Positions 1 to 64,000 of a stretch of DNA of 64,000 nucleotides are shown piece after piece (within the stretch, counting starts at the first letter, position 1; each line of letters opens with the position of its first letter). The DNA comes from Jiella avicenniae (GTDB lineage Bacteria > Pseudomonadota > Alphaproteobacteria > Rhizobiales > Rhizobiaceae). The notes beneath the pieces were generated by a model. That model did no database searches, was not told the origin of the DNA, and saw nothing but the letters and a program-made list of their open reading frames with translations. The stretch lies in the NCBI RefSeq assembly GCF_021390325.1, contig NZ_JAJUWU010000024.1, positions 1-64,000 on the forward strand. The letters run 5' to 3'. Position numbers and translations under genes: made by a program.

Positions 1-341
1 ACTGTTCAGGTTGAACGAGCGAAGCGGGAAGGGACCAGGCCATGCCACGATCTCCCGAAGGGCGATCCGGATCCCGTCGGTCTCCTTCCCGCACCCTTCA
101 TACACCAAGCCAAACACACAGGATCCCGGCTCCGGGGCCGGGATGACGAGGTTTCGAGGCTGCCACCCATTCTGCTAGGTCGATGAGCCGCGCAATCCGC
201 GGATCGCCGGACTGGTATGAGATGTGGGAATGCAGCAGGGACCGGGGCCCGAGAATGGCGACGCGTCGGGGCTGGCGAGTGCCGCTCGACTTGGACGACC
301 GGCATTCGGCCGCGACGGCGACCCCCTCGGCAAAGCAGCCG
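1..341. repeat. Intergenic stretch with a family-2 palindromic repeat
   Basis: No convincing gene is seen in this stretch at the window edge. At 122-145 lies a palindrome of the type GATCCCGGC...GCCGGGAT followed by GACGAGGTTTCG. The same unit recurs at 13542-13580, and related CATCC...GGATG palindromes occur near 5735, 13427, 21951 and 26018. The repeat lies downstream of the leftward glutamine amidotransferase gene. Read from the sequence; function unknown. Confidence 0.6.
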
Positions 342-1250
342 TCACGCGGACGCGACCGAAGGCAGGATGCTCGTGCCGCGACGGGTGACGACTGCCGGCT
401 CGAAGGGCCGCACCGTCATCCGCCCGTCCGGCCAGGCGGTCAGGACCGAGGACGGCGGCACGAGGTTCCAGCCGTCGTCGATCTCGTCGAAGGGCTCGGA
501 GGCGATGACCGTGCCGGGCGCCGCAGGGTCGCCGTGGCGGCGCCAGTAGAGCGAGGGCGGCCGGCCGTCGTCGGCCCAGCGATAGGCGCTGAGGCAGCCG
601 CCGTCGGCATGGACGGCGGCAAAGCGGATCGCTCCCGTCTCGTCGGTGCCGCAGGGGCCGCGCTCAATCCCGCGGCGCTCGCCGGCCGGCTCGTCCCTCC
701 ATGGCGGCGGGCGGCCGATCGCGGCGTCGCGAATGGCGGCGATGTCGGCAAGCGTCGCCGCGATCGCCCCGGCCGCATCCGTGCCGGGCCGGCTGCGGCG
801 CGACGCGAGGAAGATCGCCTCGGAATCCGTCGAGCCCTGCCTCAGATGATAGAGATCGTCCGGGATCAGCGCCTCGACGGCGCGGCGCATTCGTCCGTAA
901 TGGCCGATCTGGCCGTTGTGGGTGAAGATCGCGCGGCCGTCGGTGAAGGGATGGCAGTTCGCCGTCGAGACCTCGCCGCTGGTCGCCGCGCGGACATGGG
1001 CCATGAATAGCGGCGAGCGGATCTGCCGGCAGAGCGAGACCAGATTGGCATCCGACCAGGCCGGCACGATCGAGCGGTAGAGGCCGGGTTCGGCCCGCTC
1101 GCCGTACCAGCCGACACCGCTGCCGTCGCCATTCACCGCCGTGCGCGCCTGGCGGGCCGCCATCGACTGGGCGATCAGCGAGGCGCGCGGCTCGACGAGC
1201 AGCGCGTCGAGGAAGATCGGCGGTCCGGCATAGGCGAGAAGGCGGCACAT
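342..1250 (-). CDS. Class II glutamine amidotransferase (EgtC/YafJ-like)
   Basis: The 302-residue product starts Met-Cys-Arg-Leu-Leu-Ala. The Cys at position 2 is the N-terminal nucleophile of class II (Ntn) glutamine amidotransferases after Met removal. Other family marks are NCHPF and FTHNGQI near residues 97-115 and a conserved GSTDSE segment near 139. This single-domain type hydrolyses glutamine or related gamma-glutamyl substrates; EgtC, which trims a gamma-glutamyl group in ergothioneine synthesis, is one characterised member, but no egt genes are nearby, so the substrate is unknown. It lies 244 bp downstream of coaE on the same strand. An ATG start placing Cys at position 2 fixes the start. 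Confidence 0.85.
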   Translation of the reverse strand: MCRLLAYAGPPIFLDALLVEPRASLIAQSMAARQARTAVNGDGSGVGWYGERAEPGLYRSIVPAWSDANLVSLCRQIRSPLFMAHVRAATSGEVSTANCHPFTDGRAIFTHNGQIGHYGRMRRAVEALIPDDLYHLRQGSTDSEAIFLASRRSRPGTDAAGAIAATLADIAAIRDAAIGRPPPWRDEPAGERRGIERGPCGTDETGAIRFAAVHADGGCLSAYRWADDGRPPSLYWRRHGDPAAPGTVIASEPFDEIDDGWNLVPPSSVLTAWPDGRMTVRPFEPAVVTRRGTSILPSVASA

Positions 1251-1494
1251 GGCAGCGGCAAACCGTTGGAGACATCGAGACGCTGAGTGGAAGGCCGGGG
1301 CCTTTTTTCGAACTGTCCGCCGCGATCATGTCTCGAAGCTGACCTGACGGTCGGCACACGCCGCTCATGATGGTGCGGAAGACGCCGCGCCGGTCCCCCC
1401 GACCGAGGAGGCCGACGCACCTGCCAGTCGCACACGATCGCGATTTTCGATGCCGAGGCCCGACGAAATTCGCGCCCCGGAGCCGGAGCCAGGG

Positions 1495-2121
1495 TCAATG
1501 GCTCCCGGGATCGCGGCCCCTCTCGGCCCGCCCGTCGCCACCGGTCAGGATTTCATCGAGGATCGCCTTCACCTGGCGCCCGGCATCTTCGATGCCGCGC
1601 GAGGTATCGACGACATGGTCGGCCCGCCCGCGTTTCTCGGCGTCCGGCGTCTGCTTGGCGAGGATCGCCTGGAACTTCGCCTCGCTCATGCCGGGCCGGG
1701 CGAGGACGCGCGCGCGCTGCACCGCGAAGGGGGCGGAGACCACGACGATGCGGTCGCAGCGTTTCTCGGCGCCGGTCTCGAAGAGCAGCGGAATGTCGAG
1801 GATCGCGGCCGGTGCGCCGCTTGCCTCCGCGGCTTCTAGGAACTGCCGCTCCGCCTCGCGGACCAGCGGATGGACGATCGCCTCGAGCCGTTTCAGGGCC
1901 GCCGGGTCGCCGAGGACGCGGTCGGCCAACAGATCGCGATCGACGACGCCCTCCCGGACGCTGCCGGGAAATGCCGCCTCGATCGCCGGCGCGGCCGCGC
2001 CGCGATAGAGCTCGTGCACCGCCGCATCGGCCGAATGGACCGGCAGGCCGGCTTCGGCGAATAGACCGGCGGTGGTCGACTTTCCCATGCCGATCGAGCC
2101 GGTGAGGCCGATGACGATCAC
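1495..2121 (-). CDS. coaE: Dephospho-CoA kinase
   Basis: CoaE phosphorylates dephospho-CoA with ATP, the last step of coenzyme A synthesis in the cytosol. The protein has about 208 residues, normal for the family, with the P-loop [12 protein letters not shown] at its N-terminus. The start is taken as the GTG at 2121, which puts the P-loop at residues 5-16; longer upstream reading would add about 43 residues unlike CoaE. That GTG overlaps the stop of the preceding gene by 4 bp (GTGA), indicating translational coupling in a maf-aroE-(NTF2-like)-coaE operon. In many Rhizobiales dnaQ follows coaE; here it does not. Confidence 0.95.
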
Positions 2122-2546
2122 TGCAGCGCCACCTCTTCCTCGTTGATCACCAGCGCGATCAGCCAATGGCCGGACAGATCGTTGCGCCGGAGGGCATAGC
2201 GACAGCGAAACTCCATCTGGACCTCGCCGTCGCCCCGTTCCTGCCGCCATGCCAGCGTGACGAAGGCGGCGTTGCCAGAAGACTGGGCCTCGAGGACCTT
2301 GAAGTCGGAATGCGCGATCTCCTCGCTCTCGAAGACGTCGAACAGCGCTTCGACGTTTTCGGCGAGATCGTCGGCATCGGCGAAGACGGTGCCCTTGCCC
2401 GATTGCCAGATGGTCACCGGATAGGCGAAGCAGTCGATCACCCTCCGCAGGTCGAAATCGTCGAAGCCCTCGGCATAGGCGCGAAAGAGGCTCTCCACCG
2501 CCAGTTTGAAACCCAGCGACTGGCCGGGCGGCGTTTCGTCGGCCAT
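2118..2546 (-). CDS. Small NTF2-like (SnoaL-fold) hypothetical protein
   Basis: A 142-residue protein with an ATG start 2 bp after the aroE stop; its own stop overlaps the coaE start by 4 bp. The pattern of an N-terminal helix ([20 protein letters not shown]) followed by YPVTIW, an acidic helix, and strands ending in [10 protein letters not shown] resembles the cone-shaped NTF2-like superfamily. Such domains bind small ligands or act as enzymes in some families, but nothing here shows a catalytic dyad. The tight packing between aroE and coaE means it is co-translated with shikimate and CoA enzymes. Function unknown. Confidence 0.8.
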
Positions 2547-2548
2547 CC

Positions 2549-3526
2549 TCACATCCCGCTGGAGAGATCGGCGACGAGTCGTTCGCGGAGCGCGGTCGAC
2601 ACGGTGGGCTTCTCGCCGAACCAGCGTTCGAAGCCGGGGACGGCCTGGTGGAGCAGCATGCCGAGCCCGTCGGCGAATCGCAGCCCGCGTGCCTCGGCCG
2701 CTCTCAGGATCGGCGTCATCAGCGGCGTATAGACGATGTCGGTCACCATCGCCTCGTCGGGCAAGGCCGACAGATCCGGCAGCTTTTCCGGAAACCAGTC
2801 GGGCGTCTCGTCGTCGGGATCCTTCTCCGGGACCGGCACGGTGTTGACCAGAAGATCGGCCCGCGCCAGCAATGTGGCCTGCATCTCCTCCCCATGGCCG
2901 GCGACCCGACCGGGAAACGGACGGTCGAAACGGCCGGCGAGGTCCGCGGCATTGGCGACGGTGCGGTTGACGATCTCGACCCGCTTCACTCCGCGCGACA
3001 GGAGCGCATGGACCACGGCCCGCGCCGCGCCGCCGGCGCCGAGCACGACCGCCGTCTCGGCCCCCGCCCAGCCGGCGAGCCGCTCGTCGAGATTGGCGGC
3101 AAATCCATGGGCGTCGGTGTTGCCGCCGACGAGCCGGCCGTCCTCGAACCACAGCATGTTGACCGCGCCGATCGCCTCGGCCTCACCATCCCGTCGCTCG
3201 GCGGCGCGGAAGGCGGCGAGCTTGTGCGGGATCGTCACGTTGCCGCCGACGAAGCTCTTGTCTGCGAGGGTTTCGAAGAACTCGGCGATCTCCTCCGGCG
3301 GCACGCCCATGCGGACATAGGAGCCGGGAAGGCCGAGTTCCCTCAGCCAGGTCGCATGGATCAGCGGCGAGCGGGAATGCCAGACCGGCCAGCCGGTGAT
3401 GAAGGCTTTCGGTCCCTCGACCGTCACCGGACGGTGATTCGGATCGAAGATCGAGCCTTCGCCCCGCGGCCGCTCGGCGCCGCTGACATAGGGCGCCGGC
3501 GTCCATTCGCCGCTTTCGTCAGCCAT
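2549..3526 (-). CDS. aroE: Shikimate dehydrogenase
   Basis: AroE reduces 3-dehydroshikimate to shikimate with NADPH in the aromatic amino acid pathway. Visible marks are the substrate-binding SRSPLIH near residue 51, NVTIPHK with the catalytic Lys, GNTDAHGF, and the dinucleotide-binding GAGGAARA. At 325 residues it is about 35 longer than usual because of an N-terminal extension; a later start would be needed for a standard length, but this ATG overlaps the end of maf by 8 bp, which favours it. It sits between maf and the NTF2-like gene in a leftward operon. Confidence 0.93.
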
Positions 3527-4118
3527 CGATTTCCCCCCTCCTTCTCAGTTCCTTCAAGAGCGGCAGGATCGGCAGGCCGATGATGGTGAAATAGTCGCCA
3601 TCGATCGCCTCCATCAGCTGCACGCCTTCCCGCTCGATCTGATAGGCACCGACGCTGGTCAAGGCCCGGCCTCCCACCCCGGCGAGATAGCGCCCGACGA
3701 AGCCGGGATCGAGGTCGCGCAGGGTGATCCGCGCCACCGCGACGTGCCGCCAGACGACGGTGCCGTTCTCGACCAGCACGACGGCGCTGTTCAGGGTGTG
3801 CGTCCGTCCCGACAGCGAGAGAAGCGTGCGACGCGCCTCCTCCATGTTGGCGGGTTTGTGAAACACCCGGTCGTCCAGCGCCAGGGTCTGGTCGGCACCG
3901 ATGACGATCTCGCCCGGATGGCTCTCCGAAACGTTCGTCGCCTTCGCCTCGGCCAGAACCTGCGCGACGTCTTCGGGCGTCGCGCCGCTGCCGAGAAGCG
4001 GCGCCTCGACCGCCCGCTCGTCGAGTTCGGCGGGACGGACGGTGAAGTCGACGCCGGCATTCTTCAACAGTTCGCGGCGATGGACGCTGCCGGAGGCGAG
4101 GACGATGCCTTTGGCCAT
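3519..4118 (-). CDS. maf: Maf-family nucleotide pyrophosphatase
   Basis: Maf proteins hydrolyse non-canonical or methylated nucleoside triphosphates. The 199-residue product shows the N-terminal signature [12 protein letters not shown], the catalytic Asp in GADQTL, and the C-terminal [24 protein letters not shown]-type region split over the expected positions. The ATG at 4118 is chosen because it places the signature at residue 6 and has an AAGG element about 10 bp upstream; an upstream ATG at 4163 is possible. It is the first gene leftward from the proposed origin. In many relatives ppsR (DUF299) lies between hemE and maf; it is absent here. Confidence 0.92.
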
Positions 4119-4653
4119 GGATGGGACCTTTTTAATAAAATTTTCATCGATCCGGTGCTTCATAGCGGCATGCCCCCTCCGACCCAAGTGGGGCCGGATT
4201 CGATTCGCGCGGCCGACACAAGCTGCGGCGGACGATTCGCCCGGGATTCTCCGCCCCCTGTGGGCAAGGCCGGGGTAACCTCGCATGCCTTTCGAAAGCG
4301 AAGCGGGGCCTGTTCATCGAACCGTCGTTTATCCACATTTCGAGGCGCGGCTCCCCCTGTGGACCGGCTCGAGCGAATCTGTGGCGAAACCCGGTCAAGT
4401 CCTCGCCGCAAACGAGTCGATCGTTCCGCCTGAACGCACAGCGTGCGTCGTCGGCAAGTGGTTTCGGGCACTGGCAAATCGCCGTTCGTCCCCGATTTTC
4501 GTCTTCTGCCGCCGCACGCCGCGGCGAGGCGGTTCGGCCGCGACCGTCCGGTCGGCCCCGAATTGGCGCGAGATGTGAATCCCGGCTATCCACCGAGTCA
4601 TAGAATCATAAATCTCCTTTCGAAGAGATTCTTGAAGATTTGGGAGAAGGCCG
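4119..4653. other. Candidate chromosomal replication origin (oriC) between maf and hemE
   Basis: This 535 bp gene-free segment lies between leftward maf and rightward hemE, the position of the chromosome origin in Caulobacter and in studied Rhizobiales. It contains a perfect DnaA box TTATCCACA (4329-4337) and weaker boxes at 4259-4267, 4358-4366 and 4586-4594. Ten GANTC sites (CcrM methylation motif) start at 4197, 4202, 4234, 4245, 4375, 4414, 4577, 4595, 4603 and 4627; fewer than two are expected by chance in a stretch this long. A TTAA-N7-TTCA element at 4132-4146 is one base from the CtrA consensus, and an AT-rich stretch precedes hemE. Origin function is inferred, not shown. Confidence 0.7.
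4329..4337 (+). promoter_or_regulatory. Perfect DnaA box
   Basis: The 9-mer TTATCCACA equals the strong DnaA box consensus. It stands out in this GC-rich context and lies in the middle of the gene-free segment between maf and hemE, about 320 bp before the hemE start. Confidence 0.8.
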
Positions 4654-5676
4654 GTGACGGAACGGCGCAAGCTGATGAGGGTACTCGAGGGGGAGACGGT
4701 GTTTCCTCCGCCGGTCTGGCTGATGCGTCAGGCGGGCCGCTATCTTCCCGAATATCGGGAAACCCGGGCGAAGGCCGGGGGCTTCCTCGAACTGTGCTAC
4801 GACCCGGACTTCGCCACGGAGGTGACGCTGCAGCCGATCCGCCGGTTCGGCTTCGACGCGGCGATCCTGTTCTCCGACATCCTCGTCATTCCCGACGCGC
4901 TCGACCGCGGGCTGCACTTCGTCGCCGGCGAGGGGCCGAAGCTGACGCCGCTGCGCGAGGACGAGGTGGCGAGCCTCGATCCGAGCCGGGCCGAGACCCA
5001 TCTCGCGCCGGTGATCGCCACCGTGGCGAGACTGCGCGAAGAGCTGCCGGAAGAGACGACGCTGATCGGTTTCTGCGGCGCGCCCTTCACGGTCGCGACC
5101 TACATGATCGCCGGCCACGGCACGCCCGACCAGGCGCCGGCGCGGCTGTTCGGCTATCGCCACCCCGAGGCGATGGAAAAGCTGCTCTACCTCCTCGCCG
5201 AGATGAGCGCCGACTATCTGATCCGCCAGCTCACCGCCGGGGCCGACTGCGTCCAGATCTTCGACAGCTGGGCGGGGGTCCTCGACGAGGCCTGTTTCGA
5301 AGCTTACGCGATCGGGCCGGTTCGCCGCATGGTCGAGAAGATCCGTGCCGCGAGGCCCGACGCGAAGATCATCGGTTTCGCCAAGGGGGCCGGGGCGTTC
5401 CTCTCGACCTACCGCGAAAAGACCGGCGTCGACGCCGTCGGCCTCGACTGGCAGATGCCGATGGACTTCGCCCGCAGCATCCAGACCGGCGGGGCGGTGC
5501 AGGGCAATCTCGATCCGCTGCGGCTGATCGCCGGCGGCAGGGCGCTCGACGAGGGCGTCGACCGGATCCTCGAACATCTGGGCGGGGGCTCGCTGATCTT
5601 CAATCTCGGCCACGGCATCACCCCCGACGCGCCGATCGAGCACGTCGAGGCGCTGCTGAAGCGGATTCGGGGGTGA
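4654..5676 (+). CDS. hemE: Uroporphyrinogen decarboxylase
   Basis: HemE decarboxylates the four acetate side chains of uroporphyrinogen III to give coproporphyrinogen III in heme synthesis. The 340-residue product is the usual length and begins with the hallmark [15 protein letters not shown] near residues 20-34; the second signature GFCGAPFT is near 142. The start is a GTG preceded by GGGAGAAGG 4 bp away. It is the first rightward gene after the proposed origin. hemJ, another heme-pathway gene, follows 460 bp downstream. Confidence 0.97.
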
Positions 5677-6136
5677 ATGCCCGGCGAATGCGCTTGGCGG
5701 CGAGGATCTTGCCAGGCGAGGGTCCGCCCCCTGCGGCGTCATCCTCGGGACGAGCCCGAGGATGACGCGGTTTCGATGGTTCGGCGAGTTGGAGCCATCG
5801 GTGCAGGCGAGAGACATTCCGAGCCGACGCAGCGCTTCAGATGAGGCGGAGACCTTGCGGAGCCGAGGTCGAGATCGAGCTGCAGTGGCGGGCACCGCTT
5901 CCCGGCGACGAGCGCCGACCCCCTCTGGAGGTCCGCTGGGGACCTCTCCACCAACAGCTTACCCACAGCCCCGACTGTATGAGCGGGGTTTCGTCGACGG
6001 AGTTCCGCAGGCGAATTGACTCGACGGCAGCGTCCGAGTCACCAACGGGGCCGGCGGCGATCGGGGGCGACTCGGCCGGTGCCGAGCCACAGACGACCCG
6101 GACCGCCGGCCATCCAAGGAACCGCCCGCAACCCCG
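5677..6136. repeat. hemE-hemJ gap with a family-2 palindrome
   Basis: No gene is seen in this 460 bp. At 5735-5767 lies a near-perfect palindrome with arms GCGTCATCCTCGGG and CCCGAGGATGACGC around a 5 bp loop, followed by GGTTTCGATGG. It could act as a transcription terminator for hemE without a T-tract, but its recurrence elsewhere marks it as a dispersed repeat. Confidence 0.7.
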
Positions 6137-6640
6137 ATGAAAAACGCGATGATCGCCCTTGCCGTGACCTGCCTCATCGCGGCGCTGATGTTCCTTCTGC
6201 TGCCCGATTCGGCCTATCTGTGGGTGAAGTCGGTGCATGTCTTTTCCGTCATCGCCTGGATGGCGGGCATGCTCTATCTGCCGCGGCTGTTCGTCTATCA
6301 CGCGGGCGCGGAGGTGGGTTCGGTGCAGTCGGAAACCTTCAAGGTGATGGAACGGCGGCTGCTCAAGGGGATCATCAATCCCTCGATGATCGGCACCTGG
6401 GTGGCAGGCCTGTGGCTCGCCGTCGCCGGCGGATGGCTGACCGGCGGCGACGTCTGGCTGCACGTGAAGATCCTCCTCGTCCTGGTCATGTCGGGGATCC
6501 ACGGCATGCTGACGGGCGCGACGCGGCGCTTTGCCGAAGACCGCAACGAGAAGTCCGCGCGCTACTGGCGGGTGCTGAACGAGGTCCCCGCCCTCCTGCT
6601 CGTCGGGATCGTCGTCCTGGTGGTGGTGAAGCCGTTCTGA
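6137..6640 (+). CDS. hemJ: HemJ-type protoporphyrinogen IX oxidase (CopD-like membrane protein)
   Basis: HemJ is the membrane oxidase that converts protoporphyrinogen IX to protoporphyrin IX in bacteria lacking HemG or HemY. The 167-residue product has four hydrophobic segments, a His in KSVHVFSVIAWMAGML (about residue 34) and a Lys in RRLLKGIINPSM (about residue 77), both in the positions expected for this family. Location next to hemE supports the heme role. In many relatives hemE, hemJ/hemH and rho are adjacent; here rho is not seen and the neighbour is a convergent lyase gene. Confidence 0.9.
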   Translation: MKNAMIALAVTCLIAALMFLLLPDSAYLWVKSVHVFSVIAWMAGMLYLPRLFVYHAGAEVGSVQSETFKVMERRLLKGIINPSMIGTWVAGLWLAVAGGWLTGGDVWLHVKILLVLVMSGIHGMLTGATRRFAEDRNEKSARYWRVLNEVPALLLVGIVVLVVVKPF

Positions 6641-6645
6641 GGCCG

Positions 6646-6666
6646 CGTCGCCGGGCTCCGGCGACG
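6646..6666. terminator. Hairpin between convergent hemJ and the lyase gene
   Basis: A perfect 9 bp stem CGTCGCCGG / CCGGCGACG with a 3-base loop sits in the 36 bp gap between two convergent genes. There is no T-tract, so it may act in both directions as a weak terminator. Confidence 0.55.
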
Positions 6667-6676
6667 CCGGTTCGGA

Positions 6677-7678
6677 TCACCCGAGATAGCCTTTGCCCCC
6701 GACCGGCAGGAATTCCCCGGCGATCCCGGCCGCCGCCTCTATGAGGCTCGCCGACAGGGGATTGCCGTCGACCTTCAGCGGCGGCGGCGCCTCGCGCCAG
6801 CCGGCGCCATGGGCGGCGATGTGGTCCATCGCCCGGTTGGCGTTGGAAAAGGCGTTGGCGCCGCCCTCGCCCTGGGCCCTGGCGAAGATCGCGGCCACCG
6901 CGTCGGACAGTCGCGCCGACAGGGCCGCGGCGTCGGCCAGCCGGCCCTCGGCCTTGAGGGCGAGGAGCTGGCGCAGGGGCTCGCCGAGGACGTTGCCGGT
7001 CGACAGCAGCCAGCCGTCATAGGGCCCCTCCGGCTTCAACGCTTCGAGATAGCCGCCCTCGGCACCGCGCACGAGCGCGACCTGGCCGAAATCGAGCCGG
7101 CTTTCGGCCACCCGGTCCTCGCCGGAGGAATCCTTGAACAGCGGCACCCGCGGTGATCCGGAGAGCCTGGCGAGGGTTTCAGGAGCGATCCGGCAGCCGG
7201 TCACCTGCGGCAGCTGATAGACCGCGATCGGCAGCCGGCTCGCGTCGAAGACCGCCTCGTAATGGGCGAGGATCGTCTCCCGGCTGGCATCGGCGTCGAC
7301 GGGCGGGCAGACGACGGCCGAACTCACCCGCGCCGCCAGGGCGGCATCCGCGTCGAGCCGCCGTTCGAGATGGGTCAGGCGGGCGATCACTGCGTCGGTC
7401 GAGGGGCGCAAGGCGCCGAAGATCAGCGAGACGTCGAGGTCGCCGACCGCGTCCGAGGCCGCGAGGTCGATCAGCGCGTCGAAGGTTTCGTCGCTCGCCT
7501 CCCAGCCGTCGCCGGTCGAGCCGGCGAGCATGATCTGCCGCACGCTCGGACGGATGGCGCGGATGTGGGCGAGCGTGCGGGCGGGATCGAGGGTGCCCGG
7601 GCCACCGGCGGCGTAATGGCTGAGGACCGGCACGAAGAGGGCGTCGGCGAGACGGCTGGCATGGGGCTCGGGGATCAT
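6677..7678 (-). CDS. Dihydrodipicolinate synthase family protein (class I lyase/aldolase)
   Basis: The 333-residue product belongs to the DapA/NanA superfamily, TIM-barrel enzymes that form a Schiff base with pyruvate-like substrates. Visible marks are AGSTGDGWE (GxxGE-like), VYQLPQVTG with the Tyr-like position, and LFKDSSGE containing the Schiff-base Lys. The KDSSG motif is more typical of keto-acid aldolases or dehydratases than of true DapA. The ATG at 7678 has an AAAGGAA element about 8 bp upstream; longer upstream reading runs into repeat DNA. The substrate is not evident from neighbours. Confidence 0.85.
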   Translation of the reverse strand: MIPEPHASRLADALFVPVLSHYAAGGPGTLDPARTLAHIRAIRPSVRQIMLAGSTGDGWEASDETFDALIDLAASDAVGDLDVSLIFGALRPSTDAVIARLTHLERRLDADAALAARVSSAVVCPPVDADASRETILAHYEAVFDASRLPIAVYQLPQVTGCRIAPETLARLSGSPRVPLFKDSSGEDRVAESRLDFGQVALVRGAEGGYLEALKPEGPYDGWLLSTGNVLGEPLRQLLALKAEGRLADAAALSARLSDAVAAIFARAQGEGGANAFSNANRAMDHIAAHGAGWREAPPPLKVDGNPLSASLIEAAAGIAGEFLPVGGKGYLG

Positions 7679-8277
7679 GTCGGCAGGTTCCTTTCGGCTA
7701 CGGCATCGGCCCGAAAATCGGCCTCGATATTCGGAAAGCACGATGCGTCGATTCAATGGCTTGGAGCGTCCATCGTGCGTCCGATCGGACGCACGGCGCT
7801 CCAAGCGCCATCGTGCTTTGCTGCAATGGAACATGGGCGGCAAGAGGCCGCAATCCACCGCCCGCACCGGACAGGGCGATCGCTTGAAGGCAAGTGCCAT
7901 CGGTGACGCTTCGATCTCCCGCCTTGCGGTGGAGATGGGTGGCAACCCAGAGGGGGGTCTCGCGCCACCCTCCAGCAGTCCGGAGCGAGGTCACCCCCCT
8001 CTGCCTGCCGGCATCTACCCCGCAAGGGGGGAGATCAGGCCAACCGCCAGCCCGGGCCCGGCTTCGAGCGATCGCCCCGAGGCACCGGACCTGACGCGGC
8101 GGGATCGATGCGCCGGGCGTTCGCGAGACCCCCGCGGTCCGCCCTTCGACCATGGCCGATGTGGCAAGGGCATGATCCCGAACAGTGGGAACCGGTTTTC
8201 GGAAAAGATCATGCGGGAACAGGAAGATGGGGCGGGAGGATGGGCGAAGCCCATTTCATCCCGCCAAGTCCCGACAC
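7679..8277. repeat. Family-1 composite inverted repeat, copy A (core 7874-8076)
   Basis: The gap between the lyase gene and the ATP synthase terminator holds no convincing gene. From about 7874 to 8076 there is an imperfect inverted pair. One arm runs from CGCTTGAAGGCAAG through a hairpin GATCTCCC..GGAGATG to GGTGGCAACCCAGAGGGGG. The other, in opposite orientation, runs CCCCCCTCTGCCTGCCGGC, hairpin, then GGCTTCGAGCGATCGCC. The two arms are diverged versions of one unit of about 85 bp. The same composite recurs at 18262, 29131, 37379, 39870, 44131, 58361 and 63866. Confidence 0.85.
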
Positions 8278-8304
8278 GAAAAAGCCGGACCAAAAGGCCC
8301 GGCT
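8278..8304 (-). terminator. Rho-independent terminator of the atp operon
   Basis: On the minus strand AGCCGGGCC, a TTTT loop and GGTCCGGCT form a stem followed directly by a run of T. It lies 36 bp beyond the atpF stop. Confidence 0.85.
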
Positions 8305-8339
8305 CGTTGCGTTCGATGCGTCGCCGAAAGGCGGGCGGG

Positions 8340-8819
8340 TCAGTTCAGCCGCTTGCGTACCTCGGCGATCGAATTGTCGATGAACAGGCCGCTGGAGCCG
8401 CCGGAATTGCGGTCGGCGATGACCTTGGCCGAGGCGGCGACCGCGATGTCGACGGCCGCGGCGCGCACCTCGGCGATGGCGTCGCTCTCGGCCTGGGCGA
8501 TCTTCGTCTCGGCCATGGCGGTGCGGCGCTGGACGTATTCCTCGTTGCGCTGGCGGGTTTCCTTGAGCATCGCGTCGGCCTCGCGCTTGGCGGCGGCGAC
8601 GATGTCCTTGGCTTCCTCTTCGGCCTCGCGGCGGCGGCGCTGATATTCGGCGAGCTGCTGCTTGGCCTCTTCCTTCAGTTCGCGCGCTTCCTCGATCTCC
8701 TTGCGGATGCGGGCGGCGCGCTCGTCGAGGTTCTTGCCCACCTTCGTCGGGGTCTTCACGTAAAAGACGACGGCGAAGAACAGGATGAGGCCGACGAATG
8801 TCCAGAATGTATTGTCCAT
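8340..8819 (-). CDS. atpF: F0 ATP synthase subunit b
   Basis: Subunit b is part of the peripheral stalk holding F1 to the membrane. The 159-residue product has one N-terminal membrane segment (about residues 5-22, FWTFVGLILFFAVVFYV) followed by a long charged coiled coil rich in Glu, Lys and Arg. It is last in the leftward operon atpI-atpB-atpE-atpF'-atpF, 10 bp after atpF', and a terminator follows. Separate b and b' genes are typical of alphaproteobacteria and photosynthetic bacteria. Start ATG at 8819. Confidence 0.95.
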   Translation of the reverse strand: MDNTFWTFVGLILFFAVVFYVKTPTKVGKNLDERAARIRKEIEEARELKEEAKQQLAEYQRRRREAEEEAKDIVAAAKREADAMLKETRQRNEEYVQRRTAMAETKIAQAESDAIAEVRAAAVDIAVAASAKVIADRNSGGSSGLFIDNSIAEVRKRLN

Positions 8820-8829
8820 GTCGTCCCCC

Positions 8830-9435
8830 TCAGCGTCCGGCGGCCTGGACGGCGCCGGCGATCTCGTCCTGGCTCGCTTCGATATTGGCGACTTCGCGCA
8901 GAATGGTGTCGGTGACGTCGCGGGCGATGCCGTCGACCTCGCCGAGCGCCGAGCGCTTGACCTCGCCGATGCGCGCCTGGGCGGCCTCGAGCTTCTCGTC
9001 GAGCTCCGCGTCGAGGCGCTTGCGCTCCTTCTCGGCGTCGGCCTTGGCCGATTCGCGCGCCTCGTGACCGATCGAATGGGCGCGATTGCGGGCTTCGGTA
9101 AGTTCCTGCTGATAGGCGGCCTGCGCCTCGTCGGCGTCGGAGCGCATCCGCTCGGCCGCTTCGAGATCGAGCGCGATGCGATCACGCCGATTTTCCAGGA
9201 TTCCGCCGATCCGCGGCATGATCACGGTCTTCAGCAGCCAGTAGAAGATGCCGAAGGTGATCGCCAGCCACAGGAGCTGCGAAGGGAAATATTCCGGATT
9301 GAACGGGGGAAAGCCTCCCCCGTGCTCGGCCGTGGAGGTCGTGCCCTCGTGAAGGGGCTCGGCGGCGCCCTCGGCCGTCACCGGCTGGTGTACCGCCGTT
9401 TCCCCGTCCTGGGCGTAGGCTTGCGTCACGAACAT
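8830..9435 (-). CDS. atpF': F0 ATP synthase subunit b'
   Basis: The 201-residue product is the second, diverged b-type stalk subunit. It has an N-terminal region of about 50 residues, longer and more acidic/His-containing than in b, then a membrane segment near residues 55-72 (LLWLAITFGIFYWLL) and a coiled coil to the C-terminus. It is expected to pair with AtpF as a b/b' heterodimer. It lies between atpE and atpF; the ATG has GGAG 7 bp upstream. Confidence 0.93.
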   Translation of the reverse strand: MFVTQAYAQDGETAVHQPVTAEGAAEPLHEGTTSTAEHGGGFPPFNPEYFPSQLLWLAITFGIFYWLLKTVIMPRIGGILENRRDRIALDLEAAERMRSDADEAQAAYQQELTEARNRAHSIGHEARESAKADAEKERKRLDAELDEKLEAAQARIGEVKRSALGEVDGIARDVTDTILREVANIEASQDEIAGAVQAAGR

Positions 9436-9511
9436 CGCGGGTCTCCGGCAAGAACGACCGGCGGCTGTTGAGGCCGCCGGTCAGAAAGGTCGGGTCGGCT
9501 CTCGTCTCGCC

Positions 9512-9739
9512 TCAGACGGCGAAGAGCAGGAGCAGCGCGACGAGGAGCGAGAAGATGCCGAGCGCTTCCGTCACCGCGAAGCCGAAGATCAGGCGACCGA
9601 ACTGGCCGTCGGCGGCCGAGGGGTTGCGCAGGGCGCCGGCGAGATACTGGCCGAAGATCGTGCCGAGGCCGATTCCGGCGCCGCCCATGCCGAGGCAGGC
9701 GAGACCGGCACCGATGAACTTTGCTGCATCCGCTTCCAT
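9512..9739 (-). CDS. atpE: F0 ATP synthase subunit c
   Basis: Subunit c forms the proton-driven rotor ring. The 75-residue hairpin shows the glycine-rich first helix ([14 protein letters not shown]), the polar loop RNPSAADGQ, and the second helix with the proton-carrying Glu in [18 protein letters not shown]. Strong ribosome site AAAGGAG lies 9 bp before the ATG. No sodium-binding pattern is visible, so it should be proton-coupled. Confidence 0.97.
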
Positions 9740-9843
9740 GTGAGTACTCCTTTGAATGGGTTTGCCGAGCGGCGGTGATTTGGGCGCCCAGGCGCCCGGC
9801 GGAGAGATGGCCGGGCCGGCCACCCTCGAACGGTGTCGGGGGA

Positions 9844-10602
9844 TCAGTGGCCCGGGTGAATGGCGTCGTTGAGATACATGCAGGTCAGCACCGCGAAGAC
9901 GTAGGCCTGCAGGGCCGCGACCAGGAATTCCAGCGCCGTCAGGGCGACGACCATCAACAGCGGCAGGATCGAGCCGAGGATGCCGAGCGCGCCGAAGGCG
10001 CTGAGCGAGACGATGAAGCCCGCGAAGACCTTCAGCGTGATGTGGCCGGCCAGCATGTTGGCGAAGAGACGAACCGAGAGCGAGACCGGCCGGGACAGGA
10101 ACGAGACGACCTCGATCAGCACCACCAGCGGCAGCAGGACACCCGGCACGCCTTCGGGAACGAAGAGTTTGAAGAAGTGCAGGCCGTGCTTCATCAGGCC
10201 GTAGCCGACGACCACCGCCATCACCAGCATGGCGAGGGCGAAGGTGACGATCAGATGGCTGGTGACCGTGAAGAAATACGGGACCATGCCGAACAGGTTC
10301 GCCACCAGGACGAAGGTGAAGATCGAGAAGACGAAGGGAAAGAACCGCATCCCCGCCGTGCCGGCGGCGTCGCGCAGCATGTTGGCGGTGAACTCGTAGG
10401 TCAGTTCGGTGATCGACTGGCCGCGCGAGGGAACGAGGCCGCGCCCGCGCGTGGTGTAATAGAGGAACGCGGCGGTGACCGCGACGGTCAGCACCATGAA
10501 CAGGGCGGAATTCGTAAAGGAGAAATCCCAGTCGCCGATCTTGATCGGCACGATACGATTGATCTGGAACTGGTGAATCGGATCTGTCGGGTCGTGTTCC
10601 AA
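9844..10602 (-). CDS. atpB: F0 ATP synthase subunit a
   Basis: Subunit a provides the proton half-channels beside the c ring. The 252-residue multi-spanning protein has the essential Arg in the motif [14 protein letters not shown] (about residue 182) and the conserved C-terminal helix with [16 protein letters not shown]. The start codon appears to be TTG at 10602, with AAGGA 9 bp upstream; no ATG lies at a suitable place. It is the second gene in the F0 operon, 95 bp after atpI. Confidence 0.95.
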
Positions 10603-10697
10603 ACGGCCTGGTCCTTCGTGGAATGCGTTCGCCCAAATTTGAGACGCTCAGCCCATAGCGTTCCCGAAGGCGCGAAGCAACACCTTATCGCCGAGTT

Positions 10698-11132
10698 TCA
10701 CGCCCGTTTCGATCCGCTTTCCTCTTTGCGGGCCGAAGCTTCGTCCGGCTCTGCGGAAGCATCCGGCCGAGGGGGCGGGGCGGGCGAGACCGAGCGCAGC
10801 ACGTTGCGCACGCCGGCGGCAAATCCGATCATCAGGAAAACCACGAGGCCGAGCGGCATCGTCCCGGCGAGACGGTCGATGCCATAGCCGATGGCGGCCC
10901 CGACGACGATGCCGGCGACGAATTCCGAGGCGAGCTTCAGCCCCTCGGCGATGCCCTGGGAGGTGCCGGGGCGGCGCCGCTTTTCGGCCTCGACGTCGCT
11001 GCGCGCGCGGTGCGAGGCGAGTTTGGCGTCGAGCGCGGCGCGCCGGGCATCCCAGGCGGCACGATCGGCCGGCGACGGCGCCTCGACCGCCCGCTGCCCG
11101 CCGTTCTCCGCCTGCCCGTCTTCCTCAGCCAC
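10698..11132 (-). CDS. atpI: F0F1 ATP synthase assembly protein AtpI
   Basis: AtpI helps c-ring assembly. The protein of about 144 residues has a charged N-terminal half and two close membrane segments (EFVAGIVVGAAIGYGID and LGLVVFLMIGFAAGVRNV), the usual AtpI_Gate1 pattern. The start is taken as GTG at 11132, with GAGGAAA 9 bp upstream; another GTG at 11141 is too close to that element. The C-terminal tail (about 30 residues, Pro/Ser/Glu-rich) is longer than in many homologues. Confidence 0.88.
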   Translation of the reverse strand: MAEEDGQAENGGQRAVEAPSPADRAAWDARRAALDAKLASHRARSDVEAEKRRRPGTSQGIAEGLKLASEFVAGIVVGAAIGYGIDRLAGTMPLGLVVFLMIGFAAGVRNVLRSVSPAPPPRPDASAEPDEASARKEESGSKRA

Positions 11133-11241
11133 GATCGTCACTTTCCTCGTCGGTCCGCGGCCCGTCGCCGCGCTCGGTCGGCCCGATGCCGCGTCTTGCA
11201 CGTCAGCACTCGCAGGAGCGCCGCGGCGATGCAAGCCGTTC

Positions 11242-12288
11242 CTACTTCGAGGATTCCTCCGAAACGCCGCCCATCGAGCGGCTCTTCAAGAGGCTGGCGA
11301 CCGTGGTGATCGCCAGAATGGCGACGATCACGCCGAGGGACAGCGGCGTCGAGATGTGCGGCAGGCCCTCGACCGCCTGGCCGCCATTGATGAAGGACAG
11401 GTCGTTCTCCTCCAGCGCATGGAAGATCAGCTTGACGCCGATGAAGCCGAGGACGAGGGCGAGCCCGAGGCCGAGATAGACCAGCCGGTCGAGCAGCCCG
11501 CCGAGCAGGAAGTAGAGCTGCAGCAGGCCGAGCAGGGCGAAGGCGTTGGCGGTGAAGACGATGTAGGGCGCGTCGGTGAGGCCGTAGATCGCCGGGATCG
11601 AGTCGAGGGCGAAGAGGATGTCGGTCATCCCGAGCGCGATGATGACGATGATCATCGGCGTATAGAACAGCTTGCCGTCGAGCCGCACGGTAAGAGCATT
11701 GCCGTGATAGTCCGAGGTGATCGGCAGGTGGCCCTGCACCCATTTCACCACCGCGTTCGGCTCGTATTCCTCGTCCGTCGACTTGTGCCCGACGAGACTT
11801 TCCTTGGCGAGCTTCCAGGCGGTCCACAGGAGGAACAGGCCGAAGATGTAGAACACCCAGGCGAAGCGCTCGATCGCCGCGGCGCCGATGCCGATGAAGA
11901 TGCCGCGCATGATCAAAGCGAGCACGATGCCGATGAGCAGCGCCTTCTGCTGGTCCTCCCCCGGCACGCGGAACGACTTCATGATGATGACGAAGACGAA
12001 GAGATTGTCGACCGACAGGCTCTTCTCGGTGATGAAGCCGGCGAAGAATTCGACGCCGTGGACGTGGTCCCAGAACCAGAAGACGCCGCCGCCGAAGATG
12101 CAGGCGATGGCGACGTAGAAGACCGACCAGAAGGTCGCTTCCTTGAAGCTCGGCTCGTGGGCCTTCCTGACATGGGTGACGAAATCGAAGACGAAGAGGG
12201 CCGCAATGCCGCCGATGGTGGCGAGCCACACCCAAACCGGCACCGCGCCGGATCCGCCGCTTGCGGCGCCAACGTCCATCGCTTCCAC
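11242..12288 (-). CDS. TerC family integral membrane protein (Alx-like)
   Basis: The 348-residue protein has about nine hydrophobic segments and the TerC hallmark EKSLSVDNLFVFVIIM near residue 88, plus a second half with GMTDILFALDSIPAIYG. TerC/Alx proteins are linked to manganese export or metal loading of secreted proteins, or to tellurite resistance. The likely start is GTG at 12288 with GGGAGA 5 bp upstream; an ATG three codons later (12279) is the alternative. A long upstream leader with an inverted repeat is described separately. It lies upstream of atpI on the same strand, with a 109 bp gap. Confidence 0.92.
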   Translation of the reverse strand: MEAMDVGAASGGSGAVPVWVWLATIGGIAALFVFDFVTHVRKAHEPSFKEATFWSVFYVAIACIFGGGVFWFWDHVHGVEFFAGFITEKSLSVDNLFVFVIIMKSFRVPGEDQQKALLIGIVLALIMRGIFIGIGAAAIERFAWVFYIFGLFLLWTAWKLAKESLVGHKSTDEEYEPNAVVKWVQGHLPITSDYHGNALTVRLDGKLFYTPMIIVIIALGMTDILFALDSIPAIYGLTDAPYIVFTANAFALLGLLQLYFLLGGLLDRLVYLGLGLALVLGFIGVKLIFHALEENDLSFINGGQAVEGLPHISTPLSLGVIVAILAITTVASLLKSRSMGGVSEESSK

Positions 12289-12303
12289 TCAACTCTCCCA
12301 ATT

Positions 12304-12452
12304 CTGACGCCGGAGCCATTTCGTCGCCCGTAGATGTGAAGGGCGCCGACGAATTGAAAGCCCCGGCAGCCGGTCCGGCGAAACGAGCGGTGTCGCATTG
12401 TCGTGTGGTCGGTGGAGAAAGGTCGCGCAGAGCCGCCGACGACCGGCGTCAG
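12304..12452 (-). promoter_or_regulatory. Structured leader region upstream of terC
   Basis: Perfect 10 bp inverted repeat arms CTGACGCCGG (12304-12313) and CCGGCGTCAG (12443-12452) enclose the terC leader, with a further hairpin built from TTCGTCGGCGCCC and GGGCGACGAA inside. Some terC/alx genes are controlled by a manganese riboswitch of the yybP-ykoY class. I cannot identify that motif here, so this is only a candidate structured leader. The outer arm touches the eutC stop region. Confidence 0.3.
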
Positions 12453-13279
12453 CTTTCGCGTTCCGCGCCGGCCGGCAGCGCCGCCGCCGGCGCGGCGAGC
12501 GCCGGCCGGTCGTCCGCGTCGTCCTTCAGCCTCGTCCCGGACAGGCCGAGTTCGGCCGCGCGGAGAACGAGGCCGGCGAGCTTTTCCCCGGCGATCTGCG
12601 GCGACAGGCCGCCCGGCCGGATGTTGGAGACGCAGTTGCGATCGGCGTCGGACCGGCCGGTCTTCGGGCCGAAGGTGAGATAGGCGCCGAGGCTGTTCGC
12701 CGCCGAAAGACCGGGCCGCTCGCCGATCAGCATCAGCGCGATCTTCGCGCCGAGGGCTTCGCCGATGGGATCCGACAGCGCCACCCGGGCGCCGGTCGCG
12801 ACGACGACGGGGGCGAGGGTCCACTCCTTCGGCAGCGCCGAAAGGAGGCCGCCCGCGACCTCGGCGCCATGGGCGTTCACCGCCGTCGCCGACAGGCCGT
12901 CGCCGACGACGACGACGAGATCGAAGCGTGGGCCCGCCGCCGCCCGAAGCTTCTCCCGCGACGCCTCCGCCAGCCGCCGGCCGAGATCGGGGCGCCTCAG
13001 ATAGGTGGCACGGTCCTGTGCCCGGCTCTCGACCGCAAGGGTTTCGAAACCGGCATCCGCCAGCGTCCTTGCGATCGCCTCGGCCCGAAATTCCGAATGC
13101 ACGGCGTCGCGGGCCTTGGCGTGGGCCTCGGCGAAATCGAGACGGGCCGCCGTCGGCAGGCCCGCCCCGCGCCGGCCGAGGCCGATGCGCGCCTCGGTGA
13201 ATTTGCTGAGGCGTTTCAGCGGGTGGTCGCTGCGCTCGACCGGGGCGAAGGACGGGTCACGTGGCTCGTCGACGGACAT
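12449..13279 (-). CDS. eutC: Ethanolamine ammonia-lyase small subunit
   Basis: EutC is the small subunit of the coenzyme B12-dependent ammonia-lyase that turns ethanolamine into acetaldehyde and ammonia. Family marks in the 276-residue product are the N-terminal ARIGLGRRGAGLPT segment, DLVVVVGDGLSATAVN and the C-terminal RNCVSNIRPGGLS. The ATG at 13279 has GGGAAG 7 bp upstream; an in-frame ATG at 13294 is possible. It is normally just after eutB; here a 437-452 bp gap carrying a paired repeat separates them. No microcompartment shell genes are seen, so this is the simple catabolic type. Confidence 0.93.
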   Translation of the reverse strand: MSVDEPRDPSFAPVERSDHPLKRLSKFTEARIGLGRRGAGLPTAARLDFAEAHAKARDAVHSEFRAEAIARTLADAGFETLAVESRAQDRATYLRRPDLGRRLAEASREKLRAAAGPRFDLVVVVGDGLSATAVNAHGAEVAGGLLSALPKEWTLAPVVVATGARVALSDPIGEALGAKIALMLIGERPGLSAANSLGAYLTFGPKTGRSDADRNCVSNIRPGGLSPQIAGEKLAGLVLRAAELGLSGTRLKDDADDRPALAAPAAALPAGAERES

Positions 13280-13731
13280 TCCGGTGCTTCCCATTCATGG
13301 TCGCATGAGGCTCAGGCGAGCGGCGAGCCGGACAGGGCTTCGACATCGGGCTTCCATGCCTTGCCATGCCAAGCAGAAGCTTCGCTGTGGAAGCGCGTGG
13401 AAGGATGGCCGCATCCCCCAAAACTTCGTCATCCCGGCCCCCGAGCCGGGATCCATTCCAAACCGTCGACACTGCCAAGCCGGTCGACCTCCAGCCAAGA
13501 GTGTTTTCTGCCCTGAGAGGGCGGTTTCAACGCGGAGGGATGGATCCCGGGTCAAGCCCGGGATGACGAGGTTTCGATGTTCCCGCCTCACCTGCCATGT
13601 CGATTCATCACGCGAGCCAGCGGCCGACGGAGCCTTGCACCAGAGGGGCAAATGACGTCGATGCCGAGCCCGAGGGCGACCGTAAGCAGGGGGCGGCGCC
13701 TCGAAATTCGCGTCCGGCCCCGCCCCGCCCG
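13280..13731. repeat. eutB-eutC gap with an inverted pair of family-2 palindromes
   Basis: Two palindromic units in opposite orientation, about 13427-13454 (CGTCATCCCGGC...GCCGGGATCC) and 13542-13580 (GGATCCCGGGT...ACCCGGGATGACG-like, then AGGTTTCGATG), enclose about 90 bp. The rest of the gap shows no convincing gene. The same paired arrangement is seen at 26018-26149. The insertion lies inside what is normally a tightly packed eutBC pair. Confidence 0.75.
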
Positions 13732-15099
13732 TCATTGTGCCGCCTCGAGCAGCTTCGACCGCGCGATGAGGCCGGCATCGCCGCGGCGCGTCTCGGGCAG
13801 GAGGTAACCCGCCTCGTCGAACACGCCGGCCTGCCTCAGCCACGCCTCGAATTCCGGCGCCGGCTTGAGGCCGAGCGCCCGGCGGACATAGGCGGCGTCG
13901 TGATAGGAGGTCGACTGGTAGTTCAGCATGACGTCGTCGGAGCCCGGCACGCCCATGACGAAATTGACCCCGGCGACGGCGAGCAGCGTCAACAGATTGT
14001 CCATGTCGTCCTGATCGGCCTCGGCATGGTTGGTGTAGCAGACGTCGACGCCCATCGGCACGCCGAGCAGCTTGCCGCAGAAATGGTCCTCGAGGCCGGC
14101 CCTCGTGATCTCCTTGCCGTCATAGAGATATTCCGGGCCGATGAAGCCGACGACGGTGTTGACCAGCAGCGGATCGAAAGCGCGCGCGACGGCATAGGCC
14201 CGCGCCTCCATGGTCTGCTGGTCGATGCCGAAATGGGCGTCGGCCGACAGAGCCGCCCCCTGCCCCGTTTCGAAATACATCACGTCCTCGCCGATCGTGC
14301 CGCGCTTCAGGGATTTCGCGGCGTCCTGGGCTTCCTTCAGCATGGCCAGCGAAATGCCGAAGGAGGCGTTGGCCTTTTCCGATCCGGCGATCGACTGGAA
14401 GACGAGATCCACCGGCGCACCGCGGGACATGCAGTCGATCGCCGTCGTGACGTGGGCGAGGACGCAGGACTGCACCGGACAATCGAGCCTGAGGCGCAGC
14501 TCCTCGATCAGTTCGAGCAGCCGGCGCATGGCCGACGGGCTGTCGGTCGCCGGATTGATGCCGATCACCGCGTCGCCGCAGCCGAAGGCGAGACCGTCGA
14601 GGATCGAAGCCGCAACGCCCTTGGCATCGTCGGTCGGATGGTTCGGCTGGATGCGCACCGAAAGCCGCCCCGGCAGGCCGACCGTGGTGCGGAACTTCGT
14701 CACCACCGGCCGTTTCCTCGCGATGGCGATCAGATCCTGGTTGCGGCAGATCTTCGAGACGGCCGCCACCATCTCCGGTGTCAGCGCCCATTTCAGCGCG
14801 CCGATCGCCTCGCTCGTCGCCTCGTCCGACAGGAGCCAGTCGCGGAATTCGCCGACGGAAAAGCCGGCGATCGGCCGGAAGGCCGCATCATCGTGCTGGT
14901 CGAGGATCAGCCGCTGAACCTCGTCGTCTTCCGGCTCGATCAGGGGGGTGGCGAGGATCTCGGCGAGGCCGGTGTCGGCCAGTCGCCGCTGCGCCTTCAC
15001 CCGCGCTTCCTGGCTTTCCGCCGCGACACCGGCGAGGAAATCGCCGGAGCGGGCCGGCGAGGCCTCGGCGAGGAGGGTCCTGAGCTGTTCGGGGGCCAT
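13732..15099 (-). CDS. eutB: Ethanolamine ammonia-lyase large subunit
   Basis: EutB is the catalytic TIM-barrel subunit that binds ethanolamine and, with EutC, adenosylcobalamin. The 455-residue product is the expected length and shows conserved stretches such as KICRNQDLI, TTVGLPGRLSVRIQPNHPTD, GDAVIGINPATDS and VCYTNHAEADQDDMD. The ATG at 15099 follows AAGGACGAGG; an in-frame TTG at 15120 is disfavoured. Acetaldehyde produced here could feed acetyl-CoA via an aldehyde dehydrogenase and the acs gene at the far end, but these are not linked. Confidence 0.96.
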   Translation of the reverse strand: MAPEQLRTLLAEASPARSGDFLAGVAAESQEARVKAQRRLADTGLAEILATPLIEPEDDEVQRLILDQHDDAAFRPIAGFSVGEFRDWLLSDEATSEAIGALKWALTPEMVAAVSKICRNQDLIAIARKRPVVTKFRTTVGLPGRLSVRIQPNHPTDDAKGVAASILDGLAFGCGDAVIGINPATDSPSAMRRLLELIEELRLRLDCPVQSCVLAHVTTAIDCMSRGAPVDLVFQSIAGSEKANASFGISLAMLKEAQDAAKSLKRGTIGEDVMYFETGQGAALSADAHFGIDQQTMEARAYAVARAFDPLLVNTVVGFIGPEYLYDGKEITRAGLEDHFCGKLLGVPMGVDVCYTNHAEADQDDMDNLLTLLAVAGVNFVMGVPGSDDVMLNYQSTSYHDAAYVRRALGLKPAPEFEAWLRQAGVFDEAGYLLPETRRGDAGLIARSKLLEAAQ

Positions 15100-15125
15100 G
15101 GCGGAGCCTCGTCCTTGCAAAGCGC

Positions 15126-15157
15126 GGCAGAGCGCGCATCGGCGACCGCGCTCTGCC
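15126..15157 (-). terminator. Strong hairpin between mmsB and eutB
   Basis: Perfect 11 bp arms GGCAGAGCGCG and CGCGCTCTGCC with a 10-base loop lie about 100 bp beyond the mmsB stop and just upstream of eutB. It probably ends the upstream valine-catabolism transcript; no clear T-tract is seen. Confidence 0.6.
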
Positions 15158-15258
15158 AGGAGAGGATCGGGCCGCCGGTAGTTGACCCATGGAACGGCAT
15201 TTTTCGTCGGTGGTCAAACGCTGTGCAGGATCGAACGCCGGGTCTGCCGGCCGTCGCC

Positions 15259-16119
15259 TCACTCCGCGCTCAGCTTCTCCAGGATCGCCGAAAAGTCCCT
15301 GCCCTTGCCGCCGGCTTCGACGAAGGCCCTGTAGACGTCCCGTGCATGGCGGCCGAGTTCGGTGGAAGCGCCGTTCTTTTCGGCGGCGGTCTGGGAGAGG
15401 TCGAGGTCCTTCAGCATCAGCTCGGCGGCAAAGCCCGGCTTGTAGCCGCGGTCGGCGGGGCTTTCGGGACCGACGCCCGGCGCCGGGCAATAGGTGTTGA
15501 GCGACCAGCAGGAGCCCGACGAGGTGGAGGCGACGTCGAACATCGCCTGTCGGTCGAGGCCGAGCTTGTCGGCGAGGTGAAACGCCTCGCAGACGCCGAT
15601 CATCGAAATTCCGAGGATCATGTTGTTGCAGATCTTCGCCGCCTGGCCGGCGCCGGCCTCGCCGCAATGGACGACCTTCGCCCCCATGATCTCGAACAGC
15701 GGCCGGCCCTTGGCGAAGGCTGCCTCGGACCCGCCGACCATGAAGGTCAGCGTGCCGGCGGCAGCGCCCCCGGTGCCGCCCGAGACCGGCGCGTCGAGGG
15801 ACATCAGCCCTTTGGCGTCGGCGAGATCGTGGACGGCGCGGGCGCTCTCGACGTCGATGGTCGAGCAGTCGATGATCAGCGCCTCGGGCTCGGCCGCAGC
15901 GACGACGGCTTCATGCACCGTTCTGACGATCGCGCCGTTCGGCAGCATGGTGACGATCACCTCCTGCCCGGCCACGGCCGCTTCCATCGCCGCGGCGGGG
16001 GCCACCCCCTCGACCGTCACCCCGGCCGTGTCGAAGCCGGTGACCGCGTGGCCGGCCGCCGCGAGGTTCTTCGCCATCGGCGCGCCCATGTTGCCGAGAC
16101 CGATAAATCCGATCTTCAT
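15259..16119 (-). CDS. mmsB: 3-hydroxyisobutyrate dehydrogenase
   Basis: MmsB oxidises 3-hydroxyisobutyrate to methylmalonate semialdehyde with NAD in valine breakdown. The 286-residue protein starts with the Rossmann motif GFIGLGNMGAPMAKNL, carries DAPVSGGTGGA (substrate-binding signature) near residue 120, and the catalytic Lys in GQAAKICNN near 168. It is the second gene of a leftward pair after the hydrolase that makes its substrate, with a 111 bp gap. Confidence 0.92.
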   Translation of the reverse strand: MKIGFIGLGNMGAPMAKNLAAAGHAVTGFDTAGVTVEGVAPAAAMEAAVAGQEVIVTMLPNGAIVRTVHEAVVAAAEPEALIIDCSTIDVESARAVHDLADAKGLMSLDAPVSGGTGGAAAGTLTFMVGGSEAAFAKGRPLFEIMGAKVVHCGEAGAGQAAKICNNMILGISMIGVCEAFHLADKLGLDRQAMFDVASTSSGSCWSLNTYCPAPGVGPESPADRGYKPGFAAELMLKDLDLSQTAAEKNGASTELGRHARDVYRAFVEAGGKGRDFSAILEKLSAE

Positions 16120-16230
16120 GGCATCTCCTCCCCTGTTGTCCTGCGGCGGCGCCTTCGGCCGCCCACGCTGATACGAGTCGGGAAGCTAGCGCCTCCGTCC
16201 GCCCGACACATCATCGAAATTCGGCGCCGG

Positions 16231-17298
16231 TCAGAACGCCAGCTCGTCCTTTCCGAGCGGCGCCAGCATCGCCGCGACGCTTTCTTGCGGCAGATCCTCG
16301 ACGCGATCGGCGGACCAACGGGGATTTTTGTCCTTGTCGATGACGACCGCGCGGGTGCCTTCGAGAAAGTCGCCCATCGACTGGGCGCGATGGGTGTAGC
16401 GGTATTCGCGCTGCAGCGCCGTCTCGATCGCCGGATCGGCTCTGGCCGCGCGCACGAGCTCCAGCGTCACCGCCACCGAAAGCGGCGAGCCGCGGCGGAT
16501 GGTCTCGGCGGTCCGAAGCGCGAAGTCGCCGCCATCCGCCTCCAGCGCCGCGAGGATGCCCGGAGCGTCCGGCTTCCCGAAGAACCGGTCGATCTCGCCC
16601 ATCCGGCTCTCCAATATGCCGGGTTCGGGCGCCTCGAAGAGATCGTCGAGGGCTCGCGGATCGCCGGTGGATTCCAGCCGGCCGATCGCCTCGCCGATCT
16701 TCGCCGAGGGCAGATACCGGTCGGCGAAGCCTGTGAGGATCGCGTCGGCGGCCTTCATGCGAAAGCCGGTGAGGCCGAGATATTCGCCGAGCCGGCCGGG
16801 CGCTCTCGCCAGGACCAGCGAGCCGCCGACGTCGGGGATGAGGCCGATGCCGCATTCGGGCATCGCCACCATCGAGCGCTCGGTGACGATCTTCAGGTCG
16901 CCATGGGCCGATAGGCCCACGCCGCCGCCCATGACGATGCCGTCCATCATCGCGACATAGGGCTTCGGGAAGCGGGCGATCGCCCGGTTCATCCGGTATT
17001 CGTCGGCAAAGAACCGCCGCGCCGGGTCGAACCGGCCGGCCTTGCCCTCGTGATAGAGCGCGGCGATGTCGCCGCCGGCCGAAAACGCCTTCTCGCCGAC
17101 GGCATCGATGACCACCAGCTTCACCGTCTCGTCCTTCGCCCAGGCGTCGAGGGCCGCATGGATCGCCAGCGCCATGTCGTGGTCGAGGGCGTTCAGCGCC
17201 TTCGGCTTGGCGAGGGTGATACGCCCGGCCTGCCCGGCCTTCCGCAGGACGACGTTGCCGCTCGCCCCCATGCCAGCCTCTCCGACGCCTTGTGTCAT
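16231..17298 (-). CDS. 3-hydroxyisobutyryl-CoA hydrolase (enoyl-CoA hydratase superfamily)
   Basis: The 355-residue product belongs to the HIBCH branch of the crotonase fold: KPKALNALDHDM near the N-terminus, the oxyanion loop SAGGDIAALY, and GGGVGLSAHG. It is longer than plain enoyl-CoA hydratases by the extra C-terminal domain typical of HIBCH. It hydrolyses 3-hydroxyisobutyryl-CoA in valine catabolism, feeding the dehydrogenase encoded just downstream; this adjacency strongly supports the call. The ATG at 17298 follows GGGGA by about 9 bp. Confidence 0.9.
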   Translation of the reverse strand: MTQGVGEAGMGASGNVVLRKAGQAGRITLAKPKALNALDHDMALAIHAALDAWAKDETVKLVVIDAVGEKAFSAGGDIAALYHEGKAGRFDPARRFFADEYRMNRAIARFPKPYVAMMDGIVMGGGVGLSAHGDLKIVTERSMVAMPECGIGLIPDVGGSLVLARAPGRLGEYLGLTGFRMKAADAILTGFADRYLPSAKIGEAIGRLESTGDPRALDDLFEAPEPGILESRMGEIDRFFGKPDAPGILAALEADGGDFALRTAETIRRGSPLSVAVTLELVRAARADPAIETALQREYRYTHRAQSMGDFLEGTRAVVIDKDKNPRWSADRVEDLPQESVAAMLAPLGKDELAF

Positions 17299-17509
17299 GG
17301 CTCGATTCCCCGTTTGGCCTTCGTTTCGGCTTTCGTGCCAAGATGTCGTCTTCGCCCGGCTTGTCCAACCGAAAGGCCGCCGAGTCCTGCCCTGCGGCAT
17401 CCACACGGCTCGGTCAGGCTCGTTCCGCGAACTGCGAAACGCGGCCGAGGGCGGTGACTGGCGGTGAGGACGCGTTGACGCGGCTGGGCGGCAGGGCGAC
17501 ACGAAGGAC

Positions 17510-18244
17510 ATGGAAGATCCCATGATCGACGACGATTCGCGTGCCGGAACGGAGACGCCGGCCGCCACAGGACGGCTCGACCCCCGCCGGGCCGAGGCCT
17601 TCATCCTGGCGAACACCTCGGTCTCCAGCCCGCCGCACGTTCCGGAAATCCGGCTTCGGCTCGCCTCGGAAGCCCACGAGATCTGGCTGAAGAGCGAGGC
17701 GGAGCTGGAGGCGATCGGCCTGCCGCCGCCCTTCTGGGCCTTCGCCTGGGCGGGCGGCCAGGGGCTCGCGCGCTTTCTCCTCGATCATCCCGAGCGGGTG
17801 CGCGGTCGCACCGTCCTCGACTTCGCCTCGGGCTCCGGCCTCGTCGCCATCGCCGCCGCGGTGGCCGGCGCGAAAGCGGTGACGGCCGCCGACATCGACC
17901 CGTTCGCCCAGGCGGCGCTCGCATCCAATCTCGCGCTCAACTTCGAAGACGGCACGGCGAAGGTGCGGTTTCTTCGCGGCGACCTCGTCGGCCATCAGGT
18001 CGAAGCCGACCTCGTCCTTGCCGGCGACGTCTTCTACGACCGCGGGATGGCCGAACGGCTGGTCCCCTGGTTCGATCGGCTGGCGGCCGGCGGAACCGGC
18101 GTCCTCGTCGGCGATCCCGGACGGGCCTACCTGCCGCACGGGCGCCTCGACCGGCTGGCGGAATACAGCGTGCCGGTCAGCCGGGCGCTGGAGGACCAGG
18201 AGATCAAACGCGTCGCGGTCTGGCGATGGATCGGGCAGGCGTGA
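17510..18244 (+). CDS. ETF-beta-type protein lysine methyltransferase
   Basis: A 244-residue Rossmann-type SAM methyltransferase of the family that includes human ETFBKMT and an Agrobacterium homologue shown to methylate lysines of electron transfer flavoprotein beta. Marks: ILANTSVSSPPHVPEIRL at residues 32-49, PPPFWAFAWAGGQGLARFL, motif I LDFASGSGLVAIAA near 107, and LAGDVFYD. Some pipelines label it L11 or nicotinamide methyltransferase. It diverges from the valine-catabolism operon, whose acyl-CoA steps use ETF; that link is inference. Confidence 0.82.
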   Translation: MEDPMIDDDSRAGTETPAATGRLDPRRAEAFILANTSVSSPPHVPEIRLRLASEAHEIWLKSEAELEAIGLPPPFWAFAWAGGQGLARFLLDHPERVRGRTVLDFASGSGLVAIAAAVAGAKAVTAADIDPFAQAALASNLALNFEDGTAKVRFLRGDLVGHQVEADLVLAGDVFYDRGMAERLVPWFDRLAAGGTGVLVGDPGRAYLPHGRLDRLAEYSVPVSRALEDQEIKRVAVWRWIGQA

Positions 18245-18261
18245 CGACGACGAGCGAGGCG

Positions 18262-18402
18262 GCGACGCTTCGATTTCCAACCCAGAGGGGCTACCGCGCT
18301 ATCGTTTGATGGTCCGGCGCGAGGCCACCCCCCTCTGCCTGCCGGCATCTTCGCCCTTGTGGGGAAATCGGACCAATCGCCGGCCCGGGCCCCGGCTTCG
18401 AC
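18262..18402. repeat. Family-1 composite repeat, copy B (degenerate)
   Basis: A shortened, mutated copy: CGACGCTTCGATTTCCAACCCAGAGGGG on one side and CCCCCCTCTGCCTGCCGGC with a decayed hairpin and CCCGGCTTCGACCG on the other. It occupies the gap between the methyltransferase and the DUF1761 gene. Confidence 0.75.
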
Positions 18403-18489
18403 CGCCCGTACCGAATGGTAATGTTCGGTTGACGAAACGACCATGGAATCGCAAGCTCTCTTCCGGGGAAACGAGGGGTTGGACGACCG

Positions 18490-18885
18490 ATGTCGCTGGC
18501 GACGGTCGATTATTTTGCCGTCGTCCTGGCGACGGTGGTCTCGATGATCGTCGGAACGATCTGGTACACGGCGCTCGCCCGCAACTGGCGGCGCGCGGCG
18601 CGCCTCGAATTGCTCGGCGGTATGGAACGCCCCGGCAATTTCGCCCTCGCCGCCTTGTCCGAACTGGTCATGGCGACGGTCTTCGCCCTGCTTCTCGCTC
18701 ATTTTCAGGCGGTGACGCTCGGCGGCGCCCTGCTGGCGGCGTTCTATCTCTGGCTCGGCTTCGTCGCGACCACCATCGTCGTCAACCGCCGCTTCCAGCG
18801 CTTCGGCTGGGATCTGGCGTTGATCGACGCCGGCCACTGGCTGTTGGTCCTGCTCGGCCAGGGCCTGGTCTTCGGAAGCGTCTGA
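18490..18885 (+). CDS. DUF1761 family membrane protein
   Basis: A 131-residue protein with four hydrophobic segments and the family-typical GTIWYTALARNW after the first helix, a central short charged loop, and a C-terminal LIDAGHWLLVLL. No function is established for DUF1761. A paralogue with the same topology and a matching NAGHWL lies at 61090-61488. Flanked by a repeat on the left and the sugar-acid regulatory region on the right. Confidence 0.85.
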   Translation: MSLATVDYFAVVLATVVSMIVGTIWYTALARNWRRAARLELLGGMERPGNFALAALSELVMATVFALLLAHFQAVTLGGALLAAFYLWLGFVATTIVVNRRFQRFGWDLALIDAGHWLLVLLGQGLVFGSV

Positions 18886-19129
18886 GCCTCACATTCCCGG
18901 TTCGGTCCCGGCGCTCTTCGGACGAGGCGCCTTCGCGTCTGGGGTCTGCCGGCGCCGGCGACAGCGTATTCGCTATCGCCGAATGCATCCTCCGTCGCGA
19001 CTGGCAGAAAAGGCCGCCTTTCTCGCGAGCATTCGGGCCCGTCCACCCCGAGCGCGCCTCATTCCTGTGCGATCCATGGTCGGGGAATCGTCCGGGCGCC
19101 AAGGAAGGCTTTGCGCTTGCCGGCGCTTA

Positions 19130-19141
19130 TTGTATACGTCG
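19130..19141. promoter_or_regulatory. Candidate GntR operator upstream of the dehydratase gene
   Basis: TTGTATACGTCG, about 50 bp before the dehydratase start, shares GTATACGT with sites at 25101 and 27906. FCD-type GntR repressors often bind TTGTATACAA-like palindromes. The rest of the gap 18886-19129 shows no gene. Confidence 0.55.
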
Positions 19142-19191
19142 TTTCATGAAAAATGAGGCCTCCGCCAGCGGCGGACGTGCCGGGAGCCGCA

Positions 19192-21012
19192 ATGACCGAT
19201 TCGAATTTCCCCAAGATCCCGCTCAGGTCCCGTGCGTGGTTCGACAATCCCGACAATCCGGACATGACGGCGCTCTATCTCGAGCGCTATCTGAATTTCG
19301 GTCTCAGCCAGGACGAGCTCCAGTCCGGCAAGCCGATCATCGGCATCGCCCAGACCGGCTCTGACCTGTCGCCCTGCAACCGGCATCATCTGGAGCTGGC
19401 CAAGCGCGTGCGCGAGGGCATCCGCGAGGCCGGCGGCATCGCCATCGAGTTCCCGGTCCATCCGATCCAGGAGACCGGCAAGCGGCCGACCGCCTCGCTC
19501 GACCGCAACCTCGCCTATCTCGGCCTCGTCGAGTTGCTCTACGGCTATCCGCTCGACGGCGTCGTGCTGACCATCGGCTGCGACAAGACCACGCCCGCCT
19601 GCCTGATGGCGGCGGCGACGGTGAACATTCCGGCCATCGCGCTCTCGGTCGGGCCGATGCTGAACGGCTGGTTCCGCGGCGAGCGCACCGGCTCCGGCAC
19701 CATCGTCTGGAAGGCCCGCGAGCTGATGGCCGCCGGCGAGATCGACTATCCGGGCTTCGTCAAGCTGGTCGCCTCCTCGGCGCCCTCCACCGGCTACTGC
19801 AACACCATGGGCACGGCCTCGACGATGAACTCGCTGGCCGAGGCGCTGGGCATGCAGCTTCCGGGCTCGGCGGCGATCCCGGCGCCCTATCGCGACCGCC
19901 AGGAGATCTCGTATCTCACCGGCAAGCGCATCGTCGAAATGGTCCACGAGGACCTGAAGCCGACCGACATCCTGACCAAGGACGCATTCGTCAACGCCAT
20001 CCGCGTCAATTCGGCGATCGGCGGCTCGACCAATGCGCCGATCCATCTCAACGCCCTCGCCCGCCATGTCGGCGTCGAGCTGTCGATCGACGACTGGCAG
20101 ACCTATGGCGAGGAGATCCCGCTGCTCGTCAACCTGCAGCCGGCCGGCGAGTATCTCGGCGAGGACTACTATCATGCCGGCGGCGTGCCGGCGGTGGTCA
20201 ACCAGCTGATGGAACAGGGCCTCATCAAGGAGGACGCCCTGACCGTCAACGGCAGGTCGATCGGCGACAACTGCCGCGGCGCCGTCATCGAGGACGAGAA
20301 GGTCATCCGCCGCTTCGACGATCCGCTGAAGCCGCATGCCGGCTTCCGGGTGCTGAAGGGCAACCTGTTCTCCTCGGCGATCATGAAGCTGTCGGTCATC
20401 TCGCCCAAGTTCCGCAAGACCTATCTGGAGAGCCCCGAGGACCCGATGGCCTTCGAGGGCAAGGCGGTGGTGTTCGACGGGCCGGAGGACTATCACCACC
20501 GGATCGACGACCCGGCCCTCGACATCGACGAGAATTCCGTCCTGTTCATGCGCGGCGCCGGCCCCATCGGCTATCCGGGCGGCGCGGAGGTCGTGAACAT
20601 GCGCGCGCCCGACTATCTGATCAAGCGCGGCATCACCGAGCTGCCCTGCATCGGCGACGGCCGCCAGTCCGGCACCTCGGGCTCGCCGTCGATCCTCAAC
20701 GCCTCGCCCGAGGCGGCGGCCGGCGGCGGCCTGGCGCTGCTTCGGACCGGCGACCGGGTGCGCATCGATCTCGGCCGCGGCACGGCGGACATCCTCGTTT
20801 CGGACGAGGAACTGGCGACCCGGCGCAAGGACCTCGAGGCGAACGGCGGCTACCACTTCCCCGCCCATCAGACGCCCTGGCAGGAGATCCAGCGCGGCAT
20901 CGTCTCGCAGTTCGAGACCGGCATGGTGCTGCAGCCGGCCGTCACCTACCAGCGTCTCGCCCAGGGCGGCGCGAGCGGCGACATGCCGAAGGTGCCGCGC
21001 GACAACCACTGA
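19192..21012 (+). CDS. IlvD/Edd-family sugar-acid dehydratase
   Basis: The 606-residue product is an iron-sulfur dehydratase of the branch acting on aldonic acids (L-arabinonate, D-xylonate, D-galactonate-type), not DHAD itself. Cysteines in SPCNRHH (62), [11 protein letters not shown] (130, 137) and [11 protein letters not shown] fit cluster binding, and the Lys in CDKTT corresponds to the carbamylated Lys of known structures. It would convert an aldonate to its 2-keto-3-deoxy form. The ATG at 19192 has GGGAG 7 bp upstream; an in-frame ATG at 19153 exists. First gene of the sugar-acid island; a GTATACGT operator precedes it. Confidence 0.9.
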
Positions 21013-21122
21013 GCGGCAAACGAGCCGGTCGGTCCGCGACCCTCCGGCCCGCCGCAGACCGGTTTTCCGCCCGGCCCGGGTGTGGCCGGGCACCGGACAG
21101 ATGACATGAAGGAATGCCGACC

Positions 21123-21875
21123 ATGACAGGACGCCTCGAGGGCAAGGTCGCCGTCTGCACCGCCGCCGGGCAGGGCATCGGCCGCGCCGTCGCCGAAGCC
21201 TTCGTCGCCGAGGGCGCGACGGTCTACGCCACCGATCTCGACGCCCAGAAGCTGACCGGCCTCGACCACGCCGGCAACGCCCATCTCGCCGCCCTCGACG
21301 TCACCGATTCGGCGGCGGTGAAGGCCTATCTCGACACCGTCGAGACGCCCGACATCCTGTTCAACTGTGCCGGCTACGTCCATCACGGCACGGTGCTCGA
21401 CTGCGACGAGGCGGCCTGGGACTTCTCCTTCGACCTCAACGTCAAGGCGATGCACCGGACGATCGCGGCGCTGCTTCCGCGCATGCTCGAAAACGGCGGG
21501 GGCTCGATCATCAACGTCGCTTCGGCCGCGTCCTCGATCAAGGCCGTGCCGAACCGCTACGTCTACATGGCCAGCAAGGCGGCGGTGGTCGGCCTGACGC
21601 GATCGGTCGCCATCGACTTCGTCAAGCGCGGCATCCGCTGCAACGCCATCTGCCCCGGCACGATCGAATCCCCCTCGCTGGACGGGCGCATCGCCGACCT
21701 CGGCCAGTCGGTCGGCGGCGTCGACAAGGCGCGGGCGGCCTTCGTCGAGCGCCAGCCGATGGGCCGCATCGGCCGGGCGGCGGAAATCGCCCATCTCGCG
21801 GTCTATCTCGCCTCGGACGAAAGCGCCTTCACCACGGGCACGACGCAGGTGATCGACGGCGGGTTTTCGCTGTAG
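21123..21875 (+). CDS. SDR family oxidoreductase, 2-keto-3-deoxy-sugar-acid dehydrogenase-like
   Basis: The 250-residue short-chain dehydrogenase has TAAGQGIGRAVA (cofactor binding), NCAG, and the Ser...YxxxK active site seen as VASAASSI and YVYMASK. It resembles the BDH2/KDF-dehydrogenase branch that oxidises 2-keto-3-deoxy-L-fuconate or -rhamnonate at C4. AAGGA lies 9 bp before the ATG at 21123. Its place after the dehydratase suggests it acts on the dehydratase product, giving a 2,4-diketo acid for the FAH-family hydrolase at 26244. Substrate assignment is inference. Confidence 0.85.
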   Translation: MTGRLEGKVAVCTAAGQGIGRAVAEAFVAEGATVYATDLDAQKLTGLDHAGNAHLAALDVTDSAAVKAYLDTVETPDILFNCAGYVHHGTVLDCDEAAWDFSFDLNVKAMHRTIAALLPRMLENGGGSIINVASAASSIKAVPNRYVYMASKAAVVGLTRSVAIDFVKRGIRCNAICPGTIESPSLDGRIADLGQSVGGVDKARAAFVERQPMGRIGRAAEIAHLAVYLASDESAFTTGTTQVIDGGFSL

Positions 21876-22238
21876 GACGTAAGAGGGATCGGGACACGGA
21901 AGCGACGACGGTCGGACGATGTCAGGATGGGCGAGGGCATAACCACTTTCGTCATACCGGCTCGGTGGCCGGGATGACGAAGCGTTGGAGTCTTCGGCTT
22001 CTTCGGAATGGGCAGCCGTTCGCATCGAAGTTGGCGCCGCGCAGTCGCTGGCAAAAGGGCAAAGGCGCCGAACACGGTTCAATTCCCCCTCGTGGGGAGA
22101 TGTCCGCCGTAGGGCGGGCTCAGGAGGACGGACGGGGGCACGCCGGCCGCGGACGCTTCCGACGATCCGGCCGGCCAGGCGAAACGAATGCGCGTCCAGG
22201 CGAAGGCCGGCGCGCCGAATGCATAAGGGAGGAAGAAC
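21876..22238. repeat. Gap with partial family-1 and family-2 repeats
   Basis: At 21951-21985 lies a family-2 type palindrome (CGTCATACCGGCTC...GGCCGGGATGACG). At about 22079-22145 there is a decayed piece of family 1 (CCCCCTCGTGGGGAGATGTCCGCC). No gene is seen in the gap. Confidence 0.6.
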
Positions 22239-23213
22239 ATGCGGATCCTGGTACTCGGCGCGGCCGGCATGGTGGGGCGGCGGCTGATCGACCGGCTGCT
22301 TGCCGAAAAGACCATCGCCGGCGAGACGATCGGGGCGATCGACGCCTTCGACGTGGTCGAGCCGCAGATCGCGGCGCCGGAGGGCGTCGAAATCCATTCC
22401 AGCGCCGGCGACATCGCCGATGCGGCGACGGTGAAGGCGCTGGTCGCAAAGCGGCCCGACATGATCTTCCATCTCGCCGCCATCGTCTCCGGCGAGGCCG
22501 AGGCCGATTTCGACAAGGGCTACCGGATCAACCAGGAGGGCATGTCGCATCTCCTGGAGGCGATCCGCGCCGAGGGCGAGAACTACCGGCCGCGCCTCGT
22601 CTTCACCTCCTCGATCGCGGTGTTCGGTGCGCCCTTCGAGGAGAAGATCACCGACACCTTCCTCGCGGCGCCCTTGACCAGCTACGGCACCCAGAAGGCG
22701 ATCTGCGAGCTTCTGCTGAACGACTACAGCCGCAAGGGCTTCGTCGACGGCGTCGGCATCCGGCTTCCCACGATCGTGGTTCGCCCCGGCAAGCCGAACA
22801 AGGCGGCGTCGAGCTTCTTTTCCGGCATCATCCGCGAACCGCTGGCCGGCGAGGAGGCGATCCTGCCCGTCGCCGACGACGTCCGCCACTGGGTGGCGAG
22901 CCCGGCCTCGGCGGTGGGTTTCCTGATGCATGCGGCGACGATGGACACCGACGTCCTCGGCGCGCGGCGCTGCCTGACGATGCCCGGCCTGTCGGTCACC
23001 ATCGCCGAGATGATCGAGGCGCTGCGCGAGGTCGCGGGCGACGCGGTGGCCAACCGCATCCGCCGCGAGCCGGACGCGGTGATCGAGAAGATCGTCGCCG
23101 GCTGGCCGCGCGACTTCGACGCCGGCCGCGCCGAGAGCGTCGGCTTCTCCGCCGACAAGAGCTTTTCCGACATCATCCGCGCCCACATCGCCGACGAGGC
23201 GGCGCGGGGGTGA
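22239..23213 (+). CDS. D-erythronate dehydrogenase-like NAD-dependent epimerase/dehydratase family protein
   Basis: A 324-residue extended SDR with GAAGMVGRRL near the N-terminus and the YxxxK pair in SYGTQKAICE near residue 148. The sequence looks like the DenD group, which oxidises D-erythronate at C2 in tetronate breakdown. The kinase and decarboxylase partners (OtnK, OtnC) of that pathway are not in the window, so it may act on another C4-C6 acid here. GGAGG lies before the ATG. Confidence 0.75.
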   Translation: MRILVLGAAGMVGRRLIDRLLAEKTIAGETIGAIDAFDVVEPQIAAPEGVEIHSSAGDIADAATVKALVAKRPDMIFHLAAIVSGEAEADFDKGYRINQEGMSHLLEAIRAEGENYRPRLVFTSSIAVFGAPFEEKITDTFLAAPLTSYGTQKAICELLLNDYSRKGFVDGVGIRLPTIVVRPGKPNKAASSFFSGIIREPLAGEEAILPVADDVRHWVASPASAVGFLMHAATMDTDVLGARRCLTMPGLSVTIAEMIEALREVAGDAVANRIRREPDAVIEKIVAGWPRDFDAGRAESVGFSADKSFSDIIRAHIADEAARG

Positions 23214-23322
23214 CAGATCGTCGGATGGTGCCGGCATACCCCGCGCTGCCTTCAGAATGCGGACACCCGATACCAGACCGCACGAAAACAAGCCGACTAA
23301 TCAAATCCGGGAGAACCGATCC

Positions 23323-24222
23323 ATGACCGACAAACCGCATATCGGCTTCATCGGCGCCGGGCTGATGGGCCACGGCATGGCGAAGAACCTCGTCGAGGCC
23401 GGCCATCCCCTCTCCGTCCTCGCCCATCGCAACCGCGAGCCGATCGAGGACCTCGTTTCACGTGGAGCAAGCGAGGCCAAGAGCATCGCGGCCATCGCCG
23501 AGACGGCCGACCTCGTCTTTCTCTGCCTGCCCGGCAGCCCGGAAGTCGAGGCGGCGGTCGATGCGATCCTCGGCGCGAAGGGCACGGTGCGGACGATCGT
23601 CGACAGTTCCACCGCCAATCCGGTGTCGACCTTCAAGGTGGCCGAGCGCTGCGAGGCGGAAGGCGTCACCTTCGTCGACGCGCCCCTGTCGCGGACGCCG
23701 AAGGAGGCGTGGGAGGGCAATCTCGACCTCATGGTCGGGGCGAGCGAACAGGTGTTCGAGCGGATCAAGCCGATCCTCGACGTCGTCGGCGGCAAGGTCG
23801 TGCGGGTCGGCGCGGTCGGCGCCGGCCACACGATGAAGCTCCTCAACAACTTCCTGTCGCTCGGCTATGCGTCGATCTACGCGGAAGCCCTCGCCATCGG
23901 CGCCAAGAGCGGCGTTTCCGCCGAGGTCTTCCATTCGGTCATCGGCGGCGGCCGGATGGATTGCGGCTTCTACCAGACCTTCATGGACTATGTCGTCGGC
24001 GGCAATCCGAACGCCCACAAGTTCACGCTGAGGAACGCCCACAAGGACATGCGCTATCTGGTGTCGCTGGCCAACGAAAGCGGCATTGCCAGCAACGTCT
24101 CCTCGGCGGTGAAGAACGGGCTCGCCACCGCCGAGTCGATCGGCCACGGCGGCAACTACCTGCCGACGCTCGCCGACACCGTCGCCGAGCTCAACGGCGT
24201 GGCGAAGACGAAGGGATCGTGA
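23323..24222 (+). CDS. NAD(P)-dependent 2-hydroxyacid dehydrogenase of the GarR/LtnD (beta-hydroxyacid) family
   Basis: The 299-residue product has FIGAGLMGHGMAKNL, the substrate signature DAPLSRTPKEA (a variant of DAPVSGG), and catalytic Lys in GHTMKLLNNF. Enzymes of this group reduce tartronate semialdehyde or oxidise L-threonate or 3-hydroxyisobutyrate. The DAPLSRTP variant suggests a substrate unlike that of the MmsB at 15259. The ATG follows GGGAGAA. A parS-like site (23454-23469) lies inside the gene. Confidence 0.82.
   Translation: MTDKPHIGFIGAGLMGHGMAKNLVEAGHPLSVLAHRNREPIEDLVSRGASEAKSIAAIAETADLVFLCLPGSPEVEAAVDAILGAKGTVRTIVDSSTANPVSTFKVAERCEAEGVTFVDAPLSRTPKEAWEGNLDLMVGASEQVFERIKPILDVVGGKVVRVGAVGAGHTMKLLNNFLSLGYASIYAEALAIGAKSGVSAEVFHSVIGGGRMDCGFYQTFMDYVVGGNPNAHKFTLRNAHKDMRYLVSLANESGIASNVSSAVKNGLATAESIGHGGNYLPTLADTVAELNGVAKTKGS
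23454..23469. promoter_or_regulatory. parS-like site inside the GarR/LtnD-like gene
   Basis: CGTTTCACGTGGAGCA matches 13 of 16 positions of the palindrome TGTTTCACGTGAAACA. It is the leftmost and among the weakest of eight sites found. Confidence 0.4.
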
Positions 24223-24259
24223 CCTCGGGTGCCCGAGGCGAAGGGGACGTGACGATGCG

Positions 24260-25075
24260 ATGGCGGAGATGACGCCCGACGATCGGCAGAAGACGACGCC
24301 GCGACCTGAGATCGCGCCGGGCGAACCGGACCGGGCGAAGAAGGCCCGTCCGGGTCCAAGCCCGGCGCATGGCGGCTCGCGCCCGCGGCCGACGCTGGCC
24401 GGCGTCGCCCGCATGCCGGCCCGCGACCGGGCCTATCACGACCTGAAGTTCCGCATCCTGGAAGGCCGGCTGCCGCCCGGCACGAAGCTCCTCGAGGCCG
24501 AGGTCGCCAGCCTCCTCGGCCTCTCCCGCACGCCGGTGCGCGAGGCGCTGATCCGACTGGAGGAGGAGGACCTCGTCGAGGTCCGGCCCCGCCACGGCAT
24601 CACCGTCAAGTCCCAGTCGCTCGACGACCTCGCCCAGATCTACGACGTTCTCTCGCCGCTGGAGGTGCGGGCCGCGGCGCGGCTCGCCCGGCGCGGCCTC
24701 GACGACGAGGAGGCGCGCCGCCTCTCCGCCCTGCTCGACCAGATGGAGCGCGAGACCGAGCGAGGCGACATCGTCCAGTGGTCGCATCTCGACAACGTCT
24801 TCCATTCCGAACTCGTCGGCCTGTGCGGAAACCGGCGCCTGCAGGCCGCGCTGCGGCTGTGCTGGGACCAGCAGTACAGGGCGCATATGGCGATCGTGAA
24901 GCTGAGGCCCCGGCCGACCCAGTCGGACCGCGAGCACCGGGCGATCTTCGAGGCGATCCGCGCCGGCGACGAGCGCCTCGCCTCGCATCTGCACGCCCAG
25001 CACCGGGAACGGGCCGACCGCATGGCGCTGTCCATCCTGCGGCGACAGGCGGGGGAGTTTTCCGGCCAGGGCTGA
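24260..25075 (+). CDS. GntR family regulator, FCD subfamily
   Basis: The 271-residue protein has a winged helix-turn-helix at about residues 55-115 (RILEGRLPPGTKLLEAEVA..LGLSRTPVREALIRLEEE) and a helical FCD ligand domain after it. The first 50 residues are Pro/Arg-rich and probably disordered; a start at the ATG at 24413 would remove them. FCD regulators usually repress sugar-acid or amino-acid catabolic genes until a carboxylate binds. It sits inside the dehydrogenase cluster, and a palindrome ACGTATACGT lies 26 bp after its stop and in front of two other units, making it the probable local regulator. Confidence 0.9.
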   Translation: MAEMTPDDRQKTTPRPEIAPGEPDRAKKARPGPSPAHGGSRPRPTLAGVARMPARDRAYHDLKFRILEGRLPPGTKLLEAEVASLLGLSRTPVREALIRLEEEDLVEVRPRHGITVKSQSLDDLAQIYDVLSPLEVRAAARLARRGLDDEEARRLSALLDQMERETERGDIVQWSHLDNVFHSELVGLCGNRRLQAALRLCWDQQYRAHMAIVKLRPRPTQSDREHRAIFEAIRAGDERLASHLHAQHRERADRMALSILRRQAGEFSGQG

Positions 25076-25100
25076 GCGGAAGAACGCGGGCCTGGTCTCG

Positions 25101-25113
25101 ACGTATACGTTGA
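25101..25113. promoter_or_regulatory. Candidate GntR operator upstream of the SDR gene
   Basis: ACGTATACGTTGA contains the perfect palindrome ACGTATACGT, 71 bp before the SDR start. The same 13 bases occur at 27906-27918 before the transporter genes. Confidence 0.65.
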
Positions 25114-25183
25114 TTGCGATCGCCCGATATGCCATGGCGGGCCGCATCGCGGCGGAGGCGACCGCGACAGGGAGTGAACGAAA

Positions 25184-25927
25184 ATGAACCGCATCGACCT
25201 TTCCGGCCGCAGGGCCGTGATCACCGGCGGGGCGCGGGGCATCGGCCTCGCCACGGCCGAGCGGATGATCGCCAGCGGCGCCGCCGTGACCCTGTGGGAC
25301 GTCGACGCCGCGGCGATCGACGAGGCGCTCGCCAGGCTCGGGGCCAAGGCGAGCGGCCAGATCGTCGAACTCACCGACGAGACGTCCGTCGACACGGCGG
25401 CGGCCGCGGCGCTCGCCGCCGGAGCGGTCGACATCCTCGTCAACAATGCCGGCATCACCGGCGGCAACGGCAAGACCTGGGAGCTCGATCCGGCGATCTG
25501 GCGCAAGACCCTCGAGGTCAATCTCGTCGGGCCCTATCTGACCGCCCGGGCGCTCGTGCCGTCGATGATCGCCGCCGGCTACGGCCGCATCGTCAACGTC
25601 GCCTCGATCGCCGGCAAGGAGGGCAATCCCAACGCCTCGCATTATTCCGCCTCGAAGGCCGGGCTGATCGGCCTCACCAAGTCGCTCGGCAAGGAACTCG
25701 CCGGCGCCGGCGTCCTCGTCAACTGCATCACCCCGGCCGCGGCCCGCACCGCCATCTTCGACCAGATGAGCCAGGAGCACATCGACTACATGCTGTCGAA
25801 GATCCCCCTCGCCCGCTTCGTCGAGCCATCCGAGGTCGCCGCGATGATCGCCTGGCTGTCGTCGGAAGACTGCTCGTTTTCCACCGGGGCGGTCTTCGAC
25901 ATCTCCGGCGGGCGGGCGGTGTATTGA
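25184..25927 (+). CDS. SDR family oxidoreductase (3-oxoacyl/sugar-acid dehydrogenase-like)
   Basis: A 247-residue classical SDR: TGGARGIGLA near residue 14, NNAG near 88, Ser in NVASIAG and the YSASK active site near 153. It is the second SDR of the island, so the pathway appears to have two oxidation steps at different carbons or for two related acids. It is preceded by the ACGTATACGT operator and followed by a repeat before the FAH-family hydrolase. Substrate not determined. Confidence 0.85.
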   Translation: MNRIDLSGRRAVITGGARGIGLATAERMIASGAAVTLWDVDAAAIDEALARLGAKASGQIVELTDETSVDTAAAAALAAGAVDILVNNAGITGGNGKTWELDPAIWRKTLEVNLVGPYLTARALVPSMIAAGYGRIVNVASIAGKEGNPNASHYSASKAGLIGLTKSLGKELAGAGVLVNCITPAAARTAIFDQMSQEHIDYMLSKIPLARFVEPSEVAAMIAWLSSEDCSFSTGAVFDISGGRAVY

Positions 25928-26017
25928 GGCGATGGGGGAGGCAGGGCGGCGTGTCCTGGTCTTTCGACCATTCCGCGGCAACGACCCTGCCGCATCAGGC
26001 GCCAGCGATTGCAGCGT

Positions 26018-26149
26018 CGTCATCCTCGGGCTTGTCCCGAGGATCTACCGCCGTCACCAAGACCTCTTGGTCTCGCGACGATATGCCTGCCTGTGAGGAT
26101 TCTATCGCGGGGGTGACAGTAGATCCTCGGGACAAGCCCGAGGATGACG
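26018..26149. repeat. 132 bp element with perfect 31 bp terminal inverted repeats
   Basis: The arms at 26018-26048 and 26119-26149 are exact reverse complements over 31 bases; each arm is itself a palindrome around CCTCGGG..CCCGAGG. The 70 bp between them includes a small CCAAGA..TCTTGG hairpin and no gene. It is a paired form of family 2, between the SDR and FAH-family genes. Confidence 0.85.
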
Positions 26150-26243
26150 GCGCGTTGGGGTGGCAGTCTTTTCGGCTACGTCCGAGCCGCTTCAAACTCG
26201 GGCCCGACATCATCCACCAACGTTCACATCTCGAAAGGACACC

Positions 26244-27092
26244 ATGAAACTCGTTCGTTACGGCCCGCTCGGCCAGGAAAAGCCCGGCATGATCGACGCC
26301 GATGGCAAGCTGCGCGATCTCTCCGGCCATGTCGCCGACATCGCCGGCGACGTGCTCTCCCAGAAGGGCCTCGCGGCCCTGAAGGCGATCGACCCGGCGT
26401 CGCTGCCCGTGGTCGAGGGCAGCCCGCGCTTTGGCTCGCCGGTCGGCGGCGTCTCGAAGATCCTGTGTATCGGCCTCAACTATTCCGACCACGCCGCCGA
26501 GACCGGCGCCGAGCCGCCGACCGAGCCGATCATCTTCACCAAGCAGATCAACGCGCTCTGCGGCCCGAACGACGACGTCGAGATGCCGCGCGGCTCCGAC
26601 GCCCTCGACTGGGAGGTCGAGCTCGCCGTGATCATCGGCTCCAGAGCGAAATATGTCAGCGAATCCGACGCGATGGATTATGTCGCCGGCTTCGCGGTGA
26701 TGAACGACATGTCCGAGCGCAGCTTCCAGATCAAGCGCCAGGGCCAGTGGACCAAGGGCAAGAGCCACGACACCTTCGGCCCGCTCGGCCCGTGGCTGGT
26801 GACGAAGGACGAAATGTCCGATCCCCACGACCTCGACATGTGGCTCGACGTCAATGGCGAGCGCCGCCAGACCGGCAACACCAACACGCTGATCTTCAAC
26901 GTGCCGCATGTCGTCTCCTACGTCTCGCAATTCATGACGCTGATGCCCGGCGACGTCATCACCACCGGCACGCCTCCCGGCGTCGGCATGGGCATGAAGC
27001 CGCCGCAATATCTGAAGGTCGGCGACGTCATGACGCTGGGCATCGCCGGTCTCGGCGAGCAGAAGCAGACGGTGATCGCCGCGCGGGACTGA
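26244..27092 (+). CDS. Fumarylacetoacetate hydrolase family protein, diketo-sugar-acid hydrolase-like
   Basis: The 282-residue protein has the FAH fold signature: a short N-terminal domain, then KILCIGLNYSDHAAE, metal ligands in the DWEVELAVIIG segment, and TGTPPGVGMG near the C-terminus. Homologues hydrolyse 2,4-diketo-3-deoxy-L-fuconate or -rhamnonate to pyruvate plus lactate; others are ureidoglycolate lyases. With a dehydratase and SDRs upstream, the diketo-acid role fits best. AAAGGACACC precedes the ATG at 26244. Confidence 0.85.
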   Translation: MKLVRYGPLGQEKPGMIDADGKLRDLSGHVADIAGDVLSQKGLAALKAIDPASLPVVEGSPRFGSPVGGVSKILCIGLNYSDHAAETGAEPPTEPIIFTKQINALCGPNDDVEMPRGSDALDWEVELAVIIGSRAKYVSESDAMDYVAGFAVMNDMSERSFQIKRQGQWTKGKSHDTFGPLGPWLVTKDEMSDPHDLDMWLDVNGERRQTGNTNTLIFNVPHVVSYVSQFMTLMPGDVITTGTPPGVGMGMKPPQYLKVGDVMTLGIAGLGEQKQTVIAARD

Positions 27093-27235
27093 GCCGGGCC
27101 GAGGCTTCGTCGGCTTCCGCCGACACCGGCGAGGCGCCCCGCGGCGCCTCGCCGGCGTTTCGGGCTGAGGCGCCGCTGGCGCGATATGAGAACATATGTG
27201 AATATTCCTTGTGTTCGCCCTCCAGGAGCAATGCC

Positions 27236-27508
27236 GTGGCATCCGTGACCCCATCCATGCCCGACGCCATGAAGGAATGGATCGACCGCCGGATCGTCGA
27301 CGGCGAATATGCCAGCACCAGCGACTACATCCGTGATCTCGTGCGCCGCGACCGGGAGCGCCGCTCGCATCCCGACCTGACGCTCGACGATCTGCGTCTG
27401 ATGGTCGAGGAGGCCCGTGCCAGCGGGATCAGTGACCGTTCGATGGAGGACATCAAGGCTGAGGCGCGCCGCCGCGCCGCGGCGAGACGGGGCACGGCTG
27501 CCGAGTGA
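27236..27508 (+). CDS. parD: ParD-type antitoxin
   Basis: The 90-residue product has a ribbon-helix-helix N-terminus (MKEWIDRRIVDGEYASTSDYIRDLVRRD is the ParD pattern, about residues 12-39) and a charged C-terminal tail that would bind toxin. The start is GTG at 27236 with AGGAG 7 bp upstream; an ATG at 27231 is in another frame and closes quickly. The stop overlaps the parE GTG by 4 bp. The partner toxin gene is frameshifted, so this antitoxin may be an orphan. Confidence 0.88.
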   Translation: MASVTPSMPDAMKEWIDRRIVDGEYASTSDYIRDLVRRDRERRSHPDLTLDDLRLMVEEARASGISDRSMEDIKAEARRRAAARRGTAAE

Positions 27509-27794
27509 GGCGTTTTCGTCTTTCACGTCGCGCCGAAGACGACGTCACGGAGATCTTCGCTTTCGGTTCCGAATTGTTCGGGGAGACCCGGGCGGACCGC
27601 TATACGGTGGGATGTTCGAGGTCTTTGCTCTGCTTGCGCGGAATCCGCGGCTGGGACGTCCGGCGGAGGCGATTGCACCGGGCGTCCGGCGTCACGAATA
27701 TCGTTCGCACGTGATCCTCTACGAAGAGATGCCCGATGGCGTTCTCATCCTCGCCGTCGTTCACGGGAGAAGCGTTCGACGCCTTTCGCTTTGA
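27505..27794 (+). pseudogene. parE: parE-type toxin gene, frameshifted
   Basis: The N-terminal half (RRFRLSRRAEDDVTEIFAFG ... RADRYT) reads from GTG at 27505, and the C-terminal half (MFEVFALLARNPRLGRPAE ... VILYEEMPDGVLILAVVHGR) reads in the next frame. Joined, they make a full RelE/ParE toxin of about 96 residues. The break is near 27605-27615, consistent with loss of one base around ACGGTGGGATG. Either the toxin is inactivated or there is a single-base sequence error. ParE toxins poison DNA gyrase. Confidence 0.82.
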
Positions 27795-27905
27795 CGCCCG
27801 CGCCTGCTCATGGGGCGGGGCGGCGTCTGGCCTCGCCTCGTTCTGTGATGGCCCGGGGGACGGGAGCTCCCCCGTGGACCGTTAAATCACGCCGATGGAT
27901 TTTCC

Positions 27906-27918
27906 ACGTATACGTTGA
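27906..27918. promoter_or_regulatory. Candidate GntR operator upstream of the transporter genes
   Basis: ACGTATACGTTGA, identical over 13 bases to the site at 25101-25113, lies about 150 bp before the substrate-binding protein gene. No gene is seen between 27795 and 28066. Confidence 0.65.
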
Positions 27919-28066
27919 CACCTGCCGGCGCGGGCTGAATAGTGCGCAGCGAATGCGACCGTCGTATCCGGCGGCCCGATCGTCCGGCACTGGGAGGTGC
28001 GGGCGGTCGTCAGGGGCCGCGAGGGGGATGAAGCGGCGGTCCATCGACCTCGGGAGGAAAATCGAC

Positions 28067-29053
28067 ATGCAGAGACGTTCGCTTCTCGCCGCCGCGGCGG
28101 CCATCACGCTCGCCGGCAGCTTCGCCATGCCCGCTGCCCAAGCGGCCGACGACTATCCGAGCCGGCCGATCCAGATGATCGTGCCCTGGGGCGCCGGCGG
28201 CGGCACCGATGCGGTCGGCCGCGTCATCGCCTCGCTGCTGCAGGAAGAGCTCGGCCAGCCGGTGACCGTCGTCAACCGCACCGGCGGTTCGGGCGTCGTC
28301 GGCCACAGCGCCATCGCCAATGCCGAGCCCGACGGCTACACCCTCGGCATCATGACGATCGAGATCGACATGATGCACTGGCAGGGCCTGACGGACCTCA
28401 CCTACGAGGATTACGACATCCTCGCCCTCGTCAACGCCGATCCGGGCGGCGTCATGGTCTCGGCCGATTCCGGCTACGACAACGTCCAGGGGCTGCTCGA
28501 CAAGATCAAGTCCGAGCCGAAGGGCACCTTCAAGGCGTCGGGCACCGGCCAGGGCGGCATCTGGCATCTCGGCCTCGCCGGCTGGCTCCTCTCGGAGGGC
28601 CTCGAGCCCGACTACGTCACCTTCGTGCCGAGCCAGGGCGCGGCCGCCGGCATTACGGATATGGTCGCCGGCGGCGTCGACATCGTCCCCTCCTCCCTCG
28701 CCGAGGGCCGCTCGATGATCGAGGCCGGGCGGGTGAAGCCGCTGGCTTCCATGTCGGACGAGCGCCAGGCGCTGTTCCCGGACGTGCCGACCCTCAAGGA
28801 AGGCACCGGCTCCGACTGGACGCTCGCCGTCTGGCGCGCCGTGGTGGCGCCGGACGGGCTGCCCGACGACGTCGAGGCCAAGCTCGAGGCCGCCGTCGAG
28901 AAGGCCTACAATTCCGAGGAATACCAGAGCTTCATGAAGGAGCGCGGCTTCGGCCTCCGCTGGGCCAAGGGCGAGGAGGCGACCAAGATCGTCGCCGAGG
29001 ACGACAAGTCGCTCGGCGAGGTGATGAAGAAGGCGGGGCTGGCGAAGCAATAA
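28067..29053 (+). CDS. Tripartite tricarboxylate transporter substrate-binding protein (TctC family)
   Basis: The 328-residue periplasmic protein has a signal peptide (residues 1-24, RRSLLAAAAAITLAG..AQAAD) then the Bug/TctC start YPSRPIQMIVPWGAGGGTDAVGR. These receptors bind carboxylates such as citrate, tartrate or sugar acids and hand them to TctAB. The ATG follows GGGAGG. The upstream GTATACGT operator ties it to the GntR regulon, so it probably brings in the acid used by the island. Confidence 0.93.
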   Translation: MQRRSLLAAAAAITLAGSFAMPAAQAADDYPSRPIQMIVPWGAGGGTDAVGRVIASLLQEELGQPVTVVNRTGGSGVVGHSAIANAEPDGYTLGIMTIEIDMMHWQGLTDLTYEDYDILALVNADPGGVMVSADSGYDNVQGLLDKIKSEPKGTFKASGTGQGGIWHLGLAGWLLSEGLEPDYVTFVPSQGAAAGITDMVAGGVDIVPSSLAEGRSMIEAGRVKPLASMSDERQALFPDVPTLKEGTGSDWTLAVWRAVVAPDGLPDDVEAKLEAAVEKAYNSEEYQSFMKERGFGLRWAKGEEATKIVAEDDKSLGEVMKKAGLAKQ

Positions 29054-29369
29054 GACAGGCAAGCGGAGGCCTTGCGCCTCCCCGTATAGGCTTCGCCTCC
29101 GCCTCTTCATCCGCGATGTGGCGGCGAGGCACCCCCCTCTGCCTGCCGGCATCTCCCCCTCAAGGGGGGAGATCAGTCTCTCGGCCGCTGCCTGTGCTCT
29201 TTGATCCATCGTTCGTTCCCACTCAGACACGTAAATCATGAACGGCGCATGGCGGAAGGGTCGATCTCCCCCCTTGAGGGGGAGATGTCCGGCAGGACAG
29301 AGGGGGGTGCCTCGCGCCCACCCTGAACGACCCGTCTGCAGCCGCGCCTCGCCGCCACGGACAAACCCG
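29054..29369. repeat. Family-1 composite repeat, copy C (core 29131-29320)
   Basis: Two units of the CTGCCTGCCGGCATCTCCCCC type face away from each other, one at about 29131-29172 and one at about 29261-29320, with about 90 bp between. Both arms end in the GCCGGCAGGCAGAGGGG form, unlike copies A, D and E, which pair two different arm types. It splits tctC from tctB but no gene is interrupted. Confidence 0.75.
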
Positions 29370-29843
29370 ATGAAATTCAACGATCTCCTTCTCGGCATCC
29401 TCGTGCTTCTCGGCGGGATCGCGATCTACGTTTCGGCCCTCGGCTTCACCGACATTCCCGGCCAGGCCTATGGCGCCGGGACGATGCCGCGGGCGATCGC
29501 GATCTTTGCCGGCTGTCTCGGCCTGTTCATGATCGCCAAGGCAGCGATCGCCGGCACGCGCATGCCCCGGCTGGAGCTTTCCGGCTGGGTCCGCTCGCGC
29601 CGCTCGGTCCTGTCGGTCGTCGTCGCGCTTGTCCTCATCGTCTTCTACATCGTCGCCGCGCCCTCGATCGGCTTCGTGCCGGCCTCGCTCGTCGTCATGG
29701 CCGTCCTGATGCTGACCCTGAAGACCCGCCCGCTGACGGCGATCGCCGTCTCGGTGCTCGCCTGCGTCGTCATCCAGCAGGCCTTCGGCCGGCTGTTGCT
29801 CGTGCCGCTGCCGCGCAGCGAATTCCTCGAGTTTCTCTGGTAG
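29370..29843 (+). CDS. Tripartite tricarboxylate transporter small membrane subunit (TctB family)
   Basis: The 157-residue protein has four hydrophobic segments with the usual family start (MKFNDLLLGILVLLGGIAIY) and a QAYGAGTMPR loop after helix 1. TctB pairs with TctA in the membrane. Its ATG at 29370 lies after the repeat; the TctA gene begins 3 bp after its stop. Confidence 0.88.
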   Translation: MKFNDLLLGILVLLGGIAIYVSALGFTDIPGQAYGAGTMPRAIAIFAGCLGLFMIAKAAIAGTRMPRLELSGWVRSRRSVLSVVVALVLIVFYIVAAPSIGFVPASLVVMAVLMLTLKTRPLTAIAVSVLACVVIQQAFGRLLLVPLPRSEFLEFLW

Positions 29844-29846
29844 CCG

Positions 29847-31349
29847 ATGTCCATTCTCGCGGAGGCCTTCGGCCTCGTCCTCCAGCCCTATGTGCTGCTG
29901 GTGATCCTCGCCTCCGCCGCCTTCGGCATGTTCGTCGGCGCGATCCCCGGGCTGACGGCGACCATGGCGACGGCGCTGCTCGTGCCGGTCACCTTCTTCA
30001 TGGACCCCGTGCCGGCGATCGCCGCGATCGTCACGGCGACGGCGATGGCGATCTTCGCCGGCGACATTCCCGGCACGCTCCTGAGGATGCCCGGAACGCC
30101 GGCGAGCGCCGCCTATGTCGAGGACGCCTACCGGATGACCCGCTCCGGCCGGGCCGAGGAGGCGCTCGGCGCCTCGCTGGTGTTTTCGGCGATCGGCGGT
30201 ATCTTCGGCACGATCGTCCTCGTCACGGCCGCCCCCGTGCTTGCCGAAGTGGCGCTGAAATTCTCCTCCTTCGAATATTTCTGGCTGGTCGTCCTCGGCC
30301 TTTCCTGCGCGATCTTCGTCTCGCCGGGCTCGGTGCCGCGGGGCATGATCTCGCTGGTCATCGGCCTCTTCGCCGCCACCATCGGCATCGACAATCCGGC
30401 CGGCCAGCCGCGCTACACCTTCGGCAGCGTCGAGCTTCTCGCCGGGGTCCAGTTCATCCCGGCGATGATCGGCCTCTTCGCCGTCTCGGAGGTGCTGCGC
30501 TCCGTCGCCTCCGGGGCTGACATGCCGGCGGTCGAAAAGGGCGGCCGGACCGGCGTCTTCAGCCGCCAATGGGGCAATCTGAAGCGCTATCCGGTGCAGG
30601 CGCTGCGCGGCTCGGTCACCGGCACGGCGATCGGCGCCCTGCCCGGCGCCGGCGCCGACATCGCCGCCTGGATCTCCTACGCGATCTCGAAGAAGTTTTC
30701 CCGGCAGAAGGAGAAGTTCGGCACCGGCCACGTCGAGGGCCTCGTCGAGGCAGGCGCCTCGAACAACGGCGCCGTCAGCGGCGCCTGGATTCCCGCCCTC
30801 GTCTTCGGCATTCCGGGCGATTCGATCACCGCGATCGTCATCGGCGTCCTCTACATCAAGGGGCTGAACCCCGGCCCGACGATCTTCATCAACCAGCCGC
30901 AGCTGATCTACGCCGTCTTCATCGTCTTCTTCCTCGCCAACATCATCATGCTGCCGATGGGCTGGGTGGCGATCAAGGCGGCGCGCACGATCCTGTCGAT
31001 CCCCGCCCGGGTGCTGATGCCGATCATCCTGATGTTCTGCATCGTCGGCTCCTTCGCCATCAACAACTCGCCCTTCGGCATCCTGTTGATGCTGATCTTC
31101 GGCGTCGTCGGCTTCCTGATGGAGGAGAACGACATCCCGATCGCCCCGGCGATCCTCGGCCTCGTCCTCGGTCCGATGCTGGAGCAGAACTTCGTCACCT
31201 CGATGATCAAGGCCGACGGCAGCTTCCTCGCCTTCTTCGAGCGGCCGATCGCCGCCGGCCTCGGCCTCTTCACCATCGCCATCTGGTGCATCCCGCTGGT
31301 TCTGGCGGCGCTGCGTCGGCGCCGCCGCGCCAGCCCGGCCGGCGCCTGA
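29847..31349 (+). CDS. Tripartite tricarboxylate transporter large membrane subunit (TctA family)
   Basis: The 500-residue, about 12-segment permease has the two TctA glycine-rich signatures: GAIPGLTATMATALLVP near residue 32 and the related GALPGAGADIAAWISYA near 264. It forms the sodium- or proton-driven channel for the carboxylate delivered by the TctC-type protein. Coupled to tctB by 3 bp spacing. Confidence 0.93.
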   Translation: MSILAEAFGLVLQPYVLLVILASAAFGMFVGAIPGLTATMATALLVPVTFFMDPVPAIAAIVTATAMAIFAGDIPGTLLRMPGTPASAAYVEDAYRMTRSGRAEEALGASLVFSAIGGIFGTIVLVTAAPVLAEVALKFSSFEYFWLVVLGLSCAIFVSPGSVPRGMISLVIGLFAATIGIDNPAGQPRYTFGSVELLAGVQFIPAMIGLFAVSEVLRSVASGADMPAVEKGGRTGVFSRQWGNLKRYPVQALRGSVTGTAIGALPGAGADIAAWISYAISKKFSRQKEKFGTGHVEGLVEAGASNNGAVSGAWIPALVFGIPGDSITAIVIGVLYIKGLNPGPTIFINQPQLIYAVFIVFFLANIIMLPMGWVAIKAARTILSIPARVLMPIILMFCIVGSFAINNSPFGILLMLIFGVVGFLMEENDIPIAPAILGLVLGPMLEQNFVTSMIKADGSFLAFFERPIAAGLGLFTIAIWCIPLVLAALRRRRRASPAGA

Positions 31350-31432
31350 CCGCGCCACTTTGCACTTTCGTTGCGGGTGTGTTCTGTCCAAGTGGGAATC
31401 GCCCGCGGTATTCAGCCCATCAAGGACCGACC

Positions 31433-32377
31433 ATGGCCAAGCCCGATCTTTTGCAAATCTGCCCCTTCGCCGCGCCCGTCGAGGCAGCGTTGGCCGAGGA
31501 CTTCACCTGCCACCGCTATTTCGAGGCCGACGACAAAGAGGCTCTTCTGGCGAAGCTCGCGCCGACGACGCGCTTCGTCGCGACCGGCGGCCATCACGGC
31601 GCCTCGCGGGAGATGATCGCGGCGCTGCCGAATCTGGAGATCGTCTCCTCCTTCGGCGTCGGCTACGACGCGGTCGACGTCGCGGCGGCGAAGGAGCACG
31701 GCGTTTCCGTCACCAACACGCCGGACGTGCTCAACGACTGCGTCGCCGAGACGACGCTCGCCCTGATGCTGGCGCTCTGCCACCGGGTGCCCCAGGCGGA
31801 CGCATACGTGCGCGCCGGCCGCTGGGAAACAGACGGCACCTTCGGCCTGACGGACGAACTGACCGGCACCCGTGTGGGCATTCTCGGCCTCGGCCGCATC
31901 GGCAAGACCATCGCGAAGCTCTGCCAGGCTTTCAACATGGAGGTGGTCTATCACGGGCGGCACCGCCAGGAGCACCAGCCCTATCCCTATTACGCCGACC
32001 TCGCCGAGATGGCGAAGGCGGTCGACTGGCTGGTCGTCATCGCCCCCGGCACCGAGGAGACCAGGGGCATCGTCAGCCGCAAGGTGATGGAGGCCCTCGG
32101 CCCCAAGGGCAAGCTCGTCAATATGGGCCGCGGCACGCTGGTCGACGAAACGGCGCTGATCGAGCTTCTGGAATCCGGCGCCCTCGGCGGCGCCGCCCTC
32201 GACGTCTTCGAAAAGGAGCCGCATGTGCCCGAACGGCTGCGGGCGCTCCAGAACGTCGTGCTCCTGCCGCATCAGGGCTCGGCGACGCACAAGACCCGGG
32301 CCGCCATGGGCCAGATGGTGGTGCGGAACCTCAAAGCGCATCTGAGGGGCGAGCCGCTGATCAGCCCGGTGGTTTGA
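31433..32377 (+). CDS. D-isomer 2-hydroxyacid dehydrogenase
   Basis: The 314-residue protein has the Rossmann motif GILGLGRIGKTIAK near residue 148, catalytic Arg in NMGRGTLVDE, Glu in FEKEPHVP and His in LLPHQGSATH. Such enzymes interconvert 2-keto and D-2-hydroxy acids (hydroxypyruvate/glyoxylate reductases are typical). It closes the sugar-acid island 83 bp after tctA and may act on a C2-C3 product of the pathway; that is inference. Confidence 0.9.
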   Translation: MAKPDLLQICPFAAPVEAALAEDFTCHRYFEADDKEALLAKLAPTTRFVATGGHHGASREMIAALPNLEIVSSFGVGYDAVDVAAAKEHGVSVTNTPDVLNDCVAETTLALMLALCHRVPQADAYVRAGRWETDGTFGLTDELTGTRVGILGLGRIGKTIAKLCQAFNMEVVYHGRHRQEHQPYPYYADLAEMAKAVDWLVVIAPGTEETRGIVSRKVMEALGPKGKLVNMGRGTLVDETALIELLESGALGGAALDVFEKEPHVPERLRALQNVVLLPHQGSATHKTRAAMGQMVVRNLKAHLRGEPLISPVV

Positions 32378-32800
32378 GGAGCGGGGGTCGGCGGCGCGCT
32401 CGTCCGGAAGCTCCCATCAAGACGCCGCGCCGCCGCCACATCGCAATTGCCGTCCGGATTTTACCTCGACCGCACGGCGGCTTTCGACCCAGTGCGGTCA
32501 TTCAGGCCCCACTCGGCGAATGTCCGCTCCGAGCCCACATTGACCGATGCTGCACTTCGCGCGAACGTCTGCTCTTTGGAGGCAGGTCAAAAAACGCGAC
32601 AAAATCAAAGATGGCTTTGCTACGAGTTTGTGGCACATAGTTTTTCTATGATCGCGGGCACTGGACACCTCATGCCGAAAACGACCGTTTTTGGCGCAAG
32701 GGTTCTGATCTAAGGTTTTTGCCACATTCTTTGGCTGTTGCCCAAGCATGCACTCAACGCTTAACATCCAAACAAGAGCAATGCTTGTTTGGTGCCCGTC
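32378..32800. other. Left flank of an AT-richer patch, no gene seen
   Basis: GC content falls through this gap, with T- and A-rich stretches after 32580. No gene is supported. It holds the left copy (32673-32695) of a direct repeat whose other copy lies at 34009-34030 beyond the protease gene, and shorter shared words TCATTCAGG (32498 and 33972) and GGTCAAAAA (32585 and 33983) in the same order. Confidence 0.6.
32673..32695 (+). repeat. Left direct repeat flanking the metzincin gene
   Basis: The unit begins TGCCGAAAACGACCG and ends TTTTTGGC. It differs from the right copy at 34009 by one substitution and one extra T. The two copies bracket a 1.3 kb segment holding one foreign-looking gene. 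Confidence 0.65.
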
Positions 32801-33958
32801 ATGGATGCAGAAGATCTGAAGCTTCTTTCCAATGAGAAAATCCCGGAAAGTGTGCGAACCACAATAGCCGAGAAAATATTGGGGGCGTCGGACCGTGCGG
32901 CTGAGCGGGACATAGAGACTAAGCGCCTAGCACAAGAAAAGCAGAAACTACTGTGGAACACACCATTAGTCGCTGCTTTGGCGGGACTTCTGACCTTATC
33001 CGCGACATTTATTTTTAATCGCATCACTGCAAGCGACGAAACAGATAGAACGATAACTGTTGATCAAGTACGAGCCGAGCTTAAAAAGAGCGAGGCGCGA
33101 CTAACGCAAGAGTTAGAGGTCGCAGCCAGCGAAAATCTCGCCAAGCTTGAGGCTAAAGCTAGAGAACGCGAATTCCAATATGAAATAGTTCGCTCAGAGC
33201 TTGAGAAACAGGGAAAGACGAATGCCGAGCGCGCGGCAGTGTTGCTCTTCCTGGTGCGAGCTGGTGTTCTCAACGCCTTGGATCGTGACGAGCTAGTAAT
33301 TATGGCCAGAGAACAGCAGGAAAACCCTGAGAAGACAATCATCCCAGAGCTTTCGGTCGGTGGACCTGGTCGAGTTGGTCGCCAACTATTATTTGAAAAT
33401 GGCTCAACGCTAACCTATTCTTTCCTGGCGGAACCCACGGAAGCAACTCGAGAGGCGGTCGAGGCGGCTGCGAACGAGTGGTCCCAGCATATGAACCTCA
33501 CCATTGTCTCCACTGACGACCCTAGCGATGCTGTCATTCGAATAATGCCTAGGAGCAATAGAAATTCGGCGATGGTCGGACGAAATGCTCTTAACGTGCC
33601 CTCCGATAATCCTACTATGTGGTTGCAGACAAATGTTCCCCAAAGAACTGCCCTCCACGAATTTGGCCATGCGTTGGGACTTGTGCATGAGCATCAAAAT
33701 CCACGTAGCCGCATATCCTGGAACTACGAGACTACTTATGATTTTCTCCGTAGTAGGTATGGCTGGACTAGGGCAATGATTGACAGCGAACTACTGTCAA
33801 AAAGTAACTCTTACCCATGTGTTCGAGATTTTGATCCACACTCTATTATGATGTTCAGTATACCATCCGAGATAACGACAGATGGCGCTTCGTACAGGCA
33901 AGCGAACACGTTATCCGAATCTGATAAACTATGCGCTTCGCAGATGTATCCAAAATGA
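32801..33958 (+). CDS. Membrane-anchored coiled-coil protein with a metzincin-type zinc protease domain
   Basis: The 385-residue product has a charged N-terminal region (1-50), one membrane segment (about 53-73), a coiled coil (about 85-140), a short helical region (141-172) and a zinc protease domain (about 190-385). The zinc site is HEFGHALGLVHEH, giving ligands His286, His290 and His296 with catalytic Glu287. The Met-turn is SIMMF at 348-352, as in metzincins. Positive charges before the membrane segment suggest the protease faces the periplasm. Base and codon use (many TTA, ATA, AGA, AAA) differ sharply from all neighbours, pointing to transfer. The ATG at 32801 lacks a strong ribosome site. 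Substrate and role unknown. Confidence 0.85.
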   Translation: MDAEDLKLLSNEKIPESVRTTIAEKILGASDRAAERDIETKRLAQEKQKLLWNTPLVAALAGLLTLSATFIFNRITASDETDRTITVDQVRAELKKSEARLTQELEVAASENLAKLEAKAREREFQYEIVRSELEKQGKTNAERAAVLLFLVRAGVLNALDRDELVIMAREQQENPEKTIIPELSVGGPGRVGRQLLFENGSTLTYSFLAEPTEATREAVEAAANEWSQHMNLTIVSTDDPSDAVIRIMPRSNRNSAMVGRNALNVPSDNPTMWLQTNVPQRTALHEFGHALGLVHEHQNPRSRISWNYETTYDFLRSRYGWTRAMIDSELLSKSNSYPCVRDFDPHSIMMFSIPSEITTDGASYRQANTLSESDKLCASQMYPK

Positions 33959-34287
33959 ATTCGAGTTGAACTCATTCAGGTTGGTCAAAAATAGTACGTT
34001 TTTGTTACTGCCGGAAACGACCGTTTTGGCAATCACAGATTTCCGGAAGCGGACCTTGGCACAGCCGCAGCGAATTGGGGCTGTGTCCGCATAGCCGCCA
34101 TTCCCTCGCCGTTTTGCGAACGGCAGCTTACCACCCCAAGTCGCCGCTCGCCGCAGACACAGCGGTCACATCTCGGCCGGCGGAGAAGGCCGGCATTCCT
34201 GCCGGCGTTTGCCTGCAAAAAAGCGGCTCCGTATCGATGGCTGGCACAGGACACGCAAATCGGAGGCGGGGGAGCCCAATTCCCGCC
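33959..34287. other. Right flank of the AT-richer patch, no gene seen
   Basis: The first 70 bp are AT-rich, then GC content rises to the genome norm. It contains the right direct repeat (34009-34030) and no supported gene. Confidence 0.6.
34009..34030 (+). repeat. Right direct repeat flanking the metzincin gene
   Basis: The unit begins TGCCGGAAACGACCG and ends TTTTGGC, matching the left copy at 32673-32695 apart from one substitution and one missing T. Confidence 0.65.
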
Positions 34288-34725
34288 CTACACCCGCCGC
34301 TCTGCCCCGGCGCTCGTCGCCAGGATGTCGCGGATCTCCTCCAGGAGCTTCTCCTCCCGCGGCACTTCGGCGACCGGGGCCGGCTTTTCCTCCTCCTTGC
34401 GCTTCAGCCGGTTCATCATCTTGACGACGAGGAACAGGATGAAGGCGACGATGACGAAGTTGATCGCCAGGGTGATGAAGCGGCCATAGGCGAAGACGGG
34501 GCCCTGTTTGCGGGCCTCCTCCAGCCCCGCGGCGGTGACGCTGCCGGAGAGGGCGACGAACTTGTTGGAGAAGTCGACGCCGCCGGTGATCACCGCGACC
34601 AGCGGCATGAAGAGATCGGAGACGATGGAGTTGACGAGGCCGGAAAAGGCCGCGCCGATGATGATGCCGATGGCGAGATCGACCATGTTGCCCTTCAGGG
34701 CGAATTCGCGGAATTCCTTCAGCAT
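34288..34725 (-). CDS. mscL: Large-conductance mechanosensitive channel
   Basis: MscL opens under membrane tension to release solutes during osmotic downshock. The 145-residue product has the N-terminal amphipathic helix [20 protein letters not shown], the pore helix [19 protein letters not shown], the second helix [19 protein letters not shown] and a charged C-terminal bundle. Start ATG at 34725 matches the conserved family N-terminus; the in-frame upstream extension is rejected. Confidence 0.96.
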
Positions 34726-34798
34726 CGCGGCTCCGGCAAAAGCGTTCGTTTTCCGGCCATCTAGGGGAGGCCGGTGGATTTGCCGCATGGCGACGCGG

Positions 34799-34814
34799 CG
34801 TTTCACGTGAAATC
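34799..34814. promoter_or_regulatory. parS-like site upstream of mscL
   Basis: CGTTTCACGTGAAATC matches 13 of 16 positions of TGTTTCACGTGAAACA. It lies between the divergent mscL and TAXI protein genes and is one of two intergenic sites. Confidence 0.5.
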
Positions 34815-34933
34815 GGCCATCGCCTCCTCGCGCCCATCAGACGAAGGTCGGGCAGAGGCGGGGTTGAGCTTTCGCCTTCGGCTGTGAGAAGCTCCGCCCA
34901 TGGGCCGCCCTTGGCCCGAACGGGAGGAAATCC

Positions 34934-35884
34934 ATGAGACTTTTCACGCGCCTCGCGGCGTCCGCCGTCGTTGCCGGCCTCGCCCTTGCGCCCGCCGCCG
35001 CCTCGGCCCAGCAGTTCATCAACGTTTTGACCGGCGGCACCTCCGGCGTCTACTATCCGCTCGGCGTCGCGCTGGCCAAGGTCTACAGCGACAACATCGA
35101 GGGCGTGAAGACGCAGGTCCAGTCGACCAAGGCCTCGGTGGAGAACATCAAGCTCGTCACCCAGGGGCGCGGCGAGATCGGCTTCGCGCTCGGCGATTCG
35201 GTCAAGGCGGCGGCCGAAGGCGACGCCGAGGCGGGATTCCCGGAAAAGGTCGAGAAGCTGCGGGCGATCGCGGCGATCTATCCGAACTACGTCCAGATCG
35301 TCGCCTCGAAGGATTCCGGCATCACCGATCTCGAAGGCCTGAAGGGCAAGGCCCTGTCGGTCGGCGCGCCGGCTTCGGGGACGGAGCTGAACGCCCGGGC
35401 GATCTTCGAGGCCGCGGGCATGAGCTATGACGATCTCGGCAAGACCGAATATCTGCCCTTTGCCGAGTCGGTCGAGCTGATCAAGAACCGCCAGCTCGAC
35501 GCGACGCTCCAGTCCGCCGGCCTCGGCGTCGCCTCGATCCGCGACCTCGCCGCCTCGCTGCCGATCACCGTCGTCGCCGTTCCCGCCGCGATCGCCGAAA
35601 AGCTCGGCGCGCCGTTCCAGGCCGTCGAGATCCCGGCCGGCACCTATGACGGCCAGGACCAGGCGGTGCCGACGCTCGCCATCACCAACATCCTCGTCAC
35701 CTCTTCGGACGTCGACGAGGAACTCGCCTATCAGATGACCAAGCAGCTCTTCGAGCACCTGCCGGAGCTCGTCGCCGCCCACAATGCTGCCAAGGCCATC
35801 GACCCCAAGACGGCCGCGAAGAACCTGCCCGTGCCGCTGCATCCCGGCGCCGAGCGCTACTACAAGGAAGCGGGGCTGCTGTAA
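34934..35884 (+). CDS. TAXI family TRAP transporter substrate-binding protein
   Basis: The 316-residue protein has a signal peptide (about 1-25, ending SAQQ) and the TAXI hallmark LTGGTSGVYYPLGVALAKVY followed by STKASVENIKLVTQGRGEIGFAL. TAXI receptors usually deliver glutamate-like or other carboxylates to a fused TRAP permease. No TRAP permease gene lies in the window, so it is an orphan here. GGGAGGAAA precedes the ATG, and a terminator-like hairpin follows. Confidence 0.92.
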   Translation: MRLFTRLAASAVVAGLALAPAAASAQQFINVLTGGTSGVYYPLGVALAKVYSDNIEGVKTQVQSTKASVENIKLVTQGRGEIGFALGDSVKAAAEGDAEAGFPEKVEKLRAIAAIYPNYVQIVASKDSGITDLEGLKGKALSVGAPASGTELNARAIFEAAGMSYDDLGKTEYLPFAESVELIKNRQLDATLQSAGLGVASIRDLAASLPITVVAVPAAIAEKLGAPFQAVEIPAGTYDGQDQAVPTLAITNILVTSSDVDEELAYQMTKQLFEHLPELVAAHNAAKAIDPKTAAKNLPVPLHPGAERYYKEAGLL

Positions 35885-35904
35885 GGCGCAGTCAAGTGAA
35901 AAGC

Positions 35905-35938
35905 AAAGGGTGGCGAGGCTTTTCTCGCCGCCCCTTTC
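35905..35938 (+). terminator. Terminator-like hairpin after the TAXI gene
   Basis: AAAGGGTGGCGAG and CTCGCCGCCCCTTT pair around a short TTTT-containing loop, with one mismatch and one bulge, about 20 bp after the stop. Confidence 0.55.
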
Positions 35939-36076
35939 GTCTGGTACGGGCCGCTCACGGTCGCAACTCGACCATTGATCGAAGCGGGACGAACGGGTGG
36001 GCGCGCCCCTATGTGCGTACTCACCTAAAGCCCGGGATACATCGGTGAGTTGCCATAAATACGGCATTGCCGTACG

Positions 36077-36370
36077 ATGTCCATCGTAAGAACTCCGCGC
36101 TATTTCGAGTGGGACGACGACAAAGCCGCGCAGGTCGAAGCGCTGCGCGGTATTGCTTTTCAGTTGGCTGCCGGAGTCTTCCTCGATCCCAATCGCCTCG
36201 ACATGATCGACGACAGGCGGGACTACGGTGAGGAGAGGCGTATCACCATTGGTAGCGCTTCGGGTATCGTTCTCGCCGTTGTCTATACGATGCGGGGCGA
36301 CACCTGCCGGATCGTCACGGCTTGGCCCGCCAGCCGGAAGCAGAGGAAAGCCTACCATGGCGACGTTTGA
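36077..36370 (+). CDS. BrnT family toxin
   Basis: The 97-residue protein shows the BrnT pattern: FEWDDDKAAQVEALRGIAF at the N-terminus, FLDPNRLDMIDDR, a GEERRITIG strand, and the C-terminal RIVTAWPASRKQRKAYH. BrnT toxins are RelE-fold ribonucleases. The usual HG before the second helix is replaced by RG. The gene overlaps the next by 14 bp, and toxin-first order is typical for this type. Confidence 0.82.
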   Translation: MSIVRTPRYFEWDDDKAAQVEALRGIAFQLAAGVFLDPNRLDMIDDRRDYGEERRITIGSASGIVLAVVYTMRGDTCRIVTAWPASRKQRKAYHGDV

Positions 36371-36710
36371 ACTCGATCCTTTGGATCCACCGCGCCCCTC
36401 GGCAGAAGCCAGTCGTCGCCTTGCCGGGCTGACCGAGGAAGCCATCGATGCACTGCAGGCGTCTGACACCGACGCGGCCCCTCCCTCGGACGCCATGCTC
36501 GAGCGCGCCGTCGTCGCCCGCCGCCTGAAGCGGCTCCGTGAACGGCTCAATTTCAACCAGGTCGAATTCGCCACCCGCTATCGAATCCCGGTTGCCACCC
36601 TGCGCGATTGGGAACAGGCGCGCCGCTCGCCGGATGCGCCGGCACTCGCCTACCTCGCCGTCATCGAGGCGGAGCCCGAGGCCGTCGATCGCGCTCTCGG
36701 CGGTGCATGA
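36357..36710 (+). CDS. Helix-turn-helix (XRE-like) antitoxin partner
   Basis: The 117-residue protein has an N-terminal acidic region and a helix-turn-helix at about residues 55-90 (RLRERLNFNQVEFATRYRIP then TLRDWEQARRSP). It overlaps the BrnT-like toxin gene by 14 bp, which supports a toxin-antitoxin operon with the antitoxin as autorepressor. Classical BrnA is ribbon-helix-helix, so this is a hybrid pairing seen in alphaproteobacteria. Confidence 0.8.
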   Translation: MATFELDPLDPPRPSAEASRRLAGLTEEAIDALQASDTDAAPPSDAMLERAVVARRLKRLRERLNFNQVEFATRYRIPVATLRDWEQARRSPDAPALAYLAVIEAEPEAVDRALGGA

Positions 36711-36770
36711 AGGCAGCACTGGCGTGCTGCTCGGCTTGCTCGTAGCACTGGTCGAGCGCATACTTGCGCC

Positions 36771-37046
36771 ATGAAGATCGCATGGAGCGACGAGAAGGAC
36801 GCCATCCTCAAACAACAGTATGGCTTTGGTTTCGATCGCGTCCTGGTCGCCCTGTCGATGGAGCGCTTTCTCGATGAAAGAGCGCATCCGAACCCCGTCC
36901 GATATCCACATCAGTATCAGTGGATCGTCGAAATCGACGGATATGCTTGGGTCGTTCCCTTTGTTCGCCGCCCGGATGGCGTGTTTTTCAAGACGATGTA
37001 TCCCAGCCGAAAGGCGACGAAACAATATCTGGAGAGCCGGAAATGA
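36771..37046 (+). CDS. Putative toxin of a second toxin-antitoxin pair
   Basis: The 91-residue product ends in a conserved block: YQWIVEIDGYAWVVPFVRR, then FFKTMYPSRKATKQYL. This pattern belongs to a small family found next to CopG-like antitoxins. It overlaps the next gene by 4 bp (ATGA). Distant likeness to BrnT suggests a RelE-type fold. Activity is inferred only from family and layout. Confidence 0.72.
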   Translation: MKIAWSDEKDAILKQQYGFGFDRVLVALSMERFLDERAHPNPVRYPHQYQWIVEIDGYAWVVPFVRRPDGVFFKTMYPSRKATKQYLESRK

Positions 37047-37327
37047 ACCCCCGAGAGGAACCGGTACCGGTTTTGGAGACCGACGAGGAACGGGCCGAAT
37101 ACGTGTTCAATGAAGCCGGCGGCTGGGTCTCGACCGGCGGCATCGAAGAAAAACGTGCAATCCTGAAACATGCCGCGCTTCGGATGCTCGACGATACGGC
37201 ACGCCGGCAAATCTCGATCTCGCTCTCCGAGGGCGATCTTGCCCGTCTCAAGACGAAGGCGGCGGAACGCGGGGTGCATTATGAGACGCTGATCGATACG
37301 ATCCTGCACGAATACGCAAAGGGATAG
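37043..37327 (+). CDS. Putative ribbon-helix-helix antitoxin
   Basis: The 94-residue product has an acidic N-terminal half and a C-terminal block RRQISISLSEGDLARLKTKAAERGVHYETLIDTILHEYAKG (about residues 54-94, quoted in pieces: RRQISISLSEGDLARLKTKA, then YETLIDTILHEYAKG), the ribbon-helix-helix pattern of CopG/BrnA-like antitoxins. Its start overlaps the toxin stop by 4 bp. It is the fourth gene in a row of two toxin-antitoxin pairs. Confidence 0.75.
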   Translation: MNPREEPVPVLETDEERAEYVFNEAGGWVSTGGIEEKRAILKHAALRMLDDTARRQISISLSEGDLARLKTKAAERGVHYETLIDTILHEYAKG

Positions 37328-37599
37328 AGCGCGGCCACACGGCTTCGGTGTGAAAGCGCGGTCCGACCGCCGCAGGATAATCGCTCGAAGCCGGGCTGGC
37401 GATTGGCCTGATCTCCCCCCTTGCGGGGGAGATGCCGGCAGGCAGAGGGGGACGAATTCGCGCCGGACTTCTCGAAGATGGCGCGACACCCCCCTCTGGG
37501 TTGCCACCCATCTCCCCCGCAAGGGGGGAGATCGAAGCGTTGCAGATGGCACTCGTCTTCAAGCGATAGCCCTGCCGCCCTCCCCGATTGCAGCGCAAC
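37328..37599. repeat. Family-1 composite repeat, copy D (core 37379-37572)
   Basis: A full-length copy, in the orientation opposite to copy A: CTCGAAGCCGGGCTGGCGATTGG, hairpin GATCTCCCCCC..GGGGGAGATGCCGGCAGG, a variable centre, then CCCCCCTCTGGGTTGCCACCC, hairpin, and CGTCTTCAAGCGATAGCC. Confidence 0.85.
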
Positions 37600-39636
<2,037 letters not shown>

Positions 39637-40155
39637 CTCGTTCGCTCCGGCTCGGGTTTCGCGTGTGTCTCGCCACATTCGACCCCCGAAGCTAGGCGAA
39701 GCCTGGCGGTCTTCGAGGGGTGGAAGGGTATTCGACCGTCTGCCGGAGTTTCGCTCCCACGGGCGACGCGGCCGCTCGGCGGAGGCAGAATGGCGACCGC
39801 CGGGTCGCCGCGCCGCCGGGAGAGGCTTTGGATCGAGATCGGCAAAGGCGGCGTCCGGTCCGCGGTGCGGTCGCTCGAAGCCGGGTCGGTCGGCGGTTGG
39901 CCTGATCTCTTGCGGGGGAGATGCCGACAGGCAGAGGGGGGCGACGTCGCGCCGGACTGCTGGTGGGTGGCGCGGCACCCCCCTCTGTGTTGCCACCCAT
40001 CTCCACCGCAAGGGGGGGAGATCGAAGCGTCGGCGATGGCGCTTGCCTTCGAGCGATTGGCCTGTTCGCTCCGGCCGGGGACGGACGATTTTCGGGCTGC
40101 GCTCGGCGCGGCGCAGGTCTATGGATCGGGGATCGGACAGCCTCACGAGGACGAC
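39637..40155. repeat. Family-1 composite repeat, copy E (core 39870-40062)
   Basis: Same orientation as copy D, with GCTCGAAGCCGG, a hairpin, GCAGAGGGGGG, a centre, CCCCCCTCTGTGTTGCCACCC, hairpin and TTCGAGCGATTGGCC. The first 230 bp of the gap show no gene or repeat. Confidence 0.8.
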
Positions 40156-40797
40156 ATGACCGCGATTGCTCCCTATCTCGCTTACGCCGCGGCGCTCGGC
40201 GTTGCCGCCTTCATCCCCGGCCCGGGCGTCGCCGGCCTCGTCGGCCAGTCGCTCGGCAACGGGCTGAGAGCCTCGCTGTTTTTCCTCGCGGGGCTGGCGC
40301 TGGGCGATCTCGTCTATCTCGCCGTTGCCGTCGCCGGCCTCGCCGCGCTCGTGGAAATCTTCGCCGAAGCGCTGCTCGTCGTGAAGATCCTCGGCGGGGC
40401 TTATCTGGTCTATCTCGGCGTCGTCTTTTGGAACAACCGGGGCGGCCTGGCGAACCTCAGGGCGGCGAAGGCGCGCAGCGGTCTCAAGGCCTTTCTGGCC
40501 GGATTCACCCTCACCCTCGGCAACCCGAAGACCATCGTCTTTTATCTCGCCTTGCTGCCGACGGTCCTCGACCTCCACGCCGTCGGCGTCTCCGAATGGT
40601 CAGTGCTCTCGATCCTCACCGTCCTCGTCCTCTTTGCCGTGCTGTCGCCCTATGCCCTCGTTGCCGCCAAGGGCCGCGCACTGATGACGCAGCCGGCGGC
40701 GCTGCGCCGGCTCAATCGGATCGCTGGCGGCATCATCGGCGGTGCCGGTGCGCTGATCCTCGGCGAGGCGGCGGTCTCGACGATGAGGCGGGTGTAG
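40156..40797 (+). CDS. LysE family amino acid/metabolite exporter
   Basis: The 213-residue, six-segment protein has the LysE/RhtB start with FIPGPGVAGLVGQSLGNG (PGP motif near residue 19) and GFTLTLGNPKTIVFYLALLP near residue 117. LysE-type proteins export basic or neutral amino acids by proton exchange. GAGGAC precedes the ATG. It lies 110 bp before mnmE. Confidence 0.9.
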   Translation: MTAIAPYLAYAAALGVAAFIPGPGVAGLVGQSLGNGLRASLFFLAGLALGDLVYLAVAVAGLAALVEIFAEALLVVKILGGAYLVYLGVVFWNNRGGLANLRAAKARSGLKAFLAGFTLTLGNPKTIVFYLALLPTVLDLHAVGVSEWSVLSILTVLVLFAVLSPYALVAAKGRALMTQPAALRRLNRIAGGIIGGAGALILGEAAVSTMRRV

Positions 40798-40907
40798 GGG
40801 GCCGCGGGTGGCCCGCGACCTCCCGACGAAGGACCCGGTCGCGCGTTCCGCTCCGATCGCGTAAGGTTGGCCGAAACCCACCACCGACGCGATTCAAGGA
40901 CGCCGGG

Positions 40908-42347
40908 ATGCATTCCGACACCATCGCCGCCTTGTCATCCGGCGCGCTGCCCTCCGGCGTCGCGGTCGTCAGGGTCAGCGGGCCGGACGCGGCGGGCGCG
41001 CTGACGCGGCTTTGCGGCGCGGTTCCGCCCGAGCGCCGGGCCAGCCTTCGCACCTTCCGGGACTCGGCCGGCGCCGTCATCGATCGCGGCATCGCGATCT
41101 TCTTTGCCGGGCCGAACACCGTCACCGGCGAGGACATCGCGGAGTTCCACCTGCATGGCGGTCCGGCCGTCGTCGCCGCCTGTCTGGAAGCGATAACCGC
41201 GACCGTCGGCACACGGCTGGCCGAGCCCGGGGAGTTCACCCGGCGGGCCTTCGAGAACGGCCGCATCGATCTCACCGAGGCGGAAGGCCTCGGCGATCTC
41301 ATCGCCGCCGAGACCGAGGGCCAGCACCGGGCGGCGATCCTCCAGGCGGGCGGCGCGCTGCGGGCGCTCTACGAGGGCTGGATGGCCCGGCTCACCGAGG
41401 CGCGGGCGCATCTCGAAGCCTCCTTCGACTTCTCCGACGAGGGCGACGTCGGCGACGACGTCGCGGCGACGGTGCACGAGCGGGTGGCCGAAATCGTCGC
41501 CGAGATCCGCGACCATCTCTCCCGCGCCGATCGCGGCGAGATCCTGCGCTCCGGCTACAAGGTCGCCATCGTCGGGGCGCCCAATGCCGGCAAGTCGAGC
41601 CTCCTCAATGCCCTGGCCGACCGGGAGGTGGCGATCGTCACGGAGGTTCCCGGCACCACCCGCGACGTCATCGAGGCGACGCTCGATCTCGGCGGCATCC
41701 CGGTGCGGTTTTCCGACACGGCCGGGATTCGCGAGACTTCCGACAAGGTCGAGGCGATCGGCGTCGAGCGGGCGCGCGAGGTGATGGCGAAGGCCGATCT
41801 CGTCCTCGCTCTGGTCGACACCCAGCAGGGGCACGGCCCCCTCGCCCGCTTCACCGAGCTTCTGTCTCACGTGAAACATCCGATGATGCTGGCCGCCGAC
41901 GCCTCGCTCGAAGACCTCGCCGAAGGCACCGCCAGGGGCCGGCGCCGCATCCTCACCGTGCGCACCAAGGCCGACCAGCCGGCGCCGAGCGGCCTCGCCG
42001 CCCGCTTCGGCAACGAATGGACCGACTTCCGCTTCGACTTCGTCGTTTCGGCGAAGACCGGGGCGGGACTCGACGCTCTGACGGACAGGATCGCCGAACT
42101 CGCCGCGGCGGCCGCAGGTCTCGAAGGCGGCGGCGAGGCGGCGATCCCGCTGCGCACCCGGCAGCGCGACCTCGTCACCGAAACCCGCGCCATCCTCGAA
42201 GAATTCATCGGCAATTCGGCCCTGCCCGCGGAAGTCGGCGCCGAAACCCTGCGCCGGGCCTCCGACACGCTGGGACGGCTCACCGGCACGGTCGGCGTCG
42301 AAGACCTCCTCGACGTGATCTTCTCGCAGTTCTGCATCGGCAAGTGA
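40908..42347 (+). CDS. mnmE: tRNA modification GTPase MnmE
   Basis: MnmE, with MnmG, adds the carboxymethylaminomethyl group to U34 of certain tRNAs. The 479-residue product shows the N-terminal folate-binding domain, a central G domain with GAPNAGKSSLLN (P-loop, about residue 226), DTAG in RFSDTAGIRE, and the C-terminal CIGK that is essential for activity. An AAGGA precedes the ATG. A near-perfect parS site (41863-41878) lies in its coding sequence. mnmG is 2 kb downstream. Confidence 0.96.
   Translation: MHSDTIAALSSGALPSGVAVVRVSGPDAAGALTRLCGAVPPERRASLRTFRDSAGAVIDRGIAIFFAGPNTVTGEDIAEFHLHGGPAVVAACLEAITATVGTRLAEPGEFTRRAFENGRIDLTEAEGLGDLIAAETEGQHRAAILQAGGALRALYEGWMARLTEARAHLEASFDFSDEGDVGDDVAATVHERVAEIVAEIRDHLSRADRGEILRSGYKVAIVGAPNAGKSSLLNALADREVAIVTEVPGTTRDVIEATLDLGGIPVRFSDTAGIRETSDKVEAIGVERAREVMAKADLVLALVDTQQGHGPLARFTELLSHVKHPMMLAADASLEDLAEGTARGRRRILTVRTKADQPAPSGLAARFGNEWTDFRFDFVVSAKTGAGLDALTDRIAELAAAAAGLEGGGEAAIPLRTRQRDLVTETRAILEEFIGNSALPAEVGAETLRRASDTLGRLTGTVGVEDLLDVIFSQFCIGK
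41863..41878. promoter_or_regulatory. parS site inside mnmE
   Basis: TGTCTCACGTGAAACA matches 15 of 16 positions of TGTTTCACGTGAAACA. It is one of three strongest sites. Confidence 0.75.
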
Positions 42348-42359
42348 GGGAGGGGCTCC

Positions 42360-42872
42360 TTGGCGGACCTACACGTCACCATCCGCTCCGCCCGAGAGAC
42401 GGATCTCAACGGCGTTAACGCGCTGATGAATATGCCGAACTATCGCCGTGGCACGCTGCGCCTGCCCCATGAGAGCCTTGCGACGACGAAACGCCGCCTG
42501 CTCGAACCGGCACCGAACGTGACACTCCTAGTCGCGGAAGAAGCTGGCGCGATTCTTGGCACGGCGAATCTCACTCGACTGACCAACCGGCGCTCCCATG
42601 TCGGTCAGGTCGGCATCGGGGTGCATGACGGCCATCTGCGCCGGGGCATCGCTGCGGCGCTGCTCTGCGAGCTCCTGTCGCTCGCCGACGATTGGCTTGG
42701 CCTTGTCCGGCTCGAACTCGATGTGATGGCAGACAACCTTCCTGCGATCGCGCTCTACGAAAAGCACGGCTTTGCAGTGGAAGGTCGGCTGAGGGCTACT
42801 GTGCTGCGAGAAGGCGACTTCGTCGACACGCTATCGATGGCACGGCTGAGGGAGCCGCCGCGCCGGGTCTGA
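42360..42872 (+). CDS. GNAT family N-acetyltransferase
   Basis: The 170-residue protein has the acetyl-CoA-binding pattern VGIGVHDGHLRRGIAAALL (Q/RxxGxG/A-like, about residues 85-103) and the C-terminal NLPAIALYEKHGFAVEGRLR block typical of RimJ/RimL-like or small-molecule acetyltransferases. The start is TTG at 42360 with GGGAGGGG close upstream; no ATG lies near. It begins 13 bp after mnmE. Substrate unknown. Confidence 0.85.
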   Translation: MADLHVTIRSARETDLNGVNALMNMPNYRRGTLRLPHESLATTKRRLLEPAPNVTLLVAEEAGAILGTANLTRLTNRRSHVGQVGIGVHDGHLRRGIAAALLCELLSLADDWLGLVRLELDVMADNLPAIALYEKHGFAVEGRLRATVLREGDFVDTLSMARLREPPRRV

Positions 42873-42907
42873 TCGATATGGCGACCGCGATTTACCGCTA
42901 CGCCCCG

Positions 42908-43630
42908 TCAAGCCGCCCGGCTGTGGATCGCCCGGATCTCCTCGGCGACGAGCTGTTGCAGACGCCAGAGATTGCGGTCGCGGATGCCGAAGTCTTCGAG
43001 GTGACGGACGGTGTTGTGCAGATATTCGGCGCAGGAGCCGGCGTGGCCGCAGGCTCTGGCGAGGATGGGCGCGACGTCCTCGAGCGGCAGCCGGCTGGCG
43101 ATCCGCTCGCCCTTCGGCCCGGCCCAGAAGGTCAGCGCCCTCAGCCTGCCCTCGCTGGTGCGCACGGGCACCCAGCGGGCCATCGAGGCGGCCTGATGGA
43201 AGCGGATTTCGCGATAGAGGACGCGCCGCAGCTGCGCCCGGCGGTCGGCATCCCTCAGCCGATAGATCACGCCGTTGCAGCGGCCGCCCCGCTCCAGCGC
43301 CATCATCAGCCCGGGCTGCTCGGGCGAACCGCGCCAGCGGGTCATCTTCAGGCAGAAGGACCGATGCCAGCCGTAGGCGGTGGCGAGCTTGTGATCGACG
43401 GCGTCGAAATCCGGCTTCCAGATCAGCGATCCGTAGGCGAAGACCCAGACGGGCTCGCCGCCGCTCTCCTCGTCGTAGCGCTCGGCCAGCGCGTCCAGCT
43501 CCCCGTCGCTCAACAGGGTCCAGCCCGGCTCATGTCCGCGCTCCGGTTCCGGCCGGATCGTCAACGCGACGAGTTCGGGGGTGAGGGAAAGGGAGGAGGA
43601 CGAGATGGTCGGGTCGGGTTGGTCGGTCAT
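42908..43630 (-). CDS. chaC: Glutathione-specific gamma-glutamylcyclotransferase (ChaC family)
   Basis: ChaC cleaves glutathione to 5-oxoproline and Cys-Gly. The 240-residue product has the family marks WVFAYGSLIWKPDF near residue 62, CLKMTRWRGSPEQPGL, and GVIYRLRD. The ATG at 43630 is preferred; an in-frame ATG 27 codons upstream would add a poorly conserved segment. Confidence 0.9.
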   Translation of the reverse strand: MTDQPDPTISSSSLSLTPELVALTIRPEPERGHEPGWTLLSDGELDALAERYDEESGGEPVWVFAYGSLIWKPDFDAVDHKLATAYGWHRSFCLKMTRWRGSPEQPGLMMALERGGRCNGVIYRLRDADRRAQLRRVLYREIRFHQAASMARWVPVRTSEGRLRALTFWAGPKGERIASRLPLEDVAPILARACGHAGSCAEYLHNTVRHLEDFGIRDRNLWRLQQLVAEEIRAIHSRAA

Positions 43631-43837
43631 GAAGTCCTGTCGCCCGGTGATGGTTTCGCAGCCACTCGACAGGTCTGCCGCGAAAACAGGCGGAACTGCC
43701 TGGAGGAACACTAACGCGACGGGTCCGCCGGTCCACGCTCTTTCTGTTCGACGGTGCGTTTCCGATCACCGGCCGAAGTCGCCGGATCGCAGATCCGCGC
43801 CGCCCGGAAATGCGCCGGGAGGAAGCGGTCGCCGGCC

Positions 43838-44089
43838 TCAGGCTTCGAAGCTCGGCCGATCGTAGAGTTCGGCGAGCGTGGGAACGAAGCCGACGACAAA
43901 GACGATCACGAGAAGGCTGAACCACTGGCCGGTATAATGGCATTCGACAGGCGCCCCGATCACCGTCTTGATGCAGGCATAAAACTCGTCCTGCGGATTT
44001 TGGGCGAGCGCAATCTTGCCGATGATGGTGGCGAGGCCCACCCCCGCGAGAGCTGCAATGGCCGACGAGATCAGAACGAGACGCTTCAT
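43838..44089 (-). CDS. Small two-segment membrane protein of unknown function
   Basis: The 83-residue product has one hydrophobic segment at residues 4-26, a short polar loop with two Cys (FYACIKTVIGAPVECHY), and a second segment at about 53-70. Two Cys in the loop could form a disulfide outside the membrane. GGGGGAAAG lies just before the ATG at 44089. I do not recognise the family. Confidence 0.6.
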   Translation of the reverse strand: MKRLVLISSAIAALAGVGLATIIGKIALAQNPQDEFYACIKTVIGAPVECHYTGQWFSLLVIVFVVGFVPTLAELYDRPSFEA

Positions 44090-44401
44090 CTTTCCCCCGT
44101 GCTGCCGCTCGGGCCGCGGCGTCGATGCCCAGGGCAATCGCTTGAAGGCAAGCGCCGTCTGCGGCGCCTCGATCTCCCCCGCATGGCGGGAGATCAGGCC
44201 AACCGCCAGCCCGGGCCCGGCTTCGAGCGATCGCCATGCATCGATGCCGCAAACGTTGTTCCGGTCTGCATCTTATCCTATAGCAGAGCACGAAACGGGC
44301 CCACCTTTGCTGCAACTTGAACGACGTCGGCCGCGGCCGACGGCCTCGTTCCCGGCGGTGACCCCGACGCAACCCGAATAGTCCGGATCGATCCCGCTGT
44401 C
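44090..44401. repeat. Family-1 repeat, internally deleted copy F (core 44131-44235)
   Basis: The copy begins GGGCAATCGCTTGAAGGCAAG and ends GGCTTCGAGCGATCGCC, like copy A, but the centre is reduced to one hairpin GATCTCCCCCGCATGGCGGGAGATC. It looks like a full copy that lost the segment between its two hairpins. Confidence 0.8.
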
Positions 44402-46294
44402 ATGACCGAACGAGCCCAGACCCCCTTCCCATCCGCCTGCGACGTCGTCGTCGTCGGCGGCGGGCATGCCGGCTGCGAGGCGGCGAGCGCCGCGGCGCGG
44501 GCCGGCGCGGCCACCGTTCTCGTCACCCATCGCTTCGACACGATCGGCGCGATGAGCTGCAATCCCGCCATCGGCGGCATCGGCAAGGGGCATCTGGTGC
44601 GCGAGATCGACGCGCTCGGCGGGCTGATGGGGATCGCCGCCGATCGCGGCGGCATCCAGTTCCGCATGCTGAATCGCCGCAAGGGGCCTGCCGTCTGGGG
44701 CCCGCGCACCCAGGCCGACCGCAAGCTCTATCGCGCCGCCATGCAGGGCCTGATCCGCGAGACGGAGGGGCTGACCGTCGTCGAAGGCGACGTCTTCGAC
44801 CTGTCGCTCGATGCGAGCGGCGCCGTCAGGGCCGTGGTTTTCGCCGATGGGCGGGAGATCGCCTGCCGGGCCATGGTGCTGACCACCGGCACGTTCCTCG
44901 GCGGGCTGATCCATATCGGCGACCGGCAGATCCCGGCCGGCCGTATGGGCGAGGATCCCTCGCTGGGGCTTTCGGGAACACTGAAGCGCCTCGGTCTGTC
45001 GCTCGGACGGCTGAAGACCGGCACGCCGGCGCGGCTCGACGGCAGGACCATCGACTGGGCGAGCCTCGACAGCCAGAAGCCGGACGAAGATCCGGTGCCC
45101 TTTTCCTTCCTGACGGAGCGGATCGACAATCCGCAGATCGATTGCGGCATCACGCGGACGACGCCCGAGACCCACGCAATCATCCGCGACAATCTTTCCC
45201 GCTCGGCGCTCTATTCGGGCAAGATCGAGGGCGTCGGCCCGCGCTACTGCCCGTCGATCGAAGACAAGATCGTCAAGTTCGGCGACCGGGACGGCCATCA
45301 GATCTTCCTCGAGCCCGAGGGCCTCGACGACGACACGGTCTATCCGAACGGCCTGTCGACCTCGCTGCCGGAGGATGTGCAGGACGCCTTCCTGCGCTCG
45401 ATCCCGGGGCTGGAAAAGGTCCAGATCCTCAAGCCCGGATACGCCATCGAATACGACCACGTCGACCCGCGCGAACTCGACCGGTCGCTCGCCGTCCGCA
45501 AGGCGCCCGGCCTGTTTCTCGCCGGCCAGATCAACGGCACCACCGGCTACGAGGAGGCGGGCGCGCAGGGGCTCGTCGCCGGGCTGAACGCGGCGCGGCT
45601 TGCGGGCTGGTCCGAGCCGGTCGTCCTCGGCCGGGCCGACGCCTATATCGGCGTGATGATCGACGACCTCACCCGCACCGGCGTCACCGAGCCCTATCGG
45701 ATGTTCACCTCGCGCGCCGAATTCCGGCTGTCGCTGAGGGCCGACAACGCCGACCGGCGGCTGACGCCGCTGGCGATGGACCTCGGCATCGTCTCCGGCG
45801 AGCGGGCAGCCCGCTTCTCGCAAGGGGAAGCCGCCTTCCTGGCAGCGCGCGCGGCGCTGGAAGCGGCGAGCCTGACGCCGGCCGAGGCGGGCCGGCACGG
45901 CATCGCCGTCAACCAGGACGGCCGGCGGCGCAGCGCCTGGCAGCTGCTTGCCCAGAGCGCGGTCGAGCCCGACCGGCTCCTCACGGTGTTTCCCGACCTC
46001 GCCGCCATCGACGACAAGACCTTCGCGCGGGCGCGGATCGAGGCGGCCTACGACGTCTATCTCGACCGCCAGAAGAAGGATCAGGAGCGGCTGCGAAAGG
46101 ACGAGGGCCGGGCGATCCCGGGCGATCTCGACTATGCGGCGATCCCGGGGCTCTCCAACGAGCTGCGGCACAAGCTCATGGCGCGGCGGCCGGGCAGCGT
46201 CGCCGAGGCCGAACGCATCGACGGCATGACCCCGGCGGCGCTCGCGCTGGTCCTTCTCGCCATCCGCCGGAGTTCGCTCGCCGATGCGGCGTAA
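44402..46294 (+). CDS. mnmG: tRNA uridine-5-carboxymethylaminomethyl modification enzyme MnmG
   Basis: MnmG is the FAD-dependent partner of MnmE. The 630-residue product has the N-terminal dinucleotide motif [14 protein letters not shown], the conserved [23 protein letters not shown] near residue 50 (in two pieces), and [18 protein letters not shown] near 385. It overlaps rsmG by 11 bp, forming mnmG-rsmG-parA-parB. Confidence 0.97.
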
Positions 46295-47063
46295 TCGTCC
46301 CGGCCGCTCGCGCGCCGGAACGGGGGAGCGAACCACGCGACCCGCGGGGAACGGCGACCTCTCCTCCCGTCTCGCCGCTTCATCCGGCACGGGCGAGCGA
46401 CCGCCGAAACCGCTCGATCTGGCCGATATTGCGCTGCAGCAGGCGGCCGGGCGCACCTGGCTTCGCGAGCATTTCGCCGTTTCACGTGAAACAATGGAGC
46501 GGCTGGACGTCTACGTCGCCATGCTGACGGATTGGCAGACGCGGATGAACCTCGTGGCGCCCTCGACGCTGGGCGACGTCTGGCGGCGGCACGTCGCCGA
46601 CTCGCTCAGCCTCGAACGGCTGCTTCCGGAGTTCGCCCGATCGGTCGATCTCGGCTCCGGCGGCGGCCTGCCTGCTCTGGTGATCGCCGCCTGCCGGCCG
46701 GACCGCGCGGTGGACATGGTGGAATCGAGCCGCAAGAAGGCGGCCTTCCTGGCTGCGGCCTGCGCTGAGATGGGCGTTACCGGCTCGGTCCATCCGATCC
46801 GGATCGAGACCGCCGGCGCGGTTCTGGGCCGCGCCGAGGTCGTGACCGCCCGCGCATTGGCGTCGCTGGACGATCTTCTCGCCATGGTGGCCCCGCATAT
46901 TTCACGTGAAACACCCTGCTTCTTCCAGAAGGGGCGCAGTCATGAACAGGAAATCGCGGCGGCGACTGCCAATTGGAAATTCACCATGGTAATTCATGAA
47001 TCACAGGTGGAGGCTGATTCGGTCATCCTCGAAGTCGCCGGGATCACGCGGCGCCAAGGCTGA
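46284..47063 (+). CDS. rsmG: 16S rRNA (guanine-527-N7) methyltransferase
   Basis: RsmG methylates G527 of 16S rRNA; loss gives low-level streptomycin resistance. The 259-residue product has the SAM motif [15 protein letters not shown] near residue 120 and the core VSRETMERL at 65-73. The first 55 residues are a Pro/Arg-rich extension with no family counterpart; a later start may be used, but the ATG at 46284 overlaps the mnmG end. Two of the strongest parS sites lie inside, at 46478 and 46898. Confidence 0.92.
46478..46493. promoter_or_regulatory. parS site 1 inside rsmG
   Basis: CGTTTCACGTGAAACA matches 15 of 16 positions of the palindrome TGTTTCACGTGAAACA. It is one of the three strongest sites and lies 0.7 kb before parA. 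Confidence 0.85.
46898..46913. promoter_or_regulatory. parS site 2 inside rsmG
   Basis: TATTTCACGTGAAACA matches 15 of 16 positions of the palindrome TGTTTCACGTGAAACA, 420 bp after the first rsmG site and 245 bp before parA. Confidence 0.85.
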
Positions 47064-47142
47064 GACGCCCCGATCGACGGGCGATGGCGCGATCTGCGGC
47101 CTGCGGCGCGACCGACACCTCGAAAGACATGGAATGCAGCCG

Positions 47143-47946
47143 ATGGACGTGGCGGAGCCTATGCGGATCATCACGATCGCCAACCAGAAGGGCGGTGTCG
47201 GCAAGACGACCACCGCCATCAATCTCGCCACGGCCCTCGCGGCGATCGACAAGCGCGCCCTCCTGATCGATCTCGATCCTCAGGGCAATGCCTCGACCGG
47301 GCTCGGCATCGACAAGGAAGATCGCGACCTCTCCTCCTACGACGTCCTGAAGGAAGACGCCTCGATCAGCCAGGCGGCGATGCGCACGGCCGTTCCCAAC
47401 CTGTCGATCATTCCCTCGACCATGGATCTTCTCGGCCTGGAAACGGAGATATCCGGCGTCCATGGCCGGGCCTACCGGCTGCGCGACGCCCTGCATTTCC
47501 ACCAGCAGGCGGGCGCCGACTACGATTTCGTGCTGGTCGACTGCCCGCCGTCCCTCAACATCCTGACGATCAACGCCATGGCCGCCGCCGACGCCGTGCT
47601 GGTGCCGCTGCAATGCGAGTTCTTCGCTCTGGAGGGTCTGTCGCAGCTCCTGCAGACGGTCGAGCAGGTGCGCGACAGCCTCAACCCGATGCTCGGCCTG
47701 CACGGCATCGTCCTGACCATGTATGACAGCCGCAACAATCTCGCCGCCCAGGTGGTCCGCGACGTACGCTCCTATATGGGCGAGCACGTCTACGACACGG
47801 TCATCCCCCGCAACGTCCGGATCTCCGAGGCGCCCTCCTACGGCAAGCCGGCGATCCTCTACGACCTCAAATGCCCCGGCAGCCAGGCCTATATCCAGCT
47901 CGCCTCGGAGGTGATCCGGCGCGAGGAAAGGCTCGTCGCCGCATGA
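47143..47946 (+). CDS. parA: Chromosome partitioning ATPase ParA
   Basis: ParA binds DNA in its ATP form and pulls ParB-parS complexes during chromosome segregation. The 267-residue product has the deviant Walker A motif ANQKGGVGKTTTAINLA near residue 13 and DLDPQGNAS. Start candidates are 47134, 47143 and 47161; 47143 places Walker A at the usual distance. It lies 80 bp after rsmG and 76 bp before parB. Confidence 0.96.
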   Translation: MDVAEPMRIITIANQKGGVGKTTTAINLATALAAIDKRALLIDLDPQGNASTGLGIDKEDRDLSSYDVLKEDASISQAAMRTAVPNLSIIPSTMDLLGLETEISGVHGRAYRLRDALHFHQQAGADYDFVLVDCPPSLNILTINAMAAADAVLVPLQCEFFALEGLSQLLQTVEQVRDSLNPMLGLHGIVLTMYDSRNNLAAQVVRDVRSYMGEHVYDTVIPRNVRISEAPSYGKPAILYDLKCPGSQAYIQLASEVIRREERLVAA

Positions 47947-48022
47947 GGCGGTCGGGCGTGACGGACGGGACGGCGGAAGCGCAGCGAGCGCGGCCGGCGA
48001 GACGGAAGATGGGAAGAGGCCA

Positions 48023-49012
48023 ATGACCGAAGACAGATCGCGCCAGAGACTGGGACGGGGCCTCGCCTCGCTGATCGGCGGCGGCGCCTCCGGCCCGTCC
48101 CGCCCGGTGCCGGGCTTCGATCCGCAGCCGGCCGCCCCCTCGGTCGCGCCCGAGCGCTCGGTCCCGACCGCCAGCATCGCCCCCAATCCGCACAATCCGC
48201 GGCGCCATTTCCGCGAGGAGGAACTCTCAGAACTCGCCGCCTCGATCCGCCAGCACGGCGTCGTCCAGCCGCTTCTGGTGCGCCCGCTCGGCGGCGATCG
48301 CAGCCGGTTCGAGCTCGTCGCCGGCGAACGCCGCCTGCGTGCGGCGATCCTCGCCGGGCTGGCGGAGGTGCCGGTCGTCCTGCGCGAACTCAACGATCGC
48401 CAGTCGCTCGAAATCGCCATCATCGAGAACGTCCAGCGCGCCGATCTCAACGCCATCGAGGAGGCGCTGGGCTATCAGTCGCTGATCGACGAGCATGGCT
48501 ATACCCAGGCCGATCTCGCCGAAATCCTCGCCAAGAGCCGCAGTCATGTCGCCAACACCTTGCGGCTGTTGAAGCTGCCGCCCGAAGTGCGCGCGATGGT
48601 CGAGGAGGGCACCCTTTCGGCCGGTGCCGCCCGCACGGTCGTGACCGCCGATGATCCGGTCGCTCTCGCAAGGCGGATCGCCTCCGAGAACCTTTCGGTG
48701 CGCGAGGCCGAGGCCCTCGCCCGCGATCCGGCAGCGGCCGAAGAGGCGGCCTTGCCGAAGCCCGGAACCCGCCGCCGCGGCCGCAGACCGGCCGAGGCTG
48801 CCGACGAGGCGAAGAGCGATGCGATCCTCGCCTATGAGCGTCGGCTGCGCGAGGCGACCGGCTTCGACGTCTCGATCGCCGTGTCCGGTGGGCGGCCGAT
48901 GGTCCAGTTCGACCTCGATCGCGAGGCCGATCTGGAGGCCCTCCTCCAGCGCCTCGAGCACCATGGCGGTTATACGGCGGCATTCACGGGTCCGCGTCTG
49001 CGCTCGCTTTGA
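48023..49012 (+). CDS. parB: Chromosome partitioning protein ParB
   Basis: ParB is a CTP-dependent clamp that loads at parS. The 329-residue product has the N-terminal ParA-contact region (QRLGRGLASLIGG), the CTPase motif GERRLRAAILAG near residue 98, the ENVQRADLNAIEEA segment, a helix-turn-helix near 167-186 (QADLAEILAKSRSHVANTLR) and a C-terminal dimer domain. It should act on the parS sites spread through this window. Confidence 0.97.
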   Translation: MTEDRSRQRLGRGLASLIGGGASGPSRPVPGFDPQPAAPSVAPERSVPTASIAPNPHNPRRHFREEELSELAASIRQHGVVQPLLVRPLGGDRSRFELVAGERRLRAAILAGLAEVPVVLRELNDRQSLEIAIIENVQRADLNAIEEALGYQSLIDEHGYTQADLAEILAKSRSHVANTLRLLKLPPEVRAMVEEGTLSAGAARTVVTADDPVALARRIASENLSVREAEALARDPAAAEEAALPKPGTRRRGRRPAEAADEAKSDAILAYERRLREATGFDVSIAVSGGRPMVQFDLDREADLEALLQRLEHHGGYTAAFTGPRLRSL

Positions 49013-49110
49013 GGGCGGGATTGCGGCCGAGGGTGGGGACCACGGGATGACACCTGAACGCACCGTGACGCCTCGTGCGAGCCAGAACGTCTCACGGGCT
49101 TCGACGTCAT

Positions 49111-49126
49111 ACGGATCAGTATCCGT
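49111..49126. promoter_or_regulatory. Palindrome upstream of galM
   Basis: ACGGATCAGTATCCGT is a 6 bp perfect inverted repeat around 4 bases, 63 bp before the galM start. Fifteen of its bases recur in inverted orientation inside galM at 49900-49914. It could be an operator. Confidence 0.35.
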
Positions 49127-49188
49127 TTGTTCGGTCTCTGCAGAGACCCGGTTGCTCGGCCTTGGAAGCTGCATGACGGCCGGCTGAC

Positions 49189-50109
49189 ATGGCGGGTGCG
49201 ACCGCAGCGGACGGCACCCTCGCTCTGGCGGCCGGCGATCTGAGCCTGCGTGTCGCGCCGGCCGTCGGCGGCGCCATCGCGGCCTTCGCAGCGGGGGACG
49301 TGCCCCTCCTCCGCCAGACGCCGTCGCATGCCCTGGCCGAGCGACGGGCGGGCCTTTGCGGCTCCTATGTGATGATCCCCTATTCCAACCGCATTGCCGA
49401 CGCCGCCTTCGAATTCGGCGGCGCGCGGCATCGCCTGGCGAGAAATTTCGGCGAGAACCCGCACTGCCTGCACGGCAATGGCTGGCAGCGCGCCTGGCGG
49501 GTGGTCTCGGCGACGCGGTCGGAGGCCGTGCTGGGGCTCGACCACGATCCCGCCGAAAGCGCTGCAAGGGCGACCGAATGGCCCTTCGCCTATCGCGCCG
49601 AACAGCGCTTTTCGCTGACGCCGGAGGGGCTTGCCGTCACGCTCCGCCTCGAAAACCGCGACGACCGGCCGGCGCCCGCAGGCTTCGGCCTCCACCCCTA
49701 TTTCGACCGGGCGGGCGCGCATCTGCGCTTTGAGGCGGATCGTGTCTGGCAGAGCGACGCGCGCGTTCTGCCGACCGTTCGCACGAAAGTCCCCGCCGGC
49801 TGGGACTGTCGGACGATGCGGCCGGTGGATGGCGTCGGCGCGGTGGACCACTGTTTCGAAAAATGGGACGGGACGGCCGAGATCGCCTATCCGGATCGTC
49901 GGATACTGATCCGTATCGAGGCCGACCCGGTGTTCGGCAAGGTCGTCGTCTTCCGCGCCGACGAGCGCGACTTCTTTGCCGTCGAGCCGGTGAGCCACAT
50001 GGTCGACGCCGTCAATCGGATGGCGACGGACGATCACGGGTTGAGGGTGCTGGCGCCCGGGGAGCGGATGGAGGGCACCGTGCGGTTCGGGATCGAGCGA
50101 GTCTCCTGA
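49189..50109 (+). CDS. Aldose 1-epimerase family protein
   Basis: The 306-residue beta-sandwich protein has catalytic His in LHGNGWQRAW near residue 96 and in GLHPYFDRAG near 165, and the C-terminal Glu in AVEPVSHMVDA. It interconverts alpha and beta anomers of a hexose, or is a related YphB-like epimerase. It is downstream of parB but with its own gap, and converges on holA. Confidence 0.87.
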   Translation: MAGATAADGTLALAAGDLSLRVAPAVGGAIAAFAAGDVPLLRQTPSHALAERRAGLCGSYVMIPYSNRIADAAFEFGGARHRLARNFGENPHCLHGNGWQRAWRVVSATRSEAVLGLDHDPAESAARATEWPFAYRAEQRFSLTPEGLAVTLRLENRDDRPAPAGFGLHPYFDRAGAHLRFEADRVWQSDARVLPTVRTKVPAGWDCRTMRPVDGVGAVDHCFEKWDGTAEIAYPDRRILIRIEADPVFGKVVVFRADERDFFAVEPVSHMVDAVNRMATDDHGLRVLAPGERMEGTVRFGIERVS

Positions 50110-50230
50110 TCCCGTCATCACCTGATCGGTGATGATCGAGCCTCTCGGCCGATCGTGCCCGCGGAGGACGTTTCCCCATCCGCCGGCATGTCGAAACGTC
50201 CGACCGCGCCGCTTCGGGCCTTCGTCTCCC

Positions 50231-51277
50231 TCATCGCCGCCCGCGGGCCCGCAGCCGCGCCGCCTCCACCGCCGTATCCATCAGCGTCTTGTGGGTGATC
50301 GTCAGGGCCAGGCCGGAATCCTTGCGGCTTGCCAGGATGTCCGCCTCGATCGCCTGGACGCGCCGGTCGATCGCCGCCAGCGGCCAGGCGGTGAGGGCGG
50401 CTTCGAGGGCCGGCTTGCGGCGGAAATGCGGGCGGCGGCGCTCCACCGCGCGGGCCACCGGCTCGCCGTGCTTCTCGACGCTGTTCCGCAGCGCCTGAAG
50501 CTGCTGGAAATAGCGCAGCAGCGCCTGATGGAGCTGAAACGTCGCCGTGCCGGCCGTCGTCAGCCGGTCGATCAGATGCGGCAGGCGCTTCACTTCCCCC
50601 GCGGCGGCCGCGTCGATCGCCTCGTCGAGCGCGTCGGCCGAGACGTCGCCGACGATCGCCGCGACGTCCTCTTCGGTCACGCTCGCCGTCCCGAGGGCAT
50701 AGAGGCAGAGCTTCTTCACCTCGCCGCGCGAGGCGATGCGGTCCGCCCCGAGCCGGGCTTTCAGCGCTTCGCGGGCCTCCTTATCCATCGACAGGCCCGC
50801 GGCGGAGAGCTCCTCGTCGATCATCAGATCGAGCGCCCGGCCCTCGTCCTGATAGCAGGGGAGGGCCATGGCATGGCGCCCGCGCTCGACATTCGTGCGA
50901 AGGCCGGCGCTCTTCTTCAGATCGCCCGCCTCGACCACGATCAGCGTCTCGGCGAGCCGCATCGCCGCCAGTTCGCCGATCGCATCCGAAAGGGCCCGGC
51001 CGGCGCCGGCGCCGCGCACCCGGACGAGCCGCTTGCCGCCGAGGAGCGACAGCGTGTTCGCCTCGTCATAGAGCCGGCCGATGTCCTTCTCTATGTCGTC
51101 GGCCGCCAGCGTGACGGCCGAGAACGGATCGATCGGATCGACGCCGAAGGCCTTAGCGAGCTTGGCCGAGCGCTCCGCGACGAGGCCGGTGTCGGGCCCG
51201 TAGAAGAGCACGACCGAGAAGGCGAAGTCCGGCCGGTTGAGAAAGGCTTCGACTTCGCCGGCTTTTTTCTGGGCCAA
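50231..51277 (-). CDS. holA: DNA polymerase III subunit delta
   Basis: HolA is the delta subunit of the clamp loader that opens the beta clamp. The product of about 348 residues shows VVLFYGPDTGLVAERSAKLA near its start, KRLVRVRGAG, and ASRGEVKKLCLYALG near residue 220. The start is taken as TTG at 51277 with GGAGA 9 bp upstream, giving the N-terminus LAQKKAGEVEAFL; the ATG at 51325 would add 16 residues. Order leuS-lptE-holA is standard in this group. Confidence 0.88.
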   Translation of the reverse strand: MAQKKAGEVEAFLNRPDFAFSVVLFYGPDTGLVAERSAKLAKAFGVDPIDPFSAVTLAADDIEKDIGRLYDEANTLSLLGGKRLVRVRGAGAGRALSDAIGELAAMRLAETLIVVEAGDLKKSAGLRTNVERGRHAMALPCYQDEGRALDLMIDEELSAAGLSMDKEAREALKARLGADRIASRGEVKKLCLYALGTASVTEEDVAAIVGDVSADALDEAIDAAAAGEVKRLPHLIDRLTTAGTATFQLHQALLRYFQQLQALRNSVEKHGEPVARAVERRRPHFRRKPALEAALTAWPLAAIDRRVQAIEADILASRKDSGLALTITHKTLMDTAVEAARLRARGRR

Positions 51278-51404
51278 GGGTCGGCTCTCCGTATGGGAAT
51301 GCGGAAGGGCGGTTTCGCCTCGCATTCTATCCCGTCAGGGGAGGGCGAAGTGTCGAGGTCTCGGCGGCGCCGGCACGCGGTTCGCGCCCATGCCGGCTCC
51401 GAAC

Positions 51405-51989
51405 TCACCCCGTCGTGCGCGACAGCGACGCGGCGATGGCGATCTCAAGCTGGGCGGCGAGCTGTTTGCTGGCTTCCTCGCGGGCGTTCTTCAGCGCGCG
51501 CTGGCTGGCATAGAGCTGCACCGTCTGATCGTAGGGAACCGTCGCAGAGCGCTCGCCCGAGGCGACCACCACCTTGTCCGAAAGACGGACGAGCTGGTAT
51601 TTCGCCGTTTCGATGTAGATCACCGAGCGCGACACGCCGTTGCTCTGCACCACCACGCCGCGGGCCTTGCCGTCCACTGCGAGACGAAGCTCGTAGAGCG
51701 GATCGGCGACCGGCGCGCCGCGGTTGAGGCGGAACAGCAGCTCGTTGCGCACCAGCTGATCGGTGCGGGTGTCGGCTTCGGTGATGGCGATGCGCCCGGC
51801 ATAGGGCAGCCGCATGGCGCCGGCGCCGACATCGGTTCCGCCGACCCCGTAGGTGCCGTAGAGCGGGCCCGCCGTGCAGCCGGCGAGGAGGGCGGCGCCC
51901 AGCATCGCGGCGGCGAATGCTCTCAGCGGAGCGGGGACGGATCGGCCGGCCTTCGGGGCGGCGCGCCCGGCGCGGTCAGACGACGACAT
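51405..51989 (-). CDS. lptE: LPS assembly lipoprotein LptE
   Basis: LptE plugs the outer-membrane LPS translocon LptD. The 194-residue product has a signal peptide ending in a lipobox LLAGC with the lipidated Cys at residue 38, then strands and the [19 protein letters not shown] helix. The N-terminal 20 residues before the hydrophobic part are long for a signal peptide. It overlaps the leuS stop by 14 bp and precedes holA. Confidence 0.88.
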
Positions 51990-54597
51990 TGACGATTCTC
52001 CCCGGCACCACCACCAGGCGTCTGGGCGCCTGGCCGGCCAGCGCGGCGACGACGAAATCGAGCGCCAGCACGGCCTTCTCGATGTCAGCTTTGCCGGCGT
52101 CCGCGGGCAGGGTCAAGTCGCCTCGCTTCTTGCCGTTGATCTGCACCGGGAGTGTGACCTGATCGTCAGCCAGAAGGCTCTCGTCGACCTGCGGCCAGGG
52201 CGCGGAGGCGGCGAGGCCGGCGCCGCCGATCGCCGCCCACAGGCTCTCGGCGAGATGCGGCATCATCGGCGCGACGATGCGGGCGAGCATCGACATGGCT
52301 TCGCGGGCGGCTCCGGCCTCGCCCCGGTCGGACGGGTTCACCCTCGCGAAGGACGCCGCCAGCTCGTTGACGAGTTCGTGGACCCTTGCGATCGCCTTGT
52401 TGAAGGCGAGGCGCTCGATGTCGTCGGAAACGCCGGCGACGGTGCGATGGGCGGCCTTGCGGATGTCGAGGGCGAGACCTTCGCCGCCCGGCACCGGGCC
52501 GTTGCCCTCCGCCGGACCGAGCCGCGCGGCGGTCTCGGTGACGAGCCGCCACAGCCGCTGGACGAAGCGATGGGCGGCCTCGACGCCGGCTTCCGACCAG
52601 ATCACGTCGCGATCGGGCGGCGAGTCGGACAGGACGAACCAGCGGGCGGTATCGGCGCCGTAGGAGGCGATGATGTCGTCGGGATCGACGACGTTCTTCT
52701 TCGACTTCGACATTTTCTCGATGCCGCCGATCTCGACCGTGGCACCGGTCGACAGGCGGGTCGCGACGCGCCTGCCGTCGGCTTCCTCGATCCGCACGTC
52801 TTCCGGCGGCAGCCATTCGCGGCCGTCGCGATAGGTCTCGTGGACGACCATCCCTTGCGTGAACAGGCCCTTGAACGGCTCGTCGAGGTCGAGATGCCCG
52901 CATTCGCGCATCGCCCGCACGAAGAAGCGCGAATAGAGCAGATGCAGGATCGCATGCTCGATGCCGCCGATATACTGGTCGACCGGCAGCCAGGCGTTCG
53001 CGGCCTGCGGGTCGGTCGGCTCGTCGGCACGCGGCGCGGTGAATCGCGCGAAATACCACGAGGAATCGACGAAGGTGTCCATCGTGTCCGTTTCACGTGA
53101 AGCATCGCCGCCGCATTGCGGGCAGGTGGCCTTTCGCCAGGTCGGGTGTCGGTCGAGGGGATTGCCGGGCTTGTCGAAGTCGATGTCGTCCGGCAGCCTG
53201 ACGGGGAGGTTCTCGCGCTTCTCCGGCACGACGCCGCAGGCCGCGCAATGCAGAACCGGGATCGGGCAGCCCCAATAGCGCTGGCGCGAGATGCCCCAGT
53301 CGCGCAGGCGATAGTTTACCTTGCGGCTCGCCTGCGGCGCGCCGAAGAGATCGGCTTTCTCCAGCTTTTCGGCGACGGCGTCGAAGGCCTCGTCCGGCAT
53401 CTTGCCGTCGAGAAACTGCGAATTGTAGATGACGCCGTCGTCGACATAGGCCTTGTCGGCGACCGAGAAGCCGACCGGATCCTCATGCGGCGGCAGCACC
53501 ACGGGGCGGACCGGCAGGCCGTATTTGCGGGCGAAGTCGAGGTCGCGCTGGTCGTGGGCAGGGCAGCCGAAGACCGCGCCGGTGCCGTATTCCATCAGCA
53601 CGAAGTTCGCCACGTAGACCGGCACGCGCCAGCTCTCGTCGAGGGGATGCACCGCCTCGATCGCCGTCCGGTAACCTTTCTTCTCCGCCGTCTCGATGGC
53701 TTCGGCGGTGGTGCCGGTCCTGCGGGTCTCGGCGATGAACGCCTCGAGTTCGGGATCGGTCTCGGCGGCCTTTTTCGCCAGCGGGTGATCGGGCGCCACC
53801 GCGACGAAGGACGCGCCGAACAGCGTGTCCGGCCGGGTGGTGAACACCGTGACGTCGTCGATGCCCTCGGGGGCGGTGTCCCTGGCCAATGCCCAGCGCA
53901 GCATCAGGCCTTCCGACCTGCCGATCCAGTTCCGCTGCATCAGCCGGACCTTTTCCGGCCATTCCGGCAGACGGTCGAGGGCGGCGGCGAGATCCTCGGC
54001 GAAATCGGTGATCTTGAAGAACCACTGGACGAGCTCGCGGCTCTCCACCTCGGCGCCCGAGCGCCAGCCCTTGCCGTCGATCACCTGCTCGTTGGCGAGC
54101 ACCGTCATGTCGACGGGATCCCAGTTGACCTTCGACTTCTTGCGATAGGCGAGGCCTTTGTCCAGCATGTCGAGGAAGAGCATCTGCTGGCGGTGGTAGT
54201 ATTCGACGTCGCAGGTGGCGAATTCGCGCGACCAGTCGAGCGACAGGCCCATCGACTTCAGCTGCTTCCGCATCGTGTCGATGTTCTGGTAGGTCCATTT
54301 CGCCGGATGGACCTTGTTCTGCATCGCGGCGTTCTCAGCCGGCATGCCGAAGGCGTCCCAGCCCATCGGATGCAGGACGTTGAAACCCTTCGCCCGCCTG
54401 TAGCGCGCCACCACGTCGCCGAGCGCATAGTTGCGCACGTGGCCCATGTGGATGCGGCCCGACGGATAGGGGAACATCTCGAGGACGTAGTATTTCTCGC
54501 CCGCAGCCTCGGTCTTCGTCTCGAAGAGCTTCGCCTCGGCCCAGGCGGACTGCCATTTCGGCTCGGCGGTGCGGGGATTGTAGCGTTCGGTGGTCAT
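51976..54597 (-). CDS. leuS: Leucyl-tRNA synthetase
   Basis: LeuS charges tRNA-Leu. The product of about 873 residues has the class I HIGH-type motif in [13 protein letters not shown] near residue 47, a CP1 editing domain, zinc-type [22 protein letters not shown], and KMSKS in EKMSKSKKN. Start ATG at 54597 is chosen; an in-frame ATG three codons upstream is equally possible. A parS-like site lies inside at 53089. Confidence 0.97.
53089..53104. promoter_or_regulatory. parS-like site inside leuS
   Basis: CGTTTCACGTGAAGCA matches 14 of 16 positions. It falls in the codons for DASRET, just before the conserved RETDTMDTF block. Confidence 0.6.
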
Positions 54598-55013
54598 GTC
54601 GGGCATCTCGTCGGAAAAGTCGGCGCGGGAGCAGAATTGGCCCCGTCAAAATCTCCGCAAGGGGTTATCCGCGCGCGCGTCAAAGCGCAACGCCGGCCTT
54701 CCCAACACGCCTTCGACTGCGCATAAATGATTTCATCGAGGGCAGAAGCAGATGCGCCGAGGCCAGCCGGCGCTGCTGCGGAGGATGAGCCGCCGCAGCC
54801 TTGGCAAGGGCTTTGCCTTCATTCGGAGTGACAACGATGTGGATGATTCCGCTAAGTGTCACGCTTAAGGTGAAACGGACCCGGAGCGGCAGGCTGGTCG
54901 AACTCCGGGTCCAGATCATCACTTGAGCGACGGGCGTCGGAGCAATCGCTTCGGCGTCCACTCCGACAAGATAGTCCGGAAATCCTTCCGCATCAAGAAA
55001 GCGTCCCCCAAGC
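54598..55013. other. Divergent leuS-yggS gap with a hairpin
   Basis: No gene is supported in these 416 bp. A perfect 10 bp stem GGACCCGGAG (54877-54886) / CTCCGGGTCC (54903-54912) with a 16-base loop lies about 100 bp before yggS; it may be a leader structure. Promoters for both genes must lie here. Confidence 0.45.
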
Positions 55014-55706
55014 ATGACGACGACAGATCGACTCAACGGCTACCGCGGCGTCCGCCAGCGCATCGCCAAGGCCGCCGCCGACGCCGGCCGCTCCGCCGAC
55101 GCCGTCACCCTCGTCGCCGTCTCCAAGACCCACGGCGAGGAGGCGATCCTGCCGGTCATCGAGGCGGGGCAGCGGGTTTTCGGCGAGAACAAGGTGCAGG
55201 AATCGCAGGCCAAGTGGCCGGCGCTGAAGGAGCGGTTTCCCGACATCGAATTGCGGCTGATCGGGCCGCTGCAGTCGAACAAGACGGCGGATGCCGTGGC
55301 GCTGTTCGACGTGATCGAGAGCGTCGACCGGGAGAAGATCGCGCGGGAAATCGCCAAGGAGATGAAGAAGCAGGGGAGGGCGCCCCGGCTCTACGTCCAG
55401 GTGAACACCGGCGAGGAACCGCAGAAGGCGGGAATCCTGCCGACCGAGGCGGTCGCCTTCGTCGAGCGCTGCCGCAGCGAACACGGCCTTTCCATCGAAG
55501 GGCTGATGTGTATCCCGCCGGCGGAGGAAAATTCCGGCCCGCATTTCGCGCTGCTCAGGAAATTAGCCGGCGAAGTAAACGTCGATAAGCTCTCCATGGG
55601 CATGAGCGGCGACTTCGAGATCGCCGTCGAGATGGGCGCCACCTCGGTGCGCGTCGGCTCGGCGATTTTCGGCGCGCGGAACTACGGCAGCGACGAGGCC
55701 AGATAG
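55014..55706 (+). CDS. Pyridoxal phosphate homeostasis protein YggS
   Basis: YggS/PROSC proteins bind PLP and control its pool. The 230-residue product has the PLP-binding Lys in LVAVSKTHGEEAI near residue 38, FGENKVQE, and the C-terminal LSMGMSGDFEIAVEMGATSVRVGSAIFG in two adjoining blocks. It converges on the TonB receptor gene with a 34 bp gap. Confidence 0.94.
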   Translation: MTTTDRLNGYRGVRQRIAKAAADAGRSADAVTLVAVSKTHGEEAILPVIEAGQRVFGENKVQESQAKWPALKERFPDIELRLIGPLQSNKTADAVALFDVIESVDREKIAREIAKEMKKQGRAPRLYVQVNTGEEPQKAGILPTEAVAFVERCRSEHGLSIEGLMCIPPAEENSGPHFALLRKLAGEVNVDKLSMGMSGDFEIAVEMGATSVRVGSAIFGARNYGSDEAR

Positions 55707-55740
55707 GGCCGCCGGCCCTGCGGGACCGGGCTTTCCCCCT

Positions 55741-57981
55741 TCACCACGTGTAGCGCAGCGTGCCGCGGACGGTGCGGCCGTCGTTGTAATAGGCGGTGTC
55801 GCTGAAGGTATCGACGTGGGCGACGTAGCGCTTGTCGAAGATGTTGGTGGCGTTGACCTGCAGCGCGGCGTTGTCGGTGATCTTGTAGGTCAGCGCCGCG
55901 TCGACGGTGGTCCGGGCGTCGAGGTCGATGGTGTTGGCATCGTCGGCATAGCTCGGGCCGAAATAGCGGACGCCGGCGCCGATCGTCAGGTCGCCGATCC
56001 TGCCCTCGCCGGGGATCGTGTAGTCGGCCCAGATCGAGGCGATGTGCTCGGGCACGAGCTGCGGGCGATGACCGGCATTGCCGAGGACGTCCTCCTTGAT
56101 CTCGGCGTCCCAGTAGGAATAGCCGAGGGTGAGGTCGAGGCGGTCGTCGAGCGCCATCTTGCCTTCCAGCTCGACGCCCCGGACGTTGACTTCGCCGAGC
56201 TGATACTGCGCCGTGTAGTTCGGGTCCCACTGGGTGACGTTCGACTGGGTCAGATCGAACAGCGCCAGCGTGAACAGGGCATCGACGCCCGCCGGCGCAT
56301 ATTTCGCGCCGACCTCGTACTGGGTGCCTTCCTGCGGCTCGGCCGGCTCGGCCAGCGAGGAGCGGCTGGTGCCGATCGGCTGGAAGGATTCGGAGTAGTT
56401 GGCGTAGAGCGAGACCTCGTCGGTGGCCTTGTAGGTCAGGCCGAGGCGGGAGGTGAAGGCTTCGTCGGTGACGGCGTCCGTCCCTTTCGAGACGAAGCCG
56501 CCGCCATAGTCGTAATCGTAGTCGTCGATCTGCCTGACGTGATCGTAGCGGCCGCCGAAGGTGAGGATCCAGCGATCGTCGATGGTCAGCTCCTCCTGCG
56601 CGTAGAGGCCGACGATCTCGATCTCGGTGTCGTCGATCAGCTGCCGGTAGGGGACGACGCAGCCGCGGCCGCAGTCGGCGGGGCTGGCGATGTCGATCGG
56701 GCTCGCGGTGCCGTCCTTGCGGGTCTCGGTGATGTCGTAGTGCGAATAGTCGATGCCGACGAGGGTGCGGGTGTCGAAGAGGCCCAGCGACGCGTCGTAT
56801 TGCAGCTGGTTGTCGATCAGAAAGCTTTCGCTCTTGCCGTAGATTCCGAGAGAGGAGCGGGCGAGGCTGGTCGTGCCCGGGCCGAGCGGCGCGCCGGGAT
56901 AGACCGACTCGTAGGTGAGGTCGAGATTGGTATAGCGGGCGTTCGAGCGAAACTGCAGGCCGTTGTCGAAATCGTGGCTGAACAGCCAGCCGAGGTTGAA
57001 CTCCTCGGTGTCCATGTTGTCGTAGTCCCTCACGCCGAGGAACGTGTCCGGATCGAGGCCCGAGCCGTAGGGGATGCCGTGCGAGGTGTTGCCCTTGCGC
57101 TTGTCGTAGTCGCCGAGGATGGTCAGGCTGGTGGCGGCATCCGGGCTCCAGGTGAGAGCCGGAGCGACGTAGAGCCGGTCGTCCTGCGTGAAGTCCGCGC
57201 CGTTGTTGCCGTCCTGCCATTTGGCGGTCATCCGGTAGGACCAGTCGCCGGTGGCCGTCAGCGGCGCGCCGAAATCCGTCCCGGTCTCGATGTGGCGGTC
57301 GCCGAAGCTGGTGTAGACTTCGCCGAACGGCTGGTCCTGGGGCCGCTTGGTGATCGCGTTGACGAGGCCGCCCGGCCCGTTCAGCCCGAACAGCGTCGAG
57401 GTCGAGCCTTTGAGGACCTCGAAGCGCTGGGCGCCGTAAGGCTCGATCCGGCTGCCGGTGAAGTTCCAGGTCCGGTTCGGCAGGCCGTCGCGATAGGATC
57501 CGTAGTTGGATTGATAGAAGCCGCGGATGAGATAGAAATCGTAGCGGTCGTCGGACCCGTAGATGTCCGAGGACACGCCCGGGGTGTAGGCGAGCACTTC
57601 GTCGAGATCGTCGACGTCGCGCTGGCGCATCTCCTCTTCGGTCACGACCGAGACGGCGGCCGGCAGATCGAGGATGGGCGTGTCGGTCTTCGAGCCGACG
57701 GCGGTGTTTCTGGCGACGATGCCGGTGTCGGGGCCGACGGCACCGCCCGTCCCGCCGTCGATGACGACGGTGTCGAGATCGATCGTTGGACCATCGGAGG
57801 CGGCAGACTGGGCGAAGGCGTAGGACGGCTGGATCAGGGCGAGCGCCGATCCGCAGAGGAGAAGCGCCGCCGTCGGCCGGCTGCGCTTGCACGGTCTCTC
57901 CCAGCGGGCGGCGGCGCCCGGCGTCTTCGGATCGCTATGGGTCCCATTGCCTGCGCGGCTCAGCCCGTCCTTGGCGTCCAT
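55741..57981 (-). CDS. TonB-dependent siderophore receptor
   Basis: The 746-residue outer-membrane receptor has a signal region ending near YAFAQSAASD, an N-terminal plug (VVTEEEMRQRDVDDLDEVLAYTPGV, IRGFYQSNYGSYRDG, EVLKGSTSTLFGLNGPGGLVNAITK in parts), a long beta-barrel and a C-terminal Trp (GTLRYTW) for BAM insertion. It resembles ferrichrome/ferrioxamine-type receptors. Start ATG at 57981 has GGAT before it; the in-frame TTG at 57993 is unlikely. It diverges from an AraC regulator with an iron-box-like site, 600 bp away. Confidence 0.92.
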   Translation of the reverse strand: MDAKDGLSRAGNGTHSDPKTPGAAARWERPCKRSRPTAALLLCGSALALIQPSYAFAQSAASDGPTIDLDTVVIDGGTGGAVGPDTGIVARNTAVGSKTDTPILDLPAAVSVVTEEEMRQRDVDDLDEVLAYTPGVSSDIYGSDDRYDFYLIRGFYQSNYGSYRDGLPNRTWNFTGSRIEPYGAQRFEVLKGSTSTLFGLNGPGGLVNAITKRPQDQPFGEVYTSFGDRHIETGTDFGAPLTATGDWSYRMTAKWQDGNNGADFTQDDRLYVAPALTWSPDAATSLTILGDYDKRKGNTSHGIPYGSGLDPDTFLGVRDYDNMDTEEFNLGWLFSHDFDNGLQFRSNARYTNLDLTYESVYPGAPLGPGTTSLARSSLGIYGKSESFLIDNQLQYDASLGLFDTRTLVGIDYSHYDITETRKDGTASPIDIASPADCGRGCVVPYRQLIDDTEIEIVGLYAQEELTIDDRWILTFGGRYDHVRQIDDYDYDYGGGFVSKGTDAVTDEAFTSRLGLTYKATDEVSLYANYSESFQPIGTSRSSLAEPAEPQEGTQYEVGAKYAPAGVDALFTLALFDLTQSNVTQWDPNYTAQYQLGEVNVRGVELEGKMALDDRLDLTLGYSYWDAEIKEDVLGNAGHRPQLVPEHIASIWADYTIPGEGRIGDLTIGAGVRYFGPSYADDANTIDLDARTTVDAALTYKITDNAALQVNATNIFDKRYVAHVDTFSDTAYYNDGRTVRGTLRYTW

Positions 57982-58288
57982 GATCAGATCCAATCTCGTC
58001 GCCCGGCAGGCGCGGAGGATGCGCCGCGTCGCCGGGAGGGTTTCGTCGGGCCGATGCCGGCCGATGCCCGTCGATCGGGCCGCCGGCGGCGATTGCTGCG
58101 CCTTCGCAGCATCCGATCCGGTAACTTGACCGAATTCATCCGGTATTGAAGAATCCGCAAGGTTTGTAGGAATCGCCGCTCACTTTCCATCGGTGCGGGT
58201 CGGGTGTGTCCTTCAGGACACGGTTCGTCCGATCCCCTTGGCCCCGACGCGCCTTGAAACGGCATCGCGCGCCCGGATGGCGAACAGT

Positions 58289-58304
58289 GGCTTCACGTGA
58301 AACC
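58289..58304. promoter_or_regulatory. parS-like site in the receptor-regulator gap
   Basis: GGCTTCACGTGAAACC matches 13 of 16 positions of TGTTTCACGTGAAACA; the inner 12 bases CTTCACGTGAAA differ at one position. Confidence 0.5.
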
Positions 58305-58584
58305 TTCGGACGATTTCGCCGCTCCGACGCGACGACTGAGGGCCGACCGGCGAGGGATGCAGGGCAATCGCTTGAAGGCACGCGCCGTCGGCGACGCTCC
58401 GATCTTCTCCTTGCGGAGGAGATGGGTGGCAACCCGGAGGGGTGTTGCGCCATCTTCGAGAAGCCCGGCGCGAGGCGAACCCCCCTCTGCCTGCCGGCAT
58501 CTCCCCCGCAAGGGGGGAGATCAGGCCAATCGCCGGCCCGGCTTCGAGCGATTGCCATGGGAGCACGGCTTGACTCGGAATTTG

Positions 58585-58607
58585 AACATGATGATAACGA
58601 TCATGTT
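58585..58607. promoter_or_regulatory. Candidate iron-responsive operator before the AraC gene
   Basis: AACATGAT and ATCATGTT form an 8 bp perfect inverted repeat around 7 bases. The core TGATGATAACGATCA (58589-58603) fits TGA-N9-TCA, the box bound by the iron-sulfur repressor RirA in rhizobia. It lies about 110 bp before the AraC regulator start. Confidence 0.55.
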
Positions 58608-58712
58608 TTATCGGGGACCGCGCGGCGGCGCCGGTTGGGCCCACGCTCGGCCGGCGATCCGGCCCGATACCATCAGCGCAGGCGGCTTGCGACGTTGAGC
58701 TTCAGTCACTCC

Positions 58713-59603
58713 ATGCTCACCCGGACCGAGGGGATCCGCGCGACCGAGCCGGTCCGGTGGCGCGGCCTCGACGGCATGGCGGGGGTGTTCTGGGTCGCGG
58801 AGGGGCAGAAGCGGGCGACCGGCTACTACGTCTCCCCGGATCCGCGGATCGTCGTGTTCTTCAACGAGGTCGCCTCACATGTCCGGATGTGCGACCGGAA
58901 GGGCAGCCCGCGCTCCGGCTACCGCCCGATGCGTCGGGCGATCTACGTTCCGGCCGGTATGCCGCTGTGGACCGAATTCGAGGCGACGCATCGCTTCTCC
59001 CATCTCGATCTCCACATCCATCGCGACCGGATGCTGAAGCTCCTCGCGCCGTCGCTCGGCAGCTCGGCAGCCGAGGCAGCCCTCAGGCGACCGGCCGAAT
59101 CCGAGGAGGTCGGGGCGATCGACGACCTCGCGCGGCTGCTCGTCGAAGAACTCTCCGCCCCGTCGAGACCGGCGATCTATTCCGAATGCCTGGTCGGCGG
59201 CATCGCGGCGGCGCTCCTCGACCTCTCCGGGCCGGAATGCGACGCGACGACCCTCGGCCGTCTCGGCCGGGCGCAGATGGACGCGCTGGTCGCGCGGTTC
59301 GACGAGGCCGGCGACCGGCGCCTCCCGGTCGCCGAGATGGCTGCGACGGTCGGCCTGTCGGAGACCTGGTTCTCCGTGCTGTTCAAGCGGACGACGGGTC
59401 AGACGCCGCTGCAATGGCAACTGACGCGGCGCATCGCTGCCGCCAAGACCCTGCTGCTCGACGGCGATCTCACCGTCGCAGGAGTCGCCTCGCAGCTCGG
59501 ATTTGCCGACCAGGCGCATTTCACCCGGGTGTTCCGACAGGTCACCGGGGAGACGCCGGCGGCCTGGCGGCTGGCGCACCGGGCCCTGGCGCGGGGCGGC
59601 TGA
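58713..59603 (+). CDS. AraC family transcriptional regulator, siderophore-receptor type
   Basis: The 296-residue protein ends in two helix-turn-helix units (VAEMAATVGLSETWFSVLFKR and VAGVASQLGFADQAHFTRVFR) followed by the usual GETPAAWR. The N-terminal half is like regulators beside siderophore receptors (PchR/FoxR type). The ATG at 58713 is chosen; an in-frame TTG at 58695 is possible. It is transcribed away from the TonB receptor, which it probably activates when iron-siderophore is present. Confidence 0.87.
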   Translation: MLTRTEGIRATEPVRWRGLDGMAGVFWVAEGQKRATGYYVSPDPRIVVFFNEVASHVRMCDRKGSPRSGYRPMRRAIYVPAGMPLWTEFEATHRFSHLDLHIHRDRMLKLLAPSLGSSAAEAALRRPAESEEVGAIDDLARLLVEELSAPSRPAIYSECLVGGIAAALLDLSGPECDATTLGRLGRAQMDALVARFDEAGDRRLPVAEMAATVGLSETWFSVLFKRTTGQTPLQWQLTRRIAAAKTLLLDGDLTVAGVASQLGFADQAHFTRVFRQVTGETPAAWRLAHRALARGG

Positions 59604-59780
59604 CCGCTTCTCCCGATGACGACCCGGCAGCGGCGAGCGACGGGTCTTGCGAAGCCGCGGCCGGCCGGCCGAAGGCCGGTCGGGCATTCGATCCGGCATG
59701 CGAAGCGCGAGCCGCCGGCCCGCGGCTTCACGTCGTGACCAAGCTCTTTCGGGCCTGTCGCACCCGGACGCGAGCGCCAT

Positions 59781-60887
59781 ATGGCGGGCAAACGGACGCG
59801 AGGACGCCGGGGGGAGCGGGTGAAGGACAAGGTCGAGGCGGAGCTGACGAAGCGGGCGACCGTCGTCACGGCGGTGGTCATCGCCATGACGGCGACGGTG
59901 GCCCTCGCCTGGGTTGCGTCGGGCGCGCTGCTTCTGATCTTCGGCGGGCTCCTGCTCGCGGCGATCATCGGCGCGCTCGCCCGGCCGCTGCAATGGGCCG
60001 GGCTGAAGCGCGGCTGGGCCTTCTCGATCGTCATCCTGTTCCTGTTCGCGGCCATCGGCGGCGGGCTGTTCTACGGCGGCGTAACCCTCGTCAGCCAGTT
60101 CAACGACCTGTGGCACCAGCTGCGCGAGCAGCTTCAGGCGCTGGCGAAGACGATGTCGGAGATGGGCGTCGGCCCGGATGCCTCGGGGGGCGGGGAGGCC
60201 GGCGAGGAGATCGGCCTCGATACCCTGCTGCCCAATCCCTCCGGCATCTTCTCCTCGGCCTCCAAAGCGATGTTCTCGGTGCTCGGCACGCTCGGCAACG
60301 TCTTCATCGTCGTGTTCATCGCGATCTTCGTGGTGATCCAGCCCGAACTCTATCGCCGCGGCCTCGTCAGCCTGGTTCCACCGTCGAAGCGGGCGCGCGT
60401 CGACGAGACGCTCGGCGACGCTGCCGAGGAGCTGGTGCTCTGGGTCTGCGGCACCGGCATCTCGATGGTGACGGTGTTCGTCGTCACCTGGATCGGGCTG
60501 ATGATCGTCGAGATGCCGAACGCCTTCGTGCTGGCGCTGCAGGCCGGCCTCCTCGCCTTCATCCCGACGCTCGGCCCTTTCATCGCCGGCATTCCGATCG
60601 TCCTCGTCGGCCTGTCGGAATCGATGTCGCTGGCGCTGTGGGGGCTCGGCGTCTACGTGCTCGTCCAGGCGGTGGAGAGCAACGTCTCCCAGCCCGTCGC
60701 CCAGCGCTACACCAGCGCCCTGCCGCCGGCGCTGACGCTCGCCGCCCAGGCGGTGTTCGGTGTCCTGTTCGGCACGCTCGGCATCGCGCTGGCGGTGCCG
60801 CTCGTCGCCGTCCTGATGGTTTTCGTGCGCGAGCTCTACGTCAACGACACCCTCGGCGGGCCGCATGACGAACCGGCCTCGACATAG
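59781..60887 (+). CDS. AI-2E family transporter (PerM-like)
   Basis: The 368-residue membrane protein has about eight hydrophobic segments: a paired N-terminal set, a cytosolic helical stretch (residues 105-165), and the family signature AFIPTLGPFIAGIPIVLVGL with the C-terminal LALAVPLVAVLMVF-type end. The family exports small molecules or acts in sodium-proton exchange; autoinducer-2 transport is not general. The ATG at 59781 has no strong ribosome site. Confidence 0.88.
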   Translation: MAGKRTRGRRGERVKDKVEAELTKRATVVTAVVIAMTATVALAWVASGALLLIFGGLLLAAIIGALARPLQWAGLKRGWAFSIVILFLFAAIGGGLFYGGVTLVSQFNDLWHQLREQLQALAKTMSEMGVGPDASGGGEAGEEIGLDTLLPNPSGIFSSASKAMFSVLGTLGNVFIVVFIAIFVVIQPELYRRGLVSLVPPSKRARVDETLGDAAEELVLWVCGTGISMVTVFVVTWIGLMIVEMPNAFVLALQAGLLAFIPTLGPFIAGIPIVLVGLSESMSLALWGLGVYVLVQAVESNVSQPVAQRYTSALPPALTLAAQAVFGVLFGTLGIALAVPLVAVLMVFVRELYVNDTLGGPHDEPAST

Positions 60888-61089
60888 GCCGCCTGCCGGG
60901 TCTCGCGTCTGAGGCGGCACCGCGGCACATCGACCAAAGCTGCCGGCGGCGGCCGGGCCGAGGAGACGGAAGGCGGGTCGGCCGCTTAAGCCGCATCGCT
61001 CGAGCCCGTCGGTCCAGAGGGGGAAACGAAGCTCCGGCTGGCGCGTTGCGAGGGCAGTCACGCAATCATCCGACGATGAGGACATCTTC

Positions 61090-61488
61090 ATGGGCTTTGC
61101 CGCCGCGGCCAATCCGCTGACCTGCCTTCTCGCCGCCGCTCTCGCCTTCGGCTTCGGCTTCCTCTGGCACCGGCTGTTCGAGAAGCGCTGGATGACCGCG
61201 CCGGGCTATCGGGGCAAGCCGGCCCTGAAGCTCGCCCCGCTCGTCGTCGTCTTCATCGCCTATTTCGTCGTCGCCGAGATGCTCTCCGGCATCACCGCCC
61301 ATATCGGCGGGATCACGCTCGGCAACGCGCTGACCAACGCGCTTCTCGTGTGGGCCGGCTTCGTCCTGGCGACGATGGTCGTCGACCACTCCTTCGAGGC
61401 GCGGCCGCGCAAGCTGACGCTCGTCAATGCCGGCCACTGGCTCGGCGCCTTCGTCATCATGGCGGTGGTCATCGGCCTCGGCGGATAG
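61090..61488 (+). CDS. DUF1761 family membrane protein, second copy
   Basis: The 132-residue protein has four hydrophobic segments and a C-terminal LVNAGHWLGAFVIMAVVIG, like the LIDAGHWLL of the copy at 18490-18885. The N-terminal helix FLWHRLFEKRWM matches the GTIWYTALARNW position. Function unknown. Confidence 0.83.
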   Translation: MGFAAAANPLTCLLAAALAFGFGFLWHRLFEKRWMTAPGYRGKPALKLAPLVVVFIAYFVVAEMLSGITAHIGGITLGNALTNALLVWAGFVLATMVVDHSFEARPRKLTLVNAGHWLGAFVIMAVVIGLGG

Positions 61489-61638
61489 GTGCGACCGGGA
61501 GGAGGAATGGCGCGGCGGTCGAAGCCGGGCACGGCGAAAGTCTAACCTTTCGTCAACTGGACCTTTGCCGCCCCTTCGTCCTAAATCTCGCGAGGAGACC
61601 GCCGTCAGGCGGCGAGGCAGGCAAACGGGAGGAAAGCC

Positions 61639-63588
<1,950 letters not shown>

Positions 63589-64000
63589 GGGAAAGCGCGC
63601 CCGGAATTGGATGACCGGCCGCCCGTGGCTGCCGGTCCTGCGCGGGATGACAGCCGAGGAAAAGCGCTGCCGTCCGGCGTGAAGCCGCGACGACTTTCGG
63701 CGCGGCCTCCCCGAGGCGCCATGGCTTGGGCGCGGGCCGCGTCCTCACGAGATCGCCATACGGCCCAAGCCAGCACGGCGCCGCTCAATGGCTTCGACCG
63801 CTGCCCCGAATGACGCGGTTTCCATGGTTCGCCTCGACCCGTCCACGGAGACGTGGGAACGCACGGCGATCGCCTGAAGGCCATCGGCGACGCTTCGATC
63901 TCCCCCCTTGAGGGGGAGATGGGTGGCAACCCAGAGGGGGGGTGCCGCGCCATCGTCCCATTGGTTCGGCGCGGGGAACCCCCCTCTGCCTGCCGGCATC
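63589..64000. repeat. Right-end gap with family-1 copy H, cut by the window edge
   Basis: From about 63866 the A-type arm (GATCGCCTGAAGG, hairpin CCCCCCTTGAGGGGG, GGTGGCAACCCAGAGGGGGG), a centre and the start of the second arm (CCCCCCTCTGCCTGCCGGC) are seen; the rest lies beyond the window. At 63811-63830 a GATGACGCGGTTTCGATGG-like tail of family 2 is present. No gene is supported. Confidence 0.75.

Follow-up and report, generated by a model that had tools for sequence, protein, structure and literature searches.

The window, which is the whole 64-kb stretch of DNA analysed here, carries close to its left end an intergenic gap between a leftward maf gene and a rightward hemE gene, and parS-like sites together with parA and parB farther to the right. 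The features considered below are as follows, with conservation given for ten Jiella genomes.

3519 to 4118, minus strand: maf, the leftward flanking gene (Pfam PF02545, E 4.5e-46), which starts at 4118
4119 to 4653, no strand: maf-hemE intergenic gap, proposed as oriC from its flanks (Pfam), parS/parAB, GC skew, DnaA cores and AT peak
4132 to 4146, plus strand: CtrA-like site with one mismatch; 8/10 genomes have such a site at this place, with one mismatch or none
4197 to 4249, no strand: maf-proximal GANTC group; 4197 and 4202 in 10/10, 4245 in 9/10 and 4234 in 2/10 genomes
4259 to 4267, minus strand: predicted weak DnaA box with two mismatches; TGTG core in 10/10 genomes
4329 to 4337, plus strand: predicted perfect DnaA box TTATCCACA; TCCACA in 10/10 genomes, the whole box in 5/10 rows
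4358 to 4366, minus strand: putative weak DnaA or G-box-like site; TGTG core in 10/10 genomes
4375 to 4418, no strand: interior GANTC sites 4375 (abutting a TGTG core; 9/10 genomes) and 4414 (2/10 genomes)
4380 to 4388, minus strand: predicted weak DnaA box with two mismatches; TGTG core in 10/10 genomes
4574 to 4582, minus strand: predicted weak DnaA box with two mismatches, overlapping GANTC 4577; TGTG in 10/10 genomes
4577 to 4631, no strand: hemE-proximal GANTC group; 4577 in 9/10 genomes, 4595, 4603 and 4627 in 10/10
4586 to 4594, plus strand: predicted weak DnaA box CTATCCACC with two mismatches, abutting GANTC 4595; CTATyCACy in 10/10 genomes
4595 to 4642, no strand: AT-rich candidate unwinding element, named for its AT content and its adjacency to a DnaA-like box
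4654 to 5676, plus strand: hemE, the rightward flanking gene (Pfam PF01208, E 6.4e-110), with a GTG start at 4654
41863 to 41878, no strand: parS-like site with one mismatch
46478 to 46493, no strand: parS-like site with one mismatch
46898 to 46913, no strand: parS-like site with one mismatch
46996 to 49012, plus strand: parA and parB (AAA_31 and ParB_N/HTH_ParB domains)

HemE shares 89-94% identity with its counterparts in five named Jiella species and 81-82% with those in Fulvimarina, the next closest genus, and the host is therefore regarded as a Jiella-like bacterium. The genus set comprises ten Jiella genomes, namely the present one and nine others (L018 was dropped as identical to L006); maf adjoins the gap in all ten loci, and the aligned gaps show a mean column identity to the window of 0.62. 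With a GC content of 0.61, the gap surpasses the window average in AT content, which is 0.327.

A preliminary description had assigned to this gap a perfect DnaA box, three weaker boxes, an AT-rich stretch, a near-CtrA site and ten GANTC motifs, all of which were recovered, with the weaker boxes (two mismatches to TTWTNCACA) numbering four. Only one other copy of the perfect box exists in the 5.17-Mb assembly, and two further two-mismatch matches fall within the A/T run at 4129-4138. As expected of an oriC, predicted DnaA boxes are present (one perfect and four with two mismatches); the TGTG or CACA cores at 4259, 4329, 4358, 4380 and 4574 are invariant across the ten genomes, and the variable C/T (the first y) of CTATyCACy at 4586 occupies position N of the DnaA consensus. 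The site at 4358-4366 has two mismatches to the G-box motif. The AT-rich stretch holds the 40-mers of highest AT content in the window (70%, starting at 4600-4602), tied with one at 33384. The latter and another at 33822 are among the AT-richest 40-mers of the window, and the segment 32001-34000 around them, with a GC content of 0.539 against roughly 0.67 in its neighbourhood, is possibly foreign DNA. Inspection by eye of the AT peak of the gap revealed no DnaA-trio array in register; TAG at 4601-4603 and TAA at 4609-4611 are out of register, and no DnaA-trio is therefore claimed. The near-CtrA site is TTAATAAAATTTTCA, with one mismatch, where 0.06 such sites would be expected per origin, and the best IHF matches in the gap have two mismatches. 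The gap of J. sonneratiae (L006, L018) has a perfect CtrA-type site, TTAA-N7-TTAA, at offset 282, which is missing from the other Jiella gaps except for a one-mismatch form in L008.

The chromosome origin of Sinorhizobium lies beside hemE. Passages of an earlier study (PMC1914354) treat such origins as established for Caulobacter and as predictions for Rickettsia and its relatives, and the present gap, as judged from the Pfam assignment of its flank, occupies the same place. The parS consensus at no more than one mismatch is found at three places in the whole assembly, all of them in the window at 41.9-46.9 kb, in a region with mnmG, rsmG, parA and parB at 37-42 kb from the gap. The gap and the parS-like sites share a contig in 7/10 Jiella genomes and lie on separate contigs in the other three. 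Among the genomes with a shared contig, the extremes are J. pelagia, whose closest parS-like site lies approximately 4 kb from hemE, and G003, where it lies approximately 58 kb away, and the origin region has therefore been rearranged within the genus. In Fulvimarina pelagi (L023, at about 2492), a parS-like sequence, CGTTTCACGTGAAACA, lies approximately 480-495 bp upstream of hemE, that is, beside or within the origin region.

The GC skew of the window itself is noisy, and the contig begins 4 kb to the left of the gap; the skew, proposed earlier as a check, was taken from the finished chromosome of J. pelagia. Among twenty 12-kb samples of that chromosome, the cumulative skew is minimal at the 2.06-Mb sample, and the next sample, at 2.34 Mb, is positive; within a contiguous stretch of 180 kb (2.072-2.252 Mb) the minimum falls at 2,153,397, which is 16 kb from the corresponding gap at 2,169,036-2,169,616. 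The AT peak of the locus lies within 500 bp upstream of hemE in 10/10 Jiella, 28/28 family and 17/18 named loci, in 60/72 CcrM-positive and 16/27 CcrM-negative loci of the class, and in 0/46 loci of an outgroup consisting mostly of Gammaproteobacteria. The earlier proposal of an origin is thus borne out by parS/parAB, the skew of a finished relative, conserved DnaA cores, the AT peak and synteny, and the gap is very probably the origin, oriC, of the main chromosome of this Jiella-like bacterium.

That the origin should instead lie elsewhere, the gap being merely a conserved intergenic regulatory region, is very improbable. The truncation of the left arm by the contig end, together with the noisy skew of the window, leaves some room for it, as do the 16-kb offset of the J. 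pelagia minimum and the second perfect DnaA box, on contig C30. The C30 box was rejected as an origin: it stands close to one end of a contig of 7.6 kb that offers no comparable, origin-like surroundings, whereas parS/parAB, the switch of skew, the AT peak, the DnaA cores and synteny all point to the gap.

The ten GANTC sites start at 4197, 4202, 4234, 4245, 4375, 4414, 4577, 4595, 4603 and 4627, within 435 bp, and in the Jiella gap they form a maf-proximal group (4197-4249), a hemE-proximal group (4577-4631) and two interior sites. Under a first-order Markov model fitted to the gap, 3.7 sites are expected on average, and ten or more arose in 4 of 2000 simulations. The 64-kb window as a whole contains 91 GANTC, whereas 100 dinucleotide shuffles average 396; the motif is therefore avoided in the rest of the window, where no 435 bp contain more than 4. 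Sampling of the genome at twenty places, 20 kb each (400 kb in all), gave 1.37 GANTC per kb and a maximum of 7 per 435 bp, which is also the maximum for the 463 kb obtained when the rest of the window is included. A stretch upstream of dnaA, outside these 463 kb, reaches 8. Thus, the gap is the densest place for GANTC among the sampled 463 kb and the dnaA upstream region, which does not prove that it is the maximum of the genome.

Eight of the ten sites have stayed at their positions in nine or all ten of the Jiella genomes, and at 4577 the tenth genome has a GANTC shifted by one base. The middle base of site 4595 is G, C or T and that of 4197 is T or C, and the four fixed bases of 4595 are unchanged in all ten genomes. 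Overall, the fixed bases of GANTC are retained in 79% of the other rows, compared with 20% for column sets of the same shape away from GANTC; the former value was reached in 0 of 100,000 draws, although the rows share ancestry and the columns are not independent. This pattern of conservation makes it very likely that the sites in the gap have been selected as such, namely as CcrM methylation sites. A special geometry between GANTC and TGTG was also considered. In Jiella, abutting and overlapping arrangements number 9 and 10, against 1.2 and 2.2 in relocation controls, and in the family set 5 and 3, against 2.3 and 5.9; such a geometry was rejected as a general feature, since the excess in Jiella reflects one shared ancestry and the other sets disagree.

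Relative to the rest of the locus, the 500 bp before hemE are enriched in GANTC 10.5-fold in Jiella (10 loci), 8.5-fold in the named set (18 loci) and 7.2-fold in the family set (28 loci), the latter two being mostly Hyphomicrobiales, 4.5-fold in CcrM-positive (72 loci) and 1.8-fold in CcrM-negative (27 loci) members of the class, and 1.1-fold in the outgroup (46 loci). The family set consists of 28 of 30 loci, the window's own and G007 having been removed as belonging to the same genus. The named set consists of L021-L037 and L044, among which L036 and L044 are of doubtful organism assignment; L023 and L130 share their upstream sequence, so that the two sets hold 45 distinct loci of 46. For the class set, hemE was found in 163 of 193 genomes searched, and 100 were taken (72 CcrM-positive and 28 CcrM-negative), with the ambiguous G228 skipped. 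Left out of the enrichment were L038-L043 and L045-L048 (other alphaproteobacterial or mixed MAGs, with 0-7 GANTC per 500 bp), L051 (no upstream sequence) and L210 (short upstream sequence).

Seven control palindromes of the same composition range from 0.6- to 4.6-fold upstream of hemE in Jiella and from 0.75- to 2.6-fold in the family and named sets. Ranked by frequency together with these seven, GANTC stands strictly first in 10/10 Jiella, 23/28 family and 14/18 named loci, in 28/72 CcrM-positive and 9/27 CcrM-negative loci, and in 1/46 outgroup loci. These comparisons bear on the notion that the density of GANTC arises as a side effect of base composition or of the sequence of DnaA boxes, without selection on the methylation site, which is very improbable. 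The AT-rich composition of the gap would favor it, as would the general intergenic enrichment of GANTC in Alphaproteobacteria described in passages of PMC8116508 and the rise of AGNCT (2.3-fold) and CTNAG (4.6-fold) in Jiella. Yet every control palindrome remains below the 10.5-fold of GANTC, the local Markov simulations hardly ever reach ten, and at 4595 the free base varies while the fixed bases stay.

Whether the enrichment depends on CcrM was assessed across the class. CcrM-positive loci have a mean of 3.4 GANTC per 500 bp and CcrM-negative loci 2.0 (72 vs. 27 loci, p 0.005), and the two differ also in the excess of GANTC over the control motifs (72 vs. 27 loci, p 0.029). When only loci with maf nearby are compared, the means lie close together, at 3.6 and 2.8 (61 vs. 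10, p 0.195), and when GcrA-positive genomes are taken out of the negatives, 3.6 and 1.7 (61 vs. 6, p 0.026); six of the 27 CcrM-negative calls have GcrA. Absence of CcrM or GcrA here means absence from the matched lists, and for several genomes 10 of a larger number of candidates were scored, so that some negatives may be misses. Low GC content and lost synteny tend to accompany the absence of CcrM, and the dependence on CcrM is thus suggestive only. Nor is a GANTC-rich hemE upstream region a universal or class-wide rule, since 19 of the 72 CcrM-positive genomes have one GANTC (12) or none (7) in the 500 bp before hemE, and five Robiginitomaculum MAGs, which belong to the excluded rows L038-L043 and L045-L048, have 0-3 per 500 bp.

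Within the 500 bp, GANTC peaks in the last 100 bp before hemE in the family and named sets and is spread across the whole length in the 72 CcrM-positive class loci. Much of both the family and the named set shares the hemE-proximal group, which reads CACM-GASTC-wwAGAA and stands some 65 bp ahead of hemE: the strict form is found in 9/10 Jiella, 17/28 family and 6/18 named loci, and in 0/72 CcrM-positive, 0/27 CcrM-negative and 0/46 outgroup loci. With relaxed flanks, all 42 matches, one sequence being counted twice, carry GAGTC, GACTC or GATTC; the element, CACM/AACA-N5-wwAGAA, was chosen after inspection of the alignment, and its counts are descriptive. The distal GANTC pair occurs in Jiella and in close relatives in the family and named sets. 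The arrangement GANTC-N3-GANTC was rejected as a special element: it occurs 13 times in the genome, as compared with 4 occurrences of the backwards pattern, and is not clearly enriched because about 10 are expected from the rate of GANTC.

The genome encodes a CcrM-type methylase (N6_N4_Mtase and RAMA domains, Pfam) and GcrA, and a search for SeqA (PF03925) gave no match in it, whereas the E. coli control matched. On contig C48 (L315:3034-3364), dnaA is preceded by a gene named by eye as rhodanese-like, and the region upstream of that gene contains eight GANTC in 435 bp; the region upstream of dnaA in J. pelagia has seven, from 3,180,399. When the dnaA loci of all ten Jiella genomes were compared, as segments of about 3.5 kb with truncated ends, the maximum per 435 bp ranged from 3 to 8. 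The cluster at dnaA is thus less constant than that at the origin. A GANTC pair of the proximal type also precedes both the dnaA operon and a dksA-like gene (named by eye), the latter copy being GAGTCTTAGAATC on contig C16:43067-43079, a near-match of the proximal pair of the origin, approximately 90 bp before the gene. On contig C13, from 497, seven GANTC in 435 bp lie upstream of a YbjN-like gene, again named by eye, and repABC, considered as the cause of this cluster, was rejected by eye on account of that position.

Taken as a whole, the locus is best read, with a probability of about 0.6, as a DnaA-dependent origin in which GANTC sites have been selected as CcrM sites that report the state of replication and tune the segment 4574-4642. 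As its anatomy suggests, the conserved TGTG/CACA cores at 4259-4594 would serve as loading sites for DnaA, which would open the AT-rich stretch at approximately 4595-4642 beside hemE. The GANTC sites, very probably kept by selection for methylation as their conservation indicates, would most likely report whether the region has been replicated, being fully methylated before firing and hemimethylated until CcrM acts late; this timing is taken from work on Caulobacter and Agrobacterium. Passages of PMC11514494 place the action of CcrM late in the cell cycle and, in Agrobacterium, report lower average methylation of GANTC near ori1 than near the terminus. The state of methylation may then tune events in 4574-4642, the segment shared by a DnaA box, the candidate unwinding element and the promoter region of hemE; GcrA and RNA polymerase would mediate this effect, to which altered DnaA binding or melting might contribute. 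An action on the transcription of hemE and maf has somewhat less than an even chance, and a direct tuning of origin opening is rather unlikely.

The timing of initiation by CcrM, which the preliminary description had suggested, is accordingly treated as an unproven hypothesis. In the available passages of PMC3973325, Caulobacter lacking ccrM shows a normal DNA-content profile after rifampicin and controls initiation normally despite several GANTC in its origin, and in those of PMC11514494, depletion or overproduction of CcrM in Agrobacterium changes ori2 and has no clear effect on the DnaA-dependent ori1. Both observations, in which comparable origins fired normally under perturbed CcrM, speak against a direct action of methylation on initiation.

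A live alternative is that the gap is a true origin in which the GANTC sites serve only divergent, methylation-responsive promoters of hemE and maf under the control of GcrA and CcrM, with no role in initiation; this has a substantial chance, though well short of even. Most of the sites lie within approximately 130 bp of the start of maf or hemE, where promoters would be (four at no more than 77 bp from the hemE start and four at no more than 131 bp from the maf start), and the peak in the last 100 bp before hemE in the family and named sets accords with such a role. So do the similar pairs before the dksA-like gene and the dnaA operon, which are ordinary promoters, the published negative results for CcrM on initiation in Caulobacter and at Agrobacterium ori1, and the preference of GcrA for methylated DNA and its contact with RNA polymerase, as given in passages of PMC3667746. 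Promoters alone would not account so readily for site 4375, kept in 9/10 genomes within the DnaA-core region, for 4577 and 4595, which overlap and abut DnaA-like boxes, for 4603 and 4627 inside the AT peak, or for the 72 CcrM-positive class loci, in which GANTC is distributed along all 500 bp instead of gathering near the promoter.

It is also tempting to speculate, unlikely as it is, that a SeqA-independent methylation gate operates here, in which CcrM sites in the junction of DnaA box and unwinding element at 4574-4642 would, through a long hemimethylated period, hinder re-opening until the late action of CcrM. If so, the gate would have evolved convergently with the Dam sites in the oriC of E. 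coli, which are likewise paired with a cluster upstream of dnaA, and origins with few GANTC at the junction would not show gating. Whether CcrM acts directly on DnaA-dependent initiation has been answered in the negative for Caulobacter, and for Agrobacterium ori1 no effect was detectable, according to the passages cited above. Jiella would be well suited to a renewed look at this question, because many CcrM sites are fixed in its origin, probably including the opening site; moreover, the drift of free bases beside frozen fixed bases defines the exact positions and provides a matched control at each.

Among known systems, the gap shares with Cori of Caulobacter and other hemE-linked origins the position of hemE on one side, DnaA boxes and an AT-rich stretch (PMC1914354, passages), and several GANTC have been noted in print for the Caulobacter origin (PMC3973325, passages). 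The other flank in Caulobacter, as in Rickettsia, is reported to be a COG1806 gene, whereas here it is maf, and against the five CtrA sites and one IHF site reported for Caulobacter stand a single CtrA-like site with one mismatch and IHF matches no better than two mismatches. Ten GANTC sites, mostly fixed in place, further distinguish the gap from Caulobacter-type origins. What appears to be new is this conserved placement of GANTC in the Jiella origin, of which a search of open-licence papers, covering titles, beginnings of abstracts and selected passages, showed no account for hemE-linked origins; otherwise, the gap seems to be a well-conserved form of a known type of origin.

In E. coli, eleven GATC at oriC are accompanied by a cluster at the dnaA promoter (PMC10073500, passages), much as ten GANTC at the gap are accompanied by eight upstream of dnaA, but the motif and methylase there are GATC and Dam rather than GANTC and CcrM, and no SeqA, the sequestration protein of E. 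coli, was found in the present genome. Agrobacterium ori2, with its GANTC-rich repABC, resembles the gap in having GANTC in and around an alphaproteobacterial origin, and an effect of CcrM has been shown for it; by contrast, ori2 is of the plasmid-like RepC type, and CcrM is reported to affect it via transcription of repABC and not as a DnaA origin (PMC11514494, PMC6090056, passages of both). Promoters controlled by CcrM and GcrA likewise have GANTC nearby, and both proteins are encoded here; the difference is that the putative promoters of the gap flank an origin and that the cluster is far denser. In addition to the CcrM-type enzyme, the genome contains a second N6_N4 methylase on contig C48:74560-75300, beside a gene named by eye as helicase-like, which is probably located on a mobile element.
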